Assembly (NCBI GenBank): GCA_020444545.1 | Contig: JAHLKT010000005.1 | Location: 62,001-126,000, forward strand | Length of the DNA: 64,000 nucleotides | Reading direction: 5' to 3' | From: Desulfarculaceae bacterium | Lineage (GTDB): Bacteria > Desulfobacterota > Desulfarculia > Desulfarculales > Desulfarculaceae | Shown here: piece by piece, positions 1 through 64,000 of the stretch | How positions within the stretch are numbered: the stretch's first letter is position 1 | Layout: every line of letters starts with the position of its first letter | Made by a program: the position numbers and the translations under genes | The notes under the pieces: model-generated | Told to the model about the DNA's origin: nothing | Seen by the model: only the letters and a program-made list of their open reading frames with translations | The model's database searches: none

Positions 1-908
1 TGGCCCCGGATGCGGTGGCCTGGGCCCTGCCCAACGTGGGCTCCTATTTCGGCGGCGACCTGGTGGCGGGCATCGTGGCCGCGGACCTGCACCAGCGGCC
101 CGACGTGGCCCTGTTGGTGGACGTGGGCACCAACGCCGAGGTGGTGCTGGGCGACCGCGACTGGCTGGTGGCCTGCGCCGGGGCGGCCGGCCCGGCCCTG
201 GAGAGCGGGGTGGCCAAGATGGGCATCCTGGCCCAGCCCGGAGCCATCGAAGGCGTGAAGATCGACCCCGAGAGCCTGGAGCCGACGCTCAAGATCATCC
301 CGGACCTGGAGGGCCACACGCCTCAGCCCAAGGGCCTGTGCGGCTCGGGGCTCTTGCAGCTTTTGGCCCAGCTCTACCTCACCCGCACCATGGACATGCG
401 GGGCAAGTTCCGCATCCACGAGCACCCGCGCATCTTCGAGAGCGACGAGGGATGGGCCTATATCGTGGCCACCGCCGAGGAGAGCGCCACGGGCTCGGCC
501 ATCTACGTGGACGAGGTGGAGATCGACATCCTCCTGCGCTCCAAGGCGGCCATGTACACCATCCTGCGCACCGTGCTCTTGGAGGTGGGCCTGGACTTCG
601 GCGACCTGAGCGCCTTTTTCGTGGCCGGGGCCTTTGGCAACGTCATCGACCCGGAGACCGCCATCACCCTGGGCATGTTGCCCGATCTGCCCCGCGAGCG
701 CTTCGTGCCCCTGGGCAACTCCTCCCTGGCCGGCTGCCAAAAGTTGCTCCTGGAGCCCGAGGCGCGGCCCTCGGTGGAGGCGGTGGTGGGGCGGCTCACC
801 TACCTTGAGCTCAACGTGAACCAGGCGCTCATGAACCGCTTCTCGGCCGCCCGCTTCATACCCCACACCGACCCCGGCCGCTTCCCCAGCGTGCCGGTCT
901 GGCACTAG
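1..908 (+). CDS. ASKHA-domain corrinoid-activation protein (DUF4445/RACE type), 5' partial
   Basis: The reading frame is open from base 3, so the N-terminal part (in this family usually a 2Fe-2S ferredoxin domain and linker) lies outside the window; about 302 residues are visible. The visible part is the actin-like ATPase (ASKHA) fold. LLVDVGTNAEVVLG is the phosphate-1 loop, followed by a CAGAAGPALESG segment, GLCGSGLLQLLAQLY, and near the C-terminus FFVAGAFGNVIDPETA. Family members use ATP hydrolysis to drive reductive reactivation of Co(II) corrinoid proteins in methyltransferase or Wood-Ljungdahl systems, in the cytoplasm. No methyltransferase or corrinoid protein is visible here, so its partner must lie upstream or elsewhere. 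The kinase-like gene begins 9 bases after the stop. Confidence 0.88.
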   Translation, partial: APDAVAWALPNVGSYFGGDLVAGIVAADLHQRPDVALLVDVGTNAEVVLGDRDWLVACAGAAGPALESGVAKMGILAQPGAIEGVKIDPESLEPTLKIIPDLEGHTPQPKGLCGSGLLQLLAQLYLTRTMDMRGKFRIHEHPRIFESDEGWAYIVATAEESATGSAIYVDEVEIDILLRSKAAMYTILRTVLLEVGLDFGDLSAFFVAGAFGNVIDPETAITLGMLPDLPRERFVPLGNSSLAGCQKLLLEPEARPSVEAVVGRLTYLELNVNQALMNRFSAARFIPHTDPGRFPSVPVWH

Positions 909-917
909 AGGCCGCCC

Positions 918-1895
918 ATGCAAGACGCGCCCGAGCTTCTGCCCCGCGCCAGGGAGCTTAGCGGGCGCAAGCTCACGCGCACCCGTCTGGTGCGCGACAG
1001 CACCAGCTTCATGGACCTGGAGCCCGGCGACGTGCTGGAGCTGGAGGGGCGGCGCTATCTCATCACCGGCACCGAGTACGAGGGCCGCTTCGGGCTCTCG
1101 GACCAGCCCAAGCCCTGGGTCAAGCGGGCCGTGGACTGGGACGACGGCTCGGCCAAGATCATCAAGCTGGTGTTCCATGAGGAGTTCTATCGCCACGTGG
1201 GCGGCTACAAGATCCGCTGCTACCGCTCCCCGGCCAAGGAGGCGCGCATCCTGGACCTGGTGCGGGGCGACATGCGCTTTATGCAGGGCGAGACCCTGAA
1301 GGACACCGCGGGCAACCCGGTGCGCGTCTTGGACCGCATCAACGGGGGGCCGGTGGACACGGTCATGGAGGACATGGGCCGCCGGGGGCACGAGGACTAC
1401 TTCCACAACCATCTGCGCGGGGTGCTCAACCGGCTGCTGGTCCCTTTCCAGGCCATGGCCTGGCTGCACCGCCGGGGCGAGCGCCACGGCGACGTGCGGC
1501 GCGATCACGTATTGGCCGACGCGGCCAGCGGGCAGTGGTCCTGGATCGACTTTGACTACAACTACGACTTCATGGCCAACCCCTTTGGCCTGGACATCTA
1601 CGGCCTGGGCAACATCCTGTGGTTCGCGGTGGGCTGCCAGGAGGTGACCAGCCACTGGCTCAAGCAGGAGCGCAATCCGGCCCTGGAGCGGCTCCGCGAC
1701 GAGGACTATTCCCCGGTGCTCAAAAACCGGGTGATGAACCTGAAGAAGGTCTATCCCTATCTGCCCGACGGCCTGAACAACGTGCTCTTGCACTTTTCGG
1801 CCGGGTCGCCGGTATTCTATGAAAGGGTGGAGGAACTCATGGCCGAGCTGGTCCCGGCCATAGAGCAGCTTCCCCAAGGGGAGGAGGCGCCATGA
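918..1895 (+). CDS. Protein kinase-like protein (putative Ser/Thr kinase)
   Basis: 325 aa, predicted soluble. The C-terminal two thirds resemble an atypical protein kinase fold. AWLHRRGERHGDVRRDHVL around residues 180-198 looks like the catalytic loop (HGD in place of HRD). WIDFDYNYDF around residue 214 looks like the metal-binding DFG region, with DFD instead of DFG. AKIIKLVF near residue 80 could hold the ATP-anchoring lysine. The N-terminus has a short beta-rich segment (EPGDVLELEGRRYLITG) that resembles an added sensing or glycine-rich-loop region. The stop overlaps the start of the following universal stress protein by four bases, so the two are translationally coupled and probably act in the same stress response. 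Activity and substrate are not evident from sequence. Confidence 0.65.
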   Translation: MQDAPELLPRARELSGRKLTRTRLVRDSTSFMDLEPGDVLELEGRRYLITGTEYEGRFGLSDQPKPWVKRAVDWDDGSAKIIKLVFHEEFYRHVGGYKIRCYRSPAKEARILDLVRGDMRFMQGETLKDTAGNPVRVLDRINGGPVDTVMEDMGRRGHEDYFHNHLRGVLNRLLVPFQAMAWLHRRGERHGDVRRDHVLADAASGQWSWIDFDYNYDFMANPFGLDIYGLGNILWFAVGCQEVTSHWLKQERNPALERLRDEDYSPVLKNRVMNLKKVYPYLPDGLNNVLLHFSAGSPVFYERVEELMAELVPAIEQLPQGEEAP

Positions 1896-2347
1896 TCATC
1901 TGGAACCGCATTTTGGCCACGGTGGACGAGCACGAGCGCTCCCTGGAGGCGGTGCACTATCTGGCCAGCGTTTTGGGCGGGTCGGACACCTGCCAGGTGG
2001 CCCTGCTCAGCGTGTACCAGGCCCCCACCGCCGACGCCCTGCCCGACGAGCAGGACCGGGCCCGGGCCGCCGCTCAGGAGGAGGCCCTGCTCCAGGGCCG
2101 TCTGGAGCAGGCCCGCCAGATCCTGGCCGAGGCCGGGCTGCCCGAGGCCAACCTGAGCACCCATCTGGTGCGGGCCGAGGGCCGCCCGGTGGCCGAGGTG
2201 ATCCTGGAAGAACAGGATCGGGGCGGCCACGGCACCATCGTGTTGGGCCGCCGGGGGGTGAGCAAGACCGAGGAGTTCCTCTTCGGCTCGGTGAGCAGCA
2301 TGGTGATGCACAGAGCCAAGGACTGCGCGGTCTGGATTATTTCTTAG
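1892..2347 (+). CDS. Universal stress protein (UspA family)
   Basis: 151 aa, the normal size of a single-domain Usp. It begins IIWNRILATVDEHERSLEAV, with the nucleotide-site aspartate of the first strand. It ends with the family's ATP-binding loop, GTIVLGRRGVSKTEEFLFGS followed by VSSMVMHRAKDCAVWI (compare G-2x-G-9x-G-S/T). The intact glycine loop suggests an ATP-binding member. It overlaps the kinase-like gene (ATGA junction), and the pair probably forms a two-gene operon. A convergent intergenic region with a palindromic repeat follows. Confidence 0.92.
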   Translation: MIIWNRILATVDEHERSLEAVHYLASVLGGSDTCQVALLSVYQAPTADALPDEQDRARAAAQEEALLQGRLEQARQILAEAGLPEANLSTHLVRAEGRPVAEVILEEQDRGGHGTIVLGRRGVSKTEEFLFGSVSSMVMHRAKDCAVWIIS

Positions 2348-2360
2348 CAAGGGCGCGCCC

Positions 2361-2430
2361 AGGCTGCGGCATACTGCGTTGCCGGACTCGCTCGCCGGAC
2401 GCCTTGTCTGGCAACGCCTGACGCAACCGG
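2361..2430 (-). repeat. Dispersed intergenic palindromic element, short form
   Basis: Read on the minus strand it contains GCCAGACAAGGCG, GAGCGAGTCCG and CGCAGTATGCCGC. The same ordered motifs occur at 42230-42355 (plus) and 59795-59908 (minus). This copy lacks the inner hairpin that sits between the second and third motifs in the other two. Confidence 0.6.
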
Positions 2431-2626
2431 CCGGGGCGTTGTCGTGGCGCTCAACCTCGCGTCCACCGAAGCCGCCCGCCATGCCTCTTGCCGTTCGGCC
2501 CTGTGGCTTTGACCGCAAGTCGCCGGGGTTGGCCGGGAAATTTTTACTTTAACCAACTCTTTCTGTTGTCCAGGCAGCTTGCGCCTCTCGTGCAGGGGAT
2601 TTCTTGCCACGCCGCTAAAGCGTCGC

Positions 2627-2653
2627 GGCCCCGATAGACAAGCTATCGGGGCC
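2627..2653. terminator. GGCCCCGATAG hairpin between convergent genes
   Basis: A perfect 11-bp stem, GGCCCCGATAG / CTATCGGGGCC, with a 5-base loop. It lies 26 bases past the stop of the minus-strand M48 gene. There is no clear T-tract, so it may be a transcript-end stabiliser rather than a classical terminator. A near-identical stem is present at 50909-50935. Confidence 0.5.
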
Positions 2654-2678
2654 AGCAGAAAGGCGAGAGGCTTCCAGC

Positions 2679-4001
2679 CTAGTTGGATTTTTTGATGGCC
2701 CCGAGCTGGCCCAGGCGCTTGTAGGCGGCCCGGCCGTAGTTGCTCTTGGGCGCGGCCTTGTAGACCAGGGCGTAGGCCTGCGCCGCGCGGGAGCGCTGGC
2801 CCACCCGGTCGAAGGCATAGCCCAGGTAGAAGTTGTTGACCACGTGCTGGGGCATGCGGCGGTAGGCCCGCTGGTGGGCGCGGAGCGCGTTGCGGTAGTT
2901 GCGGTTGGCGCGCTCCACCATGCCCAGCACGAAGGAGGGGTAGAAGTTGTACCCGCTGAGCTTGGCCCCCCGGCGGGCGGAGGCCAGGGCGGCGCGGCCT
3001 TGCTTCATCTCGGCCTGGGCCAGGGCCAGGCGGGAGTGGAACATGCCCTCCTTGGGGTAGATGGAGATGGCCCGCTGATAGTAGGCCGCGGCCTGGGACC
3101 AGCGCTTTTTCTGGGCCAGGGCGTTGCCCTTGTCCGCAGCGGCGTAGGCCGGAGCGCGCTTCCTCTGCGCGGCCAGCATCCGGTTGAAGTTGGCGGTTCG
3201 GTAGGGCCGGGTGCTCAGCGGCGAGGCCAATGCCCGGTCCTTGGCGGCGGTGATGCGCTCGCGGGGCAGGGGGTGGCTGGAGAGCCAGGCCTCGATCTCG
3301 CTGGGCTCTGACTTTTGCATACGCTGGAACAGGGCAAAGGTCTCCACCATGGCCGTGGGGTTGTAGCCCGCCTTGGTCATGTATTCATAGCCCAGCTGGT
3401 CGGCCTGGCGCTCCTGGTCGCGGGAGTAGGAGAGCATCATCAGGTTGCCGGCCACCCCGGCGGCGGCCAGGGCGGCGGGGGCGTATTCGTTGTCGCCCAT
3501 GGCCAGGGCCAGGCCCAAGAGCGCGCCGGTCAAGAGCACCTGGCGGGTGTAGCCGGCCACGGCGTGGCGGGCGGTGACGTGGCCGATCTCGTGGCCCATC
3601 ACCCCGGCCAGCTCGTCCTCGGAGTTCATCTTGGTGATCAGGCCCCGGGTGATGGATATCTTGCCGCCGGGCAGGGCAAAGGCGTTGACCTGGCTGGAGT
3701 TGACCACCGTGAACTTCCAGGGGAGGTTGGGGCGGTGGCTGTTGCGGGCCAGGCGCTGGCACACCCGGTCCACATAGGCCTGGAGCTGGGGATCCTGGGG
3801 GGGCAGGCCGTGATTGAGCTGGATCACCTCGGGGTAGTGCTGGACCCCCATGGCGATCTCCTGCTGCTCGCTCATGAGCACCAGTTCGTCCTCGCCGGTG
3901 ACCGGGTTCTTGGCGCAGGCGGCCAGGACCAGGAGCAGGGCCGCCGCCAGGGCGGCCAAGAGGGCGATGCGGCTGGATATGAAGCGGCGCGGCAGGCTCA
4001 T
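2679..4001 (-). CDS. M48 family metalloprotease lipoprotein with TPR repeats (BepA/YfgC-like)
   Basis: 440 aa. The N-terminus has a hydrophobic segment ending LLVLAACAKN, a lipobox with the lipidated Cys near residue 29, so the protein is probably anchored in the periplasm. The zinc-protease motif GHEIGHVTARHA (HExxH) lies near residue 137, and a downstream RDQERQADQLGYEY segment supplies the third ligand (Glu). The C-terminal 170 residues are tetratricopeptide-like (AAYYQRAISIYPKEGMFHSR and following). This order of peptidase M48 then TPR is that of BepA, which degrades or chaperones misassembled outer-membrane proteins. The gene is monocistronic; its neighbour upstream on the same strand is a small thiamine-binding-like protein. 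Confidence 0.92.
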   Translation of the reverse strand: MSLPRRFISSRIALLAALAAALLLVLAACAKNPVTGEDELVLMSEQQEIAMGVQHYPEVIQLNHGLPPQDPQLQAYVDRVCQRLARNSHRPNLPWKFTVVNSSQVNAFALPGGKISITRGLITKMNSEDELAGVMGHEIGHVTARHAVAGYTRQVLLTGALLGLALAMGDNEYAPAALAAAGVAGNLMMLSYSRDQERQADQLGYEYMTKAGYNPTAMVETFALFQRMQKSEPSEIEAWLSSHPLPRERITAAKDRALASPLSTRPYRTANFNRMLAAQRKRAPAYAAADKGNALAQKKRWSQAAAYYQRAISIYPKEGMFHSRLALAQAEMKQGRAALASARRGAKLSGYNFYPSFVLGMVERANRNYRNALRAHQRAYRRMPQHVVNNFYLGYAFDRVGQRSRAAQAYALVYKAAPKSNYGRAAYKRLGQLGAIKKSN

Positions 4002-4061
4002 GGCGTGGTTTTTCCCTCGGGCAAAAGAGTCACCGGCAGTTTAGCATAACCCCCGGACCGA

Positions 4062-4358
4062 CTAAAGTTTCTCGGCCACGCTGTTGAGCTTCTGGTCCAT
4101 GCTGCCTTGTTTGTCGCGGCGGTCGTCGATGTTGATCAGGGTCATCACCCGCTGGGCCCCGGCCTCGAAAGGCACCTCGTGCACCTGGCGGATGACGGCC
4201 AGCACTTCGTCCAGGGGGCCTTCCAGCACGGTGCCCATGGGGGTGAGGCGGTTTTTGACTCCCGAAGCCTCCAGGACCTTGTGCACTTGGGCCACGTAGG
4301 AGCTGAGGCTGGTGGAGCCGGTGCCCAGGGGAACCACGGTGAGCTGTACCACGGCCAT
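4062..4358 (-). CDS. MTH1187-type thiamine-binding domain protein (YqgV/UPF0045 family)
   Basis: 98 aa, matching the size of this small family. It has the family pattern VQLTVVPLGTGSTSLSSYVA at the N-terminus, then NRLTPMGTVLEG and a C-terminal RVMTLINIDDRRDK. Members are ferredoxin-fold dimers or tetramers that bind thiamine-like ligands; their physiological role is unsettled. It is divergent from the HEAT-like gene, with a shared promoter region of about 130 bases. Confidence 0.85.
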   Translation of the reverse strand: MAVVQLTVVPLGTGSTSLSSYVAQVHKVLEASGVKNRLTPMGTVLEGPLDEVLAVIRQVHEVPFEAGAQRVMTLINIDDRRDKQGSMDQKLNSVAEKL

Positions 4359-4393
4359 GATTATTCCTCCGTTTTATCTGGCTTGACAGGTTG

Positions 4394-4422
4394 TTGTAAC
4401 CCCCCGGCCAAGCGGGTATAGT
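4394..4422 (+). promoter_or_regulatory. Putative sigma-70 promoter for the HEAT-like gene
   Basis: TTGTAA (4394-4399) and TATAGT (4417-4422) with a 17-base spacer, about 70 bases before the proposed GTG start. Confidence 0.4.
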
Positions 4423-4489
4423 CTGATCTTAAGGCAGCAATGCGCCACTTTCAGCGCCTTGGTGCCGCACCTTTTTGGAGCGAAACGCC

Positions 4490-5392
4490 GTGGAGCGAGA
4501 TTACTACGCCGGGCTGGCAGATGACCAGCTTTTCGAGTTGTTATTCATGGCCGAGGACCGCCTGCCCCGCGAAGCGGCCGAGGAAGCCGCCAATCGGGAC
4601 GGCCTGGCCCCCTACATCGGCCAGGTGGTGATGGACAAGCAGTCCTGGCTGGCCGAGCTGCCCGACTGGTGGGCCGTGGTGCACGGCACCTACATCCTGG
4701 GCCTGCGCGGCGGCGAAGAGTCGGTCCTGCCGCTGATGGCCGTGCTGCGCTGGTCCGACGCATTCGACTGCGACTGGGTGACCGAGCTGTTGCCCTCCAT
4801 CTTCGGCAGCCTGGGCTCGCCGGCGATCCCCTGGCTGACCGCCGCGGCCCGCGACGCGGCGGCCGGGTGGTCGGCCCGCGACCTGGCCCTGCGCTCGTTG
4901 GCCTCCATCGGCCACAAGCACCCCTCCCAGGCGGAGCACGTGTTCCGGGTGATCGGCGAGCGCTTCATGGACGAGGGCGAGGAGCGCCTGGTGCGCCAGC
5001 TGGCCGGCCAGATACTGTTGGACTTCCGCCACCAGGGCTATCGCATGGCCTTGATCAAGTTCGCGCGCGAGGAGTTTGCCTTCCGCGAGGTGGACTACCT
5101 TTACCCCGCCGGGCTGGACCCGGAGGAGGTGGAGGCGGCCTATCGCCAGGGCGAGCCCGAGCTGTGGCACTACGAAGAGGACTGGATGCGCTTCTACGAG
5201 CCCGGCGAGATTCAGCGGCGGCTCAAGCGTTGGACCCGCGAGCGCCTGGGCACCACCGGCCGCTCCCGCAGCCAGAACCCGCCCAGCGGCGGCGGGGCGC
5301 GGGTCTTGCCCCTGTTCGAGCAGGGCAAGCCGCCCGAGCCCCAGAAGCCCAGCGACAGCGGCGAGAAGGGGCCTTACGCGCCGGAGGAGTAG
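4490..5392 (+). CDS. HEAT-repeat-like protein of unknown function
   Basis: About 300 aa, soluble, acidic and rich in Trp and Glu. The middle region reads as alpha-alpha repeats with HEAT character, for example VLPLMAVLRWSD, LPSIFGSLGSPAIPWLTAA and DLALRSLASIGHKHP. The C-terminus (after about residue 240) is charged, low-complexity and probably disordered. I chose the GTG at 4490 because GGAG (4477-4480) sits 9 bases before it; an in-frame TTG at 4475 has no Shine-Dalgarno. HEAT-like folds usually bind proteins. No enzymatic motif is visible and I do not recognise a specific family. Confidence 0.7.
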   Translation: MERDYYAGLADDQLFELLFMAEDRLPREAAEEAANRDGLAPYIGQVVMDKQSWLAELPDWWAVVHGTYILGLRGGEESVLPLMAVLRWSDAFDCDWVTELLPSIFGSLGSPAIPWLTAAARDAAAGWSARDLALRSLASIGHKHPSQAEHVFRVIGERFMDEGEERLVRQLAGQILLDFRHQGYRMALIKFAREEFAFREVDYLYPAGLDPEEVEAAYRQGEPELWHYEEDWMRFYEPGEIQRRLKRWTRERLGTTGRSRSQNPPSGGGARVLPLFEQGKPPEPQKPSDSGEKGPYAPEE

Positions 5393-5461
5393 GGGGCGTT
5401 TCGGCCATCCTGCCCGCGATCATATTTTCGGAGCGGCCCCCCGGAGCCGCTCCGGCTCCGT

Positions 5462-5491
5462 TTGACAGGTCCAGGGCCGCAATGTTAATCT
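5462..5491 (+). promoter_or_regulatory. Putative sigma-70 promoter for dnaX-ybaB-recR
   Basis: TTGACA (5462-5467) and TAATCT (5486-5491) with an 18-base spacer, ending 70 bases before the dnaX GTG start. Confidence 0.5.
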
Positions 5492-5561
5492 TATTCCTGC
5501 GGCCCGAAAGTAAATCGACAGTGATAACGGGCAATTACTTACCCCAGCCCTGGAGGGGCGC

Positions 5562-7274
5562 GTGAGCTATCTGGTCCTGGCCCGCAAGCACCGGCCCGCC
5601 ACCTTTGACCAAGTGGTGGGCCAGGAGCACGTGACCAAGACCCTGGCCGGGGCCCTGGACTCGGGACGCCTGGCCCATGCCTTTTGCTTCACCGGCCCGC
5701 GCGGGGTGGGCAAAACCACGGTGGCTCGCGTTCTGGCCAAGGCCCTGAACTGCGAGCACGGGCCCACGGCCACCCCCTGCGGCAAGTGCGTGCACTGCCT
5801 GGAGATCACCGACGGGCGCGCGGTGGACGTGCAGGAAATCGACGCGGCGAGCAACTCCAGAGTGGAGGATGTGCGCGAGCTGCGTGAGGTGATCCGCTAC
5901 CACCCCCAGTCCAGCCGCTTCCGGGTGACCATCCTGGACGAGGTGCACATGCTCTCCAAGGCGGCCTTCAATGCGCTGTTGAAGACCCTGGAGGAGCCGC
6001 CCGAGCACGCGGTGTTCATTTTGGCCACCACGGACGTGCACAAGGTGCCCCTGACCATCCTGAGCCGCTGCCAGCGCTTCGACTTCCGGCGGCTGCCGCC
6101 CAAGCTGTTGGCCTCGCACCTCAAGGAGGTGTTGGCCAGCGAGGGCTTGGAGCTGCCCGCCGAGAGCCTGGCGCTCATGGCCCGGGAGGCGGACGGCAGC
6201 GTGCGCGACTCGCTGAGCCTCTTGGACCAGGTGTTGGCCTCGGGCCAGGAGTCCATGAGCCACCCCGAGGTGGTGGAGCTTCTGGGCCTGGTGGACCGCG
6301 AGTTGGTGAGCGCCACGGCCACGGCGGTCTTGGCCGGCGACGCGGGCGCGGTGCTGGATCTGGTGAGCCAGGTCTACGCGGCCGGCGGGGAGATGCAGGC
6401 CTTTTACGCCGCCTTGCAGGAGCACTTCCGCAACCTGGCCGCGGCCAAGGCCGCGCCCGAGGGGGCGGAGCTGTTTGGGCTCACCGGCGAGGAGCTGGCC
6501 GGCCTCAGGGCCCAGGCCGGGCCCCACAGCCCCGAGACCTTGCACGAGATCTTCGGCCATCTGGCCGCCAGCGAGGATTTGTTCCGCCGCGCTTCCCAGC
6601 CCAGGCTGGTCATGGAAATGACGCTCCTGAAGCTCACCCAGGTCAAGCCGGTGGTGAGCCTGGCCGACATTTTGGCCGGGCTGGAGCAGGGCGGCGGGAG
6701 CGAAGGCGGAGCGGCCCCCACGGCGGGCGGCGGCGGCTACACCCCGCCCAAGGCCGCGCCCGGCGGCGGACAAACCGCCCGGCCCGTGGTGCGCGAATCC
6801 GCGCCCAGCCCCGCGCCTCGCGCCCAGGCCCCGGCGGCGCCCCCGGCCTCGGCTCCGGCGGCCGCCAAGCCCGGCGACGCCATGGCCATGCTCAAGGAGC
6901 TGGTGCGCTATGCCGAGAAAAGCATGCCTGCCTTGGCCTCTTATCTGGGGCGCTCCCAGGCGGAGCTGGAGGACGGGTTGCTCAAGGTGACCCTGCCCAG
7001 CGGGGCCATCGCGGCCAGCTACGCCACGGACAAGAACCAGACGGCTCTGAGCCAGATGGCCGCCCGCCTGTGGGACGGCGGCCCCTCGGTGCGCCTGGCG
7101 GTCGGGGCCGAGGCCGCGCCCGCGCCGGATCGGCAAAAGGAAGCCGAGAGCCGGGCCGCGCTGGCCAAGGAGCTGATGGCCCACCCGGCGGTGCGGGAGG
7201 CTACCGAGGTCTTCGAGGCCGAGGTGGTGGCCCTGGACCCGGAGGAGCCTTCCCATTCCGATATGAACCAGTAA
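5562..7274 (+). CDS. dnaX: DNA polymerase III subunit gamma/tau
   Basis: 570 aa with a GTG start preceded by TGGAGGGG. The AAA+ clamp-loader domain has Walker A GPRGVGKTT at residues 45-53, a zinc-binding set (NCEHGPTATPCGKCVHC), Walker B ILDEVHM, the SRC motif TILSRCQRF and sensor-2-like sequences. Residues of about 370-430 form a Pro/Ala/Gly-rich linker, followed by a C-terminal tau-like region (AMAMLKELVRYAEKSMP). It loads the beta clamp and couples polymerases at the fork. I see no A-rich slippery site of the kind that produces a short gamma form. It heads the conserved dnaX-ybaB-recR operon. Confidence 0.97.
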   Translation: MSYLVLARKHRPATFDQVVGQEHVTKTLAGALDSGRLAHAFCFTGPRGVGKTTVARVLAKALNCEHGPTATPCGKCVHCLEITDGRAVDVQEIDAASNSRVEDVRELREVIRYHPQSSRFRVTILDEVHMLSKAAFNALLKTLEEPPEHAVFILATTDVHKVPLTILSRCQRFDFRRLPPKLLASHLKEVLASEGLELPAESLALMAREADGSVRDSLSLLDQVLASGQESMSHPEVVELLGLVDRELVSATATAVLAGDAGAVLDLVSQVYAAGGEMQAFYAALQEHFRNLAAAKAAPEGAELFGLTGEELAGLRAQAGPHSPETLHEIFGHLAASEDLFRRASQPRLVMEMTLLKLTQVKPVVSLADILAGLEQGGGSEGGAAPTAGGGGYTPPKAAPGGGQTARPVVRESAPSPAPRAQAPAAPPASAPAAAKPGDAMAMLKELVRYAEKSMPALASYLGRSQAELEDGLLKVTLPSGAIAASYATDKNQTALSQMAARLWDGGPSVRLAVGAEAAPAPDRQKEAESRAALAKELMAHPAVREATEVFEAEVVALDPEEPSHSDMNQ

Positions 7275-7286
7275 GGAGCGATATAG

Positions 7287-7607
7287 ATGATTCCCAAGGG
7301 CGGCATGGGCAACCTGATGAAGCAGGCCCAGAAGATGCAAGAGCAGATGCTCAAGGTGCAGCAGGAGCTGGAGGCCAGCGAGGTGGTCGCCTCCTCCGGC
7401 GGCGGCATGGTGGAGGCCGTGGTGAGCGGCAAGGGCGACCTCTTGCGCCTTAAGTTCGACCCCGAGGTGGTGGACCCGGAGGACGTGGAAATGCTGGCAG
7501 ACCTGGTGGTGGCCGCGGTGGGCGAGGCCCAGCGTCGCGCCCAGGAGATGATGGCCAGCGAGATGGGCAAGCTGACCGGCGGCATGAAGATCCCCGGCCT
7601 CATGTAA
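7287..7607 (+). CDS. YbaB/EbfC family nucleoid-associated protein
   Basis: 106 aa, typical length. It starts MIPKGGMGNLMKQAQKMQEQ, the family's amphipathic helix, followed by the beta-hairpin VEAVVSGKGDLLRLKFDPEV and a C-terminal helix (AQRRAQEMMASEMGKLTGG). Dimers bind DNA as tweezers. It lies 12 bases after dnaX, and its stop shares its last base with the recR ATG, so translation is coupled. The dnaX-ybaB-recR order is widely conserved in bacteria. Confidence 0.96.
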   Translation: MIPKGGMGNLMKQAQKMQEQMLKVQQELEASEVVASSGGGMVEAVVSGKGDLLRLKFDPEVVDPEDVEMLADLVVAAVGEAQRRAQEMMASEMGKLTGGMKIPGLM

Positions 7608-8200
7608 TGTACCCCAAGGCGGTCAACAACCTGGTCCACGCCCTGAGCCGCCTGCCCGGCATCGGCAACAAGACGGCGGAGCGCCTGGCCCTGCACCTGG
7701 TGCGGGCCCCGGCGGCCGAAGTGCAGGCCCTGGCCCGGGCCGTGGCCGGGGTGGGCGGGGTGACCACCTGCGGGGTGTGCTTCAACCTCACCGAACGCGA
7801 CCCCTGCCCCATATGCGCGGACCCGGGCCGCGACGCGGCGACGATCTGCGTGGTGGAGAGCCCGGCCGACCTGGCCGCCCTGGAAGGGGCTGGCAGCTTC
7901 AAGGGGCGCTATCACGTCTTGGCCGGGGCCCTGGCCCCCCTGGACGGGGTGGGGCCCGAGGAGCTGCGTCTGGACCAGCTGGTGCGCCGGGTGCGCCAAG
8001 GCGGGGTCAAGGAAGTGATCATCGCCACCAACCCCACCGTGGAAGGCGAGGCCACCGCCGATCTGGTGGCGCGCTCCCTGGAAGGCCTGGGCGCGGCGGT
8101 CACCCGCCTGGGCTACGGCGTGCCGGTGGGCGGCGACCTCAAGTACATGGACGGGCTCACTCTGAGCCGTTCCCTGGAATCGCGGCGCAGGCTGGACTAG
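7607..8200 (+). CDS. recR: Recombination mediator protein RecR
   Basis: 197 aa. The N-terminal helix-hairpin-helix is LSRLPGIGNKTAERLALHLV. The zinc finger follows as CGVCFNLTERDPCPIC (all four Cys present), then the Toprim domain (ICVVESPADLAALE) and the C-terminal Walker-B-like segment (VTRLGYGVPVGGDLKYMDGL). RecR acts with RecO and RecF to load RecA at gaps. Its ATG overlaps the ybaB stop. Confidence 0.97.
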   Translation: MYPKAVNNLVHALSRLPGIGNKTAERLALHLVRAPAAEVQALARAVAGVGGVTTCGVCFNLTERDPCPICADPGRDAATICVVESPADLAALEGAGSFKGRYHVLAGALAPLDGVGPEELRLDQLVRRVRQGGVKEVIIATNPTVEGEATADLVARSLEGLGAAVTRLGYGVPVGGDLKYMDGLTLSRSLESRRRLD

Positions 8201-8203
8201 CCC

Positions 8204-8407
8204 ATGGAGTTCATGGACTGGCTGCTGTGGTTCGCCATTATTCCGGCGGGGAGTCTGCTGGTTTTCGGGGGGCTGGTGTTTTGGTGGGCGGGCAGCGTCA
8301 CCCTGACCAGCCGCCGCCGCTGGGTGGTCACCCTGGTGCTCAGCGCGGCCTTCGTAATCCTGGAGATGGCGCTGATCGCCAAGTTCGCCTGGGTGTTGCC
8401 GGACTGA
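8204..8407 (+). CDS. Small two-helix membrane protein of unknown function
   Basis: 67 aa, starting 3 bases after the recR stop and so probably the last gene of that operon. It has two hydrophobic segments, residues about 5-30 (LLWFAIIPAGSLLVFGGLVF) and 41-64 (VVTLVLSAAFVILEMALIA), separated by a basic loop (TSRRR). It is probably a hairpin in the inner membrane. No family is recognised. Confidence 0.6.
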   Translation: MEFMDWLLWFAIIPAGSLLVFGGLVFWWAGSVTLTSRRRWVVTLVLSAAFVILEMALIAKFAWVLPD

Positions 8408-8461
8408 TCCATTGCGCCTTTCGCGGCGCGACAAGCCAAACAAATTGCAGGTGAGCCAGGC

Positions 8462-9148
8462 CTAGGCTGCGTTGTGGGCGAGCTGCTCCATGAGGAAGGA
8501 GCGCACCTCGGCGGCCGGGCGGAACACGCCGTAATGGCCCTCGGCCAGGATGTCGGCCTCCAGCTCCAGGAGGCGGGCCATGGAGGCGCGCCACTGGACG
8601 ATGTCCGAGCCAAAGGCCGGGGCAAAGGGGCCGTGCACGTCCTGGCCGAAGAGCACCTTCTGGCCCCCGGCCGAGCACCAGGCCACCAGCGAGCCGGGGG
8701 TGTGCCCCGGCGCGTGCAGGATGCTCAGCTCCTGGCCGCCGCCCAGGTCGATTGCGCCGTCGCCGTCCAAGATTTGGTCCGGCGTGGCGGGCTCCAGGGA
8801 CAGGCCGTACCAGTCGGCGGCCGAGCGCTTGGCGTCGCCGCTCTGAAGCACCTCGGCCTCGGCCCGGTGCATGACCAGCTGGCAGTTGGCCCGCCCGCAG
8901 ATCTCGGCCGCGCCGCCGGCGTGGTCGATGTGGGCGTGGGTGATGAGCAGGTGGGTGGGTAGGCCGCCCGCGGCCATGGCCAGCTCCAGCAAGGACGCGG
9001 CGCTGGGACCGGCCCCGCAGTCCACCAGGACGCGGGCCTCGGGGCCGACGATCAGGTAGCAGAGGCAATCGCGGGGGTCGGTGAGGTCCGGGCCTCCCAC
9101 CATGTGGATGCCGGGTGCTATCTTGCGGGGTATTTTGGCTTCGCCCAT
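8462..9148 (-). CDS. MBL-fold metallo-hydrolase
   Basis: About 228 aa. The metal-binding motif THAHIDHAGG (HxHxDH) is near residue 70, with downstream ligands in LHAPGHTPGSL and the terminal GHYGVF. The N-terminus (IPRKIAPGIHMVGG) is typical of glyoxalase-II-like or quorum-quenching-like MBL hydrolases; the substrate cannot be told. I chose the ATG at 9148, which has GAGGAG about 9 bases upstream, over a TTG at 9175. The gene is convergent with the recR operon. Confidence 0.87.
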   Translation of the reverse strand: MGEAKIPRKIAPGIHMVGGPDLTDPRDCLCYLIVGPEARVLVDCGAGPSAASLLELAMAAGGLPTHLLITHAHIDHAGGAAEICGRANCQLVMHRAEAEVLQSGDAKRSAADWYGLSLEPATPDQILDGDGAIDLGGGQELSILHAPGHTPGSLVAWCSAGGQKVLFGQDVHGPFAPAFGSDIVQWRASMARLLELEADILAEGHYGVFRPAAEVRSFLMEQLAHNAA

Positions 9149-9288
9149 GGTGTTTGCTCCTCGCCCAGGCGACAATGCGCCGCGCCCGGGGGCGCGGCTA
9201 TATAACTGATTCCTTATTAAAATAGCATGGCGAGACGCTGGAAAAAAGGGGGGGAACGAGCCTGGCCCAAGGGCGGCCCGGCCGGGCC

Positions 9289-10071
9289 CTAGCGCGTCAG
9301 TTCCTTGAGCAGGTTGTCGCTGAGAGGCATGTCCAGGGCGGGGGGCACGTCGCCGGTGGCGGACCAGATGGGCGTTCCGTTGTTCATGAGGGCCAGGGCA
9401 GGGCGGCCGCCGGCGGTGTTGAACAACAGGCCGGTGCGGGGCTGCTGGTACATGAACAGGCCGGGCTTATCGCCTTTGACGGCCAACGAGACGGCGGGCT
9501 GGTTGTTGCTGTTCCAGATGCCCAGGACGGAGCCTTGGTTTTCACGATTGGTTAATGCAATAGCTGCCTTTCTGTTTGGTCGGAGCAGGGCGATGGAGGA
9601 GTCATCTCCCGAAACACTTATGTATGCTTTTGCGGAATTATTCTCGTCGTAAAGCCCCAATGAAGACGCTTTGTCAGGTGCATAAGCCAATACAAGACGA
9701 GGCTTACTTCTTTTACTGTTCATAATCCCAATGCTTGAAGATCCATCATCTGAAGATTGAAGGAATAAATTTATCGCTTCTTTTTTGTCATATAAAAAAA
9801 CGGATGGTCCTTTTGAAGCGCAGCCTAGCATAAGCCTGACTTTTCCTTTGTCATCCTTAATGAAAAATATAGGGAACCCATCGGGATCGAAGCCAAAACC
9901 GGCGCGTGGCTGATTGTGTTTGTCAACAATTACTATACTCCTCGCCACCAACCTATCTCTTGGTTGGCCGGAATCATCCTGCTTCGCAAAAACAACGCTA
10001 GAAAAGTAATCTCCACCTAACCCAGAGAGAAAGCAAACGAAAACTAGAGCCAAAGTGTGCCATCGGGACAT
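9289..10071 (-). CDS. Exported solenoid-like protein, array copy 1
   Basis: 260 aa. It has an N-terminal hydrophobic signal or anchor (HTLALVFVCFLSGLGGDYF). Beta-type repeats of about 20-24 residues follow, with the pattern D-x-x-x-x-P-R-A-x-x-G-F (SIVIVDKHNQPRAGFGFDP, KGKVRLMLGCASKGPSVFLY, KPRLVLAYAPD). The last ~85 residues (from about VLGIWNSNNQPAVS to LSDNLLKELTR) are almost identical to the other three array copies; the preceding ~150 are not. DNA for the variable part is clearly more AT-rich than the constant end. It is divergent from tape-measure-like copy 1. Unlike copies 2-4 it has no shared terminator downstream, so it marks the left edge of the array. A GGAGGGGG ribosome site precedes the ATG. 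Confidence 0.75.
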   Translation of the reverse strand: MSRWHTLALVFVCFLSGLGGDYFSSVVFAKQDDSGQPRDRLVARSIVIVDKHNQPRAGFGFDPDGFPIFFIKDDKGKVRLMLGCASKGPSVFLYDKKEAINLFLQSSDDGSSSIGIMNSKRSKPRLVLAYAPDKASSLGLYDENNSAKAYISVSGDDSSIALLRPNRKAAIALTNRENQGSVLGIWNSNNQPAVSLAVKGDKPGLFMYQQPRTGLLFNTAGGRPALALMNNGTPIWSATGDVPPALDMPLSDNLLKELTR

Positions 10072-10207
10072 AACCCCCTCCTTAATTTGTTATTTGAATT
10101 TGTTTACCATATTTCATTCGCGTTGGAAATAAATTGGCGAGATGCATCCTTTTGATGAGGTCGTTCTATGTGACAGAGTTTACGCCAACTCTATCGGAGG
10201 CATATGA

Positions 10208-10675
10208 ATGGCCGTTAATACGGGTTCTGAGATTGTCGTAGGAGTCAGGCTCGAAACCAACCGGACGAGTGTGGAACGAGTAGAAGCGGGACTCCTAGAT
10301 TTAACCACGTCGTTTAAAAAACAACTTGATAACGTATGGAAGACAACCGAGCGTGAATTCAGCGCGTTCGTGCAAGGCACGGCCAAGGACGCCTCCGATA
10401 CCTGGGACAAAACCACCAAGGAGATGAACAGCATCACCGGCAAGAGCCTGTGGGGCTCGGTGAAGGCTGTGTTTCAGGACGACATGGACCAGGTGGAGAC
10501 CATCTGGGACAACGCCTGGAACAGCATGATCGTCTCGGCCGACAAGGCCTGGGACGGGTTGTTGGTTATAGTTAGACAACGATTACAAAGGTTGCGGCGA
10601 AAGAGCAAAGGCCCCGAGGTTTTCCCCGGGGCCTTGGCTTTTGGCGGGGAACTTATTAGCGCGTCAGTTCCTTGA
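10208..10675 (+). CDS. Truncated tape-measure-like protein, array copy 1 (possible silent cassette)
   Basis: The open frame has a good ribosome site (CGGAGG before ATG). Residues 1-47 are copy-specific; residues of about 48-117 are the shared block in its A version (FSAFVQGTAKDASDTWDKTT) followed by the NSMI ending. Homology to the full-length gene at 14326 stops after the GGGACGG at about 10557. The remaining codons read through a conserved junction (TTGTTGGTTATAG) and a terminator into the end of the facing gene. The stop codon therefore lies beyond the terminator, so a transcript ending there would be non-stop. This favours a non-functional or donor cassette over a real short protein. Confidence 0.6.
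   Translation: MAVNTGSEIVVGVRLETNRTSVERVEAGLLDLTTSFKKQLDNVWKTTEREFSAFVQGTAKDASDTWDKTTKEMNSITGKSLWGSVKAVFQDDMDQVETIWDNAWNSMIVSADKAWDGLLVIVRQRLQRLRRKSKGPEVFPGALAFGGELISASVP
10608..10635. terminator. Shared terminator hairpin, array copy 1
   Basis: An AAGGCCCC...GGGGCCTT stem between facing genes, with GGCTTTT following. It can serve both strands. The same hairpin recurs at 11990 and 13357. Confidence 0.75.
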
Positions 10676-11432
10676 GCAGGTCGTCGCTGAGAGGCATGTC
10701 CGGGGCGGCGGGGGTGTCGCCGGTGGCGGACCAGATGGGGGTGCCGTTGTTCATGAGGGCCAGGGCGGGGCGGCCGCCGGCGGTGTTGAACAGCAGGCCG
10801 GTGCGGGGCTGCTGGTACATGAACAGGCCGGGTTTGTCGCCCTTCACGGCCAGGGACACGGCGGGCTGGTTGTTGCTGTTCCAGATGCCCAGGATGGAAC
10901 CCTCGCCTTTGCGGTTGAGCATGGCGATGGCGGGCTTTTTGTCTTTGTCGAGGAGGGTGACGGAAGGGTTGCCGTGCTGAGTAGCAATAAATATTTTGGG
11001 GTTTTTATTCTCATCAAAAAGGCTGATAGAGGCACCTTTGTTCGGAAGGTATGATAGCCCAAGCCGGTGCTGATTTCTGCCTGCCATCAACCCTATGGAT
11101 GAACTTCCTCTGTCTTTGGCCGACAGAAATAATTGCATCTCTTCATTTTGGTCGCGAAATACCATCAAGGGACCATTTTCCGTTAAGGCCCAGTAGGCTC
11201 TCACTTTGCCATTTTTATCTGCCAAATAAATGAATGGTTGGTCATCTTCAAAGCCGAGGCCAATGCGAGATTTGCCGGAGTTATCAAGAATATTAATACT
11301 ACTTGTCGTGATAGTATCAGGCTGGGTGTTCGCATAAACTATCTTTTGGCTAAATAGACCGCCTATGGCCCCTCCGATTATCCCCGAAATGCACATTGCC
11401 GAGACTAATAAGACAGTGTTTATTCTGCTCAC
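10656..11432 (-). CDS. Exported solenoid-like protein, array copy 2
   Basis: 258 aa with a GTG start. The signal or anchor segment is TVLLVSAMCISGIIGGAIGG. Short beta repeats follow (DNSGKSRIGLGFEDDQPFIY, AYWALTENGPLMVFRDQNEE, QHRLGLSYLPNKGASISLFD). From GNPSVTLLDKD to the C-terminus (about 105 residues, DNA 10656-10976) it matches copies 3 and 4 closely; upstream of that the sequence is its own. The RAGFGF-type repeat pattern and the DGP/NGPL turns suggest a right-handed beta-solenoid outside the cytoplasmic membrane. Function unknown. It is divergent from tape-measure-like copy 2. Confidence 0.75.
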   Translation of the reverse strand: MSRINTVLLVSAMCISGIIGGAIGGLFSQKIVYANTQPDTITTSSINILDNSGKSRIGLGFEDDQPFIYLADKNGKVRAYWALTENGPLMVFRDQNEEMQLFLSAKDRGSSSIGLMAGRNQHRLGLSYLPNKGASISLFDENKNPKIFIATQHGNPSVTLLDKDKKPAIAMLNRKGEGSILGIWNSNNQPAVSLAVKGDKPGLFMYQQPRTGLLFNTAGGRPALALMNNGTPIWSATGDTPAAPDMPLSDDLLKELTR

Positions 11433-11592
11433 TTTTCCCCTCGTATTAAATTAGTTATGGGTAACGTAGCCAATTTCATAGCATATTTATTATTTTTTTA
11501 ACAATGGAAATAATTTGGAGATTGCTTCCTCGCTAGGCTCCGAGTGCCCAAGTATTTAATCGGGGTACGAACTAAGCATAGGAGGAGCCCAA

Positions 11593-12033
11593 ATGGCAGG
11601 CGGATCAAGTGTGGCACTACTTGAGGTTGGTATTCGGTTGGACCCTAGCAGCGTGCAGGAGCTTGATAGTGCGATAACGGAGGTATACGGCTCAATTAAA
11701 CAAAAATTCGACCTTATCTCCAGCGCTACCTGGGACGGGTTCAAGGATTATTCTCGAGACACGTCCAAGGACGTGACCAAGACCTGGGAAAGCACCACCA
11801 AGGACATGAAGAACCTCACCGCCAAGTCGCTGTGGGGCACGGTGTCGGCCTGGTTCGATGACGACATGGACCAGGTGGAGAACATCTGGGACAACGCCTG
11901 GCAGGGCATGCTGGGTAAGGCTGACACCCTCTGGGAAGGGTTGTTGGTTATAGTTAGGCGAAGATTACAAAGGTTGCGGCGAAAGAGCAAAGGCCCCGAG
12001 GTTTTCCCCGGGGCCTTGGCTTTTGGCGGGTAA
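11593..12033 (+). CDS. Truncated tape-measure-like protein, array copy 2 (possible silent cassette)
   Basis: The ATG is preceded by AGGAGGAG. Residues 1-45 are copy-specific (SSVALLEVGIRLDPSSVQEL). The next block is the B version (WDGFKDYSRDTSKDVTKTWE), nearly identical to the full-length gene at 14326, followed by the QGML ending shared with copy 3 instead of the NSMI ending of the full-length gene. It breaks off at the same TTGTTGGTTATAG junction as copies 1 and 3, and its stop again lies past the terminator. Confidence 0.6.
   Translation: MAGGSSVALLEVGIRLDPSSVQELDSAITEVYGSIKQKFDLISSATWDGFKDYSRDTSKDVTKTWESTTKDMKNLTAKSLWGTVSAWFDDDMDQVENIWDNAWQGMLGKADTLWEGLLVIVRRRLQRLRRKSKGPEVFPGALAFGG
11990..12017. 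terminator. Shared terminator hairpin, array copy 2
   Basis: The same AAGGCCCC...GGGGCCTT stem as at 10608, between tape-measure-like copy 2 and exported copy 3. Confidence 0.75.
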
Positions 12034-12037
12034 CTTG

Positions 12038-12817
12038 TTAGCGCGTCAGTTCGTTGAGCAGGTCGTCGCTGAGAGGCATGTCCAGGGCGGGGGGAGTGTC
12101 GCCGGTGGCGGACCAGATGGGGGTGCCGTTGTTCATGAGGGCCAGGGCAGGGCGGCCGCCGGCGGTGTTGAACAACAGGCCGGTGCGGGGCTGCTGGTAC
12201 ATGAACAGGCCGGGCTTATCGCCTTTGACGGCCAACGAGACGGCGGGCTCGTTGTTGCTGTTCCAGATGCCCAGGATGGAGCCCTCGCCCTTGCGATTGA
12301 GCATGGCGATGGCGGGCTTTTTGTCCTGGTCGAGGAGAGTGACCGAGGGGTTGCCGTGAGTAACAGATATCACGGCTTTGCCAACGTTGTTTTCATCGAA
12401 TAGGCCGATGGTTGGGCCTTGGTTAGGAGAGTAGGCCATCATTAGTCTTGGTTTTGTGCCATTACTCGTTAGGCCAAATGACGAACTGCCGTCATTTGAC
12501 GCTTCCAAAGCTAAAACAATATTACCCTTGCTATCATTCATGCCCAAAATAGGCCCACTAGGCGTGCAGGCTAAGTATGCCCTGGTTTTGCCTTGAGTGT
12601 CTTTTAAAAATATGGCTGGATTCTTGTCCTTATCAAAACTAATCCCTGCACGTGGCCTATTGTTTTCATCGACCAGGAAAATGCTATGCGCCACAATCTT
12701 TTCAGGATAATGAATTGTATCGGCTTTTGTTATTGGTGTTTGCCCGAATAAATAGGTGCCAACTAAACTTGTAAGGAGAGAAACAGCAATAAGGAAAGAT
12801 AGCTTGAGTATTTTCAT
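12038..12817 (-). CDS. Exported solenoid-like protein, array copy 3
   Basis: 259 aa. Signal or anchor LSFLIAVSLLTSLVGTYLFG, then repeats such as DENNRPRAGISFDKDKNPAI, GKTRAYLACTPSGPILGMND and TKPRLMMAYSPNQGPTIGLF. The C-terminal 320 bases (12038-12357) differ from copy 4 (13405-13724) at only one base by my reading, changing Lys to Asn near the end (LLNELTR). Identity stops abruptly at GTTGCCGT, and the variable core is AT-rich. Such a sharp boundary points to gene conversion or recent duplication of the constant end. Confidence 0.75.
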   Translation of the reverse strand: MKILKLSFLIAVSLLTSLVGTYLFGQTPITKADTIHYPEKIVAHSIFLVDENNRPRAGISFDKDKNPAIFLKDTQGKTRAYLACTPSGPILGMNDSKGNIVLALEASNDGSSSFGLTSNGTKPRLMMAYSPNQGPTIGLFDENNVGKAVISVTHGNPSVTLLDQDKKPAIAMLNRKGEGSILGIWNSNNEPAVSLAVKGDKPGLFMYQQPRTGLLFNTAGGRPALALMNNGTPIWSATGDTPPALDMPLSDDLLNELTR

Positions 12818-12956
12818 TGGATTCCCCCTTGCTAAATAAGTTCTTTAAAATAAAAATACCACAAATTATTGCATAAGGAAATTAATTTGTGAGCAATGTC
12901 CATGGCAGTGCGCCAAATTATGTGATTACCATTGGTCGCATAAAGGAGGTGATGTC

Positions 12957-13424
12957 ATGTCCACAAAGATAACTAGCGAATGGGGAATCGAGGTGGCCCC
13001 CTCTGTTGTTAAGCGCGAACTGGATAAGGCTAAGGAAGAATTGAATTCTATTCCGAAAGTACTCCAGCAAGAGTTTGAACGCATCACAAAGATCACCCAA
13101 CGCGAATTCAGCGCGTTCGTGCAAGGCACGGCCAAGGACGCGTCCGATACCTGGGACAAGACCACCAAGGAGATGAACAGCATCACCGGCAAGAGCCTGT
13201 GGGGCTCGGTGAAGGCTGTGTTTCAGGACGACATGGACCAGGTGGAGGACATCTGGGAAGACGCCTGGCAGGGCATGCTGGGCAAGGCTGACACCCTCTG
13301 GGACGGGTTGTTGGTTATAGTTAGGCGACGATTACAAAGGTCGCTGCGAACGAGCCAAGGCCCCGAGGTTTTCCCCGGGGCCTTGGCTTTTGGCGAGATG
13401 CTTTTTAGCGCGTCAGTTCCTTGA
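12957..13424 (+). CDS. Truncated tape-measure-like protein, array copy 3 (possible silent cassette)
   Basis: A strong AAGGAGG site lies before the ATG. Residues 1-48 are copy-specific (SEWGIEVAPSVVKRELDKAK). The shared block is the A version, as in copy 1, but the ending is QGML as in copy 2, so this copy is a mosaic. It stops matching the full-length gene at the same junction, with the stop codon beyond the terminator. Confidence 0.6.
   Translation: MSTKITSEWGIEVAPSVVKRELDKAKEELNSIPKVLQQEFERITKITQREFSAFVQGTAKDASDTWDKTTKEMNSITGKSLWGSVKAVFQDDMDQVEDIWEDAWQGMLGKADTLWDGLLVIVRRRLQRSLRTSQGPEVFPGALAFGEMLFSASVP
13357..13384. terminator. Shared terminator hairpin, array copy 3
   Basis: The same AAGGCCCC...GGGGCCTT stem as at 10608 and 11990. 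Thirteen bases upstream is a smaller hairpin, GCGAC/GTCGC (13325-13344). Confidence 0.75.
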
Positions 13425-14181
13425 GCAGGTCGTCGCTGAGAGGCATGTCCAGGGCGGGGGGAGTGTCGCCGGTGGCGGACCAGATGGGGGTGCCGTTGTT
13501 CATGAGGGCCAGGGCAGGGCGGCCGCCGGCGGTGTTGAACAACAGGCCGGTGCGGGGCTGCTGGTACATGAACAGGCCGGGCTTATCGCCTTTGACGGCC
13601 AACGAGACGGCGGGCTCGTTGTTGCTGTTCCAGATGCCCAGGATGGAGCCCTCGCCCTTGCGATTGAGCATGGCGATGGCGGGCTTTTTGTCCTGGTCGA
13701 GGAGAGTGACCGAGGGGTTGCCGTTGCCTACCGCTACAAAGATTTTTACCTTGCTCTCGTTGTCGAACAAGCTGATTGAGGGCCCTTTGTCGGGTAGATG
13801 GCTTAAAAATAGCCTTGCCTTGTTTCTGCCCGCGTAGAGACCAATTGTCGATTTACCTTCGTTGTCGGAACTGATCATCATTGCAGGCTCGTTGTTGTCA
13901 TGCCTAAAAACGAGAAGAGGTCCTTTATCATTCATTCCAATATACGCTCTGACCACATCTTTTTTGTCATTAAAAAACAAAACAGGGCCATCCTGCGCAA
14001 AAGATAGTCCACCCCTGATATTACCGTCCTTGTCAACCAGTTCAAAACTGCTTGCGGTCAATTTGTTCGGGCGCTGGTTTCCGTAGGCAGTATTTACAAA
14101 AAAGCGAGCTGAAATCGCTCCACCAAAACACCCTGAAATCACAAAAATGATAGTAAAAAAAATGAATTGAAGCCTGGTCAT
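13405..14181 (-). CDS. Exported solenoid-like protein, array copy 4
   Basis: 258 aa from the ATG at 14181, chosen because GGGGGAA lies about 7 bases before it; an ATG at 14205 would add eight polar residues. The signal or anchor is LQFIFFTIIFVISGCFGGAI. A Cys followed by GG could be a lipidation site, but the match is weak. Repeats include DKDGNIRGGLSFAQDGPVLF and VRAYIGMNDKGPLLVFRHD. It shares the constant C-terminal end with copies 2 and 3. This copy is paired divergently with the only full-length tape-measure-like gene, so it occupies the presumed active position. Confidence 0.75.
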   Translation of the reverse strand: MTRLQFIFFTIIFVISGCFGGAISARFFVNTAYGNQRPNKLTASSFELVDKDGNIRGGLSFAQDGPVLFFNDKKDVVRAYIGMNDKGPLLVFRHDNNEPAMMISSDNEGKSTIGLYAGRNKARLFLSHLPDKGPSISLFDNESKVKIFVAVGNGNPSVTLLDQDKKPAIAMLNRKGEGSILGIWNSNNEPAVSLAVKGDKPGLFMYQQPRTGLLFNTAGGRPALALMNNGTPIWSATGDTPPALDMPLSDDLLKELTR

Positions 14182-14325
14182 GATGTTCCCCCTTTTGGAT
14201 TGCATATTAATTATGGGATAAAAGTTTATAACATATTTCCGCGAAGCACATCAATGAAACAGGTTGGTAGTTAAAAAACAAATCATCGCGTAAAAGAAAG
14301 GAGACTTTTTACGTGGAGGATAGTT

Positions 14326-16260
14326 ATGTCCACTGATGCAACTAAGATAGTCGGGAAATTGGTGTTAGAAACGGACCAAGCCAGTGTAGATCGCACAGCA
14401 AAAGAAATAAGTTCTGTATTTACTTGGATGAAACAAGAGTTCGACCTCTTCTCGAATTCTACCTGGGACGGGTTCAAGGACTACTCCCGGGACACCTCCA
14501 AGGACGTGACCAAGACCTGGGAAAGCACCACCAAGGACATGAAGAACCTCACCGCCAAGTCGCTGTGGGGCACGGTGTCGGCCTGGTTCGATGACGACAT
14601 GCACCAGGTGGAGAACATCTGGGACAACGCCTGGAACAGCATGATCGGTTCGGCCGACAAAGCCTGGGACGGCTTCCTTAACCGCGCCGTGAACCGGGCC
14701 TGGTCGGGCGTGGGCGGCATCTTCGACAAGGTGGTAATGGACCCAGCCAGCGACTGGCTGAGCGGCGCGCTGGGGCTTTCCGGTTCCAGCATTCACTTTA
14801 ACGACAAGATGGAGGACTTTTTCGCGGCCGTGGAAATGGGCGACTCCTATTGGGAGGCCCTGAATACGGCCGACATCCTCCCCACCGGCGGAATCACCAA
14901 GGCGATTGCGAGTTGGTTCGGTGGAAGCGAACCCGCCGTGGCCGAGACCGTCTCCGAAGCCCTGGCCAACAGCGCCTCCCTGTTCGACTTTGGCAGCCAG
15001 GCCAGCCTGTATGGCACGGAGGTAGTCTCCGAATCCATGGCCAACAGCGCCGCCTTGTTCGACTTCGGCAGCCAGCCCAGCCTGGGCAGCGGGCTTGGCG
15101 CGGGCCTGGCCACGCCCTTGGGGGCCTTCGGGTTGGCCCTGGCGCCGGGCATGGTGGGCATGCTGTTCCACGATGAGATCAGCGGCCTGCTGGGCATGGA
15201 TACCGACCCCATGACCCCGGAGGAGGCCATAAGCAACTGGCAGGGCCAGGAGAACTTCCTGGCCGGGCTCAGCGGCAACATAGCCGGGGCGGGCCAGGAA
15301 TGGGCCGAGCTGGCGGGCACCCAGTTCGGGCTGTTCGGCCAGGCGGCCCAGGAGGCGGCCGAGGATTTGGAGCGCCTGCGGACCGTGGCCGGCTACACCC
15401 AAGAGCAGCTCGACGGGGTGGTGGCCTCGCTGGACCCCCTGAGCCAGGAGCTGGTGACCAGCGGGCAGGCGGCCAACACCCTGGAGGACGAGGTGCGCCA
15501 GCTGGCCGTGGAGATCCACGCGGCGGCCAACAGCATGGCCCTGACCGACCAGGCCACGATCCAGTTCAACGGGCGCATCGACGACTTGGCCGGGCGGCTG
15601 GGGCTCTCGGGGGACGCGGCCCAGGAGTTCAAGAGCGCGCTCTACGGCCTGGCCGACGGCTTCAGCGCGGGGGGCGAGGAGGCGGCGGGCTTCGAGGCGG
15701 CCCTGGACGCCTTCACCCAGGGCACCCTGGCCTCGCTGACCTCGGGGGCCGAGGGCTCCCGCGAGGCCATCCAGGGGCTCATCAGCTCCATGAAAGGGGT
15801 GTCCGGGGCCTCGGGCATCAGCGTGGAGGACATGGGCGACGGCACCACCCGCTTCACGGCAATGGACTACGCCTCGGGCGGCACGGTGGACAACCTGGGC
15901 CTGTACCACGCCGGGAGCGGGGGCAACGCGGCCTATGGCTATTACCACTCCGGCGGGCTGGTGGCGGGCTGGCCCAAGGCCCACGCCGGGGCCCTGATCA
16001 GCTCCCTGGCCCGCGACGAGGTACCCCTCGTGGCCCGGCGGGGGGAGTACGTGGTGCGCGCCGAGGCGGTGAACGCGGCCACCCTGCCGGCGCTCAAGGC
16101 CCTGAACCAGGGCGGGGGCATGGCCGGGGGGGACATGCAGGTGAACTTCACCATCAACCTCAACGGCAACCTCATGGGCAACGACGACCAGATCGAGGAC
16201 ATGGTGCGGCTCATCGAGAGCCGGCTGCGGCAGCTGAAAAGCAGCCGTTGGGGTGCCTAG
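14326..16260 (+). CDS. Full-length tape-measure-like protein
   Basis: 644 aa. Residues 1-45 are the variable N-terminus. About 46-116 are the B-version block shared with the truncated copies, ending NSMI. About 117-290 contain duplicated ASLFDFGSQ / AALFDFGSQ segments and a Gly/Ala-rich hydrophobic stretch (LGAFGLALAPGMVGMLF). About 330-500 are alpha-helical, coiled-coil-like and Ala-rich. The C-terminus has the usual ending of phage tail tape-measure proteins: YYHSGGLVAGW, then VPLVARRGEYVVRAEAV around residue 573, a Gly-rich linker and a VNFTINLNGN strand. No tail, capsid or terminase genes are nearby. It could be a domesticated tail gene, or part of a tail-like structure encoded elsewhere. 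The first 140 bases are AT-rich; the rest match the genome. Confidence 0.75.
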   Translation: MSTDATKIVGKLVLETDQASVDRTAKEISSVFTWMKQEFDLFSNSTWDGFKDYSRDTSKDVTKTWESTTKDMKNLTAKSLWGTVSAWFDDDMHQVENIWDNAWNSMIGSADKAWDGFLNRAVNRAWSGVGGIFDKVVMDPASDWLSGALGLSGSSIHFNDKMEDFFAAVEMGDSYWEALNTADILPTGGITKAIASWFGGSEPAVAETVSEALANSASLFDFGSQASLYGTEVVSESMANSAALFDFGSQPSLGSGLGAGLATPLGAFGLALAPGMVGMLFHDEISGLLGMDTDPMTPEEAISNWQGQENFLAGLSGNIAGAGQEWAELAGTQFGLFGQAAQEAAEDLERLRTVAGYTQEQLDGVVASLDPLSQELVTSGQAANTLEDEVRQLAVEIHAAANSMALTDQATIQFNGRIDDLAGRLGLSGDAAQEFKSALYGLADGFSAGGEEAAGFEAALDAFTQGTLASLTSGAEGSREAIQGLISSMKGVSGASGISVEDMGDGTTRFTAMDYASGGTVDNLGLYHAGSGGNAAYGYYHSGGLVAGWPKAHAGALISSLARDEVPLVARRGEYVVRAEAVNAATLPALKALNQGGGMAGGDMQVNFTINLNGNLMGNDDQIEDMVRLIESRLRQLKSSRWGA

Positions 16261-16505
16261 CGGGGTTGGGCCAGGGGGAAGGGATCGGCCTGGGGCGCGC
16301 AAGGCCGGGCGTAGTCGCCCTCCGGGGCCTCGCCCCGGTTCACCGCGTCGAACAGGGCGCACTGCTCGGCGAGGGACAGCCCCTCGAAACGGCGCTGAGC
16401 CGCGTCCCCGCCCTGGCCCCGGCACAGGGCGCAGCGCGTGGGGGAGCAGCCTTGGCAGGCCCGGCAATCCGGGCAGGGATGTTTTTTCTCGCCGGTGGTG
16501 GTCAT
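16257..16505 (-). CDS. Small cysteine-rich protein
   Basis: 82 aa, with GAGGTG before the ATG. The N-terminal third is packed with Cys (CPDCRACQGCSPTRCALCRG), a probable zinc or iron-sulfur binding knuckle. The rest is polar (LSLAEQCALFDAVNRGE). It overlaps the end of the tape-measure-like gene by four bases on the opposite strand. No family recognised. Confidence 0.55.
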   Translation of the reverse strand: MTTTGEKKHPCPDCRACQGCSPTRCALCRGQGGDAAQRRFEGLSLAEQCALFDAVNRGEAPEGDYARPCAPQADPFPLAQPR

Positions 16506-16583
16506 GCTTGCACCTCTAATTTATAGTTAAGCATTTTGCGGCGCATTGCATCCCGTAGAGCGAAATCCTTAAGGCGCGTGCTC

Positions 16584-17192
16584 ATGGACCTGACCACCAT
16601 ACAACAGCTCATCGCCGACAACGGCTATTGGGCCCTGTTCGTGGGCACCTTTCTGGAGGGGGAGACCTTTTTCATCCTGGCCGGGGTGGCCGCGCGCAAG
16701 GGCCTCTTGAACCCCTACTACGTGGCCCTGATCGCCATGGCCGGCGGGTTCATCGGGGACCAGGTGTTTTTCATCCTGGGGCGCTGGCGGGGCATGGACG
16801 CGGTGACCTGGTCGCGCTCGGTGGCCCGCAAGGCGGTGGAGGCCCGCCGTCACATCCGCAGGCACGCGGTGCTGCTGATATTGCTCAGCCGCTTCCTTTA
16901 CGGCCTGCGCATGGTCATACCCCTGGCCTGCGGCATGGCCGGGGTGCCCATCTGGCGCTTCGTGGCCCTGAACTTCATCTCGGCCCTGGCCTGGTGCCTC
17001 ACCTTCGGAGGCATCGGCTACTTCTTCGGGGGGCTCATCTTCGATCAGCTGGACGTGGTGCGCGGCCTGCAAGTGCTCTTGCTGGTGCTGGTGGCCGTAT
17101 TGGCGGTGAGCTATCTGGTGGTGCGCGCGGTCAAGCGCCGCCTGCTGGACGACAACCCTTCCGATTCCAACGGAGACTCCCCGGAAAACTAG
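16584..17192 (+). CDS. DedA family membrane protein
   Basis: About 202 aa. It has the SNARE-associated/DedA pattern: GTFLEGETFFILAGVAARKG near residue 25, then GGFIGDQVFFILGRWRG and LSRFLYGLRMVIPLACGMAG, with several membrane helices. DedA proteins are implicated in phospholipid (undecaprenyl phosphate or phosphatidylethanolamine) flipping and membrane homeostasis. I chose the ATG at 16584, with AAGG about 10 bases upstream, because it gives the usual DLTTIQQLIADNGYW start; upstream TTG and GTG codons would add a basic tail. Confidence 0.9.
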   Translation: MDLTTIQQLIADNGYWALFVGTFLEGETFFILAGVAARKGLLNPYYVALIAMAGGFIGDQVFFILGRWRGMDAVTWSRSVARKAVEARRHIRRHAVLLILLSRFLYGLRMVIPLACGMAGVPIWRFVALNFISALAWCLTFGGIGYFFGGLIFDQLDVVRGLQVLLLVLVAVLAVSYLVVRAVKRRLLDDNPSDSNGDSPEN

Positions 17193-17208
17193 GGCGATTC
17201 CCCGATAA

Positions 17209-17697
17209 CTAGGGCGCGCTCACCTGAATGGTGATGGGCAGGCTGAGCGAAGCGGGCATGTGGCAGACCTGGTCGTCGCAGGCCTGGTAGCTGATCTTGG
17301 CCGTGGCGCTGTAGGCGCCGGGCTTGACGCTCGACGCCACCTTGCCGCTCAGGGCCAGGCTGACCTTGTCGCTGTAGACCTTCACCGGCTTATCGGAAAA
17401 CTGCACCTTGGCCTCGTGGGCCGGGGGGAACGCCGGGGCGGCGAAGCTGATGCCCGCCGGCGCGCTGAAGCTCACCTTGGTGGGGATAAGGCCGTCGTCC
17501 CCGGCCGAGGGGCCGTTGATGTGCAGCTTGGGCGCGATGGTCAGGCGCAGCTCTAGGCTGAAGGCCTGGCCCGGCTTGGCGGCCACCACGGCGGGCTCGG
17601 TCCGGCCCTTTACTATGGGGCCTTCCATCATGGCCGAGGCGGCCAGGGGGGCGGCCAGCAAGGCCATGGCCATGATCAGGATTGCCGATATGCGCAT
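17209..17697 (-). CDS. Periplasmic DsbD-alpha-like (thiol:disulfide interchange) domain protein
   Basis: 162 aa. A signal peptide covers residues 1-22 (ISAILIMAMALLAAPLAASA). The rest is an immunoglobulin-like domain of the DsbD N-terminal type. It includes PKLHINGPSAGDDGLIPTKV and, near the end, YQACDDQVCHMP, whose two Cys match the DsbD-alpha redox pair. Full DsbD has transmembrane and thioredoxin domains after this one; here it stands alone and would need a separate membrane electron donor (CcdA-like). It lies 27 bases after the aminotransferase-like gene on the same strand, probably cotranscribed. Confidence 0.8.
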   Translation of the reverse strand: MRISAILIMAMALLAAPLAASAMMEGPIVKGRTEPAVVAAKPGQAFSLELRLTIAPKLHINGPSAGDDGLIPTKVSFSAPAGISFAAPAFPPAHEAKVQFSDKPVKVYSDKVSLALSGKVASSVKPGAYSATAKISYQACDDQVCHMPASLSLPITIQVSAP

Positions 17698-17724
17698 GAT
17701 GCTCTACTCCGGGGGCGCGCGCCC

Positions 17725-18756
17725 TCAGTCCTCCAGGCTGGTGAGAATGCCGATGGGCTTGGCCTTGGGCGCTTGGCAGGAGCTGGGGCCGGCGTCGCGC
17801 CAGCCCAAGGGGGCCATCTTGCCCTCGGGCAATACTTTGAGCCGGGCGCAGGCCCGGGCCAGGCGCGGCCACACCAGATCCTGGGAGTCCTCGAGGTCCA
17901 GGCTCAGGTCCAGCATGACGAGGGTGGCCAGCTTGAGGCGCTCCTCCTGGGCCAGGCCCATGAAGGCCCATACCCGGCGGCCCTCCAAGCGGGGCATGGC
18001 CAGGGGACCGCTCAGGCGCACCTCGTCGCCCAGGCCGGCCTTGGCGGTCATGTACTTGAGGCCCACGGCCAGGCTGCGCCCCAGATCATAAAGCCGGGCC
18101 GAAAGGTCGCTGTCCGCGGCCAGCTCCAGCAAATGGGACACCACCTCGATGGTCTCCGGAGCGGGCGGTTGGGCGGGCTCGGGCGGAGCCTCGCCCCGGC
18201 CGGCCAACACGCCCAGGGTGCGCCCGGCGGGCAGGGCGGGGGACCACAACACCATGTCCGGCTCCAGGCCGTAGGCCGCCGAGGCGCCGCCCCGGCCCAG
18301 GCGCAGGCCGGTGGCGGATTCGTCCACCACCAGGAGCATGCCCGCCTCGCGGGCCTCCGCGGCCATGCGGCCACAGGCGGCCTCGCCGGGGCTCCAGTCG
18401 CAGCGCAGCACCGCCACGCCGGGCTCGCCGCCGGGCGAGGAGAGCGCCTGGCCGGTGCCCGGGGCCATCCAGGCCACGCCCTTGGGGCGGCCCGAGGCCG
18501 CGGCCAGGCGGCTGGCCGCCAGCACCGCCTGGGGCGGCTTGGCGTACAGGCGCACCCATTCGGCCCAAGGCCACTGGGCCCTGAGGTTGTCGGGGATGCT
18601 CTCCGGAGCCGTCTCGTAGATGGTCACGGTGAGGGGCAGGGCCAGGGACGGGTCGGAGTAGTCCACCATGGGGCCCGGGTCGGGGGCCTGTTTTTCCCAA
18701 ATGGCGGCGAGTAGCTCGCTCTGTTCGGGCGTGGGCTGCAACCGGTCGCTTTGCAT
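17725..18756 (-). CDS. Degenerate class III aminotransferase-fold protein
   Basis: 343 aa. The core follows the glutamate-1-semialdehyde aminotransferase pattern: AGMLLVVDESATGLRLGRGG, then AAYGLEPDMVLWSPALPAGR and TLGVLAGRGEAP. The Asp of VVDE that pairs with the cofactor pyridine nitrogen is present. The segment that normally carries the Schiff-base lysine (LGKxxGGG) reads WSPALPAG, without a lysine. It is also shorter than usual (about 430 aa) and its N-terminal domain is poorly conserved. It is therefore probably not a PLP-dependent transaminase and may have a binding or structural role. The pairing with a DsbD-alpha protein gives no further clue. Confidence 0.65.
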   Translation of the reverse strand: MQSDRLQPTPEQSELLAAIWEKQAPDPGPMVDYSDPSLALPLTVTIYETAPESIPDNLRAQWPWAEWVRLYAKPPQAVLAASRLAAASGRPKGVAWMAPGTGQALSSPGGEPGVAVLRCDWSPGEAACGRMAAEAREAGMLLVVDESATGLRLGRGGASAAYGLEPDMVLWSPALPAGRTLGVLAGRGEAPPEPAQPPAPETIEVVSHLLELAADSDLSARLYDLGRSLAVGLKYMTAKAGLGDEVRLSGPLAMPRLEGRRVWAFMGLAQEERLKLATLVMLDLSLDLEDSQDLVWPRLARACARLKVLPEGKMAPLGWRDAGPSSCQAPKAKPIGILTSLED

Positions 18757-18960
18757 ACTTTATAACCTTAGTGCGGGTGGGCGCCGTTTGCATTATAGCC
18801 TTAGGCCGCGGCCATGCCAAGGAGCATGGCCACAACCAGTCCCGGCCTAGTGTATCTCCTTGCGCTATGCTAAAATTCCCACAGCAGACTCCGCCCCAGG
18901 GGTCGCCCCGCACAAAGCCAAAAAACCTCTCCGGCCCGGCCGGAAATCGAGTGCAAGGCT

Positions 18961-20562
18961 GTGAACATACCAACCAACACCCAGGCCAGCCCCGGCAGCG
19001 ATAGCCTGAGCATCCTCTTGGTGGATGACGAGGCCAACATTCGCGAGGCCCTGGCCGAATATCTCGCCAGCCTGAACAATCACCGCCTGGTGACCGCGGC
19101 CAACGGCAAAGAGGCCCTGGAGTGCTTCGCGCCGGGCAAGTTCGATTGCGCCTTTTTGGATCTTAAGATGCCGGGCATCACCGGGGTGGAGCTGTTGGCC
19201 CGGCTCAAAGAGCTGGACCAGACCCTGCCGGTGGTGATCATGACCGGCTTCCCCTCCCTGGACGCGGCCATCGACACCATGCGCCAGGGAGCCAGCGACT
19301 TTTTGGTAAAGCCCTTCAACCTGGACCAGGTGCAGGCCACCCTGGAGCGGGTGGTGCGCGAGCATCGCCTGTTGCAGGAGAACCTCCGGCTCTCCGAGCG
19401 CCTCAAGCAGCAGGATAAGATCGAGCGCCTCAACCGGGAGCTGAGCCGCCGGGTGCACGAGCAGCAGGTCTTGCATGAGATGTCCGACGCCCTGGACCGG
19501 CTGCACACCTCCGAGGACATCTACCAGGGCATCGCCGATCTGGCCCGGGAGCACCTGGACGCGGGCAAGGCCGCGGTGCTGCTTTTGGACCCGGCCAGCA
19601 ACCAGCTGGTGGTGATCGCCCAGAGCGGTTTCTCCCCGGAAACGGTGGGGCAGGTGACCGGCAAGGAGGGCGAGGGTTTCTGCGGCCGGGTCATGGCCGG
19701 GGGCAAGCCGGTGATGGGCCGCCCCGAGGCCATGGAAGAGGTAGACCGCCTGCTGCCAATGAATGGCAGCCTGCTGTGCCTGCCCATCATGATCCGCGAC
19801 CAGAGCCTGGGCCTGTTGTTGGTGGGCGAAAAGCGCGGCAGCCTGCCCTTTAGGGGCGAGGACGCCTTCCTGGCCCGCTTTCTATTGCAAAAGGCGGCCC
19901 TGAGCGTGGAGAACATCGCGCTCTACGAATCCATGGTCTCCAACCTGCACTCCACCCTGGGCGCGCTGGTTCGGGCCATGGAGGCCAAGGACCCTTACAC
20001 CCGCCAGCACAGCCGCCGGGTGACCAACCTGGCGGTGCTCACCGCCGAGGCCATGTCCCTGGGGGTCAGCCAGATCGAGTCGCTGAAGTTCGCGGGCTAT
20101 CTGCACGACATCGGCAAGATCGGCATCAAGGACCACATCCTGCTCAAGGAGAGCAAGCTCACCTCCGAGGAATATGAGGAGATCAAGCGCCACCCGGATA
20201 TCGGCGAGTCCATCATCCGGGCCATGGACTTGAGCCAGGACGAGCGCCACATCGTGCGCCACCATCACGAGCGCTGGGACGGCCGGGGCTATCCCGACGG
20301 GCTGGCCGGCGAGGACATCCCCCTCCTGGCCCGGGTGGTGGCCGTGGCCGATGCCTACGACGCCATGACCTCGGACCGCTCCTACCGCCGCTCGCGCAGC
20401 GTGCAGGAGGCGGTGGCCGAGCTCACCGCCTGCGCGGGCAGCCAGTTCGACCCCTCGGTGGTGGAGGCCTTTGTGCGCATGCTGGCCCGCTACCACCAGG
20501 ACATGGAGAGCATGGCCGCCGAGATGGACCCGGCCGGCTCCGGCCTCGGTGACGGCAAATGA
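18961..20562 (+). CDS. Response regulator with GAF and HD-GYP domains (putative c-di-GMP phosphodiesterase)
   Basis: 533 aa, GTG start. The receiver domain covers residues 17-130, with the VDDE acidic pair, phospho-acceptor Asp67 in FLDLKMPG and Lys in LVKPF. A coiled coil (about 130-165) leads to a GAF domain (about 175-320). The C-terminal HD-GYP domain carries HDIGKIGIKDH, the HHERWDGRGYP segment and DAYDAMTSDRSYR. All expected metal-binding residues of an active phosphodiesterase appear present. It overlaps the histidine kinase gene downstream, so this is a two-component pair whose output is c-di-GMP breakdown rather than DNA binding. Confidence 0.93.
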   Translation: MNIPTNTQASPGSDSLSILLVDDEANIREALAEYLASLNNHRLVTAANGKEALECFAPGKFDCAFLDLKMPGITGVELLARLKELDQTLPVVIMTGFPSLDAAIDTMRQGASDFLVKPFNLDQVQATLERVVREHRLLQENLRLSERLKQQDKIERLNRELSRRVHEQQVLHEMSDALDRLHTSEDIYQGIADLAREHLDAGKAAVLLLDPASNQLVVIAQSGFSPETVGQVTGKEGEGFCGRVMAGGKPVMGRPEAMEEVDRLLPMNGSLLCLPIMIRDQSLGLLLVGEKRGSLPFRGEDAFLARFLLQKAALSVENIALYESMVSNLHSTLGALVRAMEAKDPYTRQHSRRVTNLAVLTAEAMSLGVSQIESLKFAGYLHDIGKIGIKDHILLKESKLTSEEYEEIKRHPDIGESIIRAMDLSQDERHIVRHHHERWDGRGYPDGLAGEDIPLLARVVAVADAYDAMTSDRSYRRSRSVQEAVAELTACAGSQFDPSVVEAFVRMLARYHQDMESMAAEMDPAGSGLGDGK

Positions 20563-21284
20563 GCTCCGCCGCCTTGACCCCCGAAATTTTGCGGGCCCTC
20601 TTGGATCGCGAGCGCCTGCTCCTCGCCGGACGCCTGCTGCCCGGAGTGGTGCACAATCTCTCCGGCGGGGTGCAGACCATGTCCCTGCCCCTGGACCTGG
20701 CCCGCCTGGCCCTGGGCCGGGGCGACAGCCAAAAGCTGGCCGACAAGCTGGAGACCATGCGCGAGGGCCTGGAGCGCATGACCATGGAGGTGGGGCTTTT
20801 GGCCCGGCGCAGCCGCACGGACCGCAAGCTCGCCTCCGAGCCCCTGGACCTGGCCGAGCTGGCCGGCGGGGAGCTGGATTTCTGGCGGAGCGACCTGTTC
20901 ATGAAGCACGAGGTGCGCCTGGAGCGGGAGCTGCAAGGCGACCTGCCTCTGGCCCGCTGCGCCCCGGCGGACGCGGCCCTGGCCCTGAATCTCGTGTTGG
21001 CCAACGCGGTGGAGGCGGTGCAGGGCGGCCCCTCGCCGGTGATAGTGGTGAGCGCCCTGGCGGTGGAAAACGGCCTGGCCCTGGAGGTGTCCGACACCGG
21101 CCCCGGCCCCGAGGCGGAGCTGGCCAAGAGCATGTTCGAGCCCTTCACGGGCGACAAGGGCGAAGGGCACGACGGCCTGGGCCTGTTCCTGGCCCGCGAG
21201 GCGCTGAGGCCCTGGTGCGGCGAGGTGGCCTGGCTGCCCGAGGCGGGGCGCACCACCTTCCGGATCAGCCTGCCCCGCGCCTAA
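20559..21284 (+). CDS. Soluble sensor histidine kinase
   Basis: 241 aa with no transmembrane segment. The H-box is LLPGVVHNLSGGVQTMSLPL near residue 30. The ATPase part has an N-box-like NLVLANAVEAV, a G1 box VSDTGPGP and a G2 region DGLGLFLAREA. A dedicated sensory domain is missing, so the input must come by protein contact or by the GAF domain of its partner. The ATG overlaps the stop of the HD-GYP response regulator (ATGA), which is the likely phosphotransfer partner. Confidence 0.85.
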   Translation: MSSAALTPEILRALLDRERLLLAGRLLPGVVHNLSGGVQTMSLPLDLARLALGRGDSQKLADKLETMREGLERMTMEVGLLARRSRTDRKLASEPLDLAELAGGELDFWRSDLFMKHEVRLERELQGDLPLARCAPADAALALNLVLANAVEAVQGGPSPVIVVSALAVENGLALEVSDTGPGPEAELAKSMFEPFTGDKGEGHDGLGLFLAREALRPWCGEVAWLPEAGRTTFRISLPRA

Positions 21285-21302
21285 CTTAAATTTCGCGGAA
21301 AA

Positions 21303-21515
21303 TCAGTCCTTGGACGGAGGCCCCTGCTCGCAGGAGGCGCACTCCGTGGGGGTGGGGCCGCTCAGGGGCTCTATCTGATGGCAGGGCCCGCCGCCCCCGC
21401 AGCCGCAGCCGCATGAGGGCGCGCCGGGCTGGGGCCGAAAGGTGCGCAGCAGGCGCCGCCCCACGAACCAGGCGGCCAGCCCCACCACAACGGCCACGAT
21501 GATTCCTTGCCACAT
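21303..21515 (-). CDS. FeoB-associated Cys-rich membrane protein
   Basis: 70 aa. One N-terminal membrane helix (GIIVAVVVGLAAWFVGRRLL) is followed by a Cys-rich cytoplasmic tail, CGCGCGGGGPC and then CASCEQ. This matches the small protein that often ends feo operons. AAGGAGG lies about 8 bases before the ATG, and it lies 12 bases after feoB on the same strand. Its role in Fe(II) transport is presumed from context. Confidence 0.85.
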   Translation of the reverse strand: MWQGIIVAVVVGLAAWFVGRRLLRTFRPQPGAPSCGCGCGGGGPCHQIEPLSGPTPTECASCEQGPPSKD

Positions 21516-21527
21516 GCGCTTACCTCC

Positions 21528-23663
21528 TTATCCCAGGCCCAAGAGCTTGCCGCCCTGGAACACGGCCAGGGCCAGCAGATAGGCGATCACCGTGTTGTAG
21601 CCCAGGGAGAACAGGGGCCAGCCCCAGCCGCCGGTCTCGCGGCGGATCATGACCAGGGTGGCCATGCAGGGGGCGTAGATCATCACGAAGATCATCAGGG
21701 CAAAGGCGCTCAGGGGGCTCCAGCCCTTTTCCTTGGCCAGGCGCTGGCTAAGGCTGGCCGCGTGCTCCGGGTCCACCTCGCCCAGGGAGTAGGCCACCCC
21801 CATGGTGCTGACGATGACTTCCTTGGCCGCGAAGCCGCCCACCAGAGCCACGTTGGTGCGCCAGTCGAAGCCCAGGGGCGCGGTGAGGGCGGTGAGCCCG
21901 CGCCCGATCCTGCCGGCCACGGTGCCGGCCAGCTCGGCCGAGGCGCGCTCGGACTCCAGCTCTTGGCGGGCCTGGGTCGTGGGCGCGGCGGCGATGCGCG
22001 CCTGCCAGGCCGCGTCTTGGGCCGGGTCCAGGGCCGGGAAGCTCATGGCCGCCCACATGAGCACGCTGACCCCCAGGATCATGGTGCCCGCCTTTTTCAC
22101 GTACTGCCAGGTGCGTTCCCAGGTGTGGATCACCAGGCCCTTGAGGGTGGGGGCGCGGTAGGGGGGCAGTTCCATGACGAATGGCGTCTGCTCGCCCTTG
22201 AGGATGGTCACTCTGAGGAGCTTGGCGGCCAACAGGGCCAGGGCCCAGGAGATCAGGGTGAGCAAAAAGAGCATCTGGGCCTGGTGGCGGGCGAAAAAAG
22301 CGGCGATGAGAAGGCTGAACACCGGCAGCTTGGCCCCGCAGTTCATGAAGGGCACGGTGAGGATGGTGGCCAGACGGGCCTTGGGGTCCTTGAGGGTGCG
22401 CGCGGCCATGACCCCGGGCACCGCGCAGCCCCCGGAGATGCCCCCGCCCACGATCAGGGCCATGACGCTGTTGCCGTGCAGGCCGAAGATGCGCAGCACC
22501 CGGTCCATGATGTAGGCCACCCGGGCCATGTAGCCCGAGTCCTCCATGATGGCGATGGCGAAAAACATGAAGGCGATGAGCGGCGCGAAGCCCAGCACCC
22601 CGCCCACCCCGTCGATGACGCCGGATACGATCAGCGAGCGCAAGATCCCCTCGGGCATGGCGCTCATGACCATGCCGCCCATCCAGCCGAAAAACTTTTC
22701 GAACCACACCACCGGGCTCTCGGAGGCCCAGAACACGAACTCGTAGATGGCGTAGAGCACCCCGAACAAAAACAGCGGCCCGCCCAGGCGGTGGGTCAGC
22801 ACCTTGTCCAGCTTGTCGCTGAAGTCCATGCGCATCTCGCGCTCGCTGACCACCACCTGGCGGGTGATGCCCATGATGAAGCCGTAGCGGTAGTCCGCGA
22901 TGATGCTCTCGGGGTCGTCGTCCATGGTCGAGCGCACGTGGGAGGCCACCCGGCGGCACACCGGCAAGAGCGACTTGGCCAGCTCCGGGGTCTGCTCCAC
23001 GTTGTCGATGACTTCCTGGTCGCCCTCCAGGCACTTGACCGCCAGCCAGTGGGCGCTCAACAGGCCGTGGCGCTCCTGGGAGCCCTGTAGCAGGGCCTCC
23101 ACCTCGGCCACCCCCTGGTCCACGTCCGCGCCGTAGCTGATCTCCAGGGGCTTCCACTCCGGCGGATTCTCGGCCAGCTCAACCGCCGCCCGCAGCATCT
23201 CCTCCATGCCCTTGCCCTGGCGGGCCACGGTGGGCACCACCGGCGCGCCCAGCAGCCGGCTCAGCTTGGCCGTGTCGATCTTCAGGCCCTTGCTCTCGGC
23301 CACGTCCACCATGTTCAGGCAGATGATCAGGGGCACGCCCAGCTCCATGAGCTGCACGCTGAGGTAGAGGTTGCGCTCCAGGTTGGAGGCGTCCACCACG
23401 TCCACCACCACGTCGGGGCGCTGGCCGATGAGATAGTTGCGGGCCACCAGCTCCTCGGGGGAGTAGGCGGTGAGGCTGTAGGTGCCGGGCAGGTCCACCA
23501 CCTGCACCGGGCGGCCGTCCAGATGGGCGGTGCCCTCCTTGTACTCCACCGTCACCCCGGGGTAGTTGCCCACGTGCTGGCGCGCCCCGGTGAGGGCGTT
23601 GAACACGCTGGTCTTGCCGGCGTTGGGGTTGCCGGCCAGGGCGATGGTGTAGGGGCGGCTCAT
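21528..23663 (-). CDS. feoB: Ferrous iron transport protein B
   Basis: 711 aa. The N-terminal G domain has G1 GNPNAGKTSVFN near residue 11, G2 NYPGVTVEYKEG, G3 DLPGTYSL and G4 LNMVD. The membrane part carries two Gate motifs with conserved Cys (GGGISGGCAVPGVMAARTL and FMNCGAKLPVFSLL), consistent with an active Fe(II) channel. Its ATG overlaps the feoA stop. The operon order is fur-feoA fusion, feoA, feoB, Cys-rich protein. Confidence 0.97.
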   Translation of the reverse strand: MSRPYTIALAGNPNAGKTSVFNALTGARQHVGNYPGVTVEYKEGTAHLDGRPVQVVDLPGTYSLTAYSPEELVARNYLIGQRPDVVVDVVDASNLERNLYLSVQLMELGVPLIICLNMVDVAESKGLKIDTAKLSRLLGAPVVPTVARQGKGMEEMLRAAVELAENPPEWKPLEISYGADVDQGVAEVEALLQGSQERHGLLSAHWLAVKCLEGDQEVIDNVEQTPELAKSLLPVCRRVASHVRSTMDDDPESIIADYRYGFIMGITRQVVVSEREMRMDFSDKLDKVLTHRLGGPLFLFGVLYAIYEFVFWASESPVVWFEKFFGWMGGMVMSAMPEGILRSLIVSGVIDGVGGVLGFAPLIAFMFFAIAIMEDSGYMARVAYIMDRVLRIFGLHGNSVMALIVGGGISGGCAVPGVMAARTLKDPKARLATILTVPFMNCGAKLPVFSLLIAAFFARHQAQMLFLLTLISWALALLAAKLLRVTILKGEQTPFVMELPPYRAPTLKGLVIHTWERTWQYVKKAGTMILGVSVLMWAAMSFPALDPAQDAAWQARIAAAPTTQARQELESERASAELAGTVAGRIGRGLTALTAPLGFDWRTNVALVGGFAAKEVIVSTMGVAYSLGEVDPEHAASLSQRLAKEKGWSPLSAFALMIFVMIYAPCMATLVMIRRETGGWGWPLFSLGYNTVIAYLLALAVFQGGKLLGLG

Positions 23664-23905
23664 GATCCGGTTTCCGGCTCCACCAGGATGTGCTCGGCCT
23701 CGTTGTTGCGCAGGGTGAGGTTGTAGCCCCGGAGCTTGATCTCCACCGGGTCCTTGAGCGGGGCCCGGCCGATGACTTGGATGACCGTGCCGGGCACCAG
23801 GCCCATCTCGCGCATGCGCCGGCCCAGCTCGCCGCCGGTGCCGATCTTCTTGACCACGGCCCGGTGTCCGGGCTTTAGCTGCCTTAGGCTGACGACGGGG
23901 CTCAT
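23660..23905 (-). CDS. feoA: Ferrous iron transport protein A
   Basis: 81 aa SH3-like domain: LRQLKPGHRAVVKKIGTGGE, then RRMREMGLVPGTVIQVIGRA, PLKDPVEIKLRGYNLTLR and NEAEHILVE. It matches cytoplasmic FeoA, which interacts with FeoB. It overlaps feoB by four bases and follows the Fur-FeoA fusion gene by 13 bases. Confidence 0.95.
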   Translation of the reverse strand: MSPVVSLRQLKPGHRAVVKKIGTGGELGRRMREMGLVPGTVIQVIGRAPLKDPVEIKLRGYNLTLRNNEAEHILVEPETGS

Positions 23906-23918
23906 GGGCTCTCCGGGA

Positions 23919-24602
<684 letters not shown>

Positions 24603-24638
24603 CTAATTCTCCAAAGACAACTAAATTAACAGAGCCTA

Positions 24639-24666
24639 ATTATAACGCGCAAGGTAAAACTGTCAC
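24639..24666 (-). promoter_or_regulatory. Putative sigma-70 promoter of the feo operon
   Basis: On the minus strand GTGACA (24661-24666) and a perfect TATAAT (24639-24644) are separated by 16 bases, giving a leader of about 30 bases before the TTG start. The surrounding AT-rich DNA could hold a Fur box, but I cannot define one confidently. Confidence 0.6.
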
Positions 24667-24777
24667 CTCGATACCCCTTAAAAATAATCATTTCGTGAAG
24701 AAAGGCAATGGAGCCGCGCCGGGCTCCGGGGGATTTCACCGATTCTTAACCTGGGCGCTTGGCCGAAGCAGCCGCTT

Positions 24778-24799
24778 GTGTTAACCTTAACGTTAACAC
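24778..24799. promoter_or_regulatory. Palindromic operator before the sigma-54 activator gene
   Basis: GTGTTAAC and GTTAACAC are perfect 8-base arms separated by CTTAAC, ending 22 bases before the ATG at 24822. The same TTAACGTTA core recurs twice at 26224-26242, downstream of the activator gene. It is a likely autoregulatory site for that activator. Confidence 0.6.
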
Positions 24800-24821
24800 C
24801 TAACGATGCTAGGAGATAAGC

Positions 24822-26201
24822 ATGGCCGACATCACCGCCGAGGACATCGGGCGGCACTGGCAATCCGTGGTGGACACCATGGCCGAGGGGCTGTTCGTGG
24901 TGGACACCCGGGGCAGGGTGGTGTTCATCAACCCTGCCGCCGAGCGCCTCACCGGCTACCGCCGGGAGGAGGTGCTGGGCCGCTCCTGCTCGGCCTTCGA
25001 GTCGGAGACCTGCCAGTCCTGCCATGACGAGCAGGGCTGCATGGCCTGCGGCCTGTTCGAAAACGGCCGGGTGCTCAACAAGCGCTGCACTATCGTGAAG
25101 AAGGACGGCAGCGCGGTGCACATGCTCAAGAACGCCCGCGTCTTGCACGACGAGCTGGGCCAGGTCATCGGCGGGGTGGAAACCCTCACCGACGTGACCC
25201 CGGTGGTGGAGCGCGACCGCCAGATCAGCGGCCTCAAGCGCCAGCTCAAACGCGACTACGGCTACGAGGGGCTCATCGGCCAGTCCCCGGCCATGCGCCG
25301 GGTGTACCAGCTCCTGGAGTCCGCCGCCGCCTCGGCCGCGCCGGTGGTCTTGCTGGGGGCCAGCGGCACGGGCAAGGAGCTGGCCGCCGCGGCCATCCAC
25401 AACCGCTCTCCCCGGCGCAAAGGGCCCTTCGTGCGGGTCAACTGCGCGGCGCTCAACCCGTCCCTTCTGGAAAGCGAGCTGTTCGGGCATGAAAAGGGCG
25501 CCTTCACCGGGGCGGAGCGCACCCGCGAGGGCCGCTTCGAGGCGGCCGACGGGGGCAGCCTGTTCTTGGACGAGATCGGCGATCTGCCCGCCGGGCTCCA
25601 GGCCAAGCTCTTGCGCGTGTTGCAGGAGGGCGAGGTGGAGCGGGTGGGCTCCAACCGCTCCATCAAAGTGGATGTGCGCATCATTACCGCCACCAACCGC
25701 GACCTGGTCAAGCTCATGGAGTCCGGCGAATTTCGCGAGGACCTGTTCTACCGCATCAACGTGGTGCCCATAAGCCTGCCGCCCCTGGCCGCGCGCAAGG
25801 AGGACATCCCCCTGCTCGCCCGGTCGTTCATCGAGCGCACCGCCCTGGGTTCCGAGCGGGGCATCACCGGCATCAGCCCGGCCGCCCTGGAGGCGCTCAT
25901 GGCCCACGACTGGCCGGGTAACGTGCGCGAGCTGATCAACGCCATCGAGTACGCCTTTGTCACTTGCCCGGGCGGCGAGATTCTGCCCATGCACCTGCCC
26001 CCCAGCGTGCTGGGCGATCGCCCCGCCTGCGGTCCCTCGGCCCCGGGCCCCACCCAGGACCCCTTGGAGGCGGCCCAGCGGGCCGAGATCGAGGCCGCGC
26101 TCAGGGCCACGGGCGGCCACAAGGCCCAGGCCGCCGCCTCCCTGGGGATAAGCAGGGTAACTCTTTGGAAACGCATGAAGAAGCTGGGCATGGCCGCCTA
26201 G
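24822..26201 (+). CDS. PAS-containing sigma-54-dependent transcriptional activator (Fis family)
   Basis: 459 aa. The PAS domain spans residues of about 12-130 and contains a CxxC-x5-CxxC set (Cys64, 67, 73, 76) plus Cys56 and Cys89, suggesting redox, heme-thiolate, metal or FeS sensing. The AAA+ domain (about 147-380) has Walker [27 protein letters not shown] with the GAFTGA sigma-54 loop, Walker [14 protein letters not shown] and an Arg-finger region. The C-terminal Fis-type helix-turn-helix is [20 protein letters not shown]. It lacks a receiver domain, so the PAS is the sensor. The downstream ferredoxin operon, with repeated sites and a -24/-12 promoter, is the evident target. Confidence 0.94.
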
Positions 26202-26213
26202 GTTTTATCCTCT

Positions 26214-26242
26214 GTTAATCTGCCTTAACGTTACTTAACGTT
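26214..26242. promoter_or_regulatory. Putative activator-binding sites (UAS)
   Basis: The GTTAAT half-site is followed by CTTAACGTT at 26224-26232 and again at 26234-26242. These match the core of the palindrome at 24778. They lie about 80 bases upstream of a sigma-54 promoter, a normal distance for an enhancer site. Confidence 0.55.
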
Positions 26243-26319
26243 TCTCTCTGAAAGGCGTGGCGGGATAAGCCACTGAAATAAAAACTAAAACATGCAAAAT
26301 CTCGGGCAGGGGCCTTTTC

Positions 26320-26333
26320 GGCACGGGGCTTGC
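26320..26333 (+). promoter_or_regulatory. Sigma-54 (-24/-12) promoter
   Basis: GGCACGGGGCTTGC: GG at 26320-26321, ten bases, then GC at 26332-26333, with TTGCT at -12. It matches the GGCAC-N5-TTGC consensus. Predicted transcription starts near 26345, which puts the ATG at 26397 inside the message and rules out an ORF start at 26292. Confidence 0.75.
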
Positions 26334-26396
26334 TCTATTAGGCGCCAACCGACGAGACCCGGGCCCGGCCCGGTTGCGATAGCGAGGGAAGTGGTA

Positions 26397-27494
26397 ATGC
26401 CCAAGGATCTGAGTCGAAGAAGTTTTCTGCGGGGCGGCCTGGCCGCCGCCGCCGGGGTGGCCGCCAGTCCCATCATCCTGCCGACCGCGGCCCAGGCGGC
26501 CAGCGGCAAGGAACTGTGCACCCTCTTGGACCTTTCCAAGTGCATCGGGTGCGAGGAATGCGTGGGCGCCTGCCGCGAGCAGTGGCAGTCCAGCGTACCC
26601 GACCCGGTGAGCCCCATCCCCGCTCCGATTCCGGCCAAGGTGCCGGTGCAGGACTGGTCTAAGCGCAAGGATGTCTCCGACCGCCTGACCCCCTACAACT
26701 TCCTATATATCGAGCACCTGGAAGTGCCCTACAAGGGCGAAACCGTGGAGCTCAACGTGCCCCGCCGTTGCATGCACTGCCTCAACCCGCCCTGTGCCGA
26801 CCTCTGCCCCTTCGGCGCAGGACGGGTGGAGAAAAACGGCGTGGTGCACATCGACCCCGAGGTGTGCCTGGGCGGGGCCAAGTGCAAGACGGTCTGCCCC
26901 TGGAAGATCCCCCAGCGCCAGTCCGGGGTGGGGGTCTATCTGGATATCATGCCCAAGTTCGCGGGCAACGGGGTGATGTTCAAGTGTCACCGTTGTTTGC
27001 CCCTGGTGGAAAAGGGCCAGCAGCCCCGTTGCGTGGAGGTCTGCCCCGAGCAGGTGCAGAGCATCGGCCCGCGCGAAAGCATCCTGGCCCAGGCCGAGAC
27101 CCTGGCCCGCCAGAAGGCCGAGGCCGACGGCGCCTCTCCCGAGAGCTGGCGCGACTACGTCTACGGCTTGAGCGAGAACGGCGGCACCACCACTCTTTAC
27201 GTCTCGCCCATGCCCTTCAGCGTGGTCAGCCAGGCCATCGAGCAGGCCCACGCCGCCTCGGCCAAGCCCGGCCGGGGCCGCGCCGCCCAGGCCAAGCAGG
27301 GCGGCCGGCGCAAGGGTCGCGGCTTCGGCGGCCGGCCGCCCATGGGCCCGGTGGCCGACGTGATGGCCAAGGCCGACAACCTCAGCCTGGCCCTGGTGCT
27401 GGCTCCGCTGGCCGGGCTGGCCGCGGGCTTCACCCGCCTGTTCGGCAAGAAGCTCCGCTCCGACGACTCTGAGCACAAGGGGGAAGCGGCATGA
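26397..27494 (+). CDS. Tat-exported four-cluster ferredoxin with C-terminal anchor (HybA/DmsB-like)
   Basis: About 365 aa from the ATG at 26397, preceded by AGGGAA. The N-terminus SRRSFLRGGLAAAAGVAAS is a twin-arginine signal. Four Cys groups for 4Fe-4S clusters follow: CIGCEECVGAC, CMHCLNPPCADLCP, CLGGAKCKTVCP and CHRCLP with CVEVCP. After a basic low-complexity stretch (GRGRAAQAKQGGRRKGRGFG) a hydrophobic segment (LALVLAPLAGLAAGF) could anchor it to the membrane, as in HybA. Such subunits wire a periplasmic oxidoreductase to a membrane quinone module. No catalytic subunit is encoded here. It overlaps the next gene by four bases. Confidence 0.88.
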   Translation: MPKDLSRRSFLRGGLAAAAGVAASPIILPTAAQAASGKELCTLLDLSKCIGCEECVGACREQWQSSVPDPVSPIPAPIPAKVPVQDWSKRKDVSDRLTPYNFLYIEHLEVPYKGETVELNVPRRCMHCLNPPCADLCPFGAGRVEKNGVVHIDPEVCLGGAKCKTVCPWKIPQRQSGVGVYLDIMPKFAGNGVMFKCHRCLPLVEKGQQPRCVEVCPEQVQSIGPRESILAQAETLARQKAEADGASPESWRDYVYGLSENGGTTTLYVSPMPFSVVSQAIEQAHAASAKPGRGRAAQAKQGGRRKGRGFGGRPPMGPVADVMAKADNLSLALVLAPLAGLAAGFTRLFGKKLRSDDSEHKGEAA

Positions 27495-27967
27495 TGAAGC
27501 ACTCTTATTCTCCCGGCGGCCGCGTGGCGGTGTGGCTCTACGGCATCGCCATCGGCCTGGCCCTGTTCAGCGGCTTCGGCCAGATGCCCCTGTACAACCG
27601 TTATTACCTCACCTCGGTGCCCGGCCTGGGCTGGAGCGGCAACTTCATCGCCCTGAGCGAGCTGCACTACTTCGCCGCCGCCCTGATGCTGGGTCTGTTG
27701 GCCTGGCGCCTGGCCCTGGATGTCCGAGACACCGACACGGCCTGGTCCTGGGGCCCCCGCTCCTGGTGGGGCTGGAGCCTCCTGGCGGTCATCGCCCTCA
27801 CCGGCGCGGCCAAGGCTCTGCGCAACGCGGGCATCTTTTTGCCCCCGGTCTGGCTCATGATCCTGGACTTCGCCCACCTGGGCAGCGCCATGGCCTTTAT
27901 GTTCAGCGGCCTGGTTTCCCTGTTCCGGCCGCGCCCCAATCCGTACCTCCGTGGCAAGCTTGCCTGA
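27491..27967 (+). CDS. Small cytochrome b-like membrane subunit
   Basis: 158 aa with four predicted helices (about 13-31, 53-74, 84-104 and 118-138). Histidines sit in or near helices 2 and 4 (SELHYFAAALMLGLL, LDFAHLGSAMAFMFSGL) and could coordinate heme, as in FdnI or thiosulfate reductase cytochrome b subunits. It overlaps the ferredoxin gene (ATGA) and is followed by a strong terminator, so the two make a discrete two-gene sigma-54-controlled operon. Heme binding is inferred, not certain. Confidence 0.7.
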   Translation: MMKHSYSPGGRVAVWLYGIAIGLALFSGFGQMPLYNRYYLTSVPGLGWSGNFIALSELHYFAAALMLGLLAWRLALDVRDTDTAWSWGPRSWWGWSLLAVIALTGAAKALRNAGIFLPPVWLMILDFAHLGSAMAFMFSGLVSLFRPRPNPYLRGKLA

Positions 27968-27997
27968 ACGACCAAGCTTGCCAGCCTCCTAGCGCCA

Positions 27998-28033
27998 GCC
28001 CCGCTCCCCTGCATGGGAGCGGGGCGTTTTTTT
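27998..28033 (+). terminator. Rho-independent terminator of the ferredoxin operon
   Basis: The GCCCCGCTCCC / GGGAGCGGGGC stem (11 bp, 6-base loop) is followed by GTTTTTTT, 31 bases past the membrane-subunit stop. Confidence 0.92.
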
Positions 28034-28147
28034 GCGCCCGGGCATACCGCTGGATTGCCGCGCCCCCCTTCCTTGACACCCCGCCGTCCGGCTTCTAACC
28101 TGATAACGGAACCTGAAAATCGCAATGCGGGCAAAGGAGCCTAGCGT

Positions 28148-29296
28148 ATGGCCAGCAAGGTCTATTTCATTGACGTCCGGGCCACCATCAAGCGGTCCCT
28201 GGTCAACAAGATCGACGAGCTCATCGCGGCGGTGGGCCTGGCGGACACGATCAAGCCGGGCGGGCTTACCGCCCTCAAGCTGCACTTCGGGGAAAAGGGC
28301 AACACCGCCTACATCCGGCCGGTGTTCGTGCGCCGCTTCGTGGACGCGGTGAAAGCGGCGGGCGGCCAGCCCTTCCTTACCGACGCCAACACCCTCTATG
28401 TGGGCACCCGCGCCACCTCGCCGGGCCATTTGAACACTGCGGTGGAAAACGGCTTTGCCTACAGCGTGGTGGGCGCGCCCCTGATCATCGCCGACGGGCT
28501 CAAGGGCCACAACTCGGCAGCGGTGCCGGTGAACCTGCCCGAATGCGACGAGGCCCACATCGGGGCCGAGGTGGTGGAGGCCGACAGCCTGATCAGCCTG
28601 GCCCACTTCAAGGGCCACGAGGTCTCGGGCTTCGGCGGGGCCATGAAGAACCTGGGCATGGGCGCGGCCAGCCGCCGGGGCAAGCTGTTCATGCACAGCA
28701 ACATCACCCCGGTAATCAAGGCCAAGCGCTGCATCTCCTGCGGATCGTGCATTAAGCGCTGTCCCGTGGGGGCCATCAAGTTCGTGGCCCGCACCGACGC
28801 CCCCGCGCCCCTGGAGAGCAAAAACCCCAAGGTGCAGGCCCACAAGGACCCGGACAAGTGCATCGGCTGCGGCGACTGCATCCTGGCCTGCCCCACCGAG
28901 GCCATCCAGATCGGCTGGGACGCCGAGGTGCCCGACTTCCTCAAGCGCATGGTGGCCTACACCAAGGGCGTGCTGGCGGGCAAGGAGGGCCACGCGGCCC
29001 ACTTCAACTTCATCACCCAGGTGAGCCCGGCCTGCGACTGTTATCCCTTCAACGACGCGCCCATGGTGGCCGACATCGGCATCGTGGCCTCCAGCGACGT
29101 GGTGGCCATCGACCAGGCCTCGGTGGATCTGGTGAACCAGGCCCCGGGCCTGCCGGGCACCGAGCTCAAGCACGCCCACGCCCCGGGCGCGGACAAGTTC
29201 CGCGACCTTTATCCCCGGGTGGACTGGGAGGTGCAGCTGGCCTACGCCGAGGAGATCGGCCTGGGCAGCCGGGAATACGAGCTGGTCCGGCTTTAG
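28148..29296 (+). CDS. DUF362 domain iron-sulfur protein
   Basis: 382 aa, cytoplasmic. The DUF362 body begins KVYFIDVRATIKRSLVNKI and includes LKLHFGEKGNTAYIRPVFVR and SLAHFKGHEVSGFGGAMKNL. Two 4Fe-4S motifs lie near residue 200-250 (CISCGSCIKRCPVGAIKF and CIGCGDCILACPTEAIQI). This arrangement is common in anaerobes; its electron partner is unknown. An AAAGGAG site precedes the ATG. The fetA-like gene starts 4 bases after the stop, so cotranscription is likely. Confidence 0.9.
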   Translation: MASKVYFIDVRATIKRSLVNKIDELIAAVGLADTIKPGGLTALKLHFGEKGNTAYIRPVFVRRFVDAVKAAGGQPFLTDANTLYVGTRATSPGHLNTAVENGFAYSVVGAPLIIADGLKGHNSAAVPVNLPECDEAHIGAEVVEADSLISLAHFKGHEVSGFGGAMKNLGMGAASRRGKLFMHSNITPVIKAKRCISCGSCIKRCPVGAIKFVARTDAPAPLESKNPKVQAHKDPDKCIGCGDCILACPTEAIQIGWDAEVPDFLKRMVAYTKGVLAGKEGHAAHFNFITQVSPACDCYPFNDAPMVADIGIVASSDVVAIDQASVDLVNQAPGLPGTELKHAHAPGADKFRDLYPRVDWEVQLAYAEEIGLGSREYELVRL

Positions 29297-29300
29297 GCCC

Positions 29301-30005
29301 TTGAGCCCCGAATCACCCAACCCAGGGGCCGCCAACGGCAACGGCGGTCCCTTGATTCACCTGGAGAACGTCTCCTGGGACACCCCCGGCGGCGCGCCGG
29401 TGCTCTCCGGCGTGTCCCTGTCCCTGGAGGCCGGGGATCTGGCCTGGCTCTCGGGGCCCTCCGGCGGGGGTAAGTCCAGCCTGCTGCGCCTGATCAACCG
29501 CCTGGCCGAGCCCAAGAGCGGCGAGCTTTTCTTGGCGGGCAAGCCGCTCGCTTCCTACGACCCGCCCGCCCTGCGCCGCAAGGCCGCCCTGTTGCCCCAG
29601 ACCCCGGTGATGTTCGAAGGCAGCGTGGGCGACAACCTGCTGGCCCCCTTTGCCTTCAAGGCGGCCCACGGCCTGCCGCGCCCCTCGGGCGACCGCCTTT
29701 TGCGCCTGCTGGAGGGCCTGGGCCTGGCCGGGGTGGGGCTGGAGGCGGCGGCCGCCGGTCTCTCCCTGGGCCAGAAGCAGCGGGTGGCCCTGGCCCGGAT
29801 GCTGCTGTTGGAGCCCGCCGCCTTGCTCTTGGACGAGCCGGTGAGCGCCCTGGACCCCGAATCCCGCGAGTTGGTGGAGCAGGCGGCGGTGGAGCAGGCG
29901 GCCCTGGGCCGCGCGGTGCTGTTGGTCAGCCACCAGCCGCCCCAGGCCATGGGCGCCTTACGCCACCTGGTGCTGCGCGAGGGTCTGCTGGAGGAAACGG
30001 CGTGA
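29301..30005 (+). CDS. ABC transporter ATPase, FetA (YbbL)-like
   Basis: 234 aa, TTG start. It has Walker A GPSGGGKSS, Q-loop LLPQTP, the signature LSLGQKQRVALARML, Walker B ALLLDEPVSALD and the switch His in LLVSHQPP. The signature begins LSLGQ rather than LSGGQ. It is coupled by a four-base overlap to the FetB-like permease, which defines it as the ATPase of a YbbLM/FetAB exporter. FetAB exports iron and relieves peroxide stress in E. coli. Confidence 0.88.
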   Translation: MSPESPNPGAANGNGGPLIHLENVSWDTPGGAPVLSGVSLSLEAGDLAWLSGPSGGGKSSLLRLINRLAEPKSGELFLAGKPLASYDPPALRRKAALLPQTPVMFEGSVGDNLLAPFAFKAAHGLPRPSGDRLLRLLEGLGLAGVGLEAAAAGLSLGQKQRVALARMLLLEPAALLLDEPVSALDPESRELVEQAAVEQAALGRAVLLVSHQPPQAMGALRHLVLREGLLEETA

Positions 30006-30808
30006 GCGGCGCGGTGCCCATCGGCTGGCTCCAGATCGCCCTGGCCCTGGGCTTCATCCTCCTGGCCGGAGGGGCCTCTCTGTGGCTCAAGCTGGGCCTG
30101 GGCCGCGAGCTGGTGGTGGGCACCCTGCGCACCTTTGGCCAGCTCCTGTTGATGGGCTACGTGCTGCTCTACATCTTCGCCCTGAGCTGGCCCTGGCTGG
30201 TGCTGGCGGTGTTCGCGGGCATGATCTTCTTCGCGGCCCGCATCGTCACCAGCCGGGTGCGGGGCAAGGGCGTGCCGGTGTTCTGGCCGGTGTTTTGGTC
30301 CATGCTGCTCTCCTACATGGTGGTGAGCTTTTTGGTGGTGGGGGTGGTGGTGCAGGCCGATCCCTGGTGGGAGCCGCGCTATTTCCTGCCCCTTGGGGGC
30401 ATGGTGGTGGGCAACTCCATGAACGCCATGGCCCTGGCCCTGGAGCGCCTGTTCGGGGAGATGAAGAACCGGGCGGGCGAGGTGGAGACCATGCTCTCCC
30501 TGGGGGCCGACCCCAAAGAGGCCACGTCCGCCATTTTCGCCGATTCGGTGCGCGCGGGCATGATCCCCTCCATCAACTCCATGATGGGGGTGGGCCTGGT
30601 GTTCATTCCGGGCATGATGACCGGCCAGATCCTGGCCGGGGCCGACCCCCTTTTGGCCATCAAATACCAGATCGTGGTGATGCTCATGCTGGTGGGCTCC
30701 ACCACCCTGGGCAGCGTCCTGGCGGTCAGCCTGGCCCGTAAGCGCCTCTTCACCCCGGCGGCCCAGCTCCGCCCCCTGGGGGTTGCCAAGCCAAACAAGC
30801 GGGCATAG
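30002..30808 (+). CDS. FetB (YbbM/UPF0014)-like ABC permease
   Basis: 268 aa, about seven membrane helices. It has UPF0014 landmarks: VVGTLRTFGQLLLMGYVLLY, PLGGMVVGNSMNAMALALER, the coupling region EVETMLSLGADPKEAT and SINSMMGVGLVFIPGMMTGQ. With the preceding ATPase it forms an iron (or other metal) exporter. It is the only metal exporter in the window and complements the Feo uptake operon about 8 kb away. Confidence 0.92.
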   Translation: MSGAVPIGWLQIALALGFILLAGGASLWLKLGLGRELVVGTLRTFGQLLLMGYVLLYIFALSWPWLVLAVFAGMIFFAARIVTSRVRGKGVPVFWPVFWSMLLSYMVVSFLVVGVVVQADPWWEPRYFLPLGGMVVGNSMNAMALALERLFGEMKNRAGEVETMLSLGADPKEATSAIFADSVRAGMIPSINSMMGVGLVFIPGMMTGQILAGADPLLAIKYQIVVMLMLVGSTTLGSVLAVSLARKRLFTPAAQLRPLGVAKPNKRA

Positions 30809-30846
30809 TTCACTCCGCTGAACGCAATGCCCCCCTCAGAGAATGG

Positions 30847-30875
30847 TTGACCCCGGCCCCCGGGGCTGCTATGTT
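30847..30875 (+). promoter_or_regulatory. Putative sigma-70 promoter of the molybdenum hydroxylase operon
   Basis: TTGACC (30847-30852) and TATGTT (30870-30875) with a 17-base spacer, about 80 bases before the first gene. Confidence 0.55.
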
Positions 30876-30957
30876 TGGGCTCACAATGGTTACAGCGCCT
30901 TTTTAGGCCATAATCACAGGGAAAACAGCCCAAAGCCCTCATGCGGGGAGGTCATCT

Positions 30958-31449
30958 ATGGCCAAACAAAACATAGAACTTATAGTGAACGGCGACCGCT
31001 ACGAGCTGGCGGTGGAGCCCTGGCGCACCCTGGCCGACGTGCTTCGGGAAGACCTTCGGCTCACCGGCACCAAGATCGGCTGCGCCCAGGGCGATTGCGG
31101 GGCCTGCACCGTGCTCATGGACGGCCGCAGCATCAGCTCCTGCCTCACCCTGGCGGTGGAAGCCCACCAGCGCGACATCACCACCATAGAGGGCCTTTCT
31201 CCCTCGCCGGACAAGCTGCATCCCATCCAGGAAGCCTTTGTGCAGCACGGCGCGGTGCAGTGCGGCTACTGCACTCCAGGCATGGTTCTGGCGGCCAAGC
31301 ATCTGCTCGACGCCAACCCCGAACCCAGCGAGGCCGAGATTCGCCAGGGCCTCAGCGGCAACCTGTGCCGCTGCACCGGCTACAACAAGATCGTAGACGC
31401 CATCGGCGCGGCGGCCAAGAAGCTCTCCGACGCCGGGAAGGAGGCTTAG
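30958..31449 (+). CDS. Molybdenum hydroxylase small (2Fe-2S) subunit
   Basis: 163 aa, with GGGGAGG before the ATG. The plant-type 2Fe-2S site is [15 protein letters not shown] plus CLTLAV. The second, alpha-helical 2Fe-2S domain has [10 protein letters not shown] and [12 protein letters not shown]. This is the CoxS/XdhC-type electron transfer subunit of a cytoplasmic molybdenum-cytosine-dinucleotide enzyme. The FAD and molybdopterin subunits follow directly. Confidence 0.95.
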
Positions 31450-31452
31450 GCC

Positions 31453-32337
31453 ATGGTCATGCCTCACTTCACGGTGCACCAGCCCGACAGCCTGGAAGAG
31501 GTCCTGGACCTGCTGGGCCGCCACCGCTCCAGCGTGAAGGTGCTCTGCGGGGGCACCGATCTGCTCATGAAAATGAAAGCCGGCGCGGTGAGCCCGGACC
31601 ACCTGATCAGCCTCAACCGGGTCAAGGGCCTGCGCACCATCTCCTACGCCGAGTCCGACGGCCTGGTCATCGGCGGCGCGGCCCGCCTGGCCGAGGTGGG
31701 CAAGAATGCGGACGTGAAAAAGCTCTACCCGGCCCTGGCCCACGCCTGCTCGGTGATGGCCACCGTGCAGATCCGCAACATGGGCACCGTGGCCGGCAAC
31801 CTGGCCAACGCCGCGCCCAGCGGCGACACGGCCGCGCCTCTGTTGGCCTACGGCGCCTCGCTGGTGGCGGTGGAGCGCGGCGGCCGCCGCCAGATCAAGC
31901 TCACCGATTTCTTCACCGGCCCGGGCCTCAGCGTGCTGGAGCCCCTGGAGGTGATCGAGGCCATCCGGGTGCCCGACCCGCCGCCCCGCAGCGGCTCGGC
32001 CTACATGCGCCTGAGCGCGCGCTCCAAGGTGGACATCGCGGCGGTGGGCGTGGCCGGCTTCATTAATCTGGACCTGGAGGGCAAGGTGATCCGCTGCCGC
32101 CTGGCCCTGGCTTCGGTGGCTCCCACTCCGGTGCGCTGCCTGGAGGCCGAGCAGATGATCGAGGGCCAGAAGCCCGACGAGACTCTCCTGGCCCAGGCGG
32201 GAGCGGCCTGTGTGCGGTCCTGCCGCCCCATCGACGACGTTCGGGCCACGGCCTCCTATCGCCGGGCCATGGTGCAGGTCTTGGCCCAGCGGGTGCTGGC
32301 CAAGTGCTACGAGCAAGCCGCGGGAGGTGTGTCATGA
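31453..32337 (+). CDS. Molybdenum hydroxylase medium (FAD) subunit
   Basis: 294 aa. The FAD-binding fold has LCGGTDLLMKMKAG near residue 31 and the flavin loop TVQIRNMGTVAGNLANAAPS near residue 105. It lacks the extra Cys-containing loop that carries a 4Fe-4S cluster in 4-hydroxybenzoyl-CoA reductase HcrB, so that enzyme is less likely. It overlaps the large subunit by four bases. Confidence 0.93.
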   Translation: MVMPHFTVHQPDSLEEVLDLLGRHRSSVKVLCGGTDLLMKMKAGAVSPDHLISLNRVKGLRTISYAESDGLVIGGAARLAEVGKNADVKKLYPALAHACSVMATVQIRNMGTVAGNLANAAPSGDTAAPLLAYGASLVAVERGGRRQIKLTDFFTGPGLSVLEPLEVIEAIRVPDPPPRSGSAYMRLSARSKVDIAAVGVAGFINLDLEGKVIRCRLALASVAPTPVRCLEAEQMIEGQKPDETLLAQAGAACVRSCRPIDDVRATASYRRAMVQVLAQRVLAKCYEQAAGGVS

Positions 32338-34610
32338 ACAATCCCGCCATCATCGGACAGAGCATCCCCCGCCTGGACGCGCCGGCCAAGGTGACCGGCC
32401 GGGCCATCTACACCGACGACATGAAGCTGCCGGGCATGCTCTACGGCAAGCTGCTGCGCAGCCCCTATGCCCACGCCAAGATCAAGCGCATCGACGTGTC
32501 CAAGGCCAAGGCTCTACCCGGCGTCAAGGACGTGATCGTGGGCGCGGACACCCCGGGGGTGAAGTACGGCAACTGGCGGCTGGTGCCCCAGAGCCAGGAC
32601 GAGCTGCCCCTGGCCGTGGACAAGGTGCGCTTTGTGGGCGACGAGGTGGCCGCAGTCTGCGCCCTCGACGCGGACACCGCCGAGCGGGCCATCGAGCTGA
32701 TCGAAGTTGAGTACGAGGAGCTGCCCGCCATCTTCTCGGTGGAGGATGCCACCGCCGAGGGCGCGGGGCTCATCCACGAGGAGTCCAAGGGCAACGTCAG
32801 CCTGGTCCGCAAAATCGACTACGGCGATCTGGACGCCATGTTCGCCAAGGCGGACTACATCCGCGAGGACACCTTCCGGGTGCACCCGGTGCAGCACGCC
32901 TACATGGAGCCCTGCTCCTCCCTGGCCCAGGCCGAGGAGGGCAACCGCGTCACCCTGTGGACCTCCACCCAGACGCCCTACATTGTCCAGTGCCTCTTGG
33001 CCTCCACCTTGGGCCTGCCCGAGAACAACGTGCGGGTGATGAAGGTGCAGATCGGCGGCGGCTTCGGCGGCAAGATGGAGCTTCGCCCCTGGGAGTTCTG
33101 CGCGGCCTTTATGTCAATGCGCACCGGCCGCCCGGTGAAGTTCACCCTGACCCGCCACGACGAGCTGGCCTATGGCCGCCGCCGCCATGCCATGACCATC
33201 TACTCCAAGGTGGGATTCGCCAAGGACGGCAAGCTCCTGGCCAAGGACTTCCAGGTCATGCTGGACGGCGGGGCCTACAACGCCATGGGCCCCACTGCCA
33301 CCTTCCTGTGCGGCACCTTCGGCAACATGCTCTACAACTACCCGGCCTACCGCTACTTCGGCCGCCACGTTTACACCAACAAGCCCCCGGCCAGCGCCAT
33401 GCGCGGCTTTGGCGCGCCCCAGGCCGCCTTTGCCGCCGAGACCCAGATGAACATCGCGGCCGAGGACCTGGGCATCGACCCCATCGACATCCGCCTGATG
33501 AACGCCATGGAGACCGGCGACGTCATCCCCGACGTGGCCACCATTTCCTCTTGCGGGTTCAAGGAGTCTTTGGAAGAGGTGCGGCGCATCAGCGGCTGGG
33601 ACGAGAAGAAAAAGAACAAGACCAAGGGCAAGGGCCTGGGCATAGGCTGCTTCAGCTTCATCAGCGGCGGCGTGTTCAACTGGTTCAACACCAAGTACAA
33701 CTTCTCGGCCGCCGAGCTGAAGGTCTTCGAGGACGGCACCGCTCAGCTGGCGGTGATGGCCTGCGACATCGGCCAGGGCCCGGACACGGTGCTCCGCCAG
33801 ATCCTGGCCGCCGAGCTGGGCATCCCCATTGAGAAGATCCGCCTCATCAGCATGGACACCGCCTGCACCCCCAAGGCCGACCTGGGCACCTGGGGCAGCC
33901 GGGTCACCCTGATGAACGGCAACGCCATCATCGAGGCCGCCGGCAAGATCAAGGCCATGCTGCGGCCCGTGCTGTTCAGCGAGCTAGACCTGAACCAGAT
34001 CCACGACGTGGCCTTCGAGGACGAGCGCGTGTTCGTGCGGGCCAACCCCAAGAAGGGCATCCCCTTCGGCGAGTGCGTGTACAAGGCCTTGCGCGGCCGC
34101 GAGGGCGAGCCCCTCACCGCCCGGGGCTACTACACCCCGCGCAACAAGGGCCTGGTCAGCCCGGCCTTTAGTTTCGGGGCCCAGGTGGCCGAGGTCACGG
34201 TGGACGAAGGCACCGGTCAGATCCAGGTGGACAAGATGTACACCGCCCACGACTGCGGGGTGGCCATCAACAAGATGTCCGTGGAGGGCCAGCTCGAGGG
34301 CGCCATCCAGATGGGCCTGGGCTACGCGCTCATGGAAAACCTGGTCATGGACGACAAGGGCCGCACCCTGAACACCAACTTCCTGGACTACAAGATGCCC
34401 GCGGCCGAGGACATGCCACCCGGCGATTCGGTGGAGATAGAGACCTACGAGCCCGAGGGGCCCTACGGCGCCAAGGAGGCGGGCGAGGGCCTGGCCATCC
34501 CCACCGCGCCAGCCATCAGCCACGCGGTCCACGAGGCGGTGGGCTACCGCTGCATGGAGACGCCCATCACCCCGGAGAAGGTGCTGCGCGCTTTGGGCAA
34601 GATCAAGTAA
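32334..34610 (+). CDS. Molybdenum hydroxylase large (molybdopterin) subunit, xanthine dehydrogenase family
   Basis: 758 aa from the ATG that overlaps the FAD subunit stop. Domain 1 (IPRLDAPAKVTGRAIYTDDM) precedes the molybdopterin part with VQIGGGFGGKMEL, SAMRGFGAPQAAFAAE and VMACDIGQGPDTVL. The C-terminal GAKEAGEG carries the catalytic Glu. The CO dehydrogenase active-site loop (AYxCSFR) is absent and SAMRGFG is present instead. The enzyme therefore hydroxylates a purine, aldehyde or N-heterocycle; which one cannot be told. No accessory (XdhC/MocA) genes are nearby. Confidence 0.93.
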   Translation: MNNPAIIGQSIPRLDAPAKVTGRAIYTDDMKLPGMLYGKLLRSPYAHAKIKRIDVSKAKALPGVKDVIVGADTPGVKYGNWRLVPQSQDELPLAVDKVRFVGDEVAAVCALDADTAERAIELIEVEYEELPAIFSVEDATAEGAGLIHEESKGNVSLVRKIDYGDLDAMFAKADYIREDTFRVHPVQHAYMEPCSSLAQAEEGNRVTLWTSTQTPYIVQCLLASTLGLPENNVRVMKVQIGGGFGGKMELRPWEFCAAFMSMRTGRPVKFTLTRHDELAYGRRRHAMTIYSKVGFAKDGKLLAKDFQVMLDGGAYNAMGPTATFLCGTFGNMLYNYPAYRYFGRHVYTNKPPASAMRGFGAPQAAFAAETQMNIAAEDLGIDPIDIRLMNAMETGDVIPDVATISSCGFKESLEEVRRISGWDEKKKNKTKGKGLGIGCFSFISGGVFNWFNTKYNFSAAELKVFEDGTAQLAVMACDIGQGPDTVLRQILAAELGIPIEKIRLISMDTACTPKADLGTWGSRVTLMNGNAIIEAAGKIKAMLRPVLFSELDLNQIHDVAFEDERVFVRANPKKGIPFGECVYKALRGREGEPLTARGYYTPRNKGLVSPAFSFGAQVAEVTVDEGTGQIQVDKMYTAHDCGVAINKMSVEGQLEGAIQMGLGYALMENLVMDDKGRTLNTNFLDYKMPAAEDMPPGDSVEIETYEPEGPYGAKEAGEGLAIPTAPAISHAVHEAVGYRCMETPITPEKVLRALGKIK

Positions 34611-34633
34611 GTAACGTTTCGCCTAACGTTTAA

Positions 34634-34661
34634 GGGCCTCCCGCCAGGGAGGCCCTTTTTT
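34634..34661 (+). terminator. Rho-independent terminator after the molybdenum hydroxylase operon
   Basis: The GGGCCTCCC / GGGAGGCCC stem with a 4-base loop is followed by TTTTTT, 23 bases past the stop. Confidence 0.93.
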
Positions 34662-34699
34662 AATGCGGCCGCGCCTGGGGTCCTATCCATAAATAGCCG

Positions 34700-34772
34700 G
34701 TCATTGCGAGGCGAGCCGCCCCATGCGGCGGGCCGCAGCAGGCGCCCCCTCGCGGCGAGCCGTGGCAATCTT
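34700..34772. repeat. TCATTGCGAGG-type dispersed repeat
   Basis: GTCATTGCGAGGCGAGCCG at one end and GGCAATCTT at the other frame a GC-rich imperfect palindrome. The same end motifs occur at 55788-55830. Such elements are widespread between genes of Desulfobacterota and Geobacter-type genomes. The rest of the 34611-34980 gap holds the terminator before it and a hairpin after it. Confidence 0.65.
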
Positions 34773-34948
34773 CCTTGGAATCGTCCGGGGTCAGGAATCA
34801 AAACGATCCGAAATGCGAGTGACCGCAGCGTTGCCAGCGGGTAAAAAAGGTTGACATCACGACCTGTTTTGTTGGCATTCTTTGCACAGACCCACCTAGC
34901 ATCATCTTCCGAGCATGGCCGGGGAAGCTCCTCCCCCGTGAGGATCAG

Positions 34949-34980
34949 GCCTGCCCCTTAGTCAGGGAAAGGGGACAGGC
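34949..34980 (+). promoter_or_regulatory. Hairpin covering the ribosome binding site of the next gene
   Basis: GCCTGCCCCTT (34949-34959) pairs with AAGGGGACAGGC (34969-34980), leaving one bulged A and a short loop. The AGGGAAAGGGG Shine-Dalgarno region lies in the loop and 3' arm, and the stem abuts the ATG at 34981. Translation may be controlled by opening this stem. Confidence 0.45.
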
Positions 34981-35502
34981 ATGACCACTTTTCAGATGAC
35001 CATGTTGGGGGTACAGGGCCTTACTGGGCTGGCCATCGTGGCCACGGTAATAATTTATATTTTGCACCTCCAAACCACGCGCCACGCGGCCAAAGGCCAA
35101 AACCTCATTGCCATCACGAACTATCTCCAAAAGATGGAGGTGCGCGATGCGCGCACCCACGTCATTACCGTTCTCAGCCGCAAGGATTATGAGGAATGGG
35201 ATGAGGAGGATAAGCGTCTGGCTTCCCTGGTTTGCTCCACCTATGACTTCGCCGCCATCTTCATGAGCCAGAAGCTATATGACTCTGACTTGTTCTATGA
35301 CACCTACGGCGCCTCGGTATGCAAGTGCTTCCAGGCAGTGAAACCGCATTGCGAATACATTTGGGATCCAAACAGAGGGGGCCCGGCCTACTGGAAAAAC
35401 CTTCCCAAAATTGCCAAAAAGGCCGCGAAACATCCCAAGGTGTCAGCCAAGGACATTGAAATGCCGGCAGGGGCCAAGGTTCGTTCGGCTGGCGCGTCTT
35501 AG
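34981..35502 (+). CDS. Membrane-anchored protein of unknown function (DUF4760-like)
   Basis: 173 aa. One N-terminal membrane helix (GLTGLAIVATVIIYILHLQ) is followed by a soluble alpha-helical domain: TNYLQKMEVRDARTHVITVL, then DKRLASLVCSTYDFAAIFMS, DTYGASVCKCFQAVKPHCEY and a basic tail. The pattern of one helix plus a helical bundle with a late W/Y motif resembles DUF4760-type proteins, a weak match. It has a lower GC content than its neighbours and a free-standing position after a repeat, so horizontal origin is possible. Confidence 0.6.
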   Translation: MTTFQMTMLGVQGLTGLAIVATVIIYILHLQTTRHAAKGQNLIAITNYLQKMEVRDARTHVITVLSRKDYEEWDEEDKRLASLVCSTYDFAAIFMSQKLYDSDLFYDTYGASVCKCFQAVKPHCEYIWDPNRGGPAYWKNLPKIAKKAAKHPKVSAKDIEMPAGAKVRSAGAS

Positions 35503-35536
35503 CGGGCAGCAGCCGGGAAAGGCGCTGCCGCCCCTC

Positions 35537-36850
35537 CTACGCCTTCCCCGCCGCTCCCGCCTTGGGCTTGGCCAGAATCAATGCGTAGACCCCGATGACC
35601 ACCAGCACCAGCGCGATGACCAGCCACAGCTCGTCCAGGGTGGCCGAGGCGAATGCCGAGATCAGGAATATGGACGACAAGGCCACGATGATCTTGTTGC
35701 CGATGGACTTGGTGCCGGTGGCGATGTCCTTCTTCACGATGGCGATGCCCGACCAGAAGTAGGGGAACAGCAAGAGCAGCACCGAGATGGTCACGGTGAT
35801 GTTGAAGGCCGCGGCGATGTTGCTGCCCAGAGACATGAGGATCAGCTCCACCACGGTCATGATCACGCCGTTGATCACCAGGCCCTTGGAGTAGATACCG
35901 TGCTTGTTGGTGTAGGAGTAGGCCTTGGGCAAGAAGCCGTTGTCCGCGCTGGTCTTGGCCGCCGAGGCCGAGGAGAGGTTCCACACCATGAACGAGGCGA
36001 TGCAGGCGATGGCCATCACCGCCGAGGTGATCTCGCCGATGACCTTGGAGCCGAAGATCTTCTGCATGGACAGGGCGAAGGAGGCGGGCGCGGTCTGAAT
36101 CTCCTTGGCCGGGAACATGCCCTCGATCACCGTGGTGGAGGCGATGTACAGGATGGCCACGATGATGAAGCCCACGATGGTGGCGATGGGCACGATCTTC
36201 TGGGGGTTGGCGATCTGCTCGTTGTTGGTGGCGATGCTCTCCACCCCCACGAAGGAGAAGATGAGCACCGCGAAGCCGGACATGATGGCCTTGCCCGAGC
36301 CCATGCCCGAGACGTTCCAGTTCTTGCTGAACTGGGCGGTGTCAAAATCCAGCCAACCGGCCACGGCGGTGATGATCACCGAGATCAACAGCAGCGTCAC
36401 CGTGATGGACACGACTTTGGAGATCACCCCCACGCCGCGCATGGAGGCGATCACGAAGACCCAGATTAGGGCGATCACCGTGATGCCCAGGAAGATGGGG
36501 TGGTTCAGGGCGGGCACGAAGATGGCCAAGTAGCCCAGGCCCGCGATGAGGATGGACACGTTGGAGATGAGGTTGCCGTAGACGTAGAAGAAACCGCTCT
36601 TGGCCCCCAACACCGGGTTGACGTAGGTGGCCAGAGCGGTGGGGCTGGGGTCGTCGAACATCATCCCTGCCTTGACGTAGACCAGGGTGAGGAACAGGGC
36701 CCCGGCGGTGACCAGCAGGAACGAGACCAGGGTGATGGACCCGGTGGCGGCCAGCTGCTGGGGCAGGGCGATGACCCCGCTGCCCGCCAGGGACGACACG
36801 ATAAGGAATATGGCGCCTACGAGTCCGAGCTTCTTGGCTTCGCTGGTCAT
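35537..36850 (-). CDS. APC family amino acid/polyamine permease
   Basis: 437 aa, about twelve membrane helices. Helix 1 carries the APC substrate motif as SSLAGSGVIALPQQLAATGS, and helix 6 has FSFVGVESIATNNEQIANPQ. Overall order and length resemble AdiC/PotE-type basic amino acid or polyamine antiporters; the substrate is undetermined. It stands alone on the minus strand, with an HTH gene upstream on the same strand separated by about 75 bases. Confidence 0.88.
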   Translation of the reverse strand: MTSEAKKLGLVGAIFLIVSSLAGSGVIALPQQLAATGSITLVSFLLVTAGALFLTLVYVKAGMMFDDPSPTALATYVNPVLGAKSGFFYVYGNLISNVSILIAGLGYLAIFVPALNHPIFLGITVIALIWVFVIASMRGVGVISKVVSITVTLLLISVIITAVAGWLDFDTAQFSKNWNVSGMGSGKAIMSGFAVLIFSFVGVESIATNNEQIANPQKIVPIATIVGFIIVAILYIASTTVIEGMFPAKEIQTAPASFALSMQKIFGSKVIGEITSAVMAIACIASFMVWNLSSASAAKTSADNGFLPKAYSYTNKHGIYSKGLVINGVIMTVVELILMSLGSNIAAAFNITVTISVLLLLFPYFWSGIAIVKKDIATGTKSIGNKIIVALSSIFLISAFASATLDELWLVIALVLVVIGVYALILAKPKAGAAGKA

Positions 36851-36924
36851 TATCCGTCCCTCCTCTAGGGCCCATGACGACGGGCTAATGACCCCTTTTT
36901 AACATATTCCTTCCGGAACTAGGG

Positions 36925-37140
36925 CTATAAATCCGCCTGCCCCTCGCGGTACTCCAGCAGATCACCCGGCTGGCACTCCAGAAAGCCGCAGATGGCATCC
37001 AGGGTGGCCAGGCGCAGGCCCTTTATCTTGCCGGTCTTGATCAGGCTGATGTTCTGCTCGGTGATGCCCACGGCCGAAGCCAGGTCTTTGGACTTCACCT
37101 TGCGCTTGGCCAGCATCACGTCCAGGTTGACCACTATCAT
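36925..37140 (-). CDS. XRE-family helix-turn-helix regulator (YozG-like)
   Basis: 71 aa. The HTH is KSKDLASAVGITEQNISLIK followed by GLRLATLDAICGFLECQPGD, the Cro/CI-type pattern of the short YozG group. I chose the second ATG (37140) because AGGAGG lies exactly 6 bases before it; the first ATG touches the ribosome site. It follows the DUF2975 gene by 10 bases on the same strand. This HTH/DUF2975 pairing is common, with the regulator thought to control the pair. Confidence 0.9.
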   Translation of the reverse strand: MIVVNLDVMLAKRKVKSKDLASAVGITEQNISLIKTGKIKGLRLATLDAICGFLECQPGDLLEYREGQADL

Positions 37141-37150
37141 GTTCATCCTC

Positions 37151-37684
37151 CTAGACGTAAAGCTCTTGTTCTTCGGCCAACACCCGCCCCTGGTCCATGA
37201 CCCAGGCTACGGTGATGACTACCAGGCCCATGAATCCGGCCACCACGTCCTGGCTGTCTATGCCCAGGACCAACAGGCGGGTGCCCGGTGTCCAGTGGAA
37301 GGTGAGGATGACCCCGGCAATGGGCTTGAACAAAAAGCTGGCCCCGGCCCAGGCGAACAAGGACCAGCCCAGTTGGCGAAAGCAGGCCACGTTGGCCGCC
37401 CGGAAGATATCCCCATGGGCGTAGAGGTAGAACAGCCGCCGCAGGCGCGACAGGGCGAAAATGGCCACCCCGGCGGGAAGCATACTGGCCAAAAAGGCCA
37501 GGGCCCGCGTGCCTTGGGGCAGGTAGCCCTTTACGGGAACCGGCAGCTGGGCGAGGACATAGGGCAGGTGGTTCGCAAAGGCCCAAGCCAAAGCCAGCAC
37601 CACGGGTATGGCGATCATCAGGAGGGTGGTCACGGTACGCAGGCGCGCACTCACCCTGGCTATGCGCTCGATTTGTTGATTCAT
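37151..37684 (-). CDS. DUF2975 membrane protein
   Basis: 177 aa with four hydrophobic segments (about 18-40, 62-82, 104-124 and 145-165). It carries the DUF2975 feature FALSRLRRLFYLYAHGDIFR followed by NVACFRQLGWSLFAW. Function unknown; it is almost always next to a small XRE regulator, as here. It is the first gene of a two-gene operon with a promoter at 37738-37766. Confidence 0.88.
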   Translation of the reverse strand: MNQQIERIARVSARLRTVTTLLMIAIPVVLALAWAFANHLPYVLAQLPVPVKGYLPQGTRALAFLASMLPAGVAIFALSRLRRLFYLYAHGDIFRAANVACFRQLGWSLFAWAGASFLFKPIAGVILTFHWTPGTRLLVLGIDSQDVVAGFMGLVVITVAWVMDQGRVLAEEQELYV

Positions 37685-37722
37685 CTCTCGGCTCCTGGAA
37701 GGTGCGTTAGTAAGTTTTGGGC

Positions 37723-37766
37723 AGGATCATGGAGAGGATCATGACGCAGCTAATCAACTGTGTCAA
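37723..37766 (-). promoter_or_regulatory. Promoter with direct-repeat operator for the DUF2975-HTH operon
   Basis: On the minus strand TTGACA (37761-37766) and CATGAT (37738-37743) are 17 bases apart. On the plus strand AGGATCATG occurs at 37723-37731 and again at 37735-37743, the second copy overlapping the -10. This is a candidate site for the HTH protein. The AT-rich stretch to 37860 shows nothing else. Confidence 0.5.
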
Positions 37767-37887
37767 CGATAAATTAAAATAAAACGATAAAAAATAAAAC
37801 TTGTAGGTTTATGCGAGCCTTGCCTCACAACAGGGAGAACCTCGGAAAGGGTGCCGGTTGGTAAAGGTTTGGGAAAAAGAAAAAGAG

Positions 37888-37931
37888 AGCCGGGATCGCC
37901 GGAGAAAACGTAATCCTCCGGCGTCCCGGCC
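37888..37931 (-). terminator. Terminator of the Old Yellow Enzyme gene
   Basis: GCCGGGA with GCCGGAG pairs with CTCCGGC and TCCCGGC across an A/T-rich loop. On the minus strand it is followed by CTCTCTTTTTCTTTTTC, a strong T-tract. Confidence 0.8.
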
Positions 37932-37954
37932 AAGTTATGGAATAGAGGTTGGGT

Positions 37955-39091
37955 TCAGTCCGTCACCGGCTCCTCCACGTAGCAGCGCTGGGGCCGGAAC
38001 ATCCAGTTTTCAAAGCACTGGTTGCAGGAGATGCAGATAGCCTTGCGCATGTCCCCGCCCTTCCAGCGCAAGGGCAGCTCCGGCTCGCGGATAAACGGCC
38101 TGCTCATGCCTATGAAGTCCGCCTCTCCCTGTCGCAGCACATCCTCCATCACCTTTGGGCTGCGCATGCCGCCCACCAGAATCACTGGTAGGCCCACCCG
38201 GTCTTTTATGGCCCGGCCATGGGCCCGGAAATAGGCCTCCTGGCTCGGCTTGGCCACCCCTTTGACCGCTATGCGCTCCGGGCTTTCGGACAAGGTGCCG
38301 CCGGACACCTCGATGCAGTCCAGGCCCGCCTCCGCGATCAGGGCGGCGATCTCCACTGCTTCGCCGCTTTGCAGGCCGCCCTCGAGGAAGTCAGAGAAAC
38401 TCAGCTTCATGATCAAGGGGTAATCCGGCCCCACCAGTTCCCGGCAGCGCCGCACCACCTCCACCGCGAAACGGGCCCGCCCGGCCGGGCCGCCGCCATA
38501 TTCGTCGTCCCGGCGGTTGGTAAAAGGCGACATGAAGTTGGTGATCAGATTGCCGTGGGCGCCGTGAAACTCCACCGCGTCGAACCCGGCCTCTTGCGCG
38601 CGGCGGCAGGCCTGGCCGAACAGCTCCGTCACCTCTGCGATATCGTCTCCGGTCATCTCCTGGGGGACTACGCCGCTGGCCTCGATGGGAACCGGGGACG
38701 GGGCCAGGGGGGCCGATCCCCGCAGCTGGGGGACGTCTTGGCGGCCCAGGTGGCCGATCTGCATGGCCAGCTTGGCTCCCCTGGCGTGAACCGCGTCAAT
38801 CAGCTTGGGCCACGGTTCCATGAACCGGTCGTGATGCATGGCCAGGGGCGACAACATCCCCAGGGCGCTGGGGCGTTTTTGCCAGGCCTCTATGGTGGCC
38901 CCGCAGGTGATTATCAGCCCCACCTCCGCCTCGGCCAGTTGGCAATACAGGTCCCGCAGCCGCCCGGTGGGCTCCCCCTCGTCAGTGGCCATGCCCTCGA
39001 AGGTGGCCGAGCGCACCAGACGATTGCGCGGCTTCAGGCCACCGATGGCGCCCGGTTGGAAAAGGGGGCTGGCTTTCGTCCGCGAATTCAT
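37955..39091 (-). CDS. NADH:flavin oxidoreductase (Old Yellow Enzyme family)
   Basis: 378 aa TIM barrel. The N-terminus GGLKPRNRLVRSATFEGMAT binds FMN. AKLAMQIGHLGRQ and the catalytic region AVEFHGAHGNLITNFMSPFT followed by RRDDEYGG are diagnostic. The C-terminal part has VGGMRSPKVMEDVLRQGEAD and CISCNQCFENWMF, whose Cys set recalls the FeS motif of 2,4-dienoyl-CoA reductase-like members. The protein ends soon after it and lacks the C-terminal NADPH/FAD domain of that enzyme. Substrate unknown. Confidence 0.9.
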   Translation of the reverse strand: MNSRTKASPLFQPGAIGGLKPRNRLVRSATFEGMATDEGEPTGRLRDLYCQLAEAEVGLIITCGATIEAWQKRPSALGMLSPLAMHHDRFMEPWPKLIDAVHARGAKLAMQIGHLGRQDVPQLRGSAPLAPSPVPIEASGVVPQEMTGDDIAEVTELFGQACRRAQEAGFDAVEFHGAHGNLITNFMSPFTNRRDDEYGGGPAGRARFAVEVVRRCRELVGPDYPLIMKLSFSDFLEGGLQSGEAVEIAALIAEAGLDCIEVSGGTLSESPERIAVKGVAKPSQEAYFRAHGRAIKDRVGLPVILVGGMRSPKVMEDVLRQGEADFIGMSRPFIREPELPLRWKGGDMRKAICISCNQCFENWMFRPQRCYVEEPVTD

Positions 39092-39125
39092 TTTTTCTCC
39101 CCGGTCAGGAGACTCGGCAGCCGCT

Positions 39126-39569
39126 TCACTCCAGGGTCCACCACTTGGTGAAGTAGGTCTCCCTCACCTTGCCCGCCTTTTCCTGAGCCCAGCGTTCCAG
39201 GCCCATGCGCTTGATCAGGCACAGGTTGAACACCTTGGTGTTGTGGGGCACCTTGTCCGCCCGGTCGGCGTAGGGGTGCAGGTTGTCGCAGGGGAACTCG
39301 TCGCAGTCGCAACAGAAGTCATGCCCCTTGGCCTGGCTGCACCCATAGGCCGGGCAGGGCCCCTCCCGGTCGAAGCTCACCGTGTGCAGGGGCGGGTGGC
39401 CCTCGTGGGCCCGGCAGCCGGAGCAGCGCATGATCTCCTCGGGCATGCCCATGGTGTCGTGAAAAGACTTGGTTATCTTGAGGGCGTCGGCATCGCCCTG
39501 GGTGGCCAGATAGAAGTGGCAGTTGAAGCAGTCCAGGCCGCAGGGCGCGGTCATGTGGCGATAGTCCAT
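39126..39569 (-). CDS. DUF3795 cysteine-rich protein, copy 1
   Basis: 147 aa with at least ten Cys. The DUF3795 pattern is CGLDCFNCHFY at the N-terminus, RCSGCRAHEGHPP, CPAYGCSQAKGHDFCCDCDE and FPCDNLHPY. These probably bind zinc or FeS; function unknown. It lies 34 bases from the Old Yellow Enzyme gene on the same strand, so the two are probably cotranscribed. A more distant relative is at 51024. Confidence 0.87.
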   Translation of the reverse strand: MDYRHMTAPCGLDCFNCHFYLATQGDADALKITKSFHDTMGMPEEIMRCSGCRAHEGHPPLHTVSFDREGPCPAYGCSQAKGHDFCCDCDEFPCDNLHPYADRADKVPHNTKVFNLCLIKRMGLERWAQEKAGKVRETYFTKWWTLE

Positions 39570-39730
39570 GGGGCGCCTCCGTTGGGGTTCGGGCCATTAA
39601 ACCACGGGGCGCTGGCGGCAAGCATCCCCCGGCCGGGGGAGGGGATGGTCTATAATCGAGACCAGCGCCCGGAGCCGCCGGGCGCGCCTAACCCGCCAAC
39701 CAGCCGAGGCTGAGCCAGAGAGGGGCAACC

Positions 39731-40120
39731 ATGAGCGAAGACATGAACCAGAAAGGCCTGGAGATCAGGCGCGAGGTGCTGGGCCAAAAGTACGTGGACG
39801 CCTCCATCGAGACCAGCCAGAAGCTGGACTTCGGCATGCCCTTGCAGGAGCTGGTCAACAAGTATTGCTGGGCCGAGGTGTGGGGACGGCCGGGCCTGGA
39901 CCGCAAGACGCGCAGCATGCTCAACATCGCCATGATCAGTGCCCTGAACCGGCCCAACGAGGTGAAGATCCACCTGGCCGCCGCCCTGCGTCACGGGTGC
40001 AGCGAGGAGGAGATCATGGAGATCATCCTGCAAATCGCCATCTACTGCGGGGTGCCCGCGGCCATGGTCACCTACAACCTGGCCAAGGAAGTGGTCGCCG
40101 AGCACCGCGCGGCGGATTAG
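39731..40120 (+). CDS. Carboxymuconolactone decarboxylase family protein
   Basis: 129 aa. It has the CMD/AhpD fold pattern: FGMPLQELVNKYCWAEVWGR, LDRKTRSMLNIAMISALNRP, EVKIHLAAALRHGCSEEEIM, then IYCGVPAAMVTYNLAK. The spacing and His of HLAAALRHG match gamma-carboxymuconolactone decarboxylases rather than AhpD, which needs a CxxC pair. With no protocatechuate-pathway gene nearby the true substrate is open. ATAATC at 39653 may be part of its promoter. Confidence 0.85.
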   Translation: MSEDMNQKGLEIRREVLGQKYVDASIETSQKLDFGMPLQELVNKYCWAEVWGRPGLDRKTRSMLNIAMISALNRPNEVKIHLAAALRHGCSEEEIMEIILQIAIYCGVPAAMVTYNLAKEVVAEHRAAD

Positions 40121-40484
40121 GCGCTGTCGGCGAGGGCGGCACTGACCAGACCTTGCGCTAATGGGCGCGGAGGCTGGGGAATCATCGGGAAAGAGGTTTG
40201 GAAGGGAATAAGCCGGGGGAGGGTTCCTGTCCGAATGCCCCCGGACCTCGGCCAAGGCTCCCGCTTCGCCTCCGGAGGCCGAGGACTACGGTCGGGCCGG
40301 CAGCTCTAGTTTTGCATCGCCGCCCGCCCTGATCTCTGTCCGAACCTGCCACGGGCAGACCGCGCGGCAGCTCAGGCCCAAGGCTTCCCGCCCGGTTTTC
40401 TTTCCTTTAAAAACCTCTTCCCAGGCAGGGTCCGGTTACAAACCTGTTCCCGGCATTAAGCGGGACCAGGGAGCCAACCGCTCC
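40121..40484. other. Convergent intergenic region, nothing recognisable
   Basis: 364 bases between convergent genes. I see no gene, RNA or strong terminator. GGGAGCCAACCGCTCCC at 40469-40485 is a weak hairpin at the end of the minus-strand gene. Confidence 0.5.
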
Positions 40485-41639
40485 CTAGCCCAAGGGAGGC
40501 TCTCCCCACACCCGCTCCAGGCCCCTGAGCGATCCCCACAGGTCCGGCTCGGCGTGGGGCTCCAGGGTCAGCACCGGCGCCGGGTCCAGGGAAGCGATGC
40601 GCTCCTTCAGGAATGCCCAGTCCACCACCCCGCAGCCGGGCGGCTGGTGGGTGTCGAAAGTGGCGTCGTTGTCGTGCAGATGCATCTCGCCCAGGTGCGG
40701 CGAGAGCGCCTCCCACCAGGCGGCCAGGGGCGTAGGCGTGAAGCAATGGGCGTGGCCCACGTCCAGGCAGAAGCCCACCGGAGGACCGCCCGCCGCCATG
40801 ATGGCTTGGCGCGCGGCCAGGAGCACGTTGGGCGCGGGCTCGAAGGTGTTTTCCAGGACCAGCTCGCAGCCGCCTTCGCGCAGGCGCGTGGCGATGGGGG
40901 CCAGGCCCCGGGCCAGGCGGGAGCAAAACGCGGGCAGATCGCGGTGGGTGTCGGCCAGATAGCCCAGATGCCCCACCGCGCGCACGGCCCCCAGTATCAG
41001 GGCCCACTCCGCCGCCTGGGATATGCGCCCCAGGCTGGCGGCCGCGATGGCCGGGTCCGGGCTGCCCGGAGCCAGATCCATGAAGGGCAGATGCACCGTC
41101 ACCCGGCGGCCCTTGAGCAGCTCCGCCGCCTGGGCCAGCTCGGCCTCGCCCATCCGGTCCAGGGCCTGGGCGTCGATGCCCACCTCCGGGTTCACGGCCA
41201 AGACCTCCACCAGGGGGCGGTAGCGGCCCAGCAGCATGGTGAGCGGCAGGTTCACCTGCACCGAGGCCAGCCAGGGCCAGGCGCGCCCCTCCCGCGCGGC
41301 GCTCAGCAAGGCCGCCGCCGCCTCGGCCGGGTCGGCCGGGGCCACGGCGTCGCAGCCGGGCATGGCCTGTCCCCATGCCAGGGTGGGGCATGGCAGGACC
41401 TCCAGGGCGCGGGCCTCGCCGGGCTCCAGGCAGAGCAGGGCCACGGGCCTAAGCTCCACCGGGCAGGCCTCCAGCACCAGGCCCAGGCCGTCCAGGGGCG
41501 CGTCCAGGTCCGGGGCGGGCTCTCCCGCCGGACCGATGAACAAGGGCTTGGCCGCGGGCTCCAGGCCCCGGGCCACCCCCGCCGCCCGGGCGCGGGCGCT
41601 TGGCCCCCCGGCCAGCCAGATCACCGGCGCTGGGCTCAT
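40485..41639 (-). CDS. TIM-barrel (xylose isomerase/AP endonuclease 2-like) protein with N-terminal extension
   Basis: 384 aa. Residues of about 115-380 form the sugar-phosphate isomerase/epimerase barrel: PWLASVQVNLPL, VTVHLPFMDLAPGSPD, CELVLENTFEP, PVGFCLDVGHAHCF, EMHLHDNDATFDTHQPPGCG and PVLTLEPHAEPD. These supply the usual Glu, Asp and His metal ligands. The first ~110 residues are an Ala/Pro-rich extension (VIWLAGGPSARARAAG) that I cannot assign. Possible activities include sugar or inositol isomerase, or an endonuclease IV-like activity. Confidence 0.8.
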   Translation of the reverse strand: MSPAPVIWLAGGPSARARAAGVARGLEPAAKPLFIGPAGEPAPDLDAPLDGLGLVLEACPVELRPVALLCLEPGEARALEVLPCPTLAWGQAMPGCDAVAPADPAEAAAALLSAAREGRAWPWLASVQVNLPLTMLLGRYRPLVEVLAVNPEVGIDAQALDRMGEAELAQAAELLKGRRVTVHLPFMDLAPGSPDPAIAAASLGRISQAAEWALILGAVRAVGHLGYLADTHRDLPAFCSRLARGLAPIATRLREGGCELVLENTFEPAPNVLLAARQAIMAAGGPPVGFCLDVGHAHCFTPTPLAAWWEALSPHLGEMHLHDNDATFDTHQPPGCGVVDWAFLKERIASLDPAPVLTLEPHAEPDLWGSLRGLERVWGEPPLG

Positions 41640-41693
41640 TGCCTGGACTCCGGGCGTGTATGCTGGTAAATCAGAGGCACAAGGAGGATGGCT

Positions 41694-42209
41694 ATGCCGG
41701 TCATCGAGTTAAACGTCTCCGATCAGGTCTATCTGCGCTGGCTTGATTTCCGCGCCTCCCAGCAGGCTGCCCGCCTGGAAGAGGCCGGGGTGCTGGGCGA
41801 TTGGGTCTTGGCGGGATTCATGAATCAGGCCAATGATTATCTAAAGTCCGGCGGCCCCCTGGGGGCCGAGGACGCCGACTCCCGCCGTGAGCGCCTGGAG
41901 GCCAAGGCCCGCAACCAGCTGTCCAAGCCTCAGAAGCGGGTGCTGCCCATGTTCGACGAGAACGAAACCGTCACCCTGGCCGAGATCAGCCGGGTGCTGG
42001 GCATCATGCCCGAGGACGGGGCCGCACTCACCGAGCAGTGGGTGGCCGAGGATTTCCTGGCCCCGGCTCCGGAGCGCGACGCCTCGCCCACCTTCACCCT
42101 GGCCCGCTCCTGGCGGGAGCGCAACCTGGCGGCCAACCGCCCCTCGCTGCACGCTCCCCGGCGGCTACATTTTTCCAAAGGCTCCAAACCTGGCCCTAAT
42201 GAGATTTAG
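41694..42209 (+). CDS. Hypothetical soluble protein
   Basis: 171 aa. I chose the second ATG (41694), which has AAGGAGG seven bases upstream; the first ATG touches the ribosome site. The sequence is charged and helical (YLRWLDFRASQQAARLEEAG, EAKARNQLSKPQKRVLPMFD). A central segment, VTLAEISRVLGIMPEDGAAL, resembles a winged-helix or HTH-like fold, a weak resemblance. The tail is basic. No family recognised. Confidence 0.6.
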   Translation: MPVIELNVSDQVYLRWLDFRASQQAARLEEAGVLGDWVLAGFMNQANDYLKSGGPLGAEDADSRRERLEAKARNQLSKPQKRVLPMFDENETVTLAEISRVLGIMPEDGAALTEQWVAEDFLAPAPERDASPTFTLARSWRERNLAANRPSLHAPRRLHFSKGSKPGPNEI

Positions 42210-42229
42210 TCCCGCCCATTAGTTGCCGC

Positions 42230-42355
42230 CTCCGGCACAGTCAGGCGGCGGCAGACAAGGCGCGGGCCAGCGAGTTCCGCAGGCGTATATGTCAATACGC
42301 CGAGGAAACGAGCGCCGCCCGCGACGCAGTATCCCGCCGCCTGGCGAAGCCGGGC
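42230..42355 (+). repeat. Dispersed intergenic palindromic element, long form
   Basis: It contains in order CCGGCACAG, GGCAGACAAGGCG, CAGCGAGTTCCGCAGGCGTA, an inner hairpin (GGCGTAT / ATACGCC), CGAGGAAACGAGCG and GCAGTATCCCGCC. It ends directly at the glgP stop codon. Homologous to 59795-59908 (minus) and, without the inner hairpin, to 2361-2430. Confidence 0.65.
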
Positions 42356-44962
42356 CTAGTCGCTCCAGGCGGCCAGGCCGAGCGCGTACTTGGTGCCCAT
42401 GAGCGGGTGGTAGGGCACCACGCGCACCGCCAGGCCCAGGCGGCCGGTGCTCTGGGCCTTGATGCGCCCCACGAACTCCCAGACTCCGTCGCCCCCTTGG
42501 CCCGGGTCCAGGATATGGGTCAGGCGCTCGGCGAACTCGCCGTCCGCGCCCAGCTGGCCGTAATAGGCGTCCACCGCCACCTCGCCCGGCTGCAAGCCGC
42601 CCAGGCGCACCCTGGCCTTCACCTCGATCTCCTGGCCCCAGACGCTGGTCTCCGGCGCGTCGCTGTACACCGCCTCCACCTTCACCTGGCTCCAGTTCTC
42701 CATGATGCGGCTCACCCAGGCGCCTAGCTCGCGGGCTCCGGTGAACTCCTGGCCCACCAGGCCGTTGTAGCGGCTGGCCGCCGGGAGATAGCCCATCTCC
42801 GCGTAATCCTCCACCTGGCGGTGGCTGTTGAACTCCGGGCACAGGGTGAGGAGGCTCTTTTTCATGTAGGCGATCCAACCCCGAGGCAGGTTCTCGTGGT
42901 CGCGGCGGTAGAACAGGGGGGCCACCTCGTTCTCCAGCAGGCGGTACAGGGCCCGGCCCTCCACCTCGTCCTGGGAGTAGCCCTGGCTGTGCTCCTCGCC
43001 GCGCCCGATGGCCCAGCCCAGGCCGGGCTGGAAGCCCTCGTCCCACCAGCCGTCCAGGATGCTCAGGTGCAGCCCGCCGTTGGCCACCGCCTTCATGCCG
43101 CTGGTGCCGCAGGCCTCCAGGGGCCGCTGGGGGGTGTTGAGCCAAACGTCGGCCCCTTGCACCAAATAGCGGGCGGTGTTTATGTCGTAGTCCTCGATGA
43201 ACACCAGGCGGTCGGCGAAGCGCTTGTCCCGGGTCAGGGCGGCGATGCGCCGGATGAACTCCTTGCCTTCGTTGTCCTTGGGGTGGGCCTTGCCCGCGAA
43301 GACGATCTGCATGGGCCGCTCTGGGTCGTTTAGCATCCGGGCCAGGCGGTCCAGGTCCTGGGTGATCAACACCGCGCGCTTGTAGGTGGCAAAGCGCCGC
43401 GCAAAGACGATGGTCAGGGCCTCGGGATTGAGCACCTCTGCCGCGTGCTTCAGCTCCTCGGCGCTGGCCCCCCGCTTGGCCAGCTGGGCGCTCAGGGTGC
43501 GTCGCAAGAAGTCCACCATCTGGCCCCGGCGGCGCTCCCGCACCCGCCACAGCTCGGCGTCGGGCACCTCGTCGATGGCCTTCCACACCGTCTGGCTGTC
43601 CGGGTCCTCGTGCCAGCCCGGCCCCAGGTAGCGGTAGTAAAGGTAGGCCACGTCGTTGGATATCCAGGAGGGGATGTGCACCCCGTTGGTCACGTGGGTG
43701 ATGGGCAAATCCTCGGTGGGGAAGTGGGGCCACACCCCGGCCCACATGTTGCGGCTCACCTTGCCGTGCAAACGGCTAACCCCGTTGCAAAAGCCGCTGA
43801 GCCGTAGGGCCAGCACGGTCATGCAGAACAGCTCGGACTGGTCCATGGGGTTGATGCGGCCGTAGCCCATCAACACCGGCATGGAGATGCCCAGCTCCTG
43901 CACGTAGCCCTCGAAGTGGCGGCGCACCAGATCGGGCTCGAAGTAGTCGTTGCCCGCGGGCACCGGGGTGTGGGTGGTGAAGCAGTTGGAGGCGCGCACC
44001 ACCTCGCGGGCCTCGTCAAAGCTCAGGCCCTTTTCCGCGCGCAGCTGGCGGATGCGCTCCAGGCTGGCAAAGGCGCTGTGCCCCTCGTTCATATGGATCA
44101 CGTTGGGCTCGATGCCCAGGGCGCTTAACAGGCGCACCCCGCCGATGCCTAAGAGAATCTCCTGGCGGATGCGCATCTGGCGGTCCCCGCCGTAGAGCCT
44201 GTAGGTCACCGACCTCAGCTCGGGCGGGTTGTCCTCGATGTTGGCGTCCATCAGGTACAAGGGCACCCGCCCCACGTTGACCTTCCACACCCGCGCCTTG
44301 AGCGGCTGCCCCTCGATGTTCACCTCGATGGTCAGCTCCGAGCCGTCCTCTTGGCGCACCAGCTCCATGGGCAGGGTCCAGAAGTCGTTGGGGTGATACT
44401 CCTCCTGCTGCCAGCCGTCCGGGTCCAGGTATTGGGTGAAATAGCCCTGGCCATAGGCCAGGCCCACCCCCACCAGGGGCAGGTTCAGGTCGCTGGCGCT
44501 TTTCAGGTGGTCGCCGCTCAGGATGCCCAGGCCGCCGGAGTAGAGCGGCAGGCAGTCGGCCAGGCCGTACTCGGCCGAGAAATAGGCGATGGAGAACTTC
44601 TCTGGCATGCGGCCGTTCAGAAAGGCGCAGCGCTGAGCCCCCAGATAGCCGCGCATCTGGCCCACCACCCGGTCCATCTGAGCCAAAAAGCCGCTGTCAT
44701 TGGCCAGGATTTCCAGGCGCTCCTGGCTCACCTGGTTGAGCATGGCCACCGGGTTGTGCTTGAGATCGGTCCACAGGTGGTGGCCCAGGCGGTTCCACAG
44801 GTCCACCGCCTCGGCGTGCCAGGAGAACCACAGGTTGCCCGCCATCTCGGCCAGGGGCGTCAAGGCCTCGGGCAGATTGGGCTTTATCTTGAAAGTAAGG
44901 CTCGGCCGCAAGGCTCGTCCTCCTGGTTGGGCGTTGTCCGCTGGTTGAGTCGATGCCCTCAA
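42356..44962 (-). CDS. glgP: Alpha-glucan (glycogen) phosphorylase
   Basis: 868 aa, TTG start. It belongs to the GT35 group with a short N-terminus. It opens [20 protein letters not shown]. Mid-protein it has [40 protein letters not shown] and [12 protein letters not shown]. The PLP site is [20 protein letters not shown] with the cofactor Lys. It releases glucose-1-phosphate from glycogen or maltodextrin in the cytoplasm. It is monocistronic. A repeat element touches its 3' end. Confidence 0.95.
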
Positions 44963-45100
44963 TTGTGACCACGGCCGGGGTAAATAGCAAGGTTTGCTTG
45001 GCCCCGGTGCGCCTGCCCCACGGGGTGTGGTAACTTACTCCCTCGGGCGGTTCGCGGCCCCCATGCCGCCGGAAGTTGTACTCTTGAGAGGGAGACCAGC

Positions 45101-45580
45101 ATGACCCCGGATCAGATGCGCGACAAGGCCAAGGAGCTGTTTCTCAAGCGGATGCACTGTAGCCAGGCCCTGATGATGGTGGGCCAGGAGAAGATGGGCA
45201 TGGAGGACCCGGACATGGTCCGGGCGGTGGGGGCTTTCGGCGGGGGCATCGCCTCCAGCGGCAAGACCTGTGGCATCTTGCTGGGAGCCATCGCGGCGGT
45301 TTCGGCCCGCTACGCCAAGTCCAACCCCGAGGAAAAAGACGACCCCAAGATGTGGCTGCTCAGCTTCAAGCTGATCAAGGCCTTCGAGAAGATGTGCGAG
45401 CCCTACGGCAGCACCAACTGCGCCGACATCGCCAAGGTGGCCTGGAAGGACAAGGATCAGGTCAAGGCCTTCTACGGCCAGCCCGAGAGCCGGCGCATCA
45501 GCGAGTGCGCCATGCTCACCGGCGAGCTGGCCAAGGTGCTGGGCGAGTTGCTGGAGCAGGCCGAGGCCTCGGAAGGCTAG
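45101..45580 (+). CDS. C-GCAxxG-C-C family redox protein (Cys form)
   Basis: 159 aa. The family Cys are at KRMHCSQALMMV (Cys20), SGKTCGILLGAI, STNCADIAKV and SECAMLTGEL. These are the four positions named in C-GCAxxG-C-C. The family is predicted to be redox-active or metal-binding and is common in anaerobes; its function is unproven. GAGAGGGAG precedes the ATG. It is followed 51 bases later by a homologue in which Cys20 is encoded by TGA. Confidence 0.9.
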   Translation: MTPDQMRDKAKELFLKRMHCSQALMMVGQEKMGMEDPDMVRAVGAFGGGIASSGKTCGILLGAIAAVSARYAKSNPEEKDDPKMWLLSFKLIKAFEKMCEPYGSTNCADIAKVAWKDKDQVKAFYGQPESRRISECAMLTGELAKVLGELLEQAEASEG

Positions 45581-45631
45581 GGCGCCCCTCACCGGCTGAT
45601 TGCACACCAGCCCCCCCAAAGGAGCGATGTT

Positions 45632-46111
45632 TTGACACCAGACCAGATGCGGGCCCGCGCCCTGGAGCTGTTCGACAAGCGTTTTACCTGAAGCCAGACC
45701 CTCATGACCGTGGGTCAGGAAAAGATCGGCCAACCCGACCCGGCGGTTATCAAGGCCATGGCCGGTTTCGGCGGCGGCCCCGCCCGCCGGGGCGGGGTTT
45801 GCGGCATCCTGGCCGGGGCGGTGGCCGTGGTGGGGATGCTATACGGCCGGGGCACCCCCGAGGACCAGCTGGACCCCATGCTCTATGAGCTGGACCACAA
45901 GCTGGGCGACCGCTTCGCCGAACTGGTCGGCGCCGGCGGCGGGGTGGACTGCTTCGACATCGTGGGGGTGGATTGGCGCGACGAGGAATCAGTCAAAAAA
46001 TTTTACGATCCCAAGGACCCCCGCCGGGCACGCTGCGCCCCTCTGGTGGGCGAGATGGCCGCCTATCTGGGCGAGGTGCTGGACTCGGTGCGGGAGCGTA
46101 AGGCTTCTTGA
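45632..46111 (+). CDS. C-GCAxxG-C-C family selenoprotein (in-frame TGA at 45689-45691)
   Basis: 159 aa if the TGA is read as selenocysteine (residue 20). The frame starts at TTG 45632, with GGAG seven bases before it, and gives TPDQMRARALELFDKRFT-U-SQTLMTVGQEKIG. That aligns residue for residue with TPDQMRDKAKELFLKRMH-C-SQALMMVGQEKMG of the gene just upstream. The other three family Cys are kept (GGVCGILAGA, GVDCFDIVG, ARCAPLVGEM). Homology continues across the TGA in the same frame on both sides, which a chance stop or frameshift would not give. A naive caller would start at 45704 and lose the redox residue. Confidence 0.85.
45689..45719 (+). promoter_or_regulatory. Putative bacterial SECIS hairpin
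   Basis: Immediately after the TGA, GACCC (45697-45701) pairs with GGGTC (45712-45716) around a 10-base loop with unpaired G and T. Outside an A-A mismatch, CC (45694-45695) pairs with GG (45718-45719). Position and size fit a bSECIS read by SelB, though such hairpins are loosely defined. Confidence 0.55.
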
Positions 46112-46423
46112 ATCGCCGCCCGGCTTTGGGTGGGAAAAAGAAGAAGAGATAGGGAAAGAAAGAGGCGAGTAAGGCGAAAAGCTGCCGGGTGCGGTCCAGG
46201 CTCCCGGGCTGCTTGGCGGCGATGATGCCGGGTCGTCCAAAGAGGTGAGAGCGGCAGACGGGGCTAACCCCAGTCTCCTGTTCGGCGGCTCCGAGGCGGG
46301 CCGATTGCGCGCCGGCGGCGTCTCGGCCTTGGGCCATTGGCGGGGCCGCCTGGCCGCCGTCTTTTCCTTTTTTAAAAACCGTTCTGAAGCGGCCCCAGCG
46401 AACCACCTGATGCGCTGGAGCGC
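46112..46423. other. Convergent intergenic region, nothing recognisable
   Basis: 312 bases between convergent genes. It is purine-rich at 46130-46180 (AAAAAGAAGAAGAGAT), otherwise GC-rich, with a TTTTTTAAAAACC stretch near 46370. I see no gene or clear terminator. Confidence 0.5.
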
Positions 46424-46906
46424 CTAGAGCGCCACCTCCACCATGACCGGCTTCAAGAGCTTCTCCAGCACCTCGGGGCCTACCTCCACCAAAAGCCCCC
46501 GCTTGCCGCCGTTGATGATCAAACGGGGCAGCTCCATAATGCCCTTTTCCACGTACACCGGCAGCTTCTTGCGCTGGCCAAAGGGGCTGATGCCCCCCAC
46601 CTGATACCCGGTGTGGCGCTGGGCATCGCGCTCGGAGCAGGGGTTCACTTCCTTCAGGCCGATCTGGCGGGCCAGGGCCTTGGTGCTCACCTCCTTGTCC
46701 CCGTGCATGAGCACTAGGAAGGGCGCGCCGTCCGGCCCGGCCATTACCAGCGTCTTGACCACCATGTGCTCGTCCACGCCCAGCTGGCGGGCGGCCTCGC
46801 CGGTGCCGCCGTGCTCCACGTAGTCGTAGGGCCGGGGGGTGAAAACCACGCCGGCCCCCTTCAGGGCGTGGAGGGCCGGCGTGGAAGGTATCTTGTTTTT
46901 AGCCAA
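46424..46906 (-). CDS. ybaK: Cys-tRNA(Pro) deacylase YbaK/EbsC
   Basis: 160 aa, TTG start three bases after the stop of the eRF1-like gene. It has the YbaK pattern: STPALHALKGAGVVFTPRPY, VKTLVMAGPDGAPFLVLMHG with the catalytic Lys, GYQVGGISPFGQRKKLPVYV and the terminal ING-GKRGLLVEV. It hydrolyses Cys mis-attached to tRNA-Pro. It is cotranscribed with the eRF1-like gene, another translation-linked protein. Confidence 0.93.
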   Translation of the reverse strand: MAKNKIPSTPALHALKGAGVVFTPRPYDYVEHGGTGEAARQLGVDEHMVVKTLVMAGPDGAPFLVLMHGDKEVSTKALARQIGLKEVNPCSERDAQRHTGYQVGGISPFGQRKKLPVYVEKGIMELPRLIINGGKRGLLVEVGPEVLEKLLKPVMVEVAL

Positions 46907-46909
46907 GGT

Positions 46910-48037
46910 CTAGGCGTAGCGCAGCAGGGCGGCGATTCCGCCCAGCCCGTCCAGGGGCGATTCGCCGTCGATCTGCTCCAGGCGGGCCCCGCCTTGCATG
47001 GCCCCGGCCACGGCCAGGTTCACCACGTCGCTCACCGGGGTCATGGGCTGGTTGCAGATGGGGCAGTCGCCGGCCACGTGGCGCAGACGGCCGCAGGAGG
47101 GGCAGGCCCCGCCAGCGGCGGTGAAGCCGCGCCGCACGAACAGGGTGTGCACCTTGCCCTCGAACAAGGCGCCCAGGGTCTGGTTGAGCCCGGTGGCCGC
47201 CTGGCCGTTGGGCCCCAGGTTGTCGGCCAGCTTGGCCAAGAGGCCCTCCTGGCGCTGGCGGCGGGAGGCCTGCAACACCGTGCGCACCTCGGCGGCCACC
47301 GCCGCCTCGCCCGCGCTCCGGTCCAGGCTGAACACCCCGGCCAGGCGTTCGCTAAGGTAGGGGTGCAAATGCTCGGTCAGCTCGTCGGCGGCGGACTTGA
47401 GCCCGCCCAGCACGATCTGACCCGCCCCTGTCTCATCCATCAGCTCGCGGGCCTTGGCGGCCACGCTGTCCAGATAGCGCGTCCGGGCCTGCTCGGCCTT
47501 GCGCGAAACGTGGCTGTCACCCATGCGGCCCTGGCCGCCGCCTTCGGGGGTGATGGCCTCCTCGCCGTTCATCTCGGCCTCGGCCAGCTCCTTGGCCCCG
47601 CCCAGGAAGCAGGAGAAGAAGCGGGCCTGCTTGCCGTCCAAGATCACCGCCAGGGTGGGCCCCAGGTCGCCGGCCAGGGCGGCCAGGGGCCGGATGTAGG
47701 GCGCGGGGCCGGTCTCCATCAGGTTGGCCACCGGCACCTCCAGGTGCAGGCTCTCGAACAGCCCCGCCGGGGCGCAGGCGAACACGGCCAGGCCCCGGCC
47801 CGGGCTGGCCGGCAGCTGGTCCACCATGCGCTCCACCTTTTCCAAATCCTCGGCCAACTTGGGCCAGTCCGCCGCCGATCCGTTGCTGGTTAGCTGCTGC
47901 TCCTTTTTCCGGGCCAGCTCGCCCAGGGCCAACAAGCGTTGCTCGCGGCTCTGGTCCAGGGCCAGGTAAAGGCTCAGGGTTGGGTTGGGCGTGGTGCGAA
48001 TGGCAGCCAGATCATGCAATTGGCGGTCTGCAAGCAT
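46910..48037 (-). CDS. Bacterial eRF1-like protein (baeRF family) with zinc ribbon
   Basis: 375 aa. The N-terminal half includes NPTLSLYLALDQSREQR and TLAVILDGKQARFFSCFLGG, typical of bacterial/archaeal eRF1-domain-1 homologues. The middle part (YLDSVAAKARELMDETGAGQ then IVLGGLKSAADELTEHLHPY) matches eRF1 domains 2-3, but no GGQ peptidyl-hydrolysis motif is seen. A C-terminal zinc ribbon follows: CPSCGRLRHVAGDCPIC. Members are proposed to act in ribosome rescue or ribosome-associated stress. GGGAG precedes the ATG. It is the first gene of an operon with ybaK. Confidence 0.82.
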   Translation of the reverse strand: MLADRQLHDLAAIRTTPNPTLSLYLALDQSREQRLLALGELARKKEQQLTSNGSAADWPKLAEDLEKVERMVDQLPASPGRGLAVFACAPAGLFESLHLEVPVANLMETGPAPYIRPLAALAGDLGPTLAVILDGKQARFFSCFLGGAKELAEAEMNGEEAITPEGGGQGRMGDSHVSRKAEQARTRYLDSVAAKARELMDETGAGQIVLGGLKSAADELTEHLHPYLSERLAGVFSLDRSAGEAAVAAEVRTVLQASRRQRQEGLLAKLADNLGPNGQAATGLNQTLGALFEGKVHTLFVRRGFTAAGGACPSCGRLRHVAGDCPICNQPMTPVSDVVNLAVAGAMQGGARLEQIDGESPLDGLGGIAALLRYA

Positions 48038-48354
48038 AAAAATCTCCCTCGGTCAGGCTGTGGCCTGCCGTCTGCTCGGCGCGCCGGTACGCGCGGGCGT
48101 TGGGGGATGGCCGCGGGGAGGACCCTCGGCCGACGGGTGGGTGATGAATCCGTCCCAGGGGACAGAACATCGCACCTCCATTTCAGGTGCTCGAACCTTG
48201 CTCTCACATGCCTTGCTTCGTCTTACTTTCAGGATAGCGCCCGGGCCGGGCCGGGGTCAAGAAGTCCGGTCAAGGCGCTTTTCATTGTTTCTAGGAGGAA
48301 AAAGGGATAAAATCTTCGTGTGGTTATCCATTCGTGTCCGGTTGGGAGCCGTGG
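48038..48354. other. Divergent intergenic region
   Basis: 317 bases between the divergent eRF1-like gene and a small hypothetical gene. It must hold both promoters, but I see no near-consensus pair. CGGGCCGGGCCGGGG at 48243-48257 is simple-sequence GC. Confidence 0.45.
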
Positions 48355-48789
48355 GTGAGCATTGATTCCAAAGACTTGCGCAAGGTGTTGAGCATGCACG
48401 CCCGGCGCCTTAGCCGGGAACGCTCCCGGGGCGTGCGCTTCAGTTCGCCGGACGACGAGCTGGCCAGCCCGGTGGAGCAAAGCATCGAGGCCCGCCGCCA
48501 GCAGGTAATGGCCAAGGTCACCGCGGACGTGGTCTCCGGCCTGACCTCCCGCAGCCGTGGCCTGACGCCCGAGATCGACGACCCCCGCGCCCTGGCCCTG
48601 GACCGCCTTTCCCTGGAATACGGCCGCCCGCTCTACGCCGAGGACCTCCCCGGCGGGGGGGTGCGCCTGCTGGTGAGCAGCCCGGATCAAGGCGGCGACC
48701 TGATTCCCTTGTCCGACGCCGAACAGGAAAAATTGGGCCGCCGCTTGAGCCAATTGGAGCAGCAGGTGCGGGCCAGTTTGGCCCCCTGA
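48355..48789 (+). CDS. Hypothetical soluble protein
   Basis: 144 aa from the GTG at 48355, which has GGGAG six bases upstream; an earlier in-frame GTG (48334) lacks one. The N-terminus is basic (MHARRLSRERSRGVRFSSPD). The rest alternates charged helices (VEQSIEARRQQVMAKVTADV) with a short strand segment (PLYAEDLPGGGVRLLVSSPD) and ends in a Gln-rich helix. No family recognised. Confidence 0.6.
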   Translation: MSIDSKDLRKVLSMHARRLSRERSRGVRFSSPDDELASPVEQSIEARRQQVMAKVTADVVSGLTSRSRGLTPEIDDPRALALDRLSLEYGRPLYAEDLPGGGVRLLVSSPDQGGDLIPLSDAEQEKLGRRLSQLEQQVRASLAP

Positions 48790-48881
48790 GCCTCGCTCCG
48801 GCGTGGGATGTTTCCAACCTACCGAATACATTGACGATAATCCCGTGAAAACCGCCTAGGGTTTGGTAGGGGATTAGGGGG

Positions 48882-48955
48882 TTGACGTACGGCCTTTTGG
48901 CAGATAAGAATGCCGCCAAGGTTAAAATCTGCTAATTATCTGGTTATAACCAGAT
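48882..48955 (+). promoter_or_regulatory. Promoter and perfect palindrome before the Na/Pi cotransporter gene
   Basis: TTGACG (48882-48887) and TAAGAA (48905-48910) are 17 bases apart. Downstream, ATCTGGTTATAACCAGAT (48938-48955) is a perfect 18-base palindrome inside the predicted leader. It could be an operator or an mRNA hairpin. It ends 21 bases before the GTG start. Confidence 0.55.
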
Positions 48956-48976
48956 TACAAGGCTGCCCGCATAAAC

Positions 48977-50659
48977 GTGAATCTCACTGAAATTATTATC
49001 CAGGCCGTGGGAGGCCTTGGCCTGTTCCTGCTGGGCATGAAGCTCATGTCCGAGGGACTCCAGAAGGTGGCTGGCGATCGCCTGCGCACTTTTTTGGAGG
49101 CGGTGAGCAACCGCCGGGTCATCGGCTGCCTCACCGGCGCCCTGGTCACGGCAGTAGTGCAGTCCTCCTCGGTGACCACCGTCACCCTGGTGGGCTTTGT
49201 CAACGCCGGCCTCATGAACCTCACCCAGGCGGTGGGCGTAGTCATCGGGGCCAACGTAGGCACCACCATCACCGCTCAGCTCATCGCCTTCAAGATCAGC
49301 GATATTGCCCTGCCTTGCGTGGCCATCGGCGTGGGGTTCAAGTTCTTCGCCAAGCGGCGCAAGTGGCGCTACGTCGGCGAGATCATCTTGGGCTTCGGCC
49401 TGCTGTTCTACGGCATGGAGCTGATGAAGAACGGCTTCAAGCCGCTTCGCACCCATCCCGAGTTCATCGCCTTCTTCACCAAGTTCGACGCGGGCAGCAC
49501 CGGGGGCATCCTGCTCTGCGTGCTCACCGGCACGGTGCTCACCGTATTGGTGCAGTCATCCTCGGCCACGGTGGGCATTACCATGGCCCTGGCCAGCCAG
49601 GGGCTGTTGAACCTGCCGGGATCGGTGGCCCTGATCCTGGGTGACAACATCGGCACCACCATCACCGCCCAGCTGGCGGCCATTGGCAGCAACATCCACG
49701 CCCGGCGTGTGGCCATGGCCCATACCATATTCAATGTCCTGGGCGTGTTGTTCATCGTGGTCCTGTTCCATCCCTTCGTGGAGGTGGTTTCCTGGTCCAC
49801 CAGCCACCTGCTGGGCACCGGCCCGGCCGAGGCCATGGTGTCGGGTGAACAGCCCAACATCTCGCGCTACATCGCCAACGCCCACACCATATTCAACGTC
49901 GTCAACTGCATCCTGTTCCTGTTCCTGTTGAACTTCCTGGTAAAGGCCTCCATCAAGCTGACCCCGGGCAAGGAGCCGGAGGTGGCCCTACAGGATCTGG
50001 GCCGCCCAGTGCACCTGGACTTCAAATTCGTGGACAACCCCTCGGTGGCCCTGGCCCAGGCCCGCGAGGAGGCGGTGCGCATGGGGCGCCTGGCCCAGGT
50101 CATGTACCGTGACGTGACCGACGTGCTGTTCAACCGCAAGCTGGAAAACCTGGCCCGCTGGAAGCAGTCCGAGGAAGCCCTGGATAACCTGCAGCGCTCC
50201 ATCACCGAGTTTTTGGTGCAGGTGAGCCAGGGGGCCATCACTGAGTCCGATAGCCGCGAGGTGAACTCGCTCTTGCGCATGGTCAACAACTTCGAGCGGG
50301 TGGGCGACGCCACCGAAAACCTGGCCGAACTTACCGAAGAGATGTTGGAGAACAAGCTGGAGCTGGCCGAGCGCGGCATGGATGACTACAGGACCATTCG
50401 CAACAAGGTGGGCCGCTTCCTGGAGATGGTCACCACCGCGGCGGGCGAGCGTCACCGCGAGGTCATGGACACGGCCAAGGTCATGGAGGACGAGATCAAC
50501 TTCATGCGCGACCAGATGCGCGACGACTATCTGGGCCGTCTGCGCTCCGGGGTATGCACCGTGGACCCGGGCCTGGTGTTCGTGGACATGCTGGCCAACT
50601 TCGAGAAGGTGGGCGACTATTGCTACAACATCGCCCAGGCCGTGGCTGGAGAGCGTTAG
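48977..50659 (+). CDS. Na/Pi cotransporter family protein with PhoU-like domain
   Basis: 560 aa, GTG start. It has two inverted NptA repeats with the QSSS motifs (VTAVVQSSSVTTVTLVGFVN and VLVQSSSATVGITMALAS), GANVGTTITAQ and GDNIGTTITAQ, and about eight membrane helices. The last ~190 residues are a cytoplasmic PhoU-like helical bundle (SLLRMVNNFERVGDATENLA, FVDMLANFEKVGDYCYN) with the E-x-x-x-D metal-binding pattern. It imports phosphate with sodium. It is monocistronic, with its own palindrome-containing leader. Confidence 0.93.
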   Translation: MNLTEIIIQAVGGLGLFLLGMKLMSEGLQKVAGDRLRTFLEAVSNRRVIGCLTGALVTAVVQSSSVTTVTLVGFVNAGLMNLTQAVGVVIGANVGTTITAQLIAFKISDIALPCVAIGVGFKFFAKRRKWRYVGEIILGFGLLFYGMELMKNGFKPLRTHPEFIAFFTKFDAGSTGGILLCVLTGTVLTVLVQSSSATVGITMALASQGLLNLPGSVALILGDNIGTTITAQLAAIGSNIHARRVAMAHTIFNVLGVLFIVVLFHPFVEVVSWSTSHLLGTGPAEAMVSGEQPNISRYIANAHTIFNVVNCILFLFLLNFLVKASIKLTPGKEPEVALQDLGRPVHLDFKFVDNPSVALAQAREEAVRMGRLAQVMYRDVTDVLFNRKLENLARWKQSEEALDNLQRSITEFLVQVSQGAITESDSREVNSLLRMVNNFERVGDATENLAELTEEMLENKLELAERGMDDYRTIRNKVGRFLEMVTTAAGERHREVMDTAKVMEDEINFMRDQMRDDYLGRLRSGVCTVDPGLVFVDMLANFEKVGDYCYNIAQAVAGER

Positions 50660-50747
50660 CCGATCAACCGGCCGCTTGCCGGCGGAGAGCATTCACTCCG
50701 CTCGGTTGGCCGTAGAAAAAGTTTGGAAATAAAGAATTCCTGGGTGG

Positions 50748-50770
50748 CCTCGACAGCTCCGCTGTCGAGG
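50748..50770. terminator. Hairpin downstream of the Na/Pi cotransporter gene
   Basis: The CCTCGACAGC / GCTGTCGAGG stem, loop TCC, lies 89 bases after the stop and has no T-tract. It may mark the transcript end. Confidence 0.4.
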
Positions 50771-50908
50771 TCGCGTAGCTTTGGCGGAGCGACAAGAGGT
50801 CCGGCTAATCGCTTCGCCCCAACCCGGCGGCCTGCCAGCTGCTCGGACGCAGGGAGAAACCGTCCCGCCGTCCGCGCCTCATCCCGTTTGGTAATTATGA
50901 GTTTTGTT

Positions 50909-50935
50909 GGCCCCGATAGCTATGCTATCGGGGTT
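50909..50935. repeat. GGCCCCGATAG hairpin, second copy
   Basis: CCCCGATAG / CTATCGGGG with a 5-base loop, matching the stem at 2627-2653. Both lie just downstream of a minus-strand gene in a convergent gap. Confidence 0.5.
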
Positions 50936-51023
50936 GCGCGGCTCTGAGCCGGGCAACGAGAAATCCGGTGGGGCGCTCCAGGCAGCCGAGGGGCCGGGGC
51001 AGCCCAAAAGCTTGCGCTACGCT

Positions 51024-51506
51024 TTATGCTTCTCCGCCGCGTATCTTGGCCCCGCAGGCCCCGCACTCGGTGCTGAACCAATAGCCGCGCCAACCGCACT
51101 CCGGGCAGTCGCTGCGCTTCTCCTGAGCGGCCACCCAGGCCGCGGGGCCGTGCTCCCGCAAAAAATTCAGGTCCTCGATCACCCGCTCGTGGTGGCACAC
51201 GCCGTTGACCACGTGCTCACGGGAGAACGCCTCCAGCCGCGCGCAGGGGAAGTCTTCGCACTGGAAGCACCAGGTGACGCCGTGGCTCGCCGAGCAGCCG
51301 CGGAAGCCGTGCTTGCACTCCTGGCATTCCGGGGCCACCCGCTCGGAGAGGCAGCCGTCGCAGGCCAGTTCCTCGGCCGGGCGGCCGCCGGCCCGGCTCA
51401 AGGCCCGCATCTGGGCCTCGTCGCCCACGCGGTGGGCCAGGTAATGGGGGCAATCCCCGCAATAGAGACCGCAGATCCCGGTCAGCTTTTCAGCGCTCCC
51501 AGCCAT
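51024..51506 (-). CDS. DUF3795 cysteine-rich protein, copy 2
   Basis: 160 aa. DUF3795 core: CGLYCGDCPHYLAHRV, then CDGCLSERVAPECQECKHGF, CSASHGVTWCFQCEDFPC. It also has a C-terminal zinc ribbon (CPECGWRGYWFSTECGACG) that copy 1 at 39126 lacks. Function unknown; metal binding is very likely. It is the last of a minus-strand run with the DUF1285-like, dtd and larB genes, 25 bases after the DUF1285-like stop. Confidence 0.85.
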   Translation of the reverse strand: MAGSAEKLTGICGLYCGDCPHYLAHRVGDEAQMRALSRAGGRPAEELACDGCLSERVAPECQECKHGFRGCSASHGVTWCFQCEDFPCARLEAFSREHVVNGVCHHERVIEDLNFLREHGPAAWVAAQEKRSDCPECGWRGYWFSTECGACGAKIRGGEA

Positions 51507-51531
51507 GAACCGCCCCCCAACTTGGCTCGAC

Positions 51532-52020
51532 TCAAGCCTCGCTGCCCAGCTCCCACTTCTTGCCGCCCAGCTCCAGGGCGAAGCCGTCGCCCGCTTCCAC
51601 GATCTTTTCGGCCAGCTGGTAATAGGCCTGGCGCAAAAAGCGCGCCGGAAAAGCGCCGTTCTTCACGGTGCAGTAGATGATCTCGTTGTCGCCCATGCGT
51701 AGGGTGGCCGGGTCCAGGGCCTCGCTGCTGCCGTCGTTCAGGCTGACGGTGGCGCCCTCGCCCTGGAACACCACCCGGTTCACCACGAAGAAGGTGTCGG
51801 CCACCTCCAGCTCGCAGCTTTTGCCGTCGATGGTCACCACGTAGTGCCCGTCCTCAAGGCGCACCGAGTCGTAGATCAGCTTGATGATGGTGGGGTGCAC
51901 CATGGGCCGCCCGGCCGAGGACATCTGGCCCTCGGGGCTCACCTGTATCTGACAGGGCGGGTAGATGCCAGTCCAGCCCTCGGGGATGTACTTGTTCAGG
52001 TCGGGTAGCTCGTCGCTCAC
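51532..52020 (-). CDS. DUF1285-like protein
   Basis: 162 aa from the GTG at 52020, which shares one base with the dtd stop (TAGTG). The pattern PPCQIQVSPEGQMSSAGRPM, then IIKLIYDSVRLEDGHYVVTI and a beta-rich second half resembles DUF1285 (WYYNGxPIxR type) but is divergent. An ORF continues upstream in frame, but that part overlaps dtd and is a shadow. Function unknown; it is translationally coupled to dtd. Confidence 0.65.
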   Translation of the reverse strand: MSDELPDLNKYIPEGWTGIYPPCQIQVSPEGQMSSAGRPMVHPTIIKLIYDSVRLEDGHYVVTIDGKSCELEVADTFFVVNRVVFQGEGATVSLNDGSSEALDPATLRMGDNEIIYCTVKNGAFPARFLRQAYYQLAEKIVEAGDGFALELGGKKWELGSEA

Positions 52021-52469
52021 TAGAACCTCTTTTCCGTGTCCACCAACAAGGTCACCGGCCCGGAGTTTACCAGGCTCACCTCCATCATGGCCCCGAACAC
52101 GCCGGTGGCGGTGGTGAGGCCCAGATGGTTCAGCTCGGCCACAAAGGCCTCGTACAGGGGCTCGGCCGCCTCGCCCCCGGCGGCGCGCACGAAAGACGGC
52201 CGCCGTCCCTTGGCGCAGTCGCCCCACAGGGTGAACTGGCTCACCACCAGCACCTCGCCGCCCGTGTCGCTCACCGACAGGTTGAGCTTGTCGTTGTCGT
52301 CGGGGAAGATGCGCAGGCCCGCAATCTTGTTGGCCAGCCAGGAGGCCTGCTCGGGCCCGTCCTCCTGGCTCACGCCCAGGAGCACCATGAGCCCCGGGCC
52401 GATGCTGCCCACGACCTGGCCCTCCACCTCCACCGAGGCGCGGCTTACTCTCTGAACCACCGCTCGCAT
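52020..52469 (-). CDS. dtd: D-aminoacyl-tRNA deacylase
   Basis: 149 aa, standard size. [20 protein letters not shown] begins the family. The catalytic motif is [19 protein letters not shown] (SQFTL) and the C-terminal [11 protein letters not shown] matches the cross-subunit GP motif region. It removes D-amino acids from tRNA. The ATG at 52467-52469 follows the larB stop by two bases, so the genes are coupled. Confidence 0.95.
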
Positions 52470-52471
52470 GG

Positions 52472-53224
52472 CTACTCCAGGTGGTCGATGAGCCCGGCCA
52501 GGTAGCCCCCGCCAAAGCCGTTGTCGATGTTGACCACGCTCAGGCCCGGCGCGCAGGAGTTGAGCATGCCCAACAGCGCGGCCAGCCCGCCGAAGCTGGT
52601 GCCGTAACCCACGCTGGTGGGCACCGCCACCACCGGCTTGTCCACCATGCCCGCCACCACGCTGGGCAGCGCCCCCTCCATGCCCGCCACCACCACGAAG
52701 GCGCTGGCCCGCTCCAGGGCTCCGGCCGAGGCGGCCAGGCGGTGCAGCCCGCTCACCCCCACGTCGTAGACCGTCTCCACCGTGGAGCCCATGAGCCGGG
52801 CGGTCAGGGCGGCCTCGTTGGCCACGGGCAGATCGCTGGTCCCGGCGGCGATCACCACCACCACGCCCTTGCCGGGCCGGGGCGGGTCGGTGGCCAGAAG
52901 GCTCAGGCAGGCGCAGTCGGGGTGGTACTCCAGCTCGGGATAGGCGGCGCACACCTCCTCGGCCTTGGCCGGGTCCACCCGGGTCACCAAGACCGCCGCG
53001 CCCTGGCCGCGCAGGGCGTGGCCGATGGCCGTGATCTGCTCCGGGGTCTTGCCCGCGCCGTAGATCACCTCGGGGAAGCCCCGCCGGAGCACGCGGTGAT
53101 GGTCCACCTTGGCGAAGCCCAGGTCCTCGTAGGGCAACTTTTTCAGGCGCTCCACCGCGCTGGCCGGGGCCATGGCGCCGGAAGCCACCTGTTCCAAAAG
53201 TTCGGTCAACTTGTCCGAGTTCAC
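52472..53224 (-). CDS. larB: Nickel pincer cofactor biosynthesis protein LarB
   Basis: 250 aa from the GTG at 53224, with AAAGGA upstream. N-terminal helical part ([20 protein letters not shown]), then the carboxylase-like PurE-type domain: [58 protein letters not shown] and [20 protein letters not shown]. LarB carboxylates nicotinic acid adenine dinucleotide, the first step to the nickel-pincer cofactor. LarC and LarE are not in the window. Confidence 0.94.
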
Positions 53225-53312
53225 CGGGCTTGTCCTTTCCGCGAGGCGTAAACTATATTTGAGCAAGGAAATATTCTAGCCCCTCATGGACGGAGGCGCA
53301 AACCGGCGAGCC

Positions 53313-54206
53313 ATGGAAAAGCAAAGCAATCAGCCCCCAGCCGCGTGGCTGGAAATTCGCCTGAGCGCCCCCGCCCCGGCCGCCGAGGCCGCGGCCGACT
53401 ACCTGATCTCCCTCACCGGCCAGGGCGTGATCCTGGACGACCCGGCCGAGGAGGGCGGGCCGGTCTTGGTGCGGGCCTTTCTTCAGGCTGGGCCCGAGCT
53501 GGTGGCCCAGCGCCACCAGCTGGAGCGCTACGCCCAGGAGCTGGCCGGCAGGAGCGGCGCGGTCAGCGTCGAGTTCGCGGACCTGCCCGTCGAGGACTGG
53601 GGAGGCGCCTGGAGGCGCTACTTCCACCCCCGCCTGGTCACCCGCCGCCTCATCGTGGCCCCGCCTTGGGAGGAGGCCTCCCCCGAGCCGGGCCAGGTCG
53701 TCCTGGTCATCGATCCGGGCCAGGCCTTCGGCACCGGCCAGCACCAAAGCACCCAGCTAATCCTGCGCCGTTTGGAGCGCCTGGCCGACAAGGCCGCCCT
53801 GCCGGGCAGGGTGCTGGACGTGGGCTGCGGCAGCGGCATCCTGTGCCTGGCCGCGCTCAAGTTCGGCGCGGGCCGCGCGGTGGGCATAGACCTGGACCCC
53901 GAGGCCGTGGCCGCCTGCCACGCCAACGCGGCCCTGAACCACCTGACCCACGGCATGGAGGTCAGCCTCACCCCCCTGGCCGAGATCGAGGAGCGCTTCC
54001 CCCTGGTGCTGGCCAACATCACCGCCATGGAGCTCTGCGGCCTGGCCGAGCCCCTGGCCCGGCATTTGGAGCCCGGCGGCGAGCTGGTGCTTTCCGGCCT
54101 GCTGGTGGATCAGATCCCCAAGGTGCGCGAGACCTTTGCGGCCCAGGGGCTTGAGCTGGTGGAGCAGGACTCCCTGGCGGGTTGGGCCAGCCTGGTGCTG
54201 ACGTGA
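53313..54206 (+). CDS. prmA: Ribosomal protein L11 methyltransferase
   Basis: About 297 aa. The N-terminal substrate-binding domain begins WLEIRLSAPAPAAEAAADYL. The methyltransferase part has VIDPGQAFGTGQHQSTQLIL, SAM motif I VLDVGCGSGILCLAALKFGA, GIDLDPEAV and LVLANITAMELC. It trimethylates L11. The start is uncertain: the ATG at 53313 has only a weak GGCGAG and an ATG at 53286 has nothing better. Its TGA overlaps the rsmE start. Confidence 0.93.
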   Translation: MEKQSNQPPAAWLEIRLSAPAPAAEAAADYLISLTGQGVILDDPAEEGGPVLVRAFLQAGPELVAQRHQLERYAQELAGRSGAVSVEFADLPVEDWGGAWRRYFHPRLVTRRLIVAPPWEEASPEPGQVVLVIDPGQAFGTGQHQSTQLILRRLERLADKAALPGRVLDVGCGSGILCLAALKFGAGRAVGIDLDPEAVAACHANAALNHLTHGMEVSLTPLAEIEERFPLVLANITAMELCGLAEPLARHLEPGGELVLSGLLVDQIPKVRETFAAQGLELVEQDSLAGWASLVLT

Positions 54207-54943
54207 GTTTGCGCCGCTTCCTGGTTCCCCCCGGCTCCCTGGCCCCGGGCGAAGCCGAGCTGCCTCCCGAGGAGGCGGCCCACGCCCGCAAGGTGCTGCG
54301 TCTCGCGCCCGGCGAGGCGGTGGAGCTCATCGACGGGGAGGGCGCCCGCGCTGGCGGCAGGCTAACCCGCCTGGACAAGCGCGGCGGCGCGGTGATGGTC
54401 GAGGCGGTGGATGAGGCCCCGGCCCCCGCCCCCCTTTTGGTGCTCTGCCCCGGCCTGCTCAAGGCCCCGGCCATGGAGCTCATCGCGGTCAAGCTAACCG
54501 AGCTGGCCTGCGACCAGGTGCGCCCGGTGCAGAGCGCCCGGGCAGTGCCCCGGCTCAAGGACGCGGCCGCCAAGCAGGAGCGCTGGTCCCGTTTGGCCCG
54601 CCAGGCCCTCAAGCAATGCGGCGCGGCCCGCGCCCCCCGCTTTGCCGAGCCCGCGCCCCTGGCCGAGGTCCTGGCCGCCGCGCCGGACGATGCCCTCAAG
54701 CTCCTACTCTACGAAGGCGAGAAGCGCACAACCCTGGCCCAGGCCATTGCCGGGGCCGCCACGCCCCGCGAGGTCTGGGCGCTGATCGGCCCGGAGGGCG
54801 GCTTCGCGCCCGAAGAGGCCGAGGCCGCCCAAGCGGCGGGCTTCATCTCCTGCGGCCTGCCCCACACCATCCTACGGGCCGAGACCGCCTGCCTGGCCGT
54901 GGCCAGCGTGATCCGCTTCGGCAGGGAGTGGGACCGTGGCTAG
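54203..54943 (+). CDS. rsmE: 16S rRNA (uracil(1498)-N(3))-methyltransferase
   Basis: 246 aa, GTG start overlapping the prmA stop. N-terminal PUA-like region LRRFLVPPGSLAPGEAELPP with HARKVLRLAPGE. The SPOUT knot has ALIGPEGGFAPEEAEAAQAA and LPHTILRAETACLAVASVIR, the two signature motifs of RsmE. It methylates U1498 in the small ribosomal subunit. The prmA-rsmE order is common. Confidence 0.95.
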   Translation: MSLRRFLVPPGSLAPGEAELPPEEAAHARKVLRLAPGEAVELIDGEGARAGGRLTRLDKRGGAVMVEAVDEAPAPAPLLVLCPGLLKAPAMELIAVKLTELACDQVRPVQSARAVPRLKDAAAKQERWSRLARQALKQCGAARAPRFAEPAPLAEVLAAAPDDALKLLLYEGEKRTTLAQAIAGAATPREVWALIGPEGGFAPEEAEAAQAAGFISCGLPHTILRAETACLAVASVIRFGREWDRG

Positions 54944-55724
54944 GCCTTTCGAGACCCTGCCCCCCGCGCTCACCCGCCTGGGGCCGCCGCCCGGCCAAGC
55001 CAAGCGCGAGGTGCTGTTCATCCACGGCGCCTGGGGCGGGGCCTGGGTGTGGGAGGGCCTGGCCGAAGCCGTGGCCGAGGCGGGCTACGGGGTGAACCTC
55101 ATTGAGCAGCCGGGCCACGGGGACGACCCCTGGGACCTGCCTTGGGCCACCAGCATCAAGGACTACGCCGACCTGAGCCGCCGGGCCGCCGCCTCGCTGG
55201 ACCGGCCTGTGCTGGTGGGCCATTCCATGGGCGGCTGGCAAGTGCAGAAGCTCTGGGAGGTGGTGGATTTGCCCGGCGTGCTCCTGGCCCCCTTGCCGGA
55301 CACCGGCCTGCCCTGGAGCACCTTCCTTAAGCTGGTGCTCAGCTACCCCTGGCGCATGACCCAAGTGCTCCTGGGCCGCCCCCTGGCCATCGGCAACGCG
55401 GCAATGGCCCGCCGCCTGTTCTTCTCTAGATTGGACGACGCGCCCGTGGAGGAGCATTGCGCCCGCCTGGTGCCCGAGCCCGCCCGAGTGTGCCTGGACA
55501 TGGCCCTGGGCCTGGCCCGGGCCCGCCCCAAACCCGGCAGGGAGCCCCGCTTGCTCATCGCCGGAACGGCAGACTACTTCATCCCGCCCTCTCGGGAAAA
55601 GCGCCTGGCCGACGCCCTGGGAGCCCGCTATGTGGAGCTAAAAGGCCTGCCCCACGACCTCTGGCTGGAAGACCCTGAGGGTAGGGTGCGCAAGCTCCTG
55701 CTGGAGTTTTTGGAGAGTTTGTAA
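54936..55724 (+). CDS. Alpha/beta hydrolase
   Basis: 262 aa, GTG start overlapping rsmE by eight bases. The oxyanion region is LFIHGAWGGAWVWEGLAEAV. The nucleophile elbow LVGHSMGGWQV carries the Ser. Late Asp and His are in IAGTADYFIPPSREK and LKGLPHDLWLED, completing a triad. Similar to the HGxWxGxWxW group of small esterases. Substrate unknown. Confidence 0.88.
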   Translation: MARPFETLPPALTRLGPPPGQAKREVLFIHGAWGGAWVWEGLAEAVAEAGYGVNLIEQPGHGDDPWDLPWATSIKDYADLSRRAAASLDRPVLVGHSMGGWQVQKLWEVVDLPGVLLAPLPDTGLPWSTFLKLVLSYPWRMTQVLLGRPLAIGNAAMARRLFFSRLDDAPVEEHCARLVPEPARVCLDMALGLARARPKPGREPRLLIAGTADYFIPPSREKRLADALGARYVELKGLPHDLWLEDPEGRVRKLLLEFLESL

Positions 55725-55787
55725 AAACAGACAGGAGAGGGCCAAGGCCCGTATCCGCCTCCGCGTGGGCTCACCAAACAGACACTT

Positions 55788-55830
55788 GTCATTGCGAGGA
55801 GCGGCCTTCCAGCCGCGACGCGGCAATCTC
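55788..55830. repeat. TCATTGCGAGG-type dispersed repeat, second copy
   Basis: GTCATTGCGAGGAGCGGCC and CGCGGCAATCTC enclose a GC-rich imperfect palindrome, matching the ends of 34700-34772. Confidence 0.65.
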
Positions 55831-55890
55831 TGCCCGTCAGCAGGCCCCATCAATACTGGCCCAAACGCCAGAGAGCAAATCTAGCCAATG

Positions 55891-55964
55891 TAGGGGCGGG
55901 GTTCATCCCCGCCCAAGAGCGCCGCGCCAAAACAAAAAGGGCGGGGATCAACCCCGCCCCTGCA
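55891..55964. repeat. Paired GGGGCGGGG inverted repeat element
   Basis: TAGGGGCGGGGTTCATCCCC and GGGGATCAACCCCGCCCC lie about 20 bases apart. Each half is itself a hairpin (GGGCGGGG / CCCCGCCC), and the outer arms pair with each other. It is the last feature before the liv genes and can act as a bidirectional terminator. Confidence 0.65.
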
Positions 55965-55998
55965 TTCCCATTTTCAAAACCCGCCTTGGCTGTGCCGC

Positions 55999-56765
<767 letters not shown>

Positions 56766-56766
<1 letters not shown>

Positions 56767-57554
56767 CAGGCCGCTCCCGCCACCGAGTCTTCGCCCAGGT
56801 AGGCCTTGAGCACCTCGGGATGATTCTGCACCTCTTCGGGCTTGCCGTGGGCGATGGGCTCGCCGTAGTTGAGCACCATCACGTCGTCGGAAACCTCCAT
56901 GACCAGGCGCATGTCGTGCTCGATCACCAATAGGGTGATGCCCAGCTCCTCCTTGATGTCGCCCAGCCAGATCATGAGATCCTGCTTTTCCTCCATGTTC
57001 ATGCCCGCCACCGGCTCGTCCAAAAGCAGCACGTCCGGCTCGGTGGCCAGGGCCCGGCCCAGCTCCACCACCTTCTGGGTGCCGTAAGGCAGGCCGCCCA
57101 CGAAACGGTCCCGCGCGTGTTGCAGGTCCAGAAAATCGATGATCTCCTCGACCTTCTGGCGGTGGGCTATCTCCTCGGCCGCGGCCTTGCTGCCCCGGCG
57201 GAAGAAGGTGCTCCCGCTCCAGACCCCGCCGCGCATGTGCAAATGGCGGCCCAGGAGCAGGTTGTCCATGGTGGACATCTTGTTGAACAGCTCGATGTTC
57301 TGGAAGGTGCGTCCCAGGCCCAGGGCGGCGATCTTGTAGGGCTTCATGCCGTTGATGCGCTGGCCCTTGAAGCGGACCTCGCCGCCGGTGGGCTTGTAGA
57401 GCCCGGTGATGCAGTTGAAAAGCGTCGTCTTGCCCGCGCCGTTGGGGCCGATCACCGCGGTGATGGAGCCCTGCTCCAGGCTGAGCGAAACGTGGTCCAG
57501 GGCGGTGATCCCGCCGAAGACCATGGACAGGTTGTCTATCTCCAGGATGGCCAT
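56766..57554 (-). CDS. livG: Branched-chain amino acid ABC transporter ATPase LivG
   Basis: 262 aa. Walker A IGPNGAGKTTLFN, signature region LPYGTQKVVELGRALATEPD, Walker B LLLDEPVAGMN, switch His LLVIEHD. The LPYGTQK loop replaces the canonical LSGGQ, as in LivG. The insertion RHLHMRGGVWSGSTFFRRGS is the family's extra loop. Second ATPase of the transporter. Confidence 0.94.
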
Positions 57555-57622
57555 GAAGCTCCCGGCTGTCTAGAGGCCCCGCCCGGAAGCCCGCGGGGGG
57601 CCTCCGGGCGGAGCTTGGTTTA

Positions 57623-58822
57623 TCAGTCGATCTTGAGCCAGCCGGAGAGGCGCTTGCCCTTGCCGTAGGTGACCTTCTTGCCCTTGACCATCACGATGCC
57701 GGGCACGCACTTGGCCAGGAACACCTGCTTGATGCCCTGGCGGCGCTCGGCGCTGTAGGTGATGGGGCCCATGATGCCCTGGAAGTCCTTGAGGGTCTCC
57801 ATGGCCTTGACGAAGTTGTCCACGCTCAGGTCCTTGCCCGCGCGCTTGATGCCTTCGACCATGGGCTCCACGAAGCCGAAGCCGGCATAGAAGAACACGC
57901 CCCAGCGCTCCTTGGGGGCGTACTTCTGCTGGGCCCGGTGATACTTGAGCATCAGCTTGTTGGTGCTGTCGGGCAGCTCGGCGAAGTTGCCGAAGATGGT
58001 GTCCTTCCACAGGCCCTTGGTGATCTTGAACATCAGGGCCACGTCGCTCAGGGTGGAGCAGGCCATCCACTGCGGGCGGTAGCCCAGCTTGGCCGAGGTG
58101 CCCAGCATGATGGCGGCGTGCTTGGGGTACACCCACATGATCACCGCGTCGGCCCCGGACTTCTTAAGCTTCATCACGTGGCTAGCCAGGTCGGTCTCGC
58201 CCACCTCCACCGGAACGTCGGCGGCCAGCTTCATGCCCCGCTTCTTCAGCTCGCGCAGGCATCCCTCCAGGCCGCCCTTGCCGTAGTCGTCGTTCTGGTA
58301 GAAGAAGGCGATCTTCTTCTTCTTCATGGTGTCGATGGCGTAGGCGGTGAGAATCTGGGCCTCATCCGGATACAGGGGATACACGCCGAAGATGGTCTTC
58401 TTGGGCGGCTGGGTCCAGTGCGGGCTGCCGGTGGCCATGCCTACCCAGGGGATGTTGTTCTTGATGATGTAGGGCATCACCGCCATGCCCGGGCTGGTGC
58501 CCACGCCGCAGGCAAAGCCCCAGATCTTTTCCTGCTCCCACAGCTCCTTGGCGATGGCCTTGGTGCGGTTGGGGTTGTAGCCGTCGTCGCGCAGGTAATA
58601 CTTGATCTTGCGGCCGTTGATGCCGCCCTCGGCGTTAAGCAGGTCAAAGTAGACCCCGGTGCCCCGGGCCACCGCGCCCCACAGGGCGGCCGGGCCGGTC
58701 TGGGGGCCCCACTGCCCGATGCGGATCTCGGTGTCGGTTACGCCCTGCACCGGTCCGGCCCAGGCCGCGCCGGCCACGGCCAAGGCCGCGATCACCAGCG
58801 CCAATACCATAAACTTCTTCAT
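57623..58822 (-). CDS. Branched-chain amino acid ABC transporter substrate-binding protein
   Basis: About 399 aa from the ATG that begins MKKFMVLALVIAALAVAGAA, a signal peptide. The mature protein is a two-lobed type I binding fold (VTDTEIRIGQWGPQTGPAAL, then GGINGRKIKYYLRDDGYNPN). It is periplasmic. The ligand may be an amino acid, amide, urea or aromatic acid; sequence does not decide. It lies between livG and livH on the same strand. Confidence 0.9.
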   Translation of the reverse strand: MKKFMVLALVIAALAVAGAAWAGPVQGVTDTEIRIGQWGPQTGPAALWGAVARGTGVYFDLLNAEGGINGRKIKYYLRDDGYNPNRTKAIAKELWEQEKIWGFACGVGTSPGMAVMPYIIKNNIPWVGMATGSPHWTQPPKKTIFGVYPLYPDEAQILTAYAIDTMKKKKIAFFYQNDDYGKGGLEGCLRELKKRGMKLAADVPVEVGETDLASHVMKLKKSGADAVIMWVYPKHAAIMLGTSAKLGYRPQWMACSTLSDVALMFKITKGLWKDTIFGNFAELPDSTNKLMLKYHRAQQKYAPKERWGVFFYAGFGFVEPMVEGIKRAGKDLSVDNFVKAMETLKDFQGIMGPITYSAERRQGIKQVFLAKCVPGIVMVKGKKVTYGKGKRLSGWLKID

Positions 58823-58886
58823 GATCCCTCCTCCCATGAAATTAGCCTTGAAAAAAAGCCGTCGCGGCCGGCAACCCCCCGGCCGC

Positions 58887-59762
58887 TCAAACTTTGCGAA
58901 CGTAATGCTTGGCGAAGAGCCCGCTGGGCTTCACGCACAGGATCAGCACGATGACCGCGAAGGCCACCACCGACTTGAACTCCACGGACACGTAGCCGCC
59001 GAAGAGGTTCTCCACCACCCCCAGGATGAACCCGCCCAAGACCGCGCCCACCAGGGAAGTCATGCCTCCCAGCACCGCGGCCGAGAAGCCCTTGAGCTGC
59101 GGGGTCCACATCAGGTTGGGGTCCAGGGTGTCGGTGGAGGCGATGAGGAAAGCCGCGCAGGCCCCCACCACCGAGCTCATGCCCCAGGTGAGCATCATGA
59201 TGCGCCCCACCCGGATGCCCATGAGCCGGGCCGCCTGCTCGTTCTGCTGGGTGGCCTTCATGGCCACGCCCACCTTGGTGTAGCGGAAGAACAGGAACAA
59301 GAGGATCATCAGGGCGCAGGCCACCCCCAGGGTGACCAGGTTCAAGTCGCTGATAACCACGCCCCCGCCCAGCTCGTGCACCTCGAAGTCGCTGGCCGGG
59401 AAAGGGAAGCTCTTCTGGTCCGCGCCCCAGCGCCAGGAGGCGATGCCGTAGAGCATCATCTCCAGGCCCAGGGTGATGATGATCAGGCCCAGTAGGTTGG
59501 GCTCCTTGGCCCGGCGCAAAAAGGCGAACTCGATGAAAGCGCCCAGGGCGAAGGCGAAGGCCAGGGCCAGGGCAAAGGAAGCCCCAAAGCCCAGGCCGTA
59601 GTTGGTCATGAGCATGAAGGCCACGAAGGCGCTGAGCATGGCCATGTCGCCCTGGGCGAAGTTCAAGACTTCGCTGGTCTTGTAGATGATGACCATGGCC
59701 AGGGCCATGAGGGCATAGGTGGCCCCGATGGCGATGCCGCTGGTGATGAGCTGGCCTAGCAA
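58887..59762 (-). CDS. livH: Branched-chain amino acid ABC transporter permease LivH
   Basis: 291 aa, about eight helices. The N-terminus QLITSGIAIGATYALMALAM and the EVLNFAQGDMAMLSAFVAFM motif are typical of LivH. FSAAVLGGMTSLVGAVLGGF is the cytoplasmic coupling (EAA-like) region. It pairs with LivM. Confidence 0.93.
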   Translation of the reverse strand: MLGQLITSGIAIGATYALMALAMVIIYKTSEVLNFAQGDMAMLSAFVAFMLMTNYGLGFGASFALALAFAFALGAFIEFAFLRRAKEPNLLGLIIITLGLEMMLYGIASWRWGADQKSFPFPASDFEVHELGGGVVISDLNLVTLGVACALMILLFLFFRYTKVGVAMKATQQNEQAARLMGIRVGRIMMLTWGMSSVVGACAAFLIASTDTLDPNLMWTPQLKGFSAAVLGGMTSLVGAVLGGFILGVVENLFGGYVSVEFKSVVAFAVIVLILCVKPSGLFAKHYVRKV

Positions 59763-59794
59763 ATTTTCATCCCCTCCCCGGTCCCGGCCGCGCC

Positions 59795-59908
59795 AGCCAC
59801 CGGCATACGGTGTTGCTGGCTGCGCTCGGGCCTCGACGTAGTTTCAGCTACGCCTGCGGCCCTCGCTTGCCAGTCGCCTTGTCTGCCGGCGGCTGGCTGT
59901 GCCGGGCC
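59795..59908 (-). repeat. Dispersed intergenic palindromic element, long form, between livM and livH
   Basis: On the minus strand it contains GGCCCGGCACAG, GGCAGACAAGGCG, GCAAGCGAGGGCCGCAGGCG, an inner hairpin (GTAGCT / ACTACG region), CGAGGCCCGAGCGC and CACCGTATGCCGG. The order is the same as at 42230-42355. It sits inside the liv operon, in the 249-base gap between livM and livH, so the two may be partly uncoupled. Confidence 0.6.
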
Positions 59909-60011
59909 TGCACTCGGACAGTCCCTTATTTGATCGGCGCCTAATGCCCGGTGGCGCCTGTATCAATGTCCCTCCTCCGCTTGCGAACGACCTTCCCGCA
60001 ATACCCGCTTT

Positions 60012-61061
60012 CTAGAAGGGCCAGGTCCGCCAGTAGATCTTGGTGCGTATCCAGAAGCCGTAGAGCCCCAGGGGCTCGAAAATGATGATCAGGACCATGA
60101 TCAGGCCGAACACCACGTATTGCACGTTGGGCAGCCCGCTCAGGGTGAACACCTGCTGGCTAAGCTCGGTGAGAACCGGGCCCAGATAGGGCAGCTCGCC
60201 GATGCGGGCCAGCTCCTGCTGGAGCCAGGTGATGAGCAAGGCGCCCATGACCGAGCCCAGGATGGAGCCCAGGCCGCCCACCACCACCATGGCCAGGAAC
60301 ATGATGCTCACCATGATGTTGAAGGTGTGGGGGCTGATGAAGCCCAGCACGAAGGCCATGAGCCCGCCGCCGATGCCGGTGTAAAAGGCGCTGACCGCGA
60401 AGGCCAGGGTCTTGTAGTAGGTCAGGTTCACCCCGATGCACTCGGCGGCGATGTCGGAGTCGCGGATGGCCACGAAGGCCCGCCCCACCCGGGTCTTGGC
60501 CAGATTGCGCATGCCCCAGGCCAGGGCCACGCACACCGGCATGATCACCGCGTAGCGCCCCGCGTCCGAGTCGATGAGACCGCCGAAGATGAACAGCTTG
60601 GGCGACTGCAAGCCCATGTGCCCGCCCAGGAAGTCCAGGCGGCCCAGGATCTGGGTGATGGTCAGGCCGAAGCCCAGGGTGGCGATGGCCAGATAGGGGC
60701 CCTCCAGCCGGAGCGCGGGCAGTCCCAGGAGGAACCCGAAGCCCGCGCTGATCAGGCCGGCCACGGGCAGGGCGATCACAAAGGGCAGGCCCAGGTGCTG
60801 CATCAGGGCCAGGGTGCTGTAGGCGCCGATGGCGAAAAAGCCGGCGTGGCCCAGGGAGATCTGGCCGGTGTAGCCCACCAACAGGTTCAGCCCCAGGGCC
60901 ACGATGACGTTTATGGCCATGAGGTTGACGGTGTAGATGTGGTAGGAGCCGACCAGGAAGGGGAAGACGGCCAGGGCGGCCAGCAGCGCGATCATCCAAA
61001 ATACTTGCGGCCCGCTGTCCAGCAGACGGATGTCCTCATAATAGTCGCGCTTCATGTCCAT
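60012..61061 (-). CDS. livM: Branched-chain amino acid ABC transporter permease LivM
   Basis: 349 aa, about ten helices. YTVNLMAINVIVALGLNLLV, GYTGQISLGHAGFFAIGAYS and MVVVGGLGSILGSVMGALLI are LivM landmarks. A C-terminal segment, VLIIIFEPLGLYGFW, matches the family end. It is the first gene of the liv operon on the minus strand. Confidence 0.94.
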   Translation of the reverse strand: MDMKRDYYEDIRLLDSGPQVFWMIALLAALAVFPFLVGSYHIYTVNLMAINVIVALGLNLLVGYTGQISLGHAGFFAIGAYSTLALMQHLGLPFVIALPVAGLISAGFGFLLGLPALRLEGPYLAIATLGFGLTITQILGRLDFLGGHMGLQSPKLFIFGGLIDSDAGRYAVIMPVCVALAWGMRNLAKTRVGRAFVAIRDSDIAAECIGVNLTYYKTLAFAVSAFYTGIGGGLMAFVLGFISPHTFNIMVSIMFLAMVVVGGLGSILGSVMGALLITWLQQELARIGELPYLGPVLTELSQQVFTLSGLPNVQYVVFGLIMVLIIIFEPLGLYGFWIRTKIYWRTWPF

Positions 61062-61086
61062 GAGGGCGGGCTTCCTCCGAGGTGGA

Positions 61087-61485
61087 TCAGGGCGTCTTTG
61101 GTTTGGAGGTCTTGGACCGGGTCAGGCGGTCGGCCACGCGGTCGGCGTAGTCGTCCTGGCTGAAGATGCCCGAGTCGGGCCGGGTGCGGCCCAGCTTCAT
61201 GGTCAAATAGTTCAGCCGTTTCAGGGCCTGATAACGGGTCTTCTCGTCCGGCGCGTTGGCCAGCATGTCCTCGACCTGCATCAACTCTTTGCGGGATTCC
61301 AGCTCGGGGGGGGTGAAACCGGCGTTCTTGAGCACCTTGTAGGCCAGGCGCAGCTCCTCGGGCACGTTGGAGTCGTCCTCCAACTCGAGGGGTTGGCCCC
61401 GCCCGGGCAGGTCGGAGAAATCGCCGCGTTCGGCGGCCTCCTTGATGCGCTCCTCGGCCAGCTTACCAAAGATGTCAAATGCCAA
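61087..61485 (-). CDS. DUF1992 (DnaJ homologue C28-type) domain protein
   Basis: About 132 aa from the TTG at 61485, which has GGGAGGGAG about 6 bases upstream; earlier in-frame starts add an Arg-rich tail without support. DIFGKLAEERIKEAAERGDF and SDLPGRGQPLELEDDSNVPE, then LAYKVLKNAGFTPPELESRK, are the DUF1992 signature. The domain occurs at the C-terminus of eukaryotic DNAJC28. Its function is unknown. Confidence 0.9.
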   Translation of the reverse strand: MAFDIFGKLAEERIKEAAERGDFSDLPGRGQPLELEDDSNVPEELRLAYKVLKNAGFTPPELESRKELMQVEDMLANAPDEKTRYQALKRLNYLTMKLGRTRPDSGIFSQDDYADRVADRLTRSKTSKPKTP

Positions 61486-61613
61486 TGTGCGCTCCCTCCC
61501 GATGCGCGTGGCCCGCCCCTCCGGCCGCTCGCGGCGGGCGGGTAGGGCGCGCAAGAGATGTTAGCTTATAACTATCGGCTTTCGCAAGCCAGATCGGCCA
61601 TGCCCGGGCGGAA

Positions 61614-62651
61614 TCAGCCTCCCAGGCGGGACATGGCGCAGCCCGCGGCGTGGGCGCTCACCGGGGCCTGGTCGTGCTCCCGGGGTTTCATGCGGGCCGC
61701 CTCCATAAGGGCCTCGGCCAGCTCGGAGTCGTCGGCTCCCCGGCGCAGCAGGGGCCGAAGGTCCACGGCCAGCTCGGAGAACAAACAGGGCACCAGCTTG
61801 CCCTCGGCCGAGAGGCGCAGGCGGTTGCAGGTGGCGCAGAAGTGGCTGGACAGGGCGCTGATCACCCCCAGCTCGCCGGGAGCCCCGGCCAGGCGCATGC
61901 GCTGGGCCGGTCCGTCGCCGGGCCGGGCGGGCAGCATCTCCAGATCGCCCATGCCCCCCAGGCGGCGCACCACTTCCTCGGCCGAGAGGAAGCGCTCCTG
62001 CGAAAATGGCGTATTGCGCCCCACGGGCATGTACTCGATGAAGCGCACCGCCAGGGGCATCTCGCGGGTCAGCCCCGCGAAGTCCTCGATCTCGTCCTGG
62101 TTCACCCCGCCCAAGAGCACCACGTTGAGCTTGACCGCCATGCGGCCGCTGGCCAGGGCGGCCTCGATTCCCTGCCAAACCTTGGCCAGTTTGGCGGCCC
62201 CGTGTTCTTCGCCCACGCCGGTCACCCGGCCGTAGACCTCGGGCTTCAGGCTGTCCAGGCTCACGTTAACCGTGGACACCCCGGCCTCAAGGAGCAGCGG
62301 CAGGCGCTCGGTCAAAAGCAGGGCGTTGGTGGTCAGGCGAAGGTCCGGGCGGGGCTCTATGGCGGCCAGCTCGCGCAGCAGGCGGCCCAGGCCGCGCCGC
62401 AAGAGCGGCTCGCCGCCGGTCAGGCGTATCTTGTCCACCCCCAGGCTCACGGCCACCCGGGCCACCCGGGCCATCTCCTCCAGGCTCAGCACCTGGTCGT
62501 GGGGCAGCTTGGCGATGCCTTCGGGGGGCATGCAATAGGCGCAGCGCAGGTTGCACAGGTCGGTGATGGACAGGCGCAGGTAGTGCAGGCGGCGTCCGAA
62601 GGGATCGACCAGCTTAGGCGCGGCGGGGATGTGGGGACCGGGGCTGCTCAT
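61614..62651 (-). CDS. moaA: GTP 3',8-cyclase
   Basis: About 345 aa from the ATG at 62651, with GGAA 7 bases upstream; a TTG at 62663 is the alternative. Radical SAM site LRLSITDLCNLRCAYCMPPE (Cys33, 37, 40). Second cluster FCATCNRLRLSAEGKLVPCL. The C-terminus ends AMSRLGG, the expected GG tail. It makes the first molybdopterin intermediate. The molybdenum hydroxylase at 30958-34610 would use the product. Confidence 0.96.
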   Translation of the reverse strand: MSSPGPHIPAAPKLVDPFGRRLHYLRLSITDLCNLRCAYCMPPEGIAKLPHDQVLSLEEMARVARVAVSLGVDKIRLTGGEPLLRRGLGRLLRELAAIEPRPDLRLTTNALLLTERLPLLLEAGVSTVNVSLDSLKPEVYGRVTGVGEEHGAAKLAKVWQGIEAALASGRMAVKLNVVLLGGVNQDEIEDFAGLTREMPLAVRFIEYMPVGRNTPFSQERFLSAEEVVRRLGGMGDLEMLPARPGDGPAQRMRLAGAPGELGVISALSSHFCATCNRLRLSAEGKLVPCLFSELAVDLRPLLRRGADDSELAEALMEAARMKPREHDQAPVSAHAAGCAMSRLGG

Positions 62652-62703
62652 ATGTTTTTCCAAGCATGCGGCGACCCAAGTTTAGCCCCCAGTTCCCGGG
62701 GCG

Positions 62704-64000
62704 TCAACGCGCCAGCATCCCCCGGTATCGCTCGATCATGTTGGTGAGCAGCTTGTAATGCCCCACCACCTCGCGCTCCACGGTGTTGGCCGGCTCGTTG
62801 GAGAGGTAGCGGCGGCGCAGGTAGGGGTTTTTCAGGTACCCCTCGCAGATGGTGAGCAGCTTGTCCAGCTGCTGGGGGTGGCGGGCGGCCAGATCCTCGC
62901 CCTCCTGGCCCAGGATGTGGGTGAGGATGATGAGTATCTGCACGTGCTTGAACTGGCGGCCAAAGGCGTCGGCCCGGTTCTTGACCAGCTTTTCGATCAG
63001 GCGCAGGCGGTGGGCCCACTTCACGTCCCGGATCGACTGGCGCGCCTCCTGGTGCAGATAGGGGTGGCGCTCCAGGTCGGTCCTTTGGGCCGGGTCCTCC
63101 AGATAAGAATAGACCACCTTGAGGCAGCGCTCGAACTGGTCCGAGCTGTAGTCGGCCAGGATGTTGCGGTGCTTGTGCAGCCAGGCGGTGAGAAACTTGA
63201 GCCGGGTGGAGGTGTCAACGGTGTTGCTCAGCCTCTCGCGGCCGGCGTAGATGATGCTGCCTTCGTACTCGCCGCGCACGATGTCCTGCAACACCAGCAC
63301 CCGGTCCTGGCTGAGCCCCAGCACGTCCAGCCCGCCCAGGGCCTCACCGCTCTGGGGGTGGATCACCTCCTGGCCGGCCACGCTCATGGCGCGGTCCTCC
63401 AGCACGTTGGCCGGATGGTAGGCGTGCTGGGTGTAGTGCACCCGCACCAGGACCACCCGGCGCTTGGGGTCCACGTAATAGCCGCCCTCGGCCAGTTGCT
63501 GGTGCCCGGCCTTGGTGCAGCCTCCGGCGCTGACCAGGGCGGTCTTTTCCACCCGGGGCAGCCCGCCCTTGGCCCCCAGGCTGGTCAGGGTGGTTATGGC
63601 CCGGTCCGAGTGGCCCAGCACCTTGACCACGTAGCGCTCCCTGCGGCGGGTGAGCCGCCGGGCGAACAGGGCGGCCGAGGTGTGGCGCTCCCCGCAGATG
63701 GGGAAGCCGGTCTGCTCCATGAGAAAGTTATAAACGAACTGGCGGTTGTCCGCGTAGGACTGGTTGTCCCCGGCGATGAACTTGCCCACCCTCCGGCCGA
63801 AGCGCTTTATTTCGCCGTCCAGGTCCGAGGGAAACGAGGCGAACACCCCGGCCAAATGAAACTGGCCCTCCTGGTCGCGGGCCAACACATGCCCCCGGTC
63901 CATGGCCATGAGCATGGGCAGCAGCTGCACGTAGCGCCGCACCGGGGTGGGGCCGCCCAGGCCCAGGGCTTTCTCCATCTCCGGGGCCAGGTTGCGCGGC
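62704..64000 (-). CDS. Unrecognised large protein, 5' partial
   Basis: The frame stays open past an ATG at 63978 to the window edge, so the N-terminus is probably outside (PRNLAPE precedes that ATG in frame). At least 424 aa are visible, soluble, basic and helical. Segments include LGVFASFPSDLDGEIKRFGR (read as HLAGVFASFPSDL), CGERHTSAALFARRLTRRRE, TKAGHQQLAEGGYYVDPKRR, TSTRLKFLTAWLHKHRNILA and HVQILIILTHILGQEGEDLA. The many Arg and His could mean nucleic-acid binding. I do not recognise a family. Confidence 0.7.
   Translation of the reverse strand, partial: PRNLAPEMEKALGLGGPTPVRRYVQLLPMLMAMDRGHVLARDQEGQFHLAGVFASFPSDLDGEIKRFGRRVGKFIAGDNQSYADNRQFVYNFLMEQTGFPICGERHTSAALFARRLTRRRERYVVKVLGHSDRAITTLTSLGAKGGLPRVEKTALVSAGGCTKAGHQQLAEGGYYVDPKRRVVLVRVHYTQHAYHPANVLEDRAMSVAGQEVIHPQSGEALGGLDVLGLSQDRVLVLQDIVRGEYEGSIIYAGRERLSNTVDTSTRLKFLTAWLHKHRNILADYSSDQFERCLKVVYSYLEDPAQRTDLERHPYLHQEARQSIRDVKWAHRLRLIEKLVKNRADAFGRQFKHVQILIILTHILGQEGEDLAARHPQQLDKLLTICEGYLKNPYLRRRYLSNEPANTVEREVVGHYKLLTNMIERYRGMLAR

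Follow-up and report, generated by a model that had tools for sequence, protein, structure and literature searches.

Homogenised ends and divergent cores in a tandem array of paired exported-repeat and tape-measure-like genes in a Desulfarculaceae bacterium

We found that a Desulfarculaceae-like genome (G000; 4.38 Mb, 11 contigs) carries four tandem units in which a gene for an exported beta-repeat protein diverges from a gene for a tape-measure-like protein, and in which similar, GC-rich ends enclose divergent, AT-rich cores. Ends and cores of these units follow discordant trees, recombination breakpoints lie within the array, and a compositional boundary sets the cores apart. We put the chances at about even that the locus diversifies by homologous recombination, with the core acting as an exchangeable cassette from an old, trans-species pool.

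The window, that is, the whole stretch of 64,000 nucleotides that was analysed, contains the units (U1 to U4, left to right; repeat families D1-D4) at positions 9289, 10656, 12038, and 13405, with spacings of 1367, 1382, and 1367 bp. In each unit, the exported gene is read from the minus strand, and the plus strand carries the beginning of the tape-measure-like gene, which is full length (644 aa) in the rightmost unit alone; the other three ORFs, in the orphan units U1 to U3, have 146-155 aa. An earlier note made from the DNA letters had described this arrangement at these positions with a single full-length gene, and ORF scans, repeat scans, and a windowed alignment bore out the arrangement and its coordinates.

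The exported protein of U1 (260 aa; 9289-10071, minus strand) has its constant C-terminal end at ∼9289-9540 with the core above it, and the stub tape-measure-like ORF of the same unit (10208-10675, plus strand) consists of core residues 1 to ∼46, a block of type A, and linker read-through; the variable core as a whole spans 9541-10349. U2 comprises an exported protein of 258 aa (10656-11432, minus strand) and a stub ORF (11593-12033, plus strand) with a block of type B, on either side of the promoter region of a variable core at 10961-11732, the edges of which are approximate. In U3, the exported protein (259 aa; 12038-12817, minus strand) is paired with a stub ORF containing a type A block (12957-13424, plus strand), and the variable core lies at 12358-13098. 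The longest exported ORF of U4 extends to 14205, but a start at 14181, with an upstream AGGGGG ribosome site, is better and gives a protein of 258 aa (13405-14181, minus strand). The variable core of this unit (13725-14464) is the one currently on the full-length tape-measure-like gene (14326-16260, plus strand). A GC-rich, terminator-like hairpin is located between the convergent genes of U1 and U2 (10608-10635), and hairpins of the same kind lie between U2 and U3 (11990-12017) and between U3 and U4 (13357-13384, the same hairpin by sequence). In the three truncated ORFs, the final ∼30 residues come from reading through this linker, with the hairpin inside, and are not tape-measure sequence. 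A scan for sigma-70 promoters gave no clear promoter common to all four intergenic regions.

The exported protein begins with a signal-like sequence (by eye, the U1 signal peptide ends at VFA, before KQ). Its predicted structure is a chain of beta hairpins with a pLDDT of 73, and of >90 across much of the middle, and the best matches among solved structures were OspA mutants, followed by Rhs and MORN sheets, all at low identity. 'Solenoid-like', as the gene had been called, is therefore a loose term for a predicted hairpin chain closest to OspA, MORN, and Rhs-type sheets. There was no confident match to the protein in Pfam, NCBIfam, or PADLOC. We rejected a phage-carried exported gene, since neither 50,697 phage records nor viral contigs gave a match, as well as a known defence system (no PADLOC match) and a toxin/immunity pair (no toxin or immunity domain in Pfam or NCBIfam). 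Copies of the family do decay: a second exported repeat gene in the relative G005 (L061:8172-8837) is broken by in-frame stops.

The tape-measure-like protein has no signal peptide and a long helical middle; the predicted structure (pLDDT 41) was too poor to use. It weakly matches the tape-measure families PHROG 10030 and 167 (∼1e-7), and its C-terminal motif, DEVP...RRGEYV, is common to phage tape measures and was also found in viral contigs. Residues 241-600 are 40% identical to a 1270-aa tape measure in G005 (L070:6176-9988), which matches Pfam TMP_3 and Tape_meas_lam_C. The ORFs around the G005 gene look phage-like by eye. These similarities suggest descent from, or kinship with, phage tape-measure proteins, from which the protein differs in its size of 644 aa and in standing alone among genes described as housekeeping (dnaX-ybaB-recR and genes for MBL-fold, DedA, and DsbD-like proteins), with no tail or other phage genes beside the array. 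A prophage or tailocin remnant was rejected because there are no adjoining phage genes, and in other genera the tape-measure-like gene likewise occurs in non-phage settings. In the collection of papers searched, none linked Desulfarculaceae and tape measure. The full-length gene also contains an imperfect 60-nt direct repeat (14950-15084; spacing 75 bp, 90% identity) that encodes two VSE(A/S)(L/M)ANSA(S/A)LFDFGSQ(A/P)SL motifs.

Windowed alignment of the units showed that the C-terminal end of the exported gene is 88-100% identical, with U1 dropping earlier near the edge. Identity falls to ∼30-60% across the core, which covers the N-terminal two thirds of the exported gene, the promoter region, and the first ∼46 tape-measure-like codons, and is then high again. 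The constant ends of U3 (12054-12357) and U4 (13421-13724) match over 304 bp without a single difference, and the tape-measure blocks of U2 and U4 share an exact match of 105 bp. At the sequence level, such flanks exclude chance as the source of the likeness between units. The pattern proposed before this work, in which homogenised flanks enclose unique cores with the promoter region and the N-termini of both proteins, was borne out by the alignment and by site patterns. The claim that the tape-measure block (residue ∼46-117) is near-identical held within two types, U1/U3 and U2/U4 (94-96% amino acid identity), and failed across all four units, as the types share only ∼50%. In the right-hand flank, U1 and U3 are only ∼82% identical to U4 at the DNA level, hence only U2 has good homology to U4 on both sides. 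At fourfold sites, the exported constant ends are 86-100% identical among the G000 units and 72-81% identical to those of the sister species G001, whereas sites in the exported core (residues 37-150) are saturated, with mostly 5-41% identity. The likeness of the ends at these sites indicates that they are kept alike through recombination, and not solely by protein conservation.

Site patterns in the tape-measure block point in the same direction. Thirty-eight informative sites support the pairs U1/U3 and U2/U4, and 11 incompatible sites support U1/U4 and U2/U3. Nearly all of the 11 lie after the 38, and so few changes of pattern gave a permutation p of ∼1e-5, placing a recombination switch near the 3' end of the block. 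The sequences thus record recombination between units inside the array. Paralogues are also closer within than between species, which together with the incompatible sites is the signature of a tandem array homogenised by recombination. We then compared constant-end and core protein trees built from 14 exported proteins of a single genus, representing six species. The four G000 copies form one group in the constant-end tree (support 96/93), but for the cores such a group is rejected (AU p=5e-9, or p 0.003 with the signal region left out). Similarly, four tandem copies in G006 fall together in the constant-end tree, and their group is rejected in the core tree (p 7e-4). The U2 core is closest to, and pairs with, the core on the full-length gene of G001 (92/94), a pairing that is rejected when forced in the constant-end tree (p 3e-5). 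G000 and G001, the two sequenced species with orphan units, have different core classes on their full-length genes. The earlier note had named agreement between flank and core trees beforehand as the mark of simple old duplication; such agreement was absent, with constant ends grouping by species and cores not. In no pair of genomes did we find one core, at high identity, joined to different partners, and thus no recent swap was caught. In G002, the assembly breaks inside the tape-measure constant block, at the end of L057 and the start of L058 (contigs C13 and C61), with an exact overlap of 91 bp. Breaks of this kind would be expected if the block joins more than one core; they hint at alternative paths and prove nothing.

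Could an old tandem duplication, with conversion limited to the conserved ends, cores that were never swapped, and stubs that are leftovers of duplication, account for these data? We regard this as a real possibility, though not one that we would expect to be right. Conversion of the ends is clear and could on its own make core and end trees disagree; old duplicates with differing losses in G000 and G001 would also yield the match of the U2 core, and the core classes could be old paralogues with differential survival. With pN/pS values of 0.4-1.4, several of them near 1, the stubs appear to be under little constraint, as leftovers would be. However, the three G000 orphan units have one exact truncation joint and a linker in common and hence go back to a single truncated ancestor, although silent sites in their cores are saturated. 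This requires either later replacement of the cores or conversion that overwrote the whole linker and the ends. Moreover, core composition is unlike that of the genome in every species, which is unexpected for plain vertical paralogues. On this sequence evidence, recombination that involves the cores is better supported than simple old duplication, and duplication alone appears insufficient. The G001 orphan is cut at a different point from the G000 stubs, with a similar hairpin after each, suggesting that stubs arose more than once. G004-G006 have tandem exported genes and no stubs at all, hence the exported copies do not need stubs.

The cores differ sharply from their flanks in composition, with a third-position GC content of 28-53% compared with 82-96%. 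In eight genomes with the pair, GC3 is 32-56% over the first 50 codons of the tape-measure-like gene and 80-93% over the remainder, and the edges of the dip fall at similar protein positions in the relatives. Among 50 other genes of the window, the first 50 codons have a mean GC3 of 87% and a minimum of 54%; this minimum, the strongest other N-terminal dip, belongs to a gene without Pfam match (51532-52227, minus strand). The tape-measure-like gene of G016, which lacks a facing repeat gene, has no dip (94% in the first 50 codons), nor does a lipoprotein gene facing a related repeat gene on contig C3 of G000, tying the dip to the pair of exported and tape-measure-like genes. Its occurrence at the same place in eight genomes would also fit a reading without cassettes, in which the surroundings of the common promoter mutate or are regulated under a regime of their own and change fast locally. 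We consider this unlikely: fourfold sites in the core are near even and strand-symmetric (A27 C26 G19 T29), unlike what a deaminase-like bias would leave; at the C3 copy, the lipoprotein gene that faces the promoter lacks the dip; and core classes are common to different species. The same symmetry leaves strand-biased, deaminase-like hypermutation unsupported as a source of the AT-rich core. Import and circulation of cassettes is the best explanation for a foreign-looking core with fixed edges; our searches found no donor pool for the AT-rich cores.

We next asked how widely the pair occurs. A profile of the tape-measure-like protein (E <= 1e-12) matched only within Desulfarculaceae, in four of 148 genomes of the phylum, and the exported family is also present elsewhere in the phylum, in genomes without a tape-measure-like match. 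Divergent pairs were identified in eight further genomes (G001, G002, G004, G005, G006, G009, G010, and G015). Judging by these matches, the divergent pair is a module restricted to Desulfarculaceae and present in several of its genera. In G000 as in G001, recR and DedA flank the array. The tape-measure-like gene of G002 and G005-G007 follows paaK-like, PGK-like (both named by eye), and MBL-fold lipoprotein genes, and G004 has the same neighbours on the other side. At the corresponding locus outside the array in G000 (contig C3, L072:4739-6964), lipoprotein and repeat genes are kept without a tape-measure-like gene, and the MBL-fold lipoprotein faces a 345-aa exported repeat protein; in relatives, the tape-measure-like gene lies between the two.

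If cores are exchanged, the cassette would reach from codon ∼46 of the tape-measure-like gene back across the common promoter region and through the N-terminal two thirds of its exported partner. Old, divergent, AT-rich versions would circulate and be inserted and exchanged via the constant GC-rich ends, and these ends would be kept alike within each genome through gene conversion or unequal crossing over. The three orphan units would be spare cassettes, each an expressible exported gene with a tape-measure-like stub, and recombination with the rightmost unit would give the full-length gene a different core. An upstream core could arrive there by deletion between matching blocks, at the loss of intervening units, or by gene conversion without such loss; U2 would be the best donor on both sides. 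We infer that whole cores are exchanged through the flanks.

The earlier note had proposed a programmed switch within the strain, akin to silent-cassette antigenic or phase variation. Its layout of one full-length and several partial copies resembles vls, where a complete locus lies beside an array of partial homologues with recombining sequence, and the best donors offer 105 bp to 304 bp of exact homology. Donors in vls are silent cassettes that match the centre of the expressed gene at ∼90% identity (PMC11499132), whereas here cores are ∼30-60% identical, two divergent genes would change together, and the exported genes of the orphan units carry their own start, ribosome site, and signal sequence. 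The donors therefore do not look silent, and all four exported genes appear expressible. In the right-hand flank, U1 and U3 reach only ∼82% identity to U4, G004-G006 lack stubs, and no recombinase was seen among the identified, housekeeping neighbours (dnaX-ybaB-recR, MBL-fold, DedA). A programmed switch is hence very unlikely.

Parallels also exist with orphan cdiA-CT/cdiI and rhs-CT/rhsI modules, in which a variable C-terminal toxin is followed by a downstream immunity gene (PMC3150448). As in those systems, a full-length gene is accompanied by partial copies, each with its own partner gene, and modules occur on full-length genes in other species, with exchange between systems. Here, however, it is the N-terminus of the tape-measure-like gene that varies, together with a divergent exported partner, and Pfam, NCBIfam, and PADLOC gave no match to a C-terminal toxin domain or a CdiA/Rhs core. 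By analogy, one might guess at matched recognition between neighbouring cells. The pairing itself may have a functional precedent in Ltp of phage TP-J34, a lipoprotein that mediates superinfection exclusion by targeting the tape-measure protein of the incoming phage (PMC3952083); as in the present pair, an exported repeat protein and a tape-measure protein are involved, but both partners here are chromosomal neighbours.

We infer mutual recognition between the two variable N-termini, or recognition of a partner common to both. Distances between exported cores and between tape-measure cores were correlated with r=0.31 (p=0.13) for six units of the two array species and with r 0.42 (p 0.006) for ten units, the latter confounded by species, weakly suggesting linkage between the two variable ends. 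The role could only be guessed at as envelope recognition, for example phage exclusion, as exported repeat proteins are known to act on tape-measure proteins in superinfection exclusion (PMC3952083), or self/non-self matching. We would entertain only tentatively, as rather doubtful, that a domesticated tape measure and its exported partner are jointly re-specified by one cassette swap, with spare cassettes alongside.

Should the cores indeed be exchangeable cassettes, the co-variation of two interacting proteins would be secured by physical layout, as both variable ends face each other across the promoter and would travel as one block. A phage tail component known mainly from virions would then be central to a host variation system, and the Desulfarculaceae pairs would offer a direct test of recognition between exported repeat proteins and tape measures outside phages.
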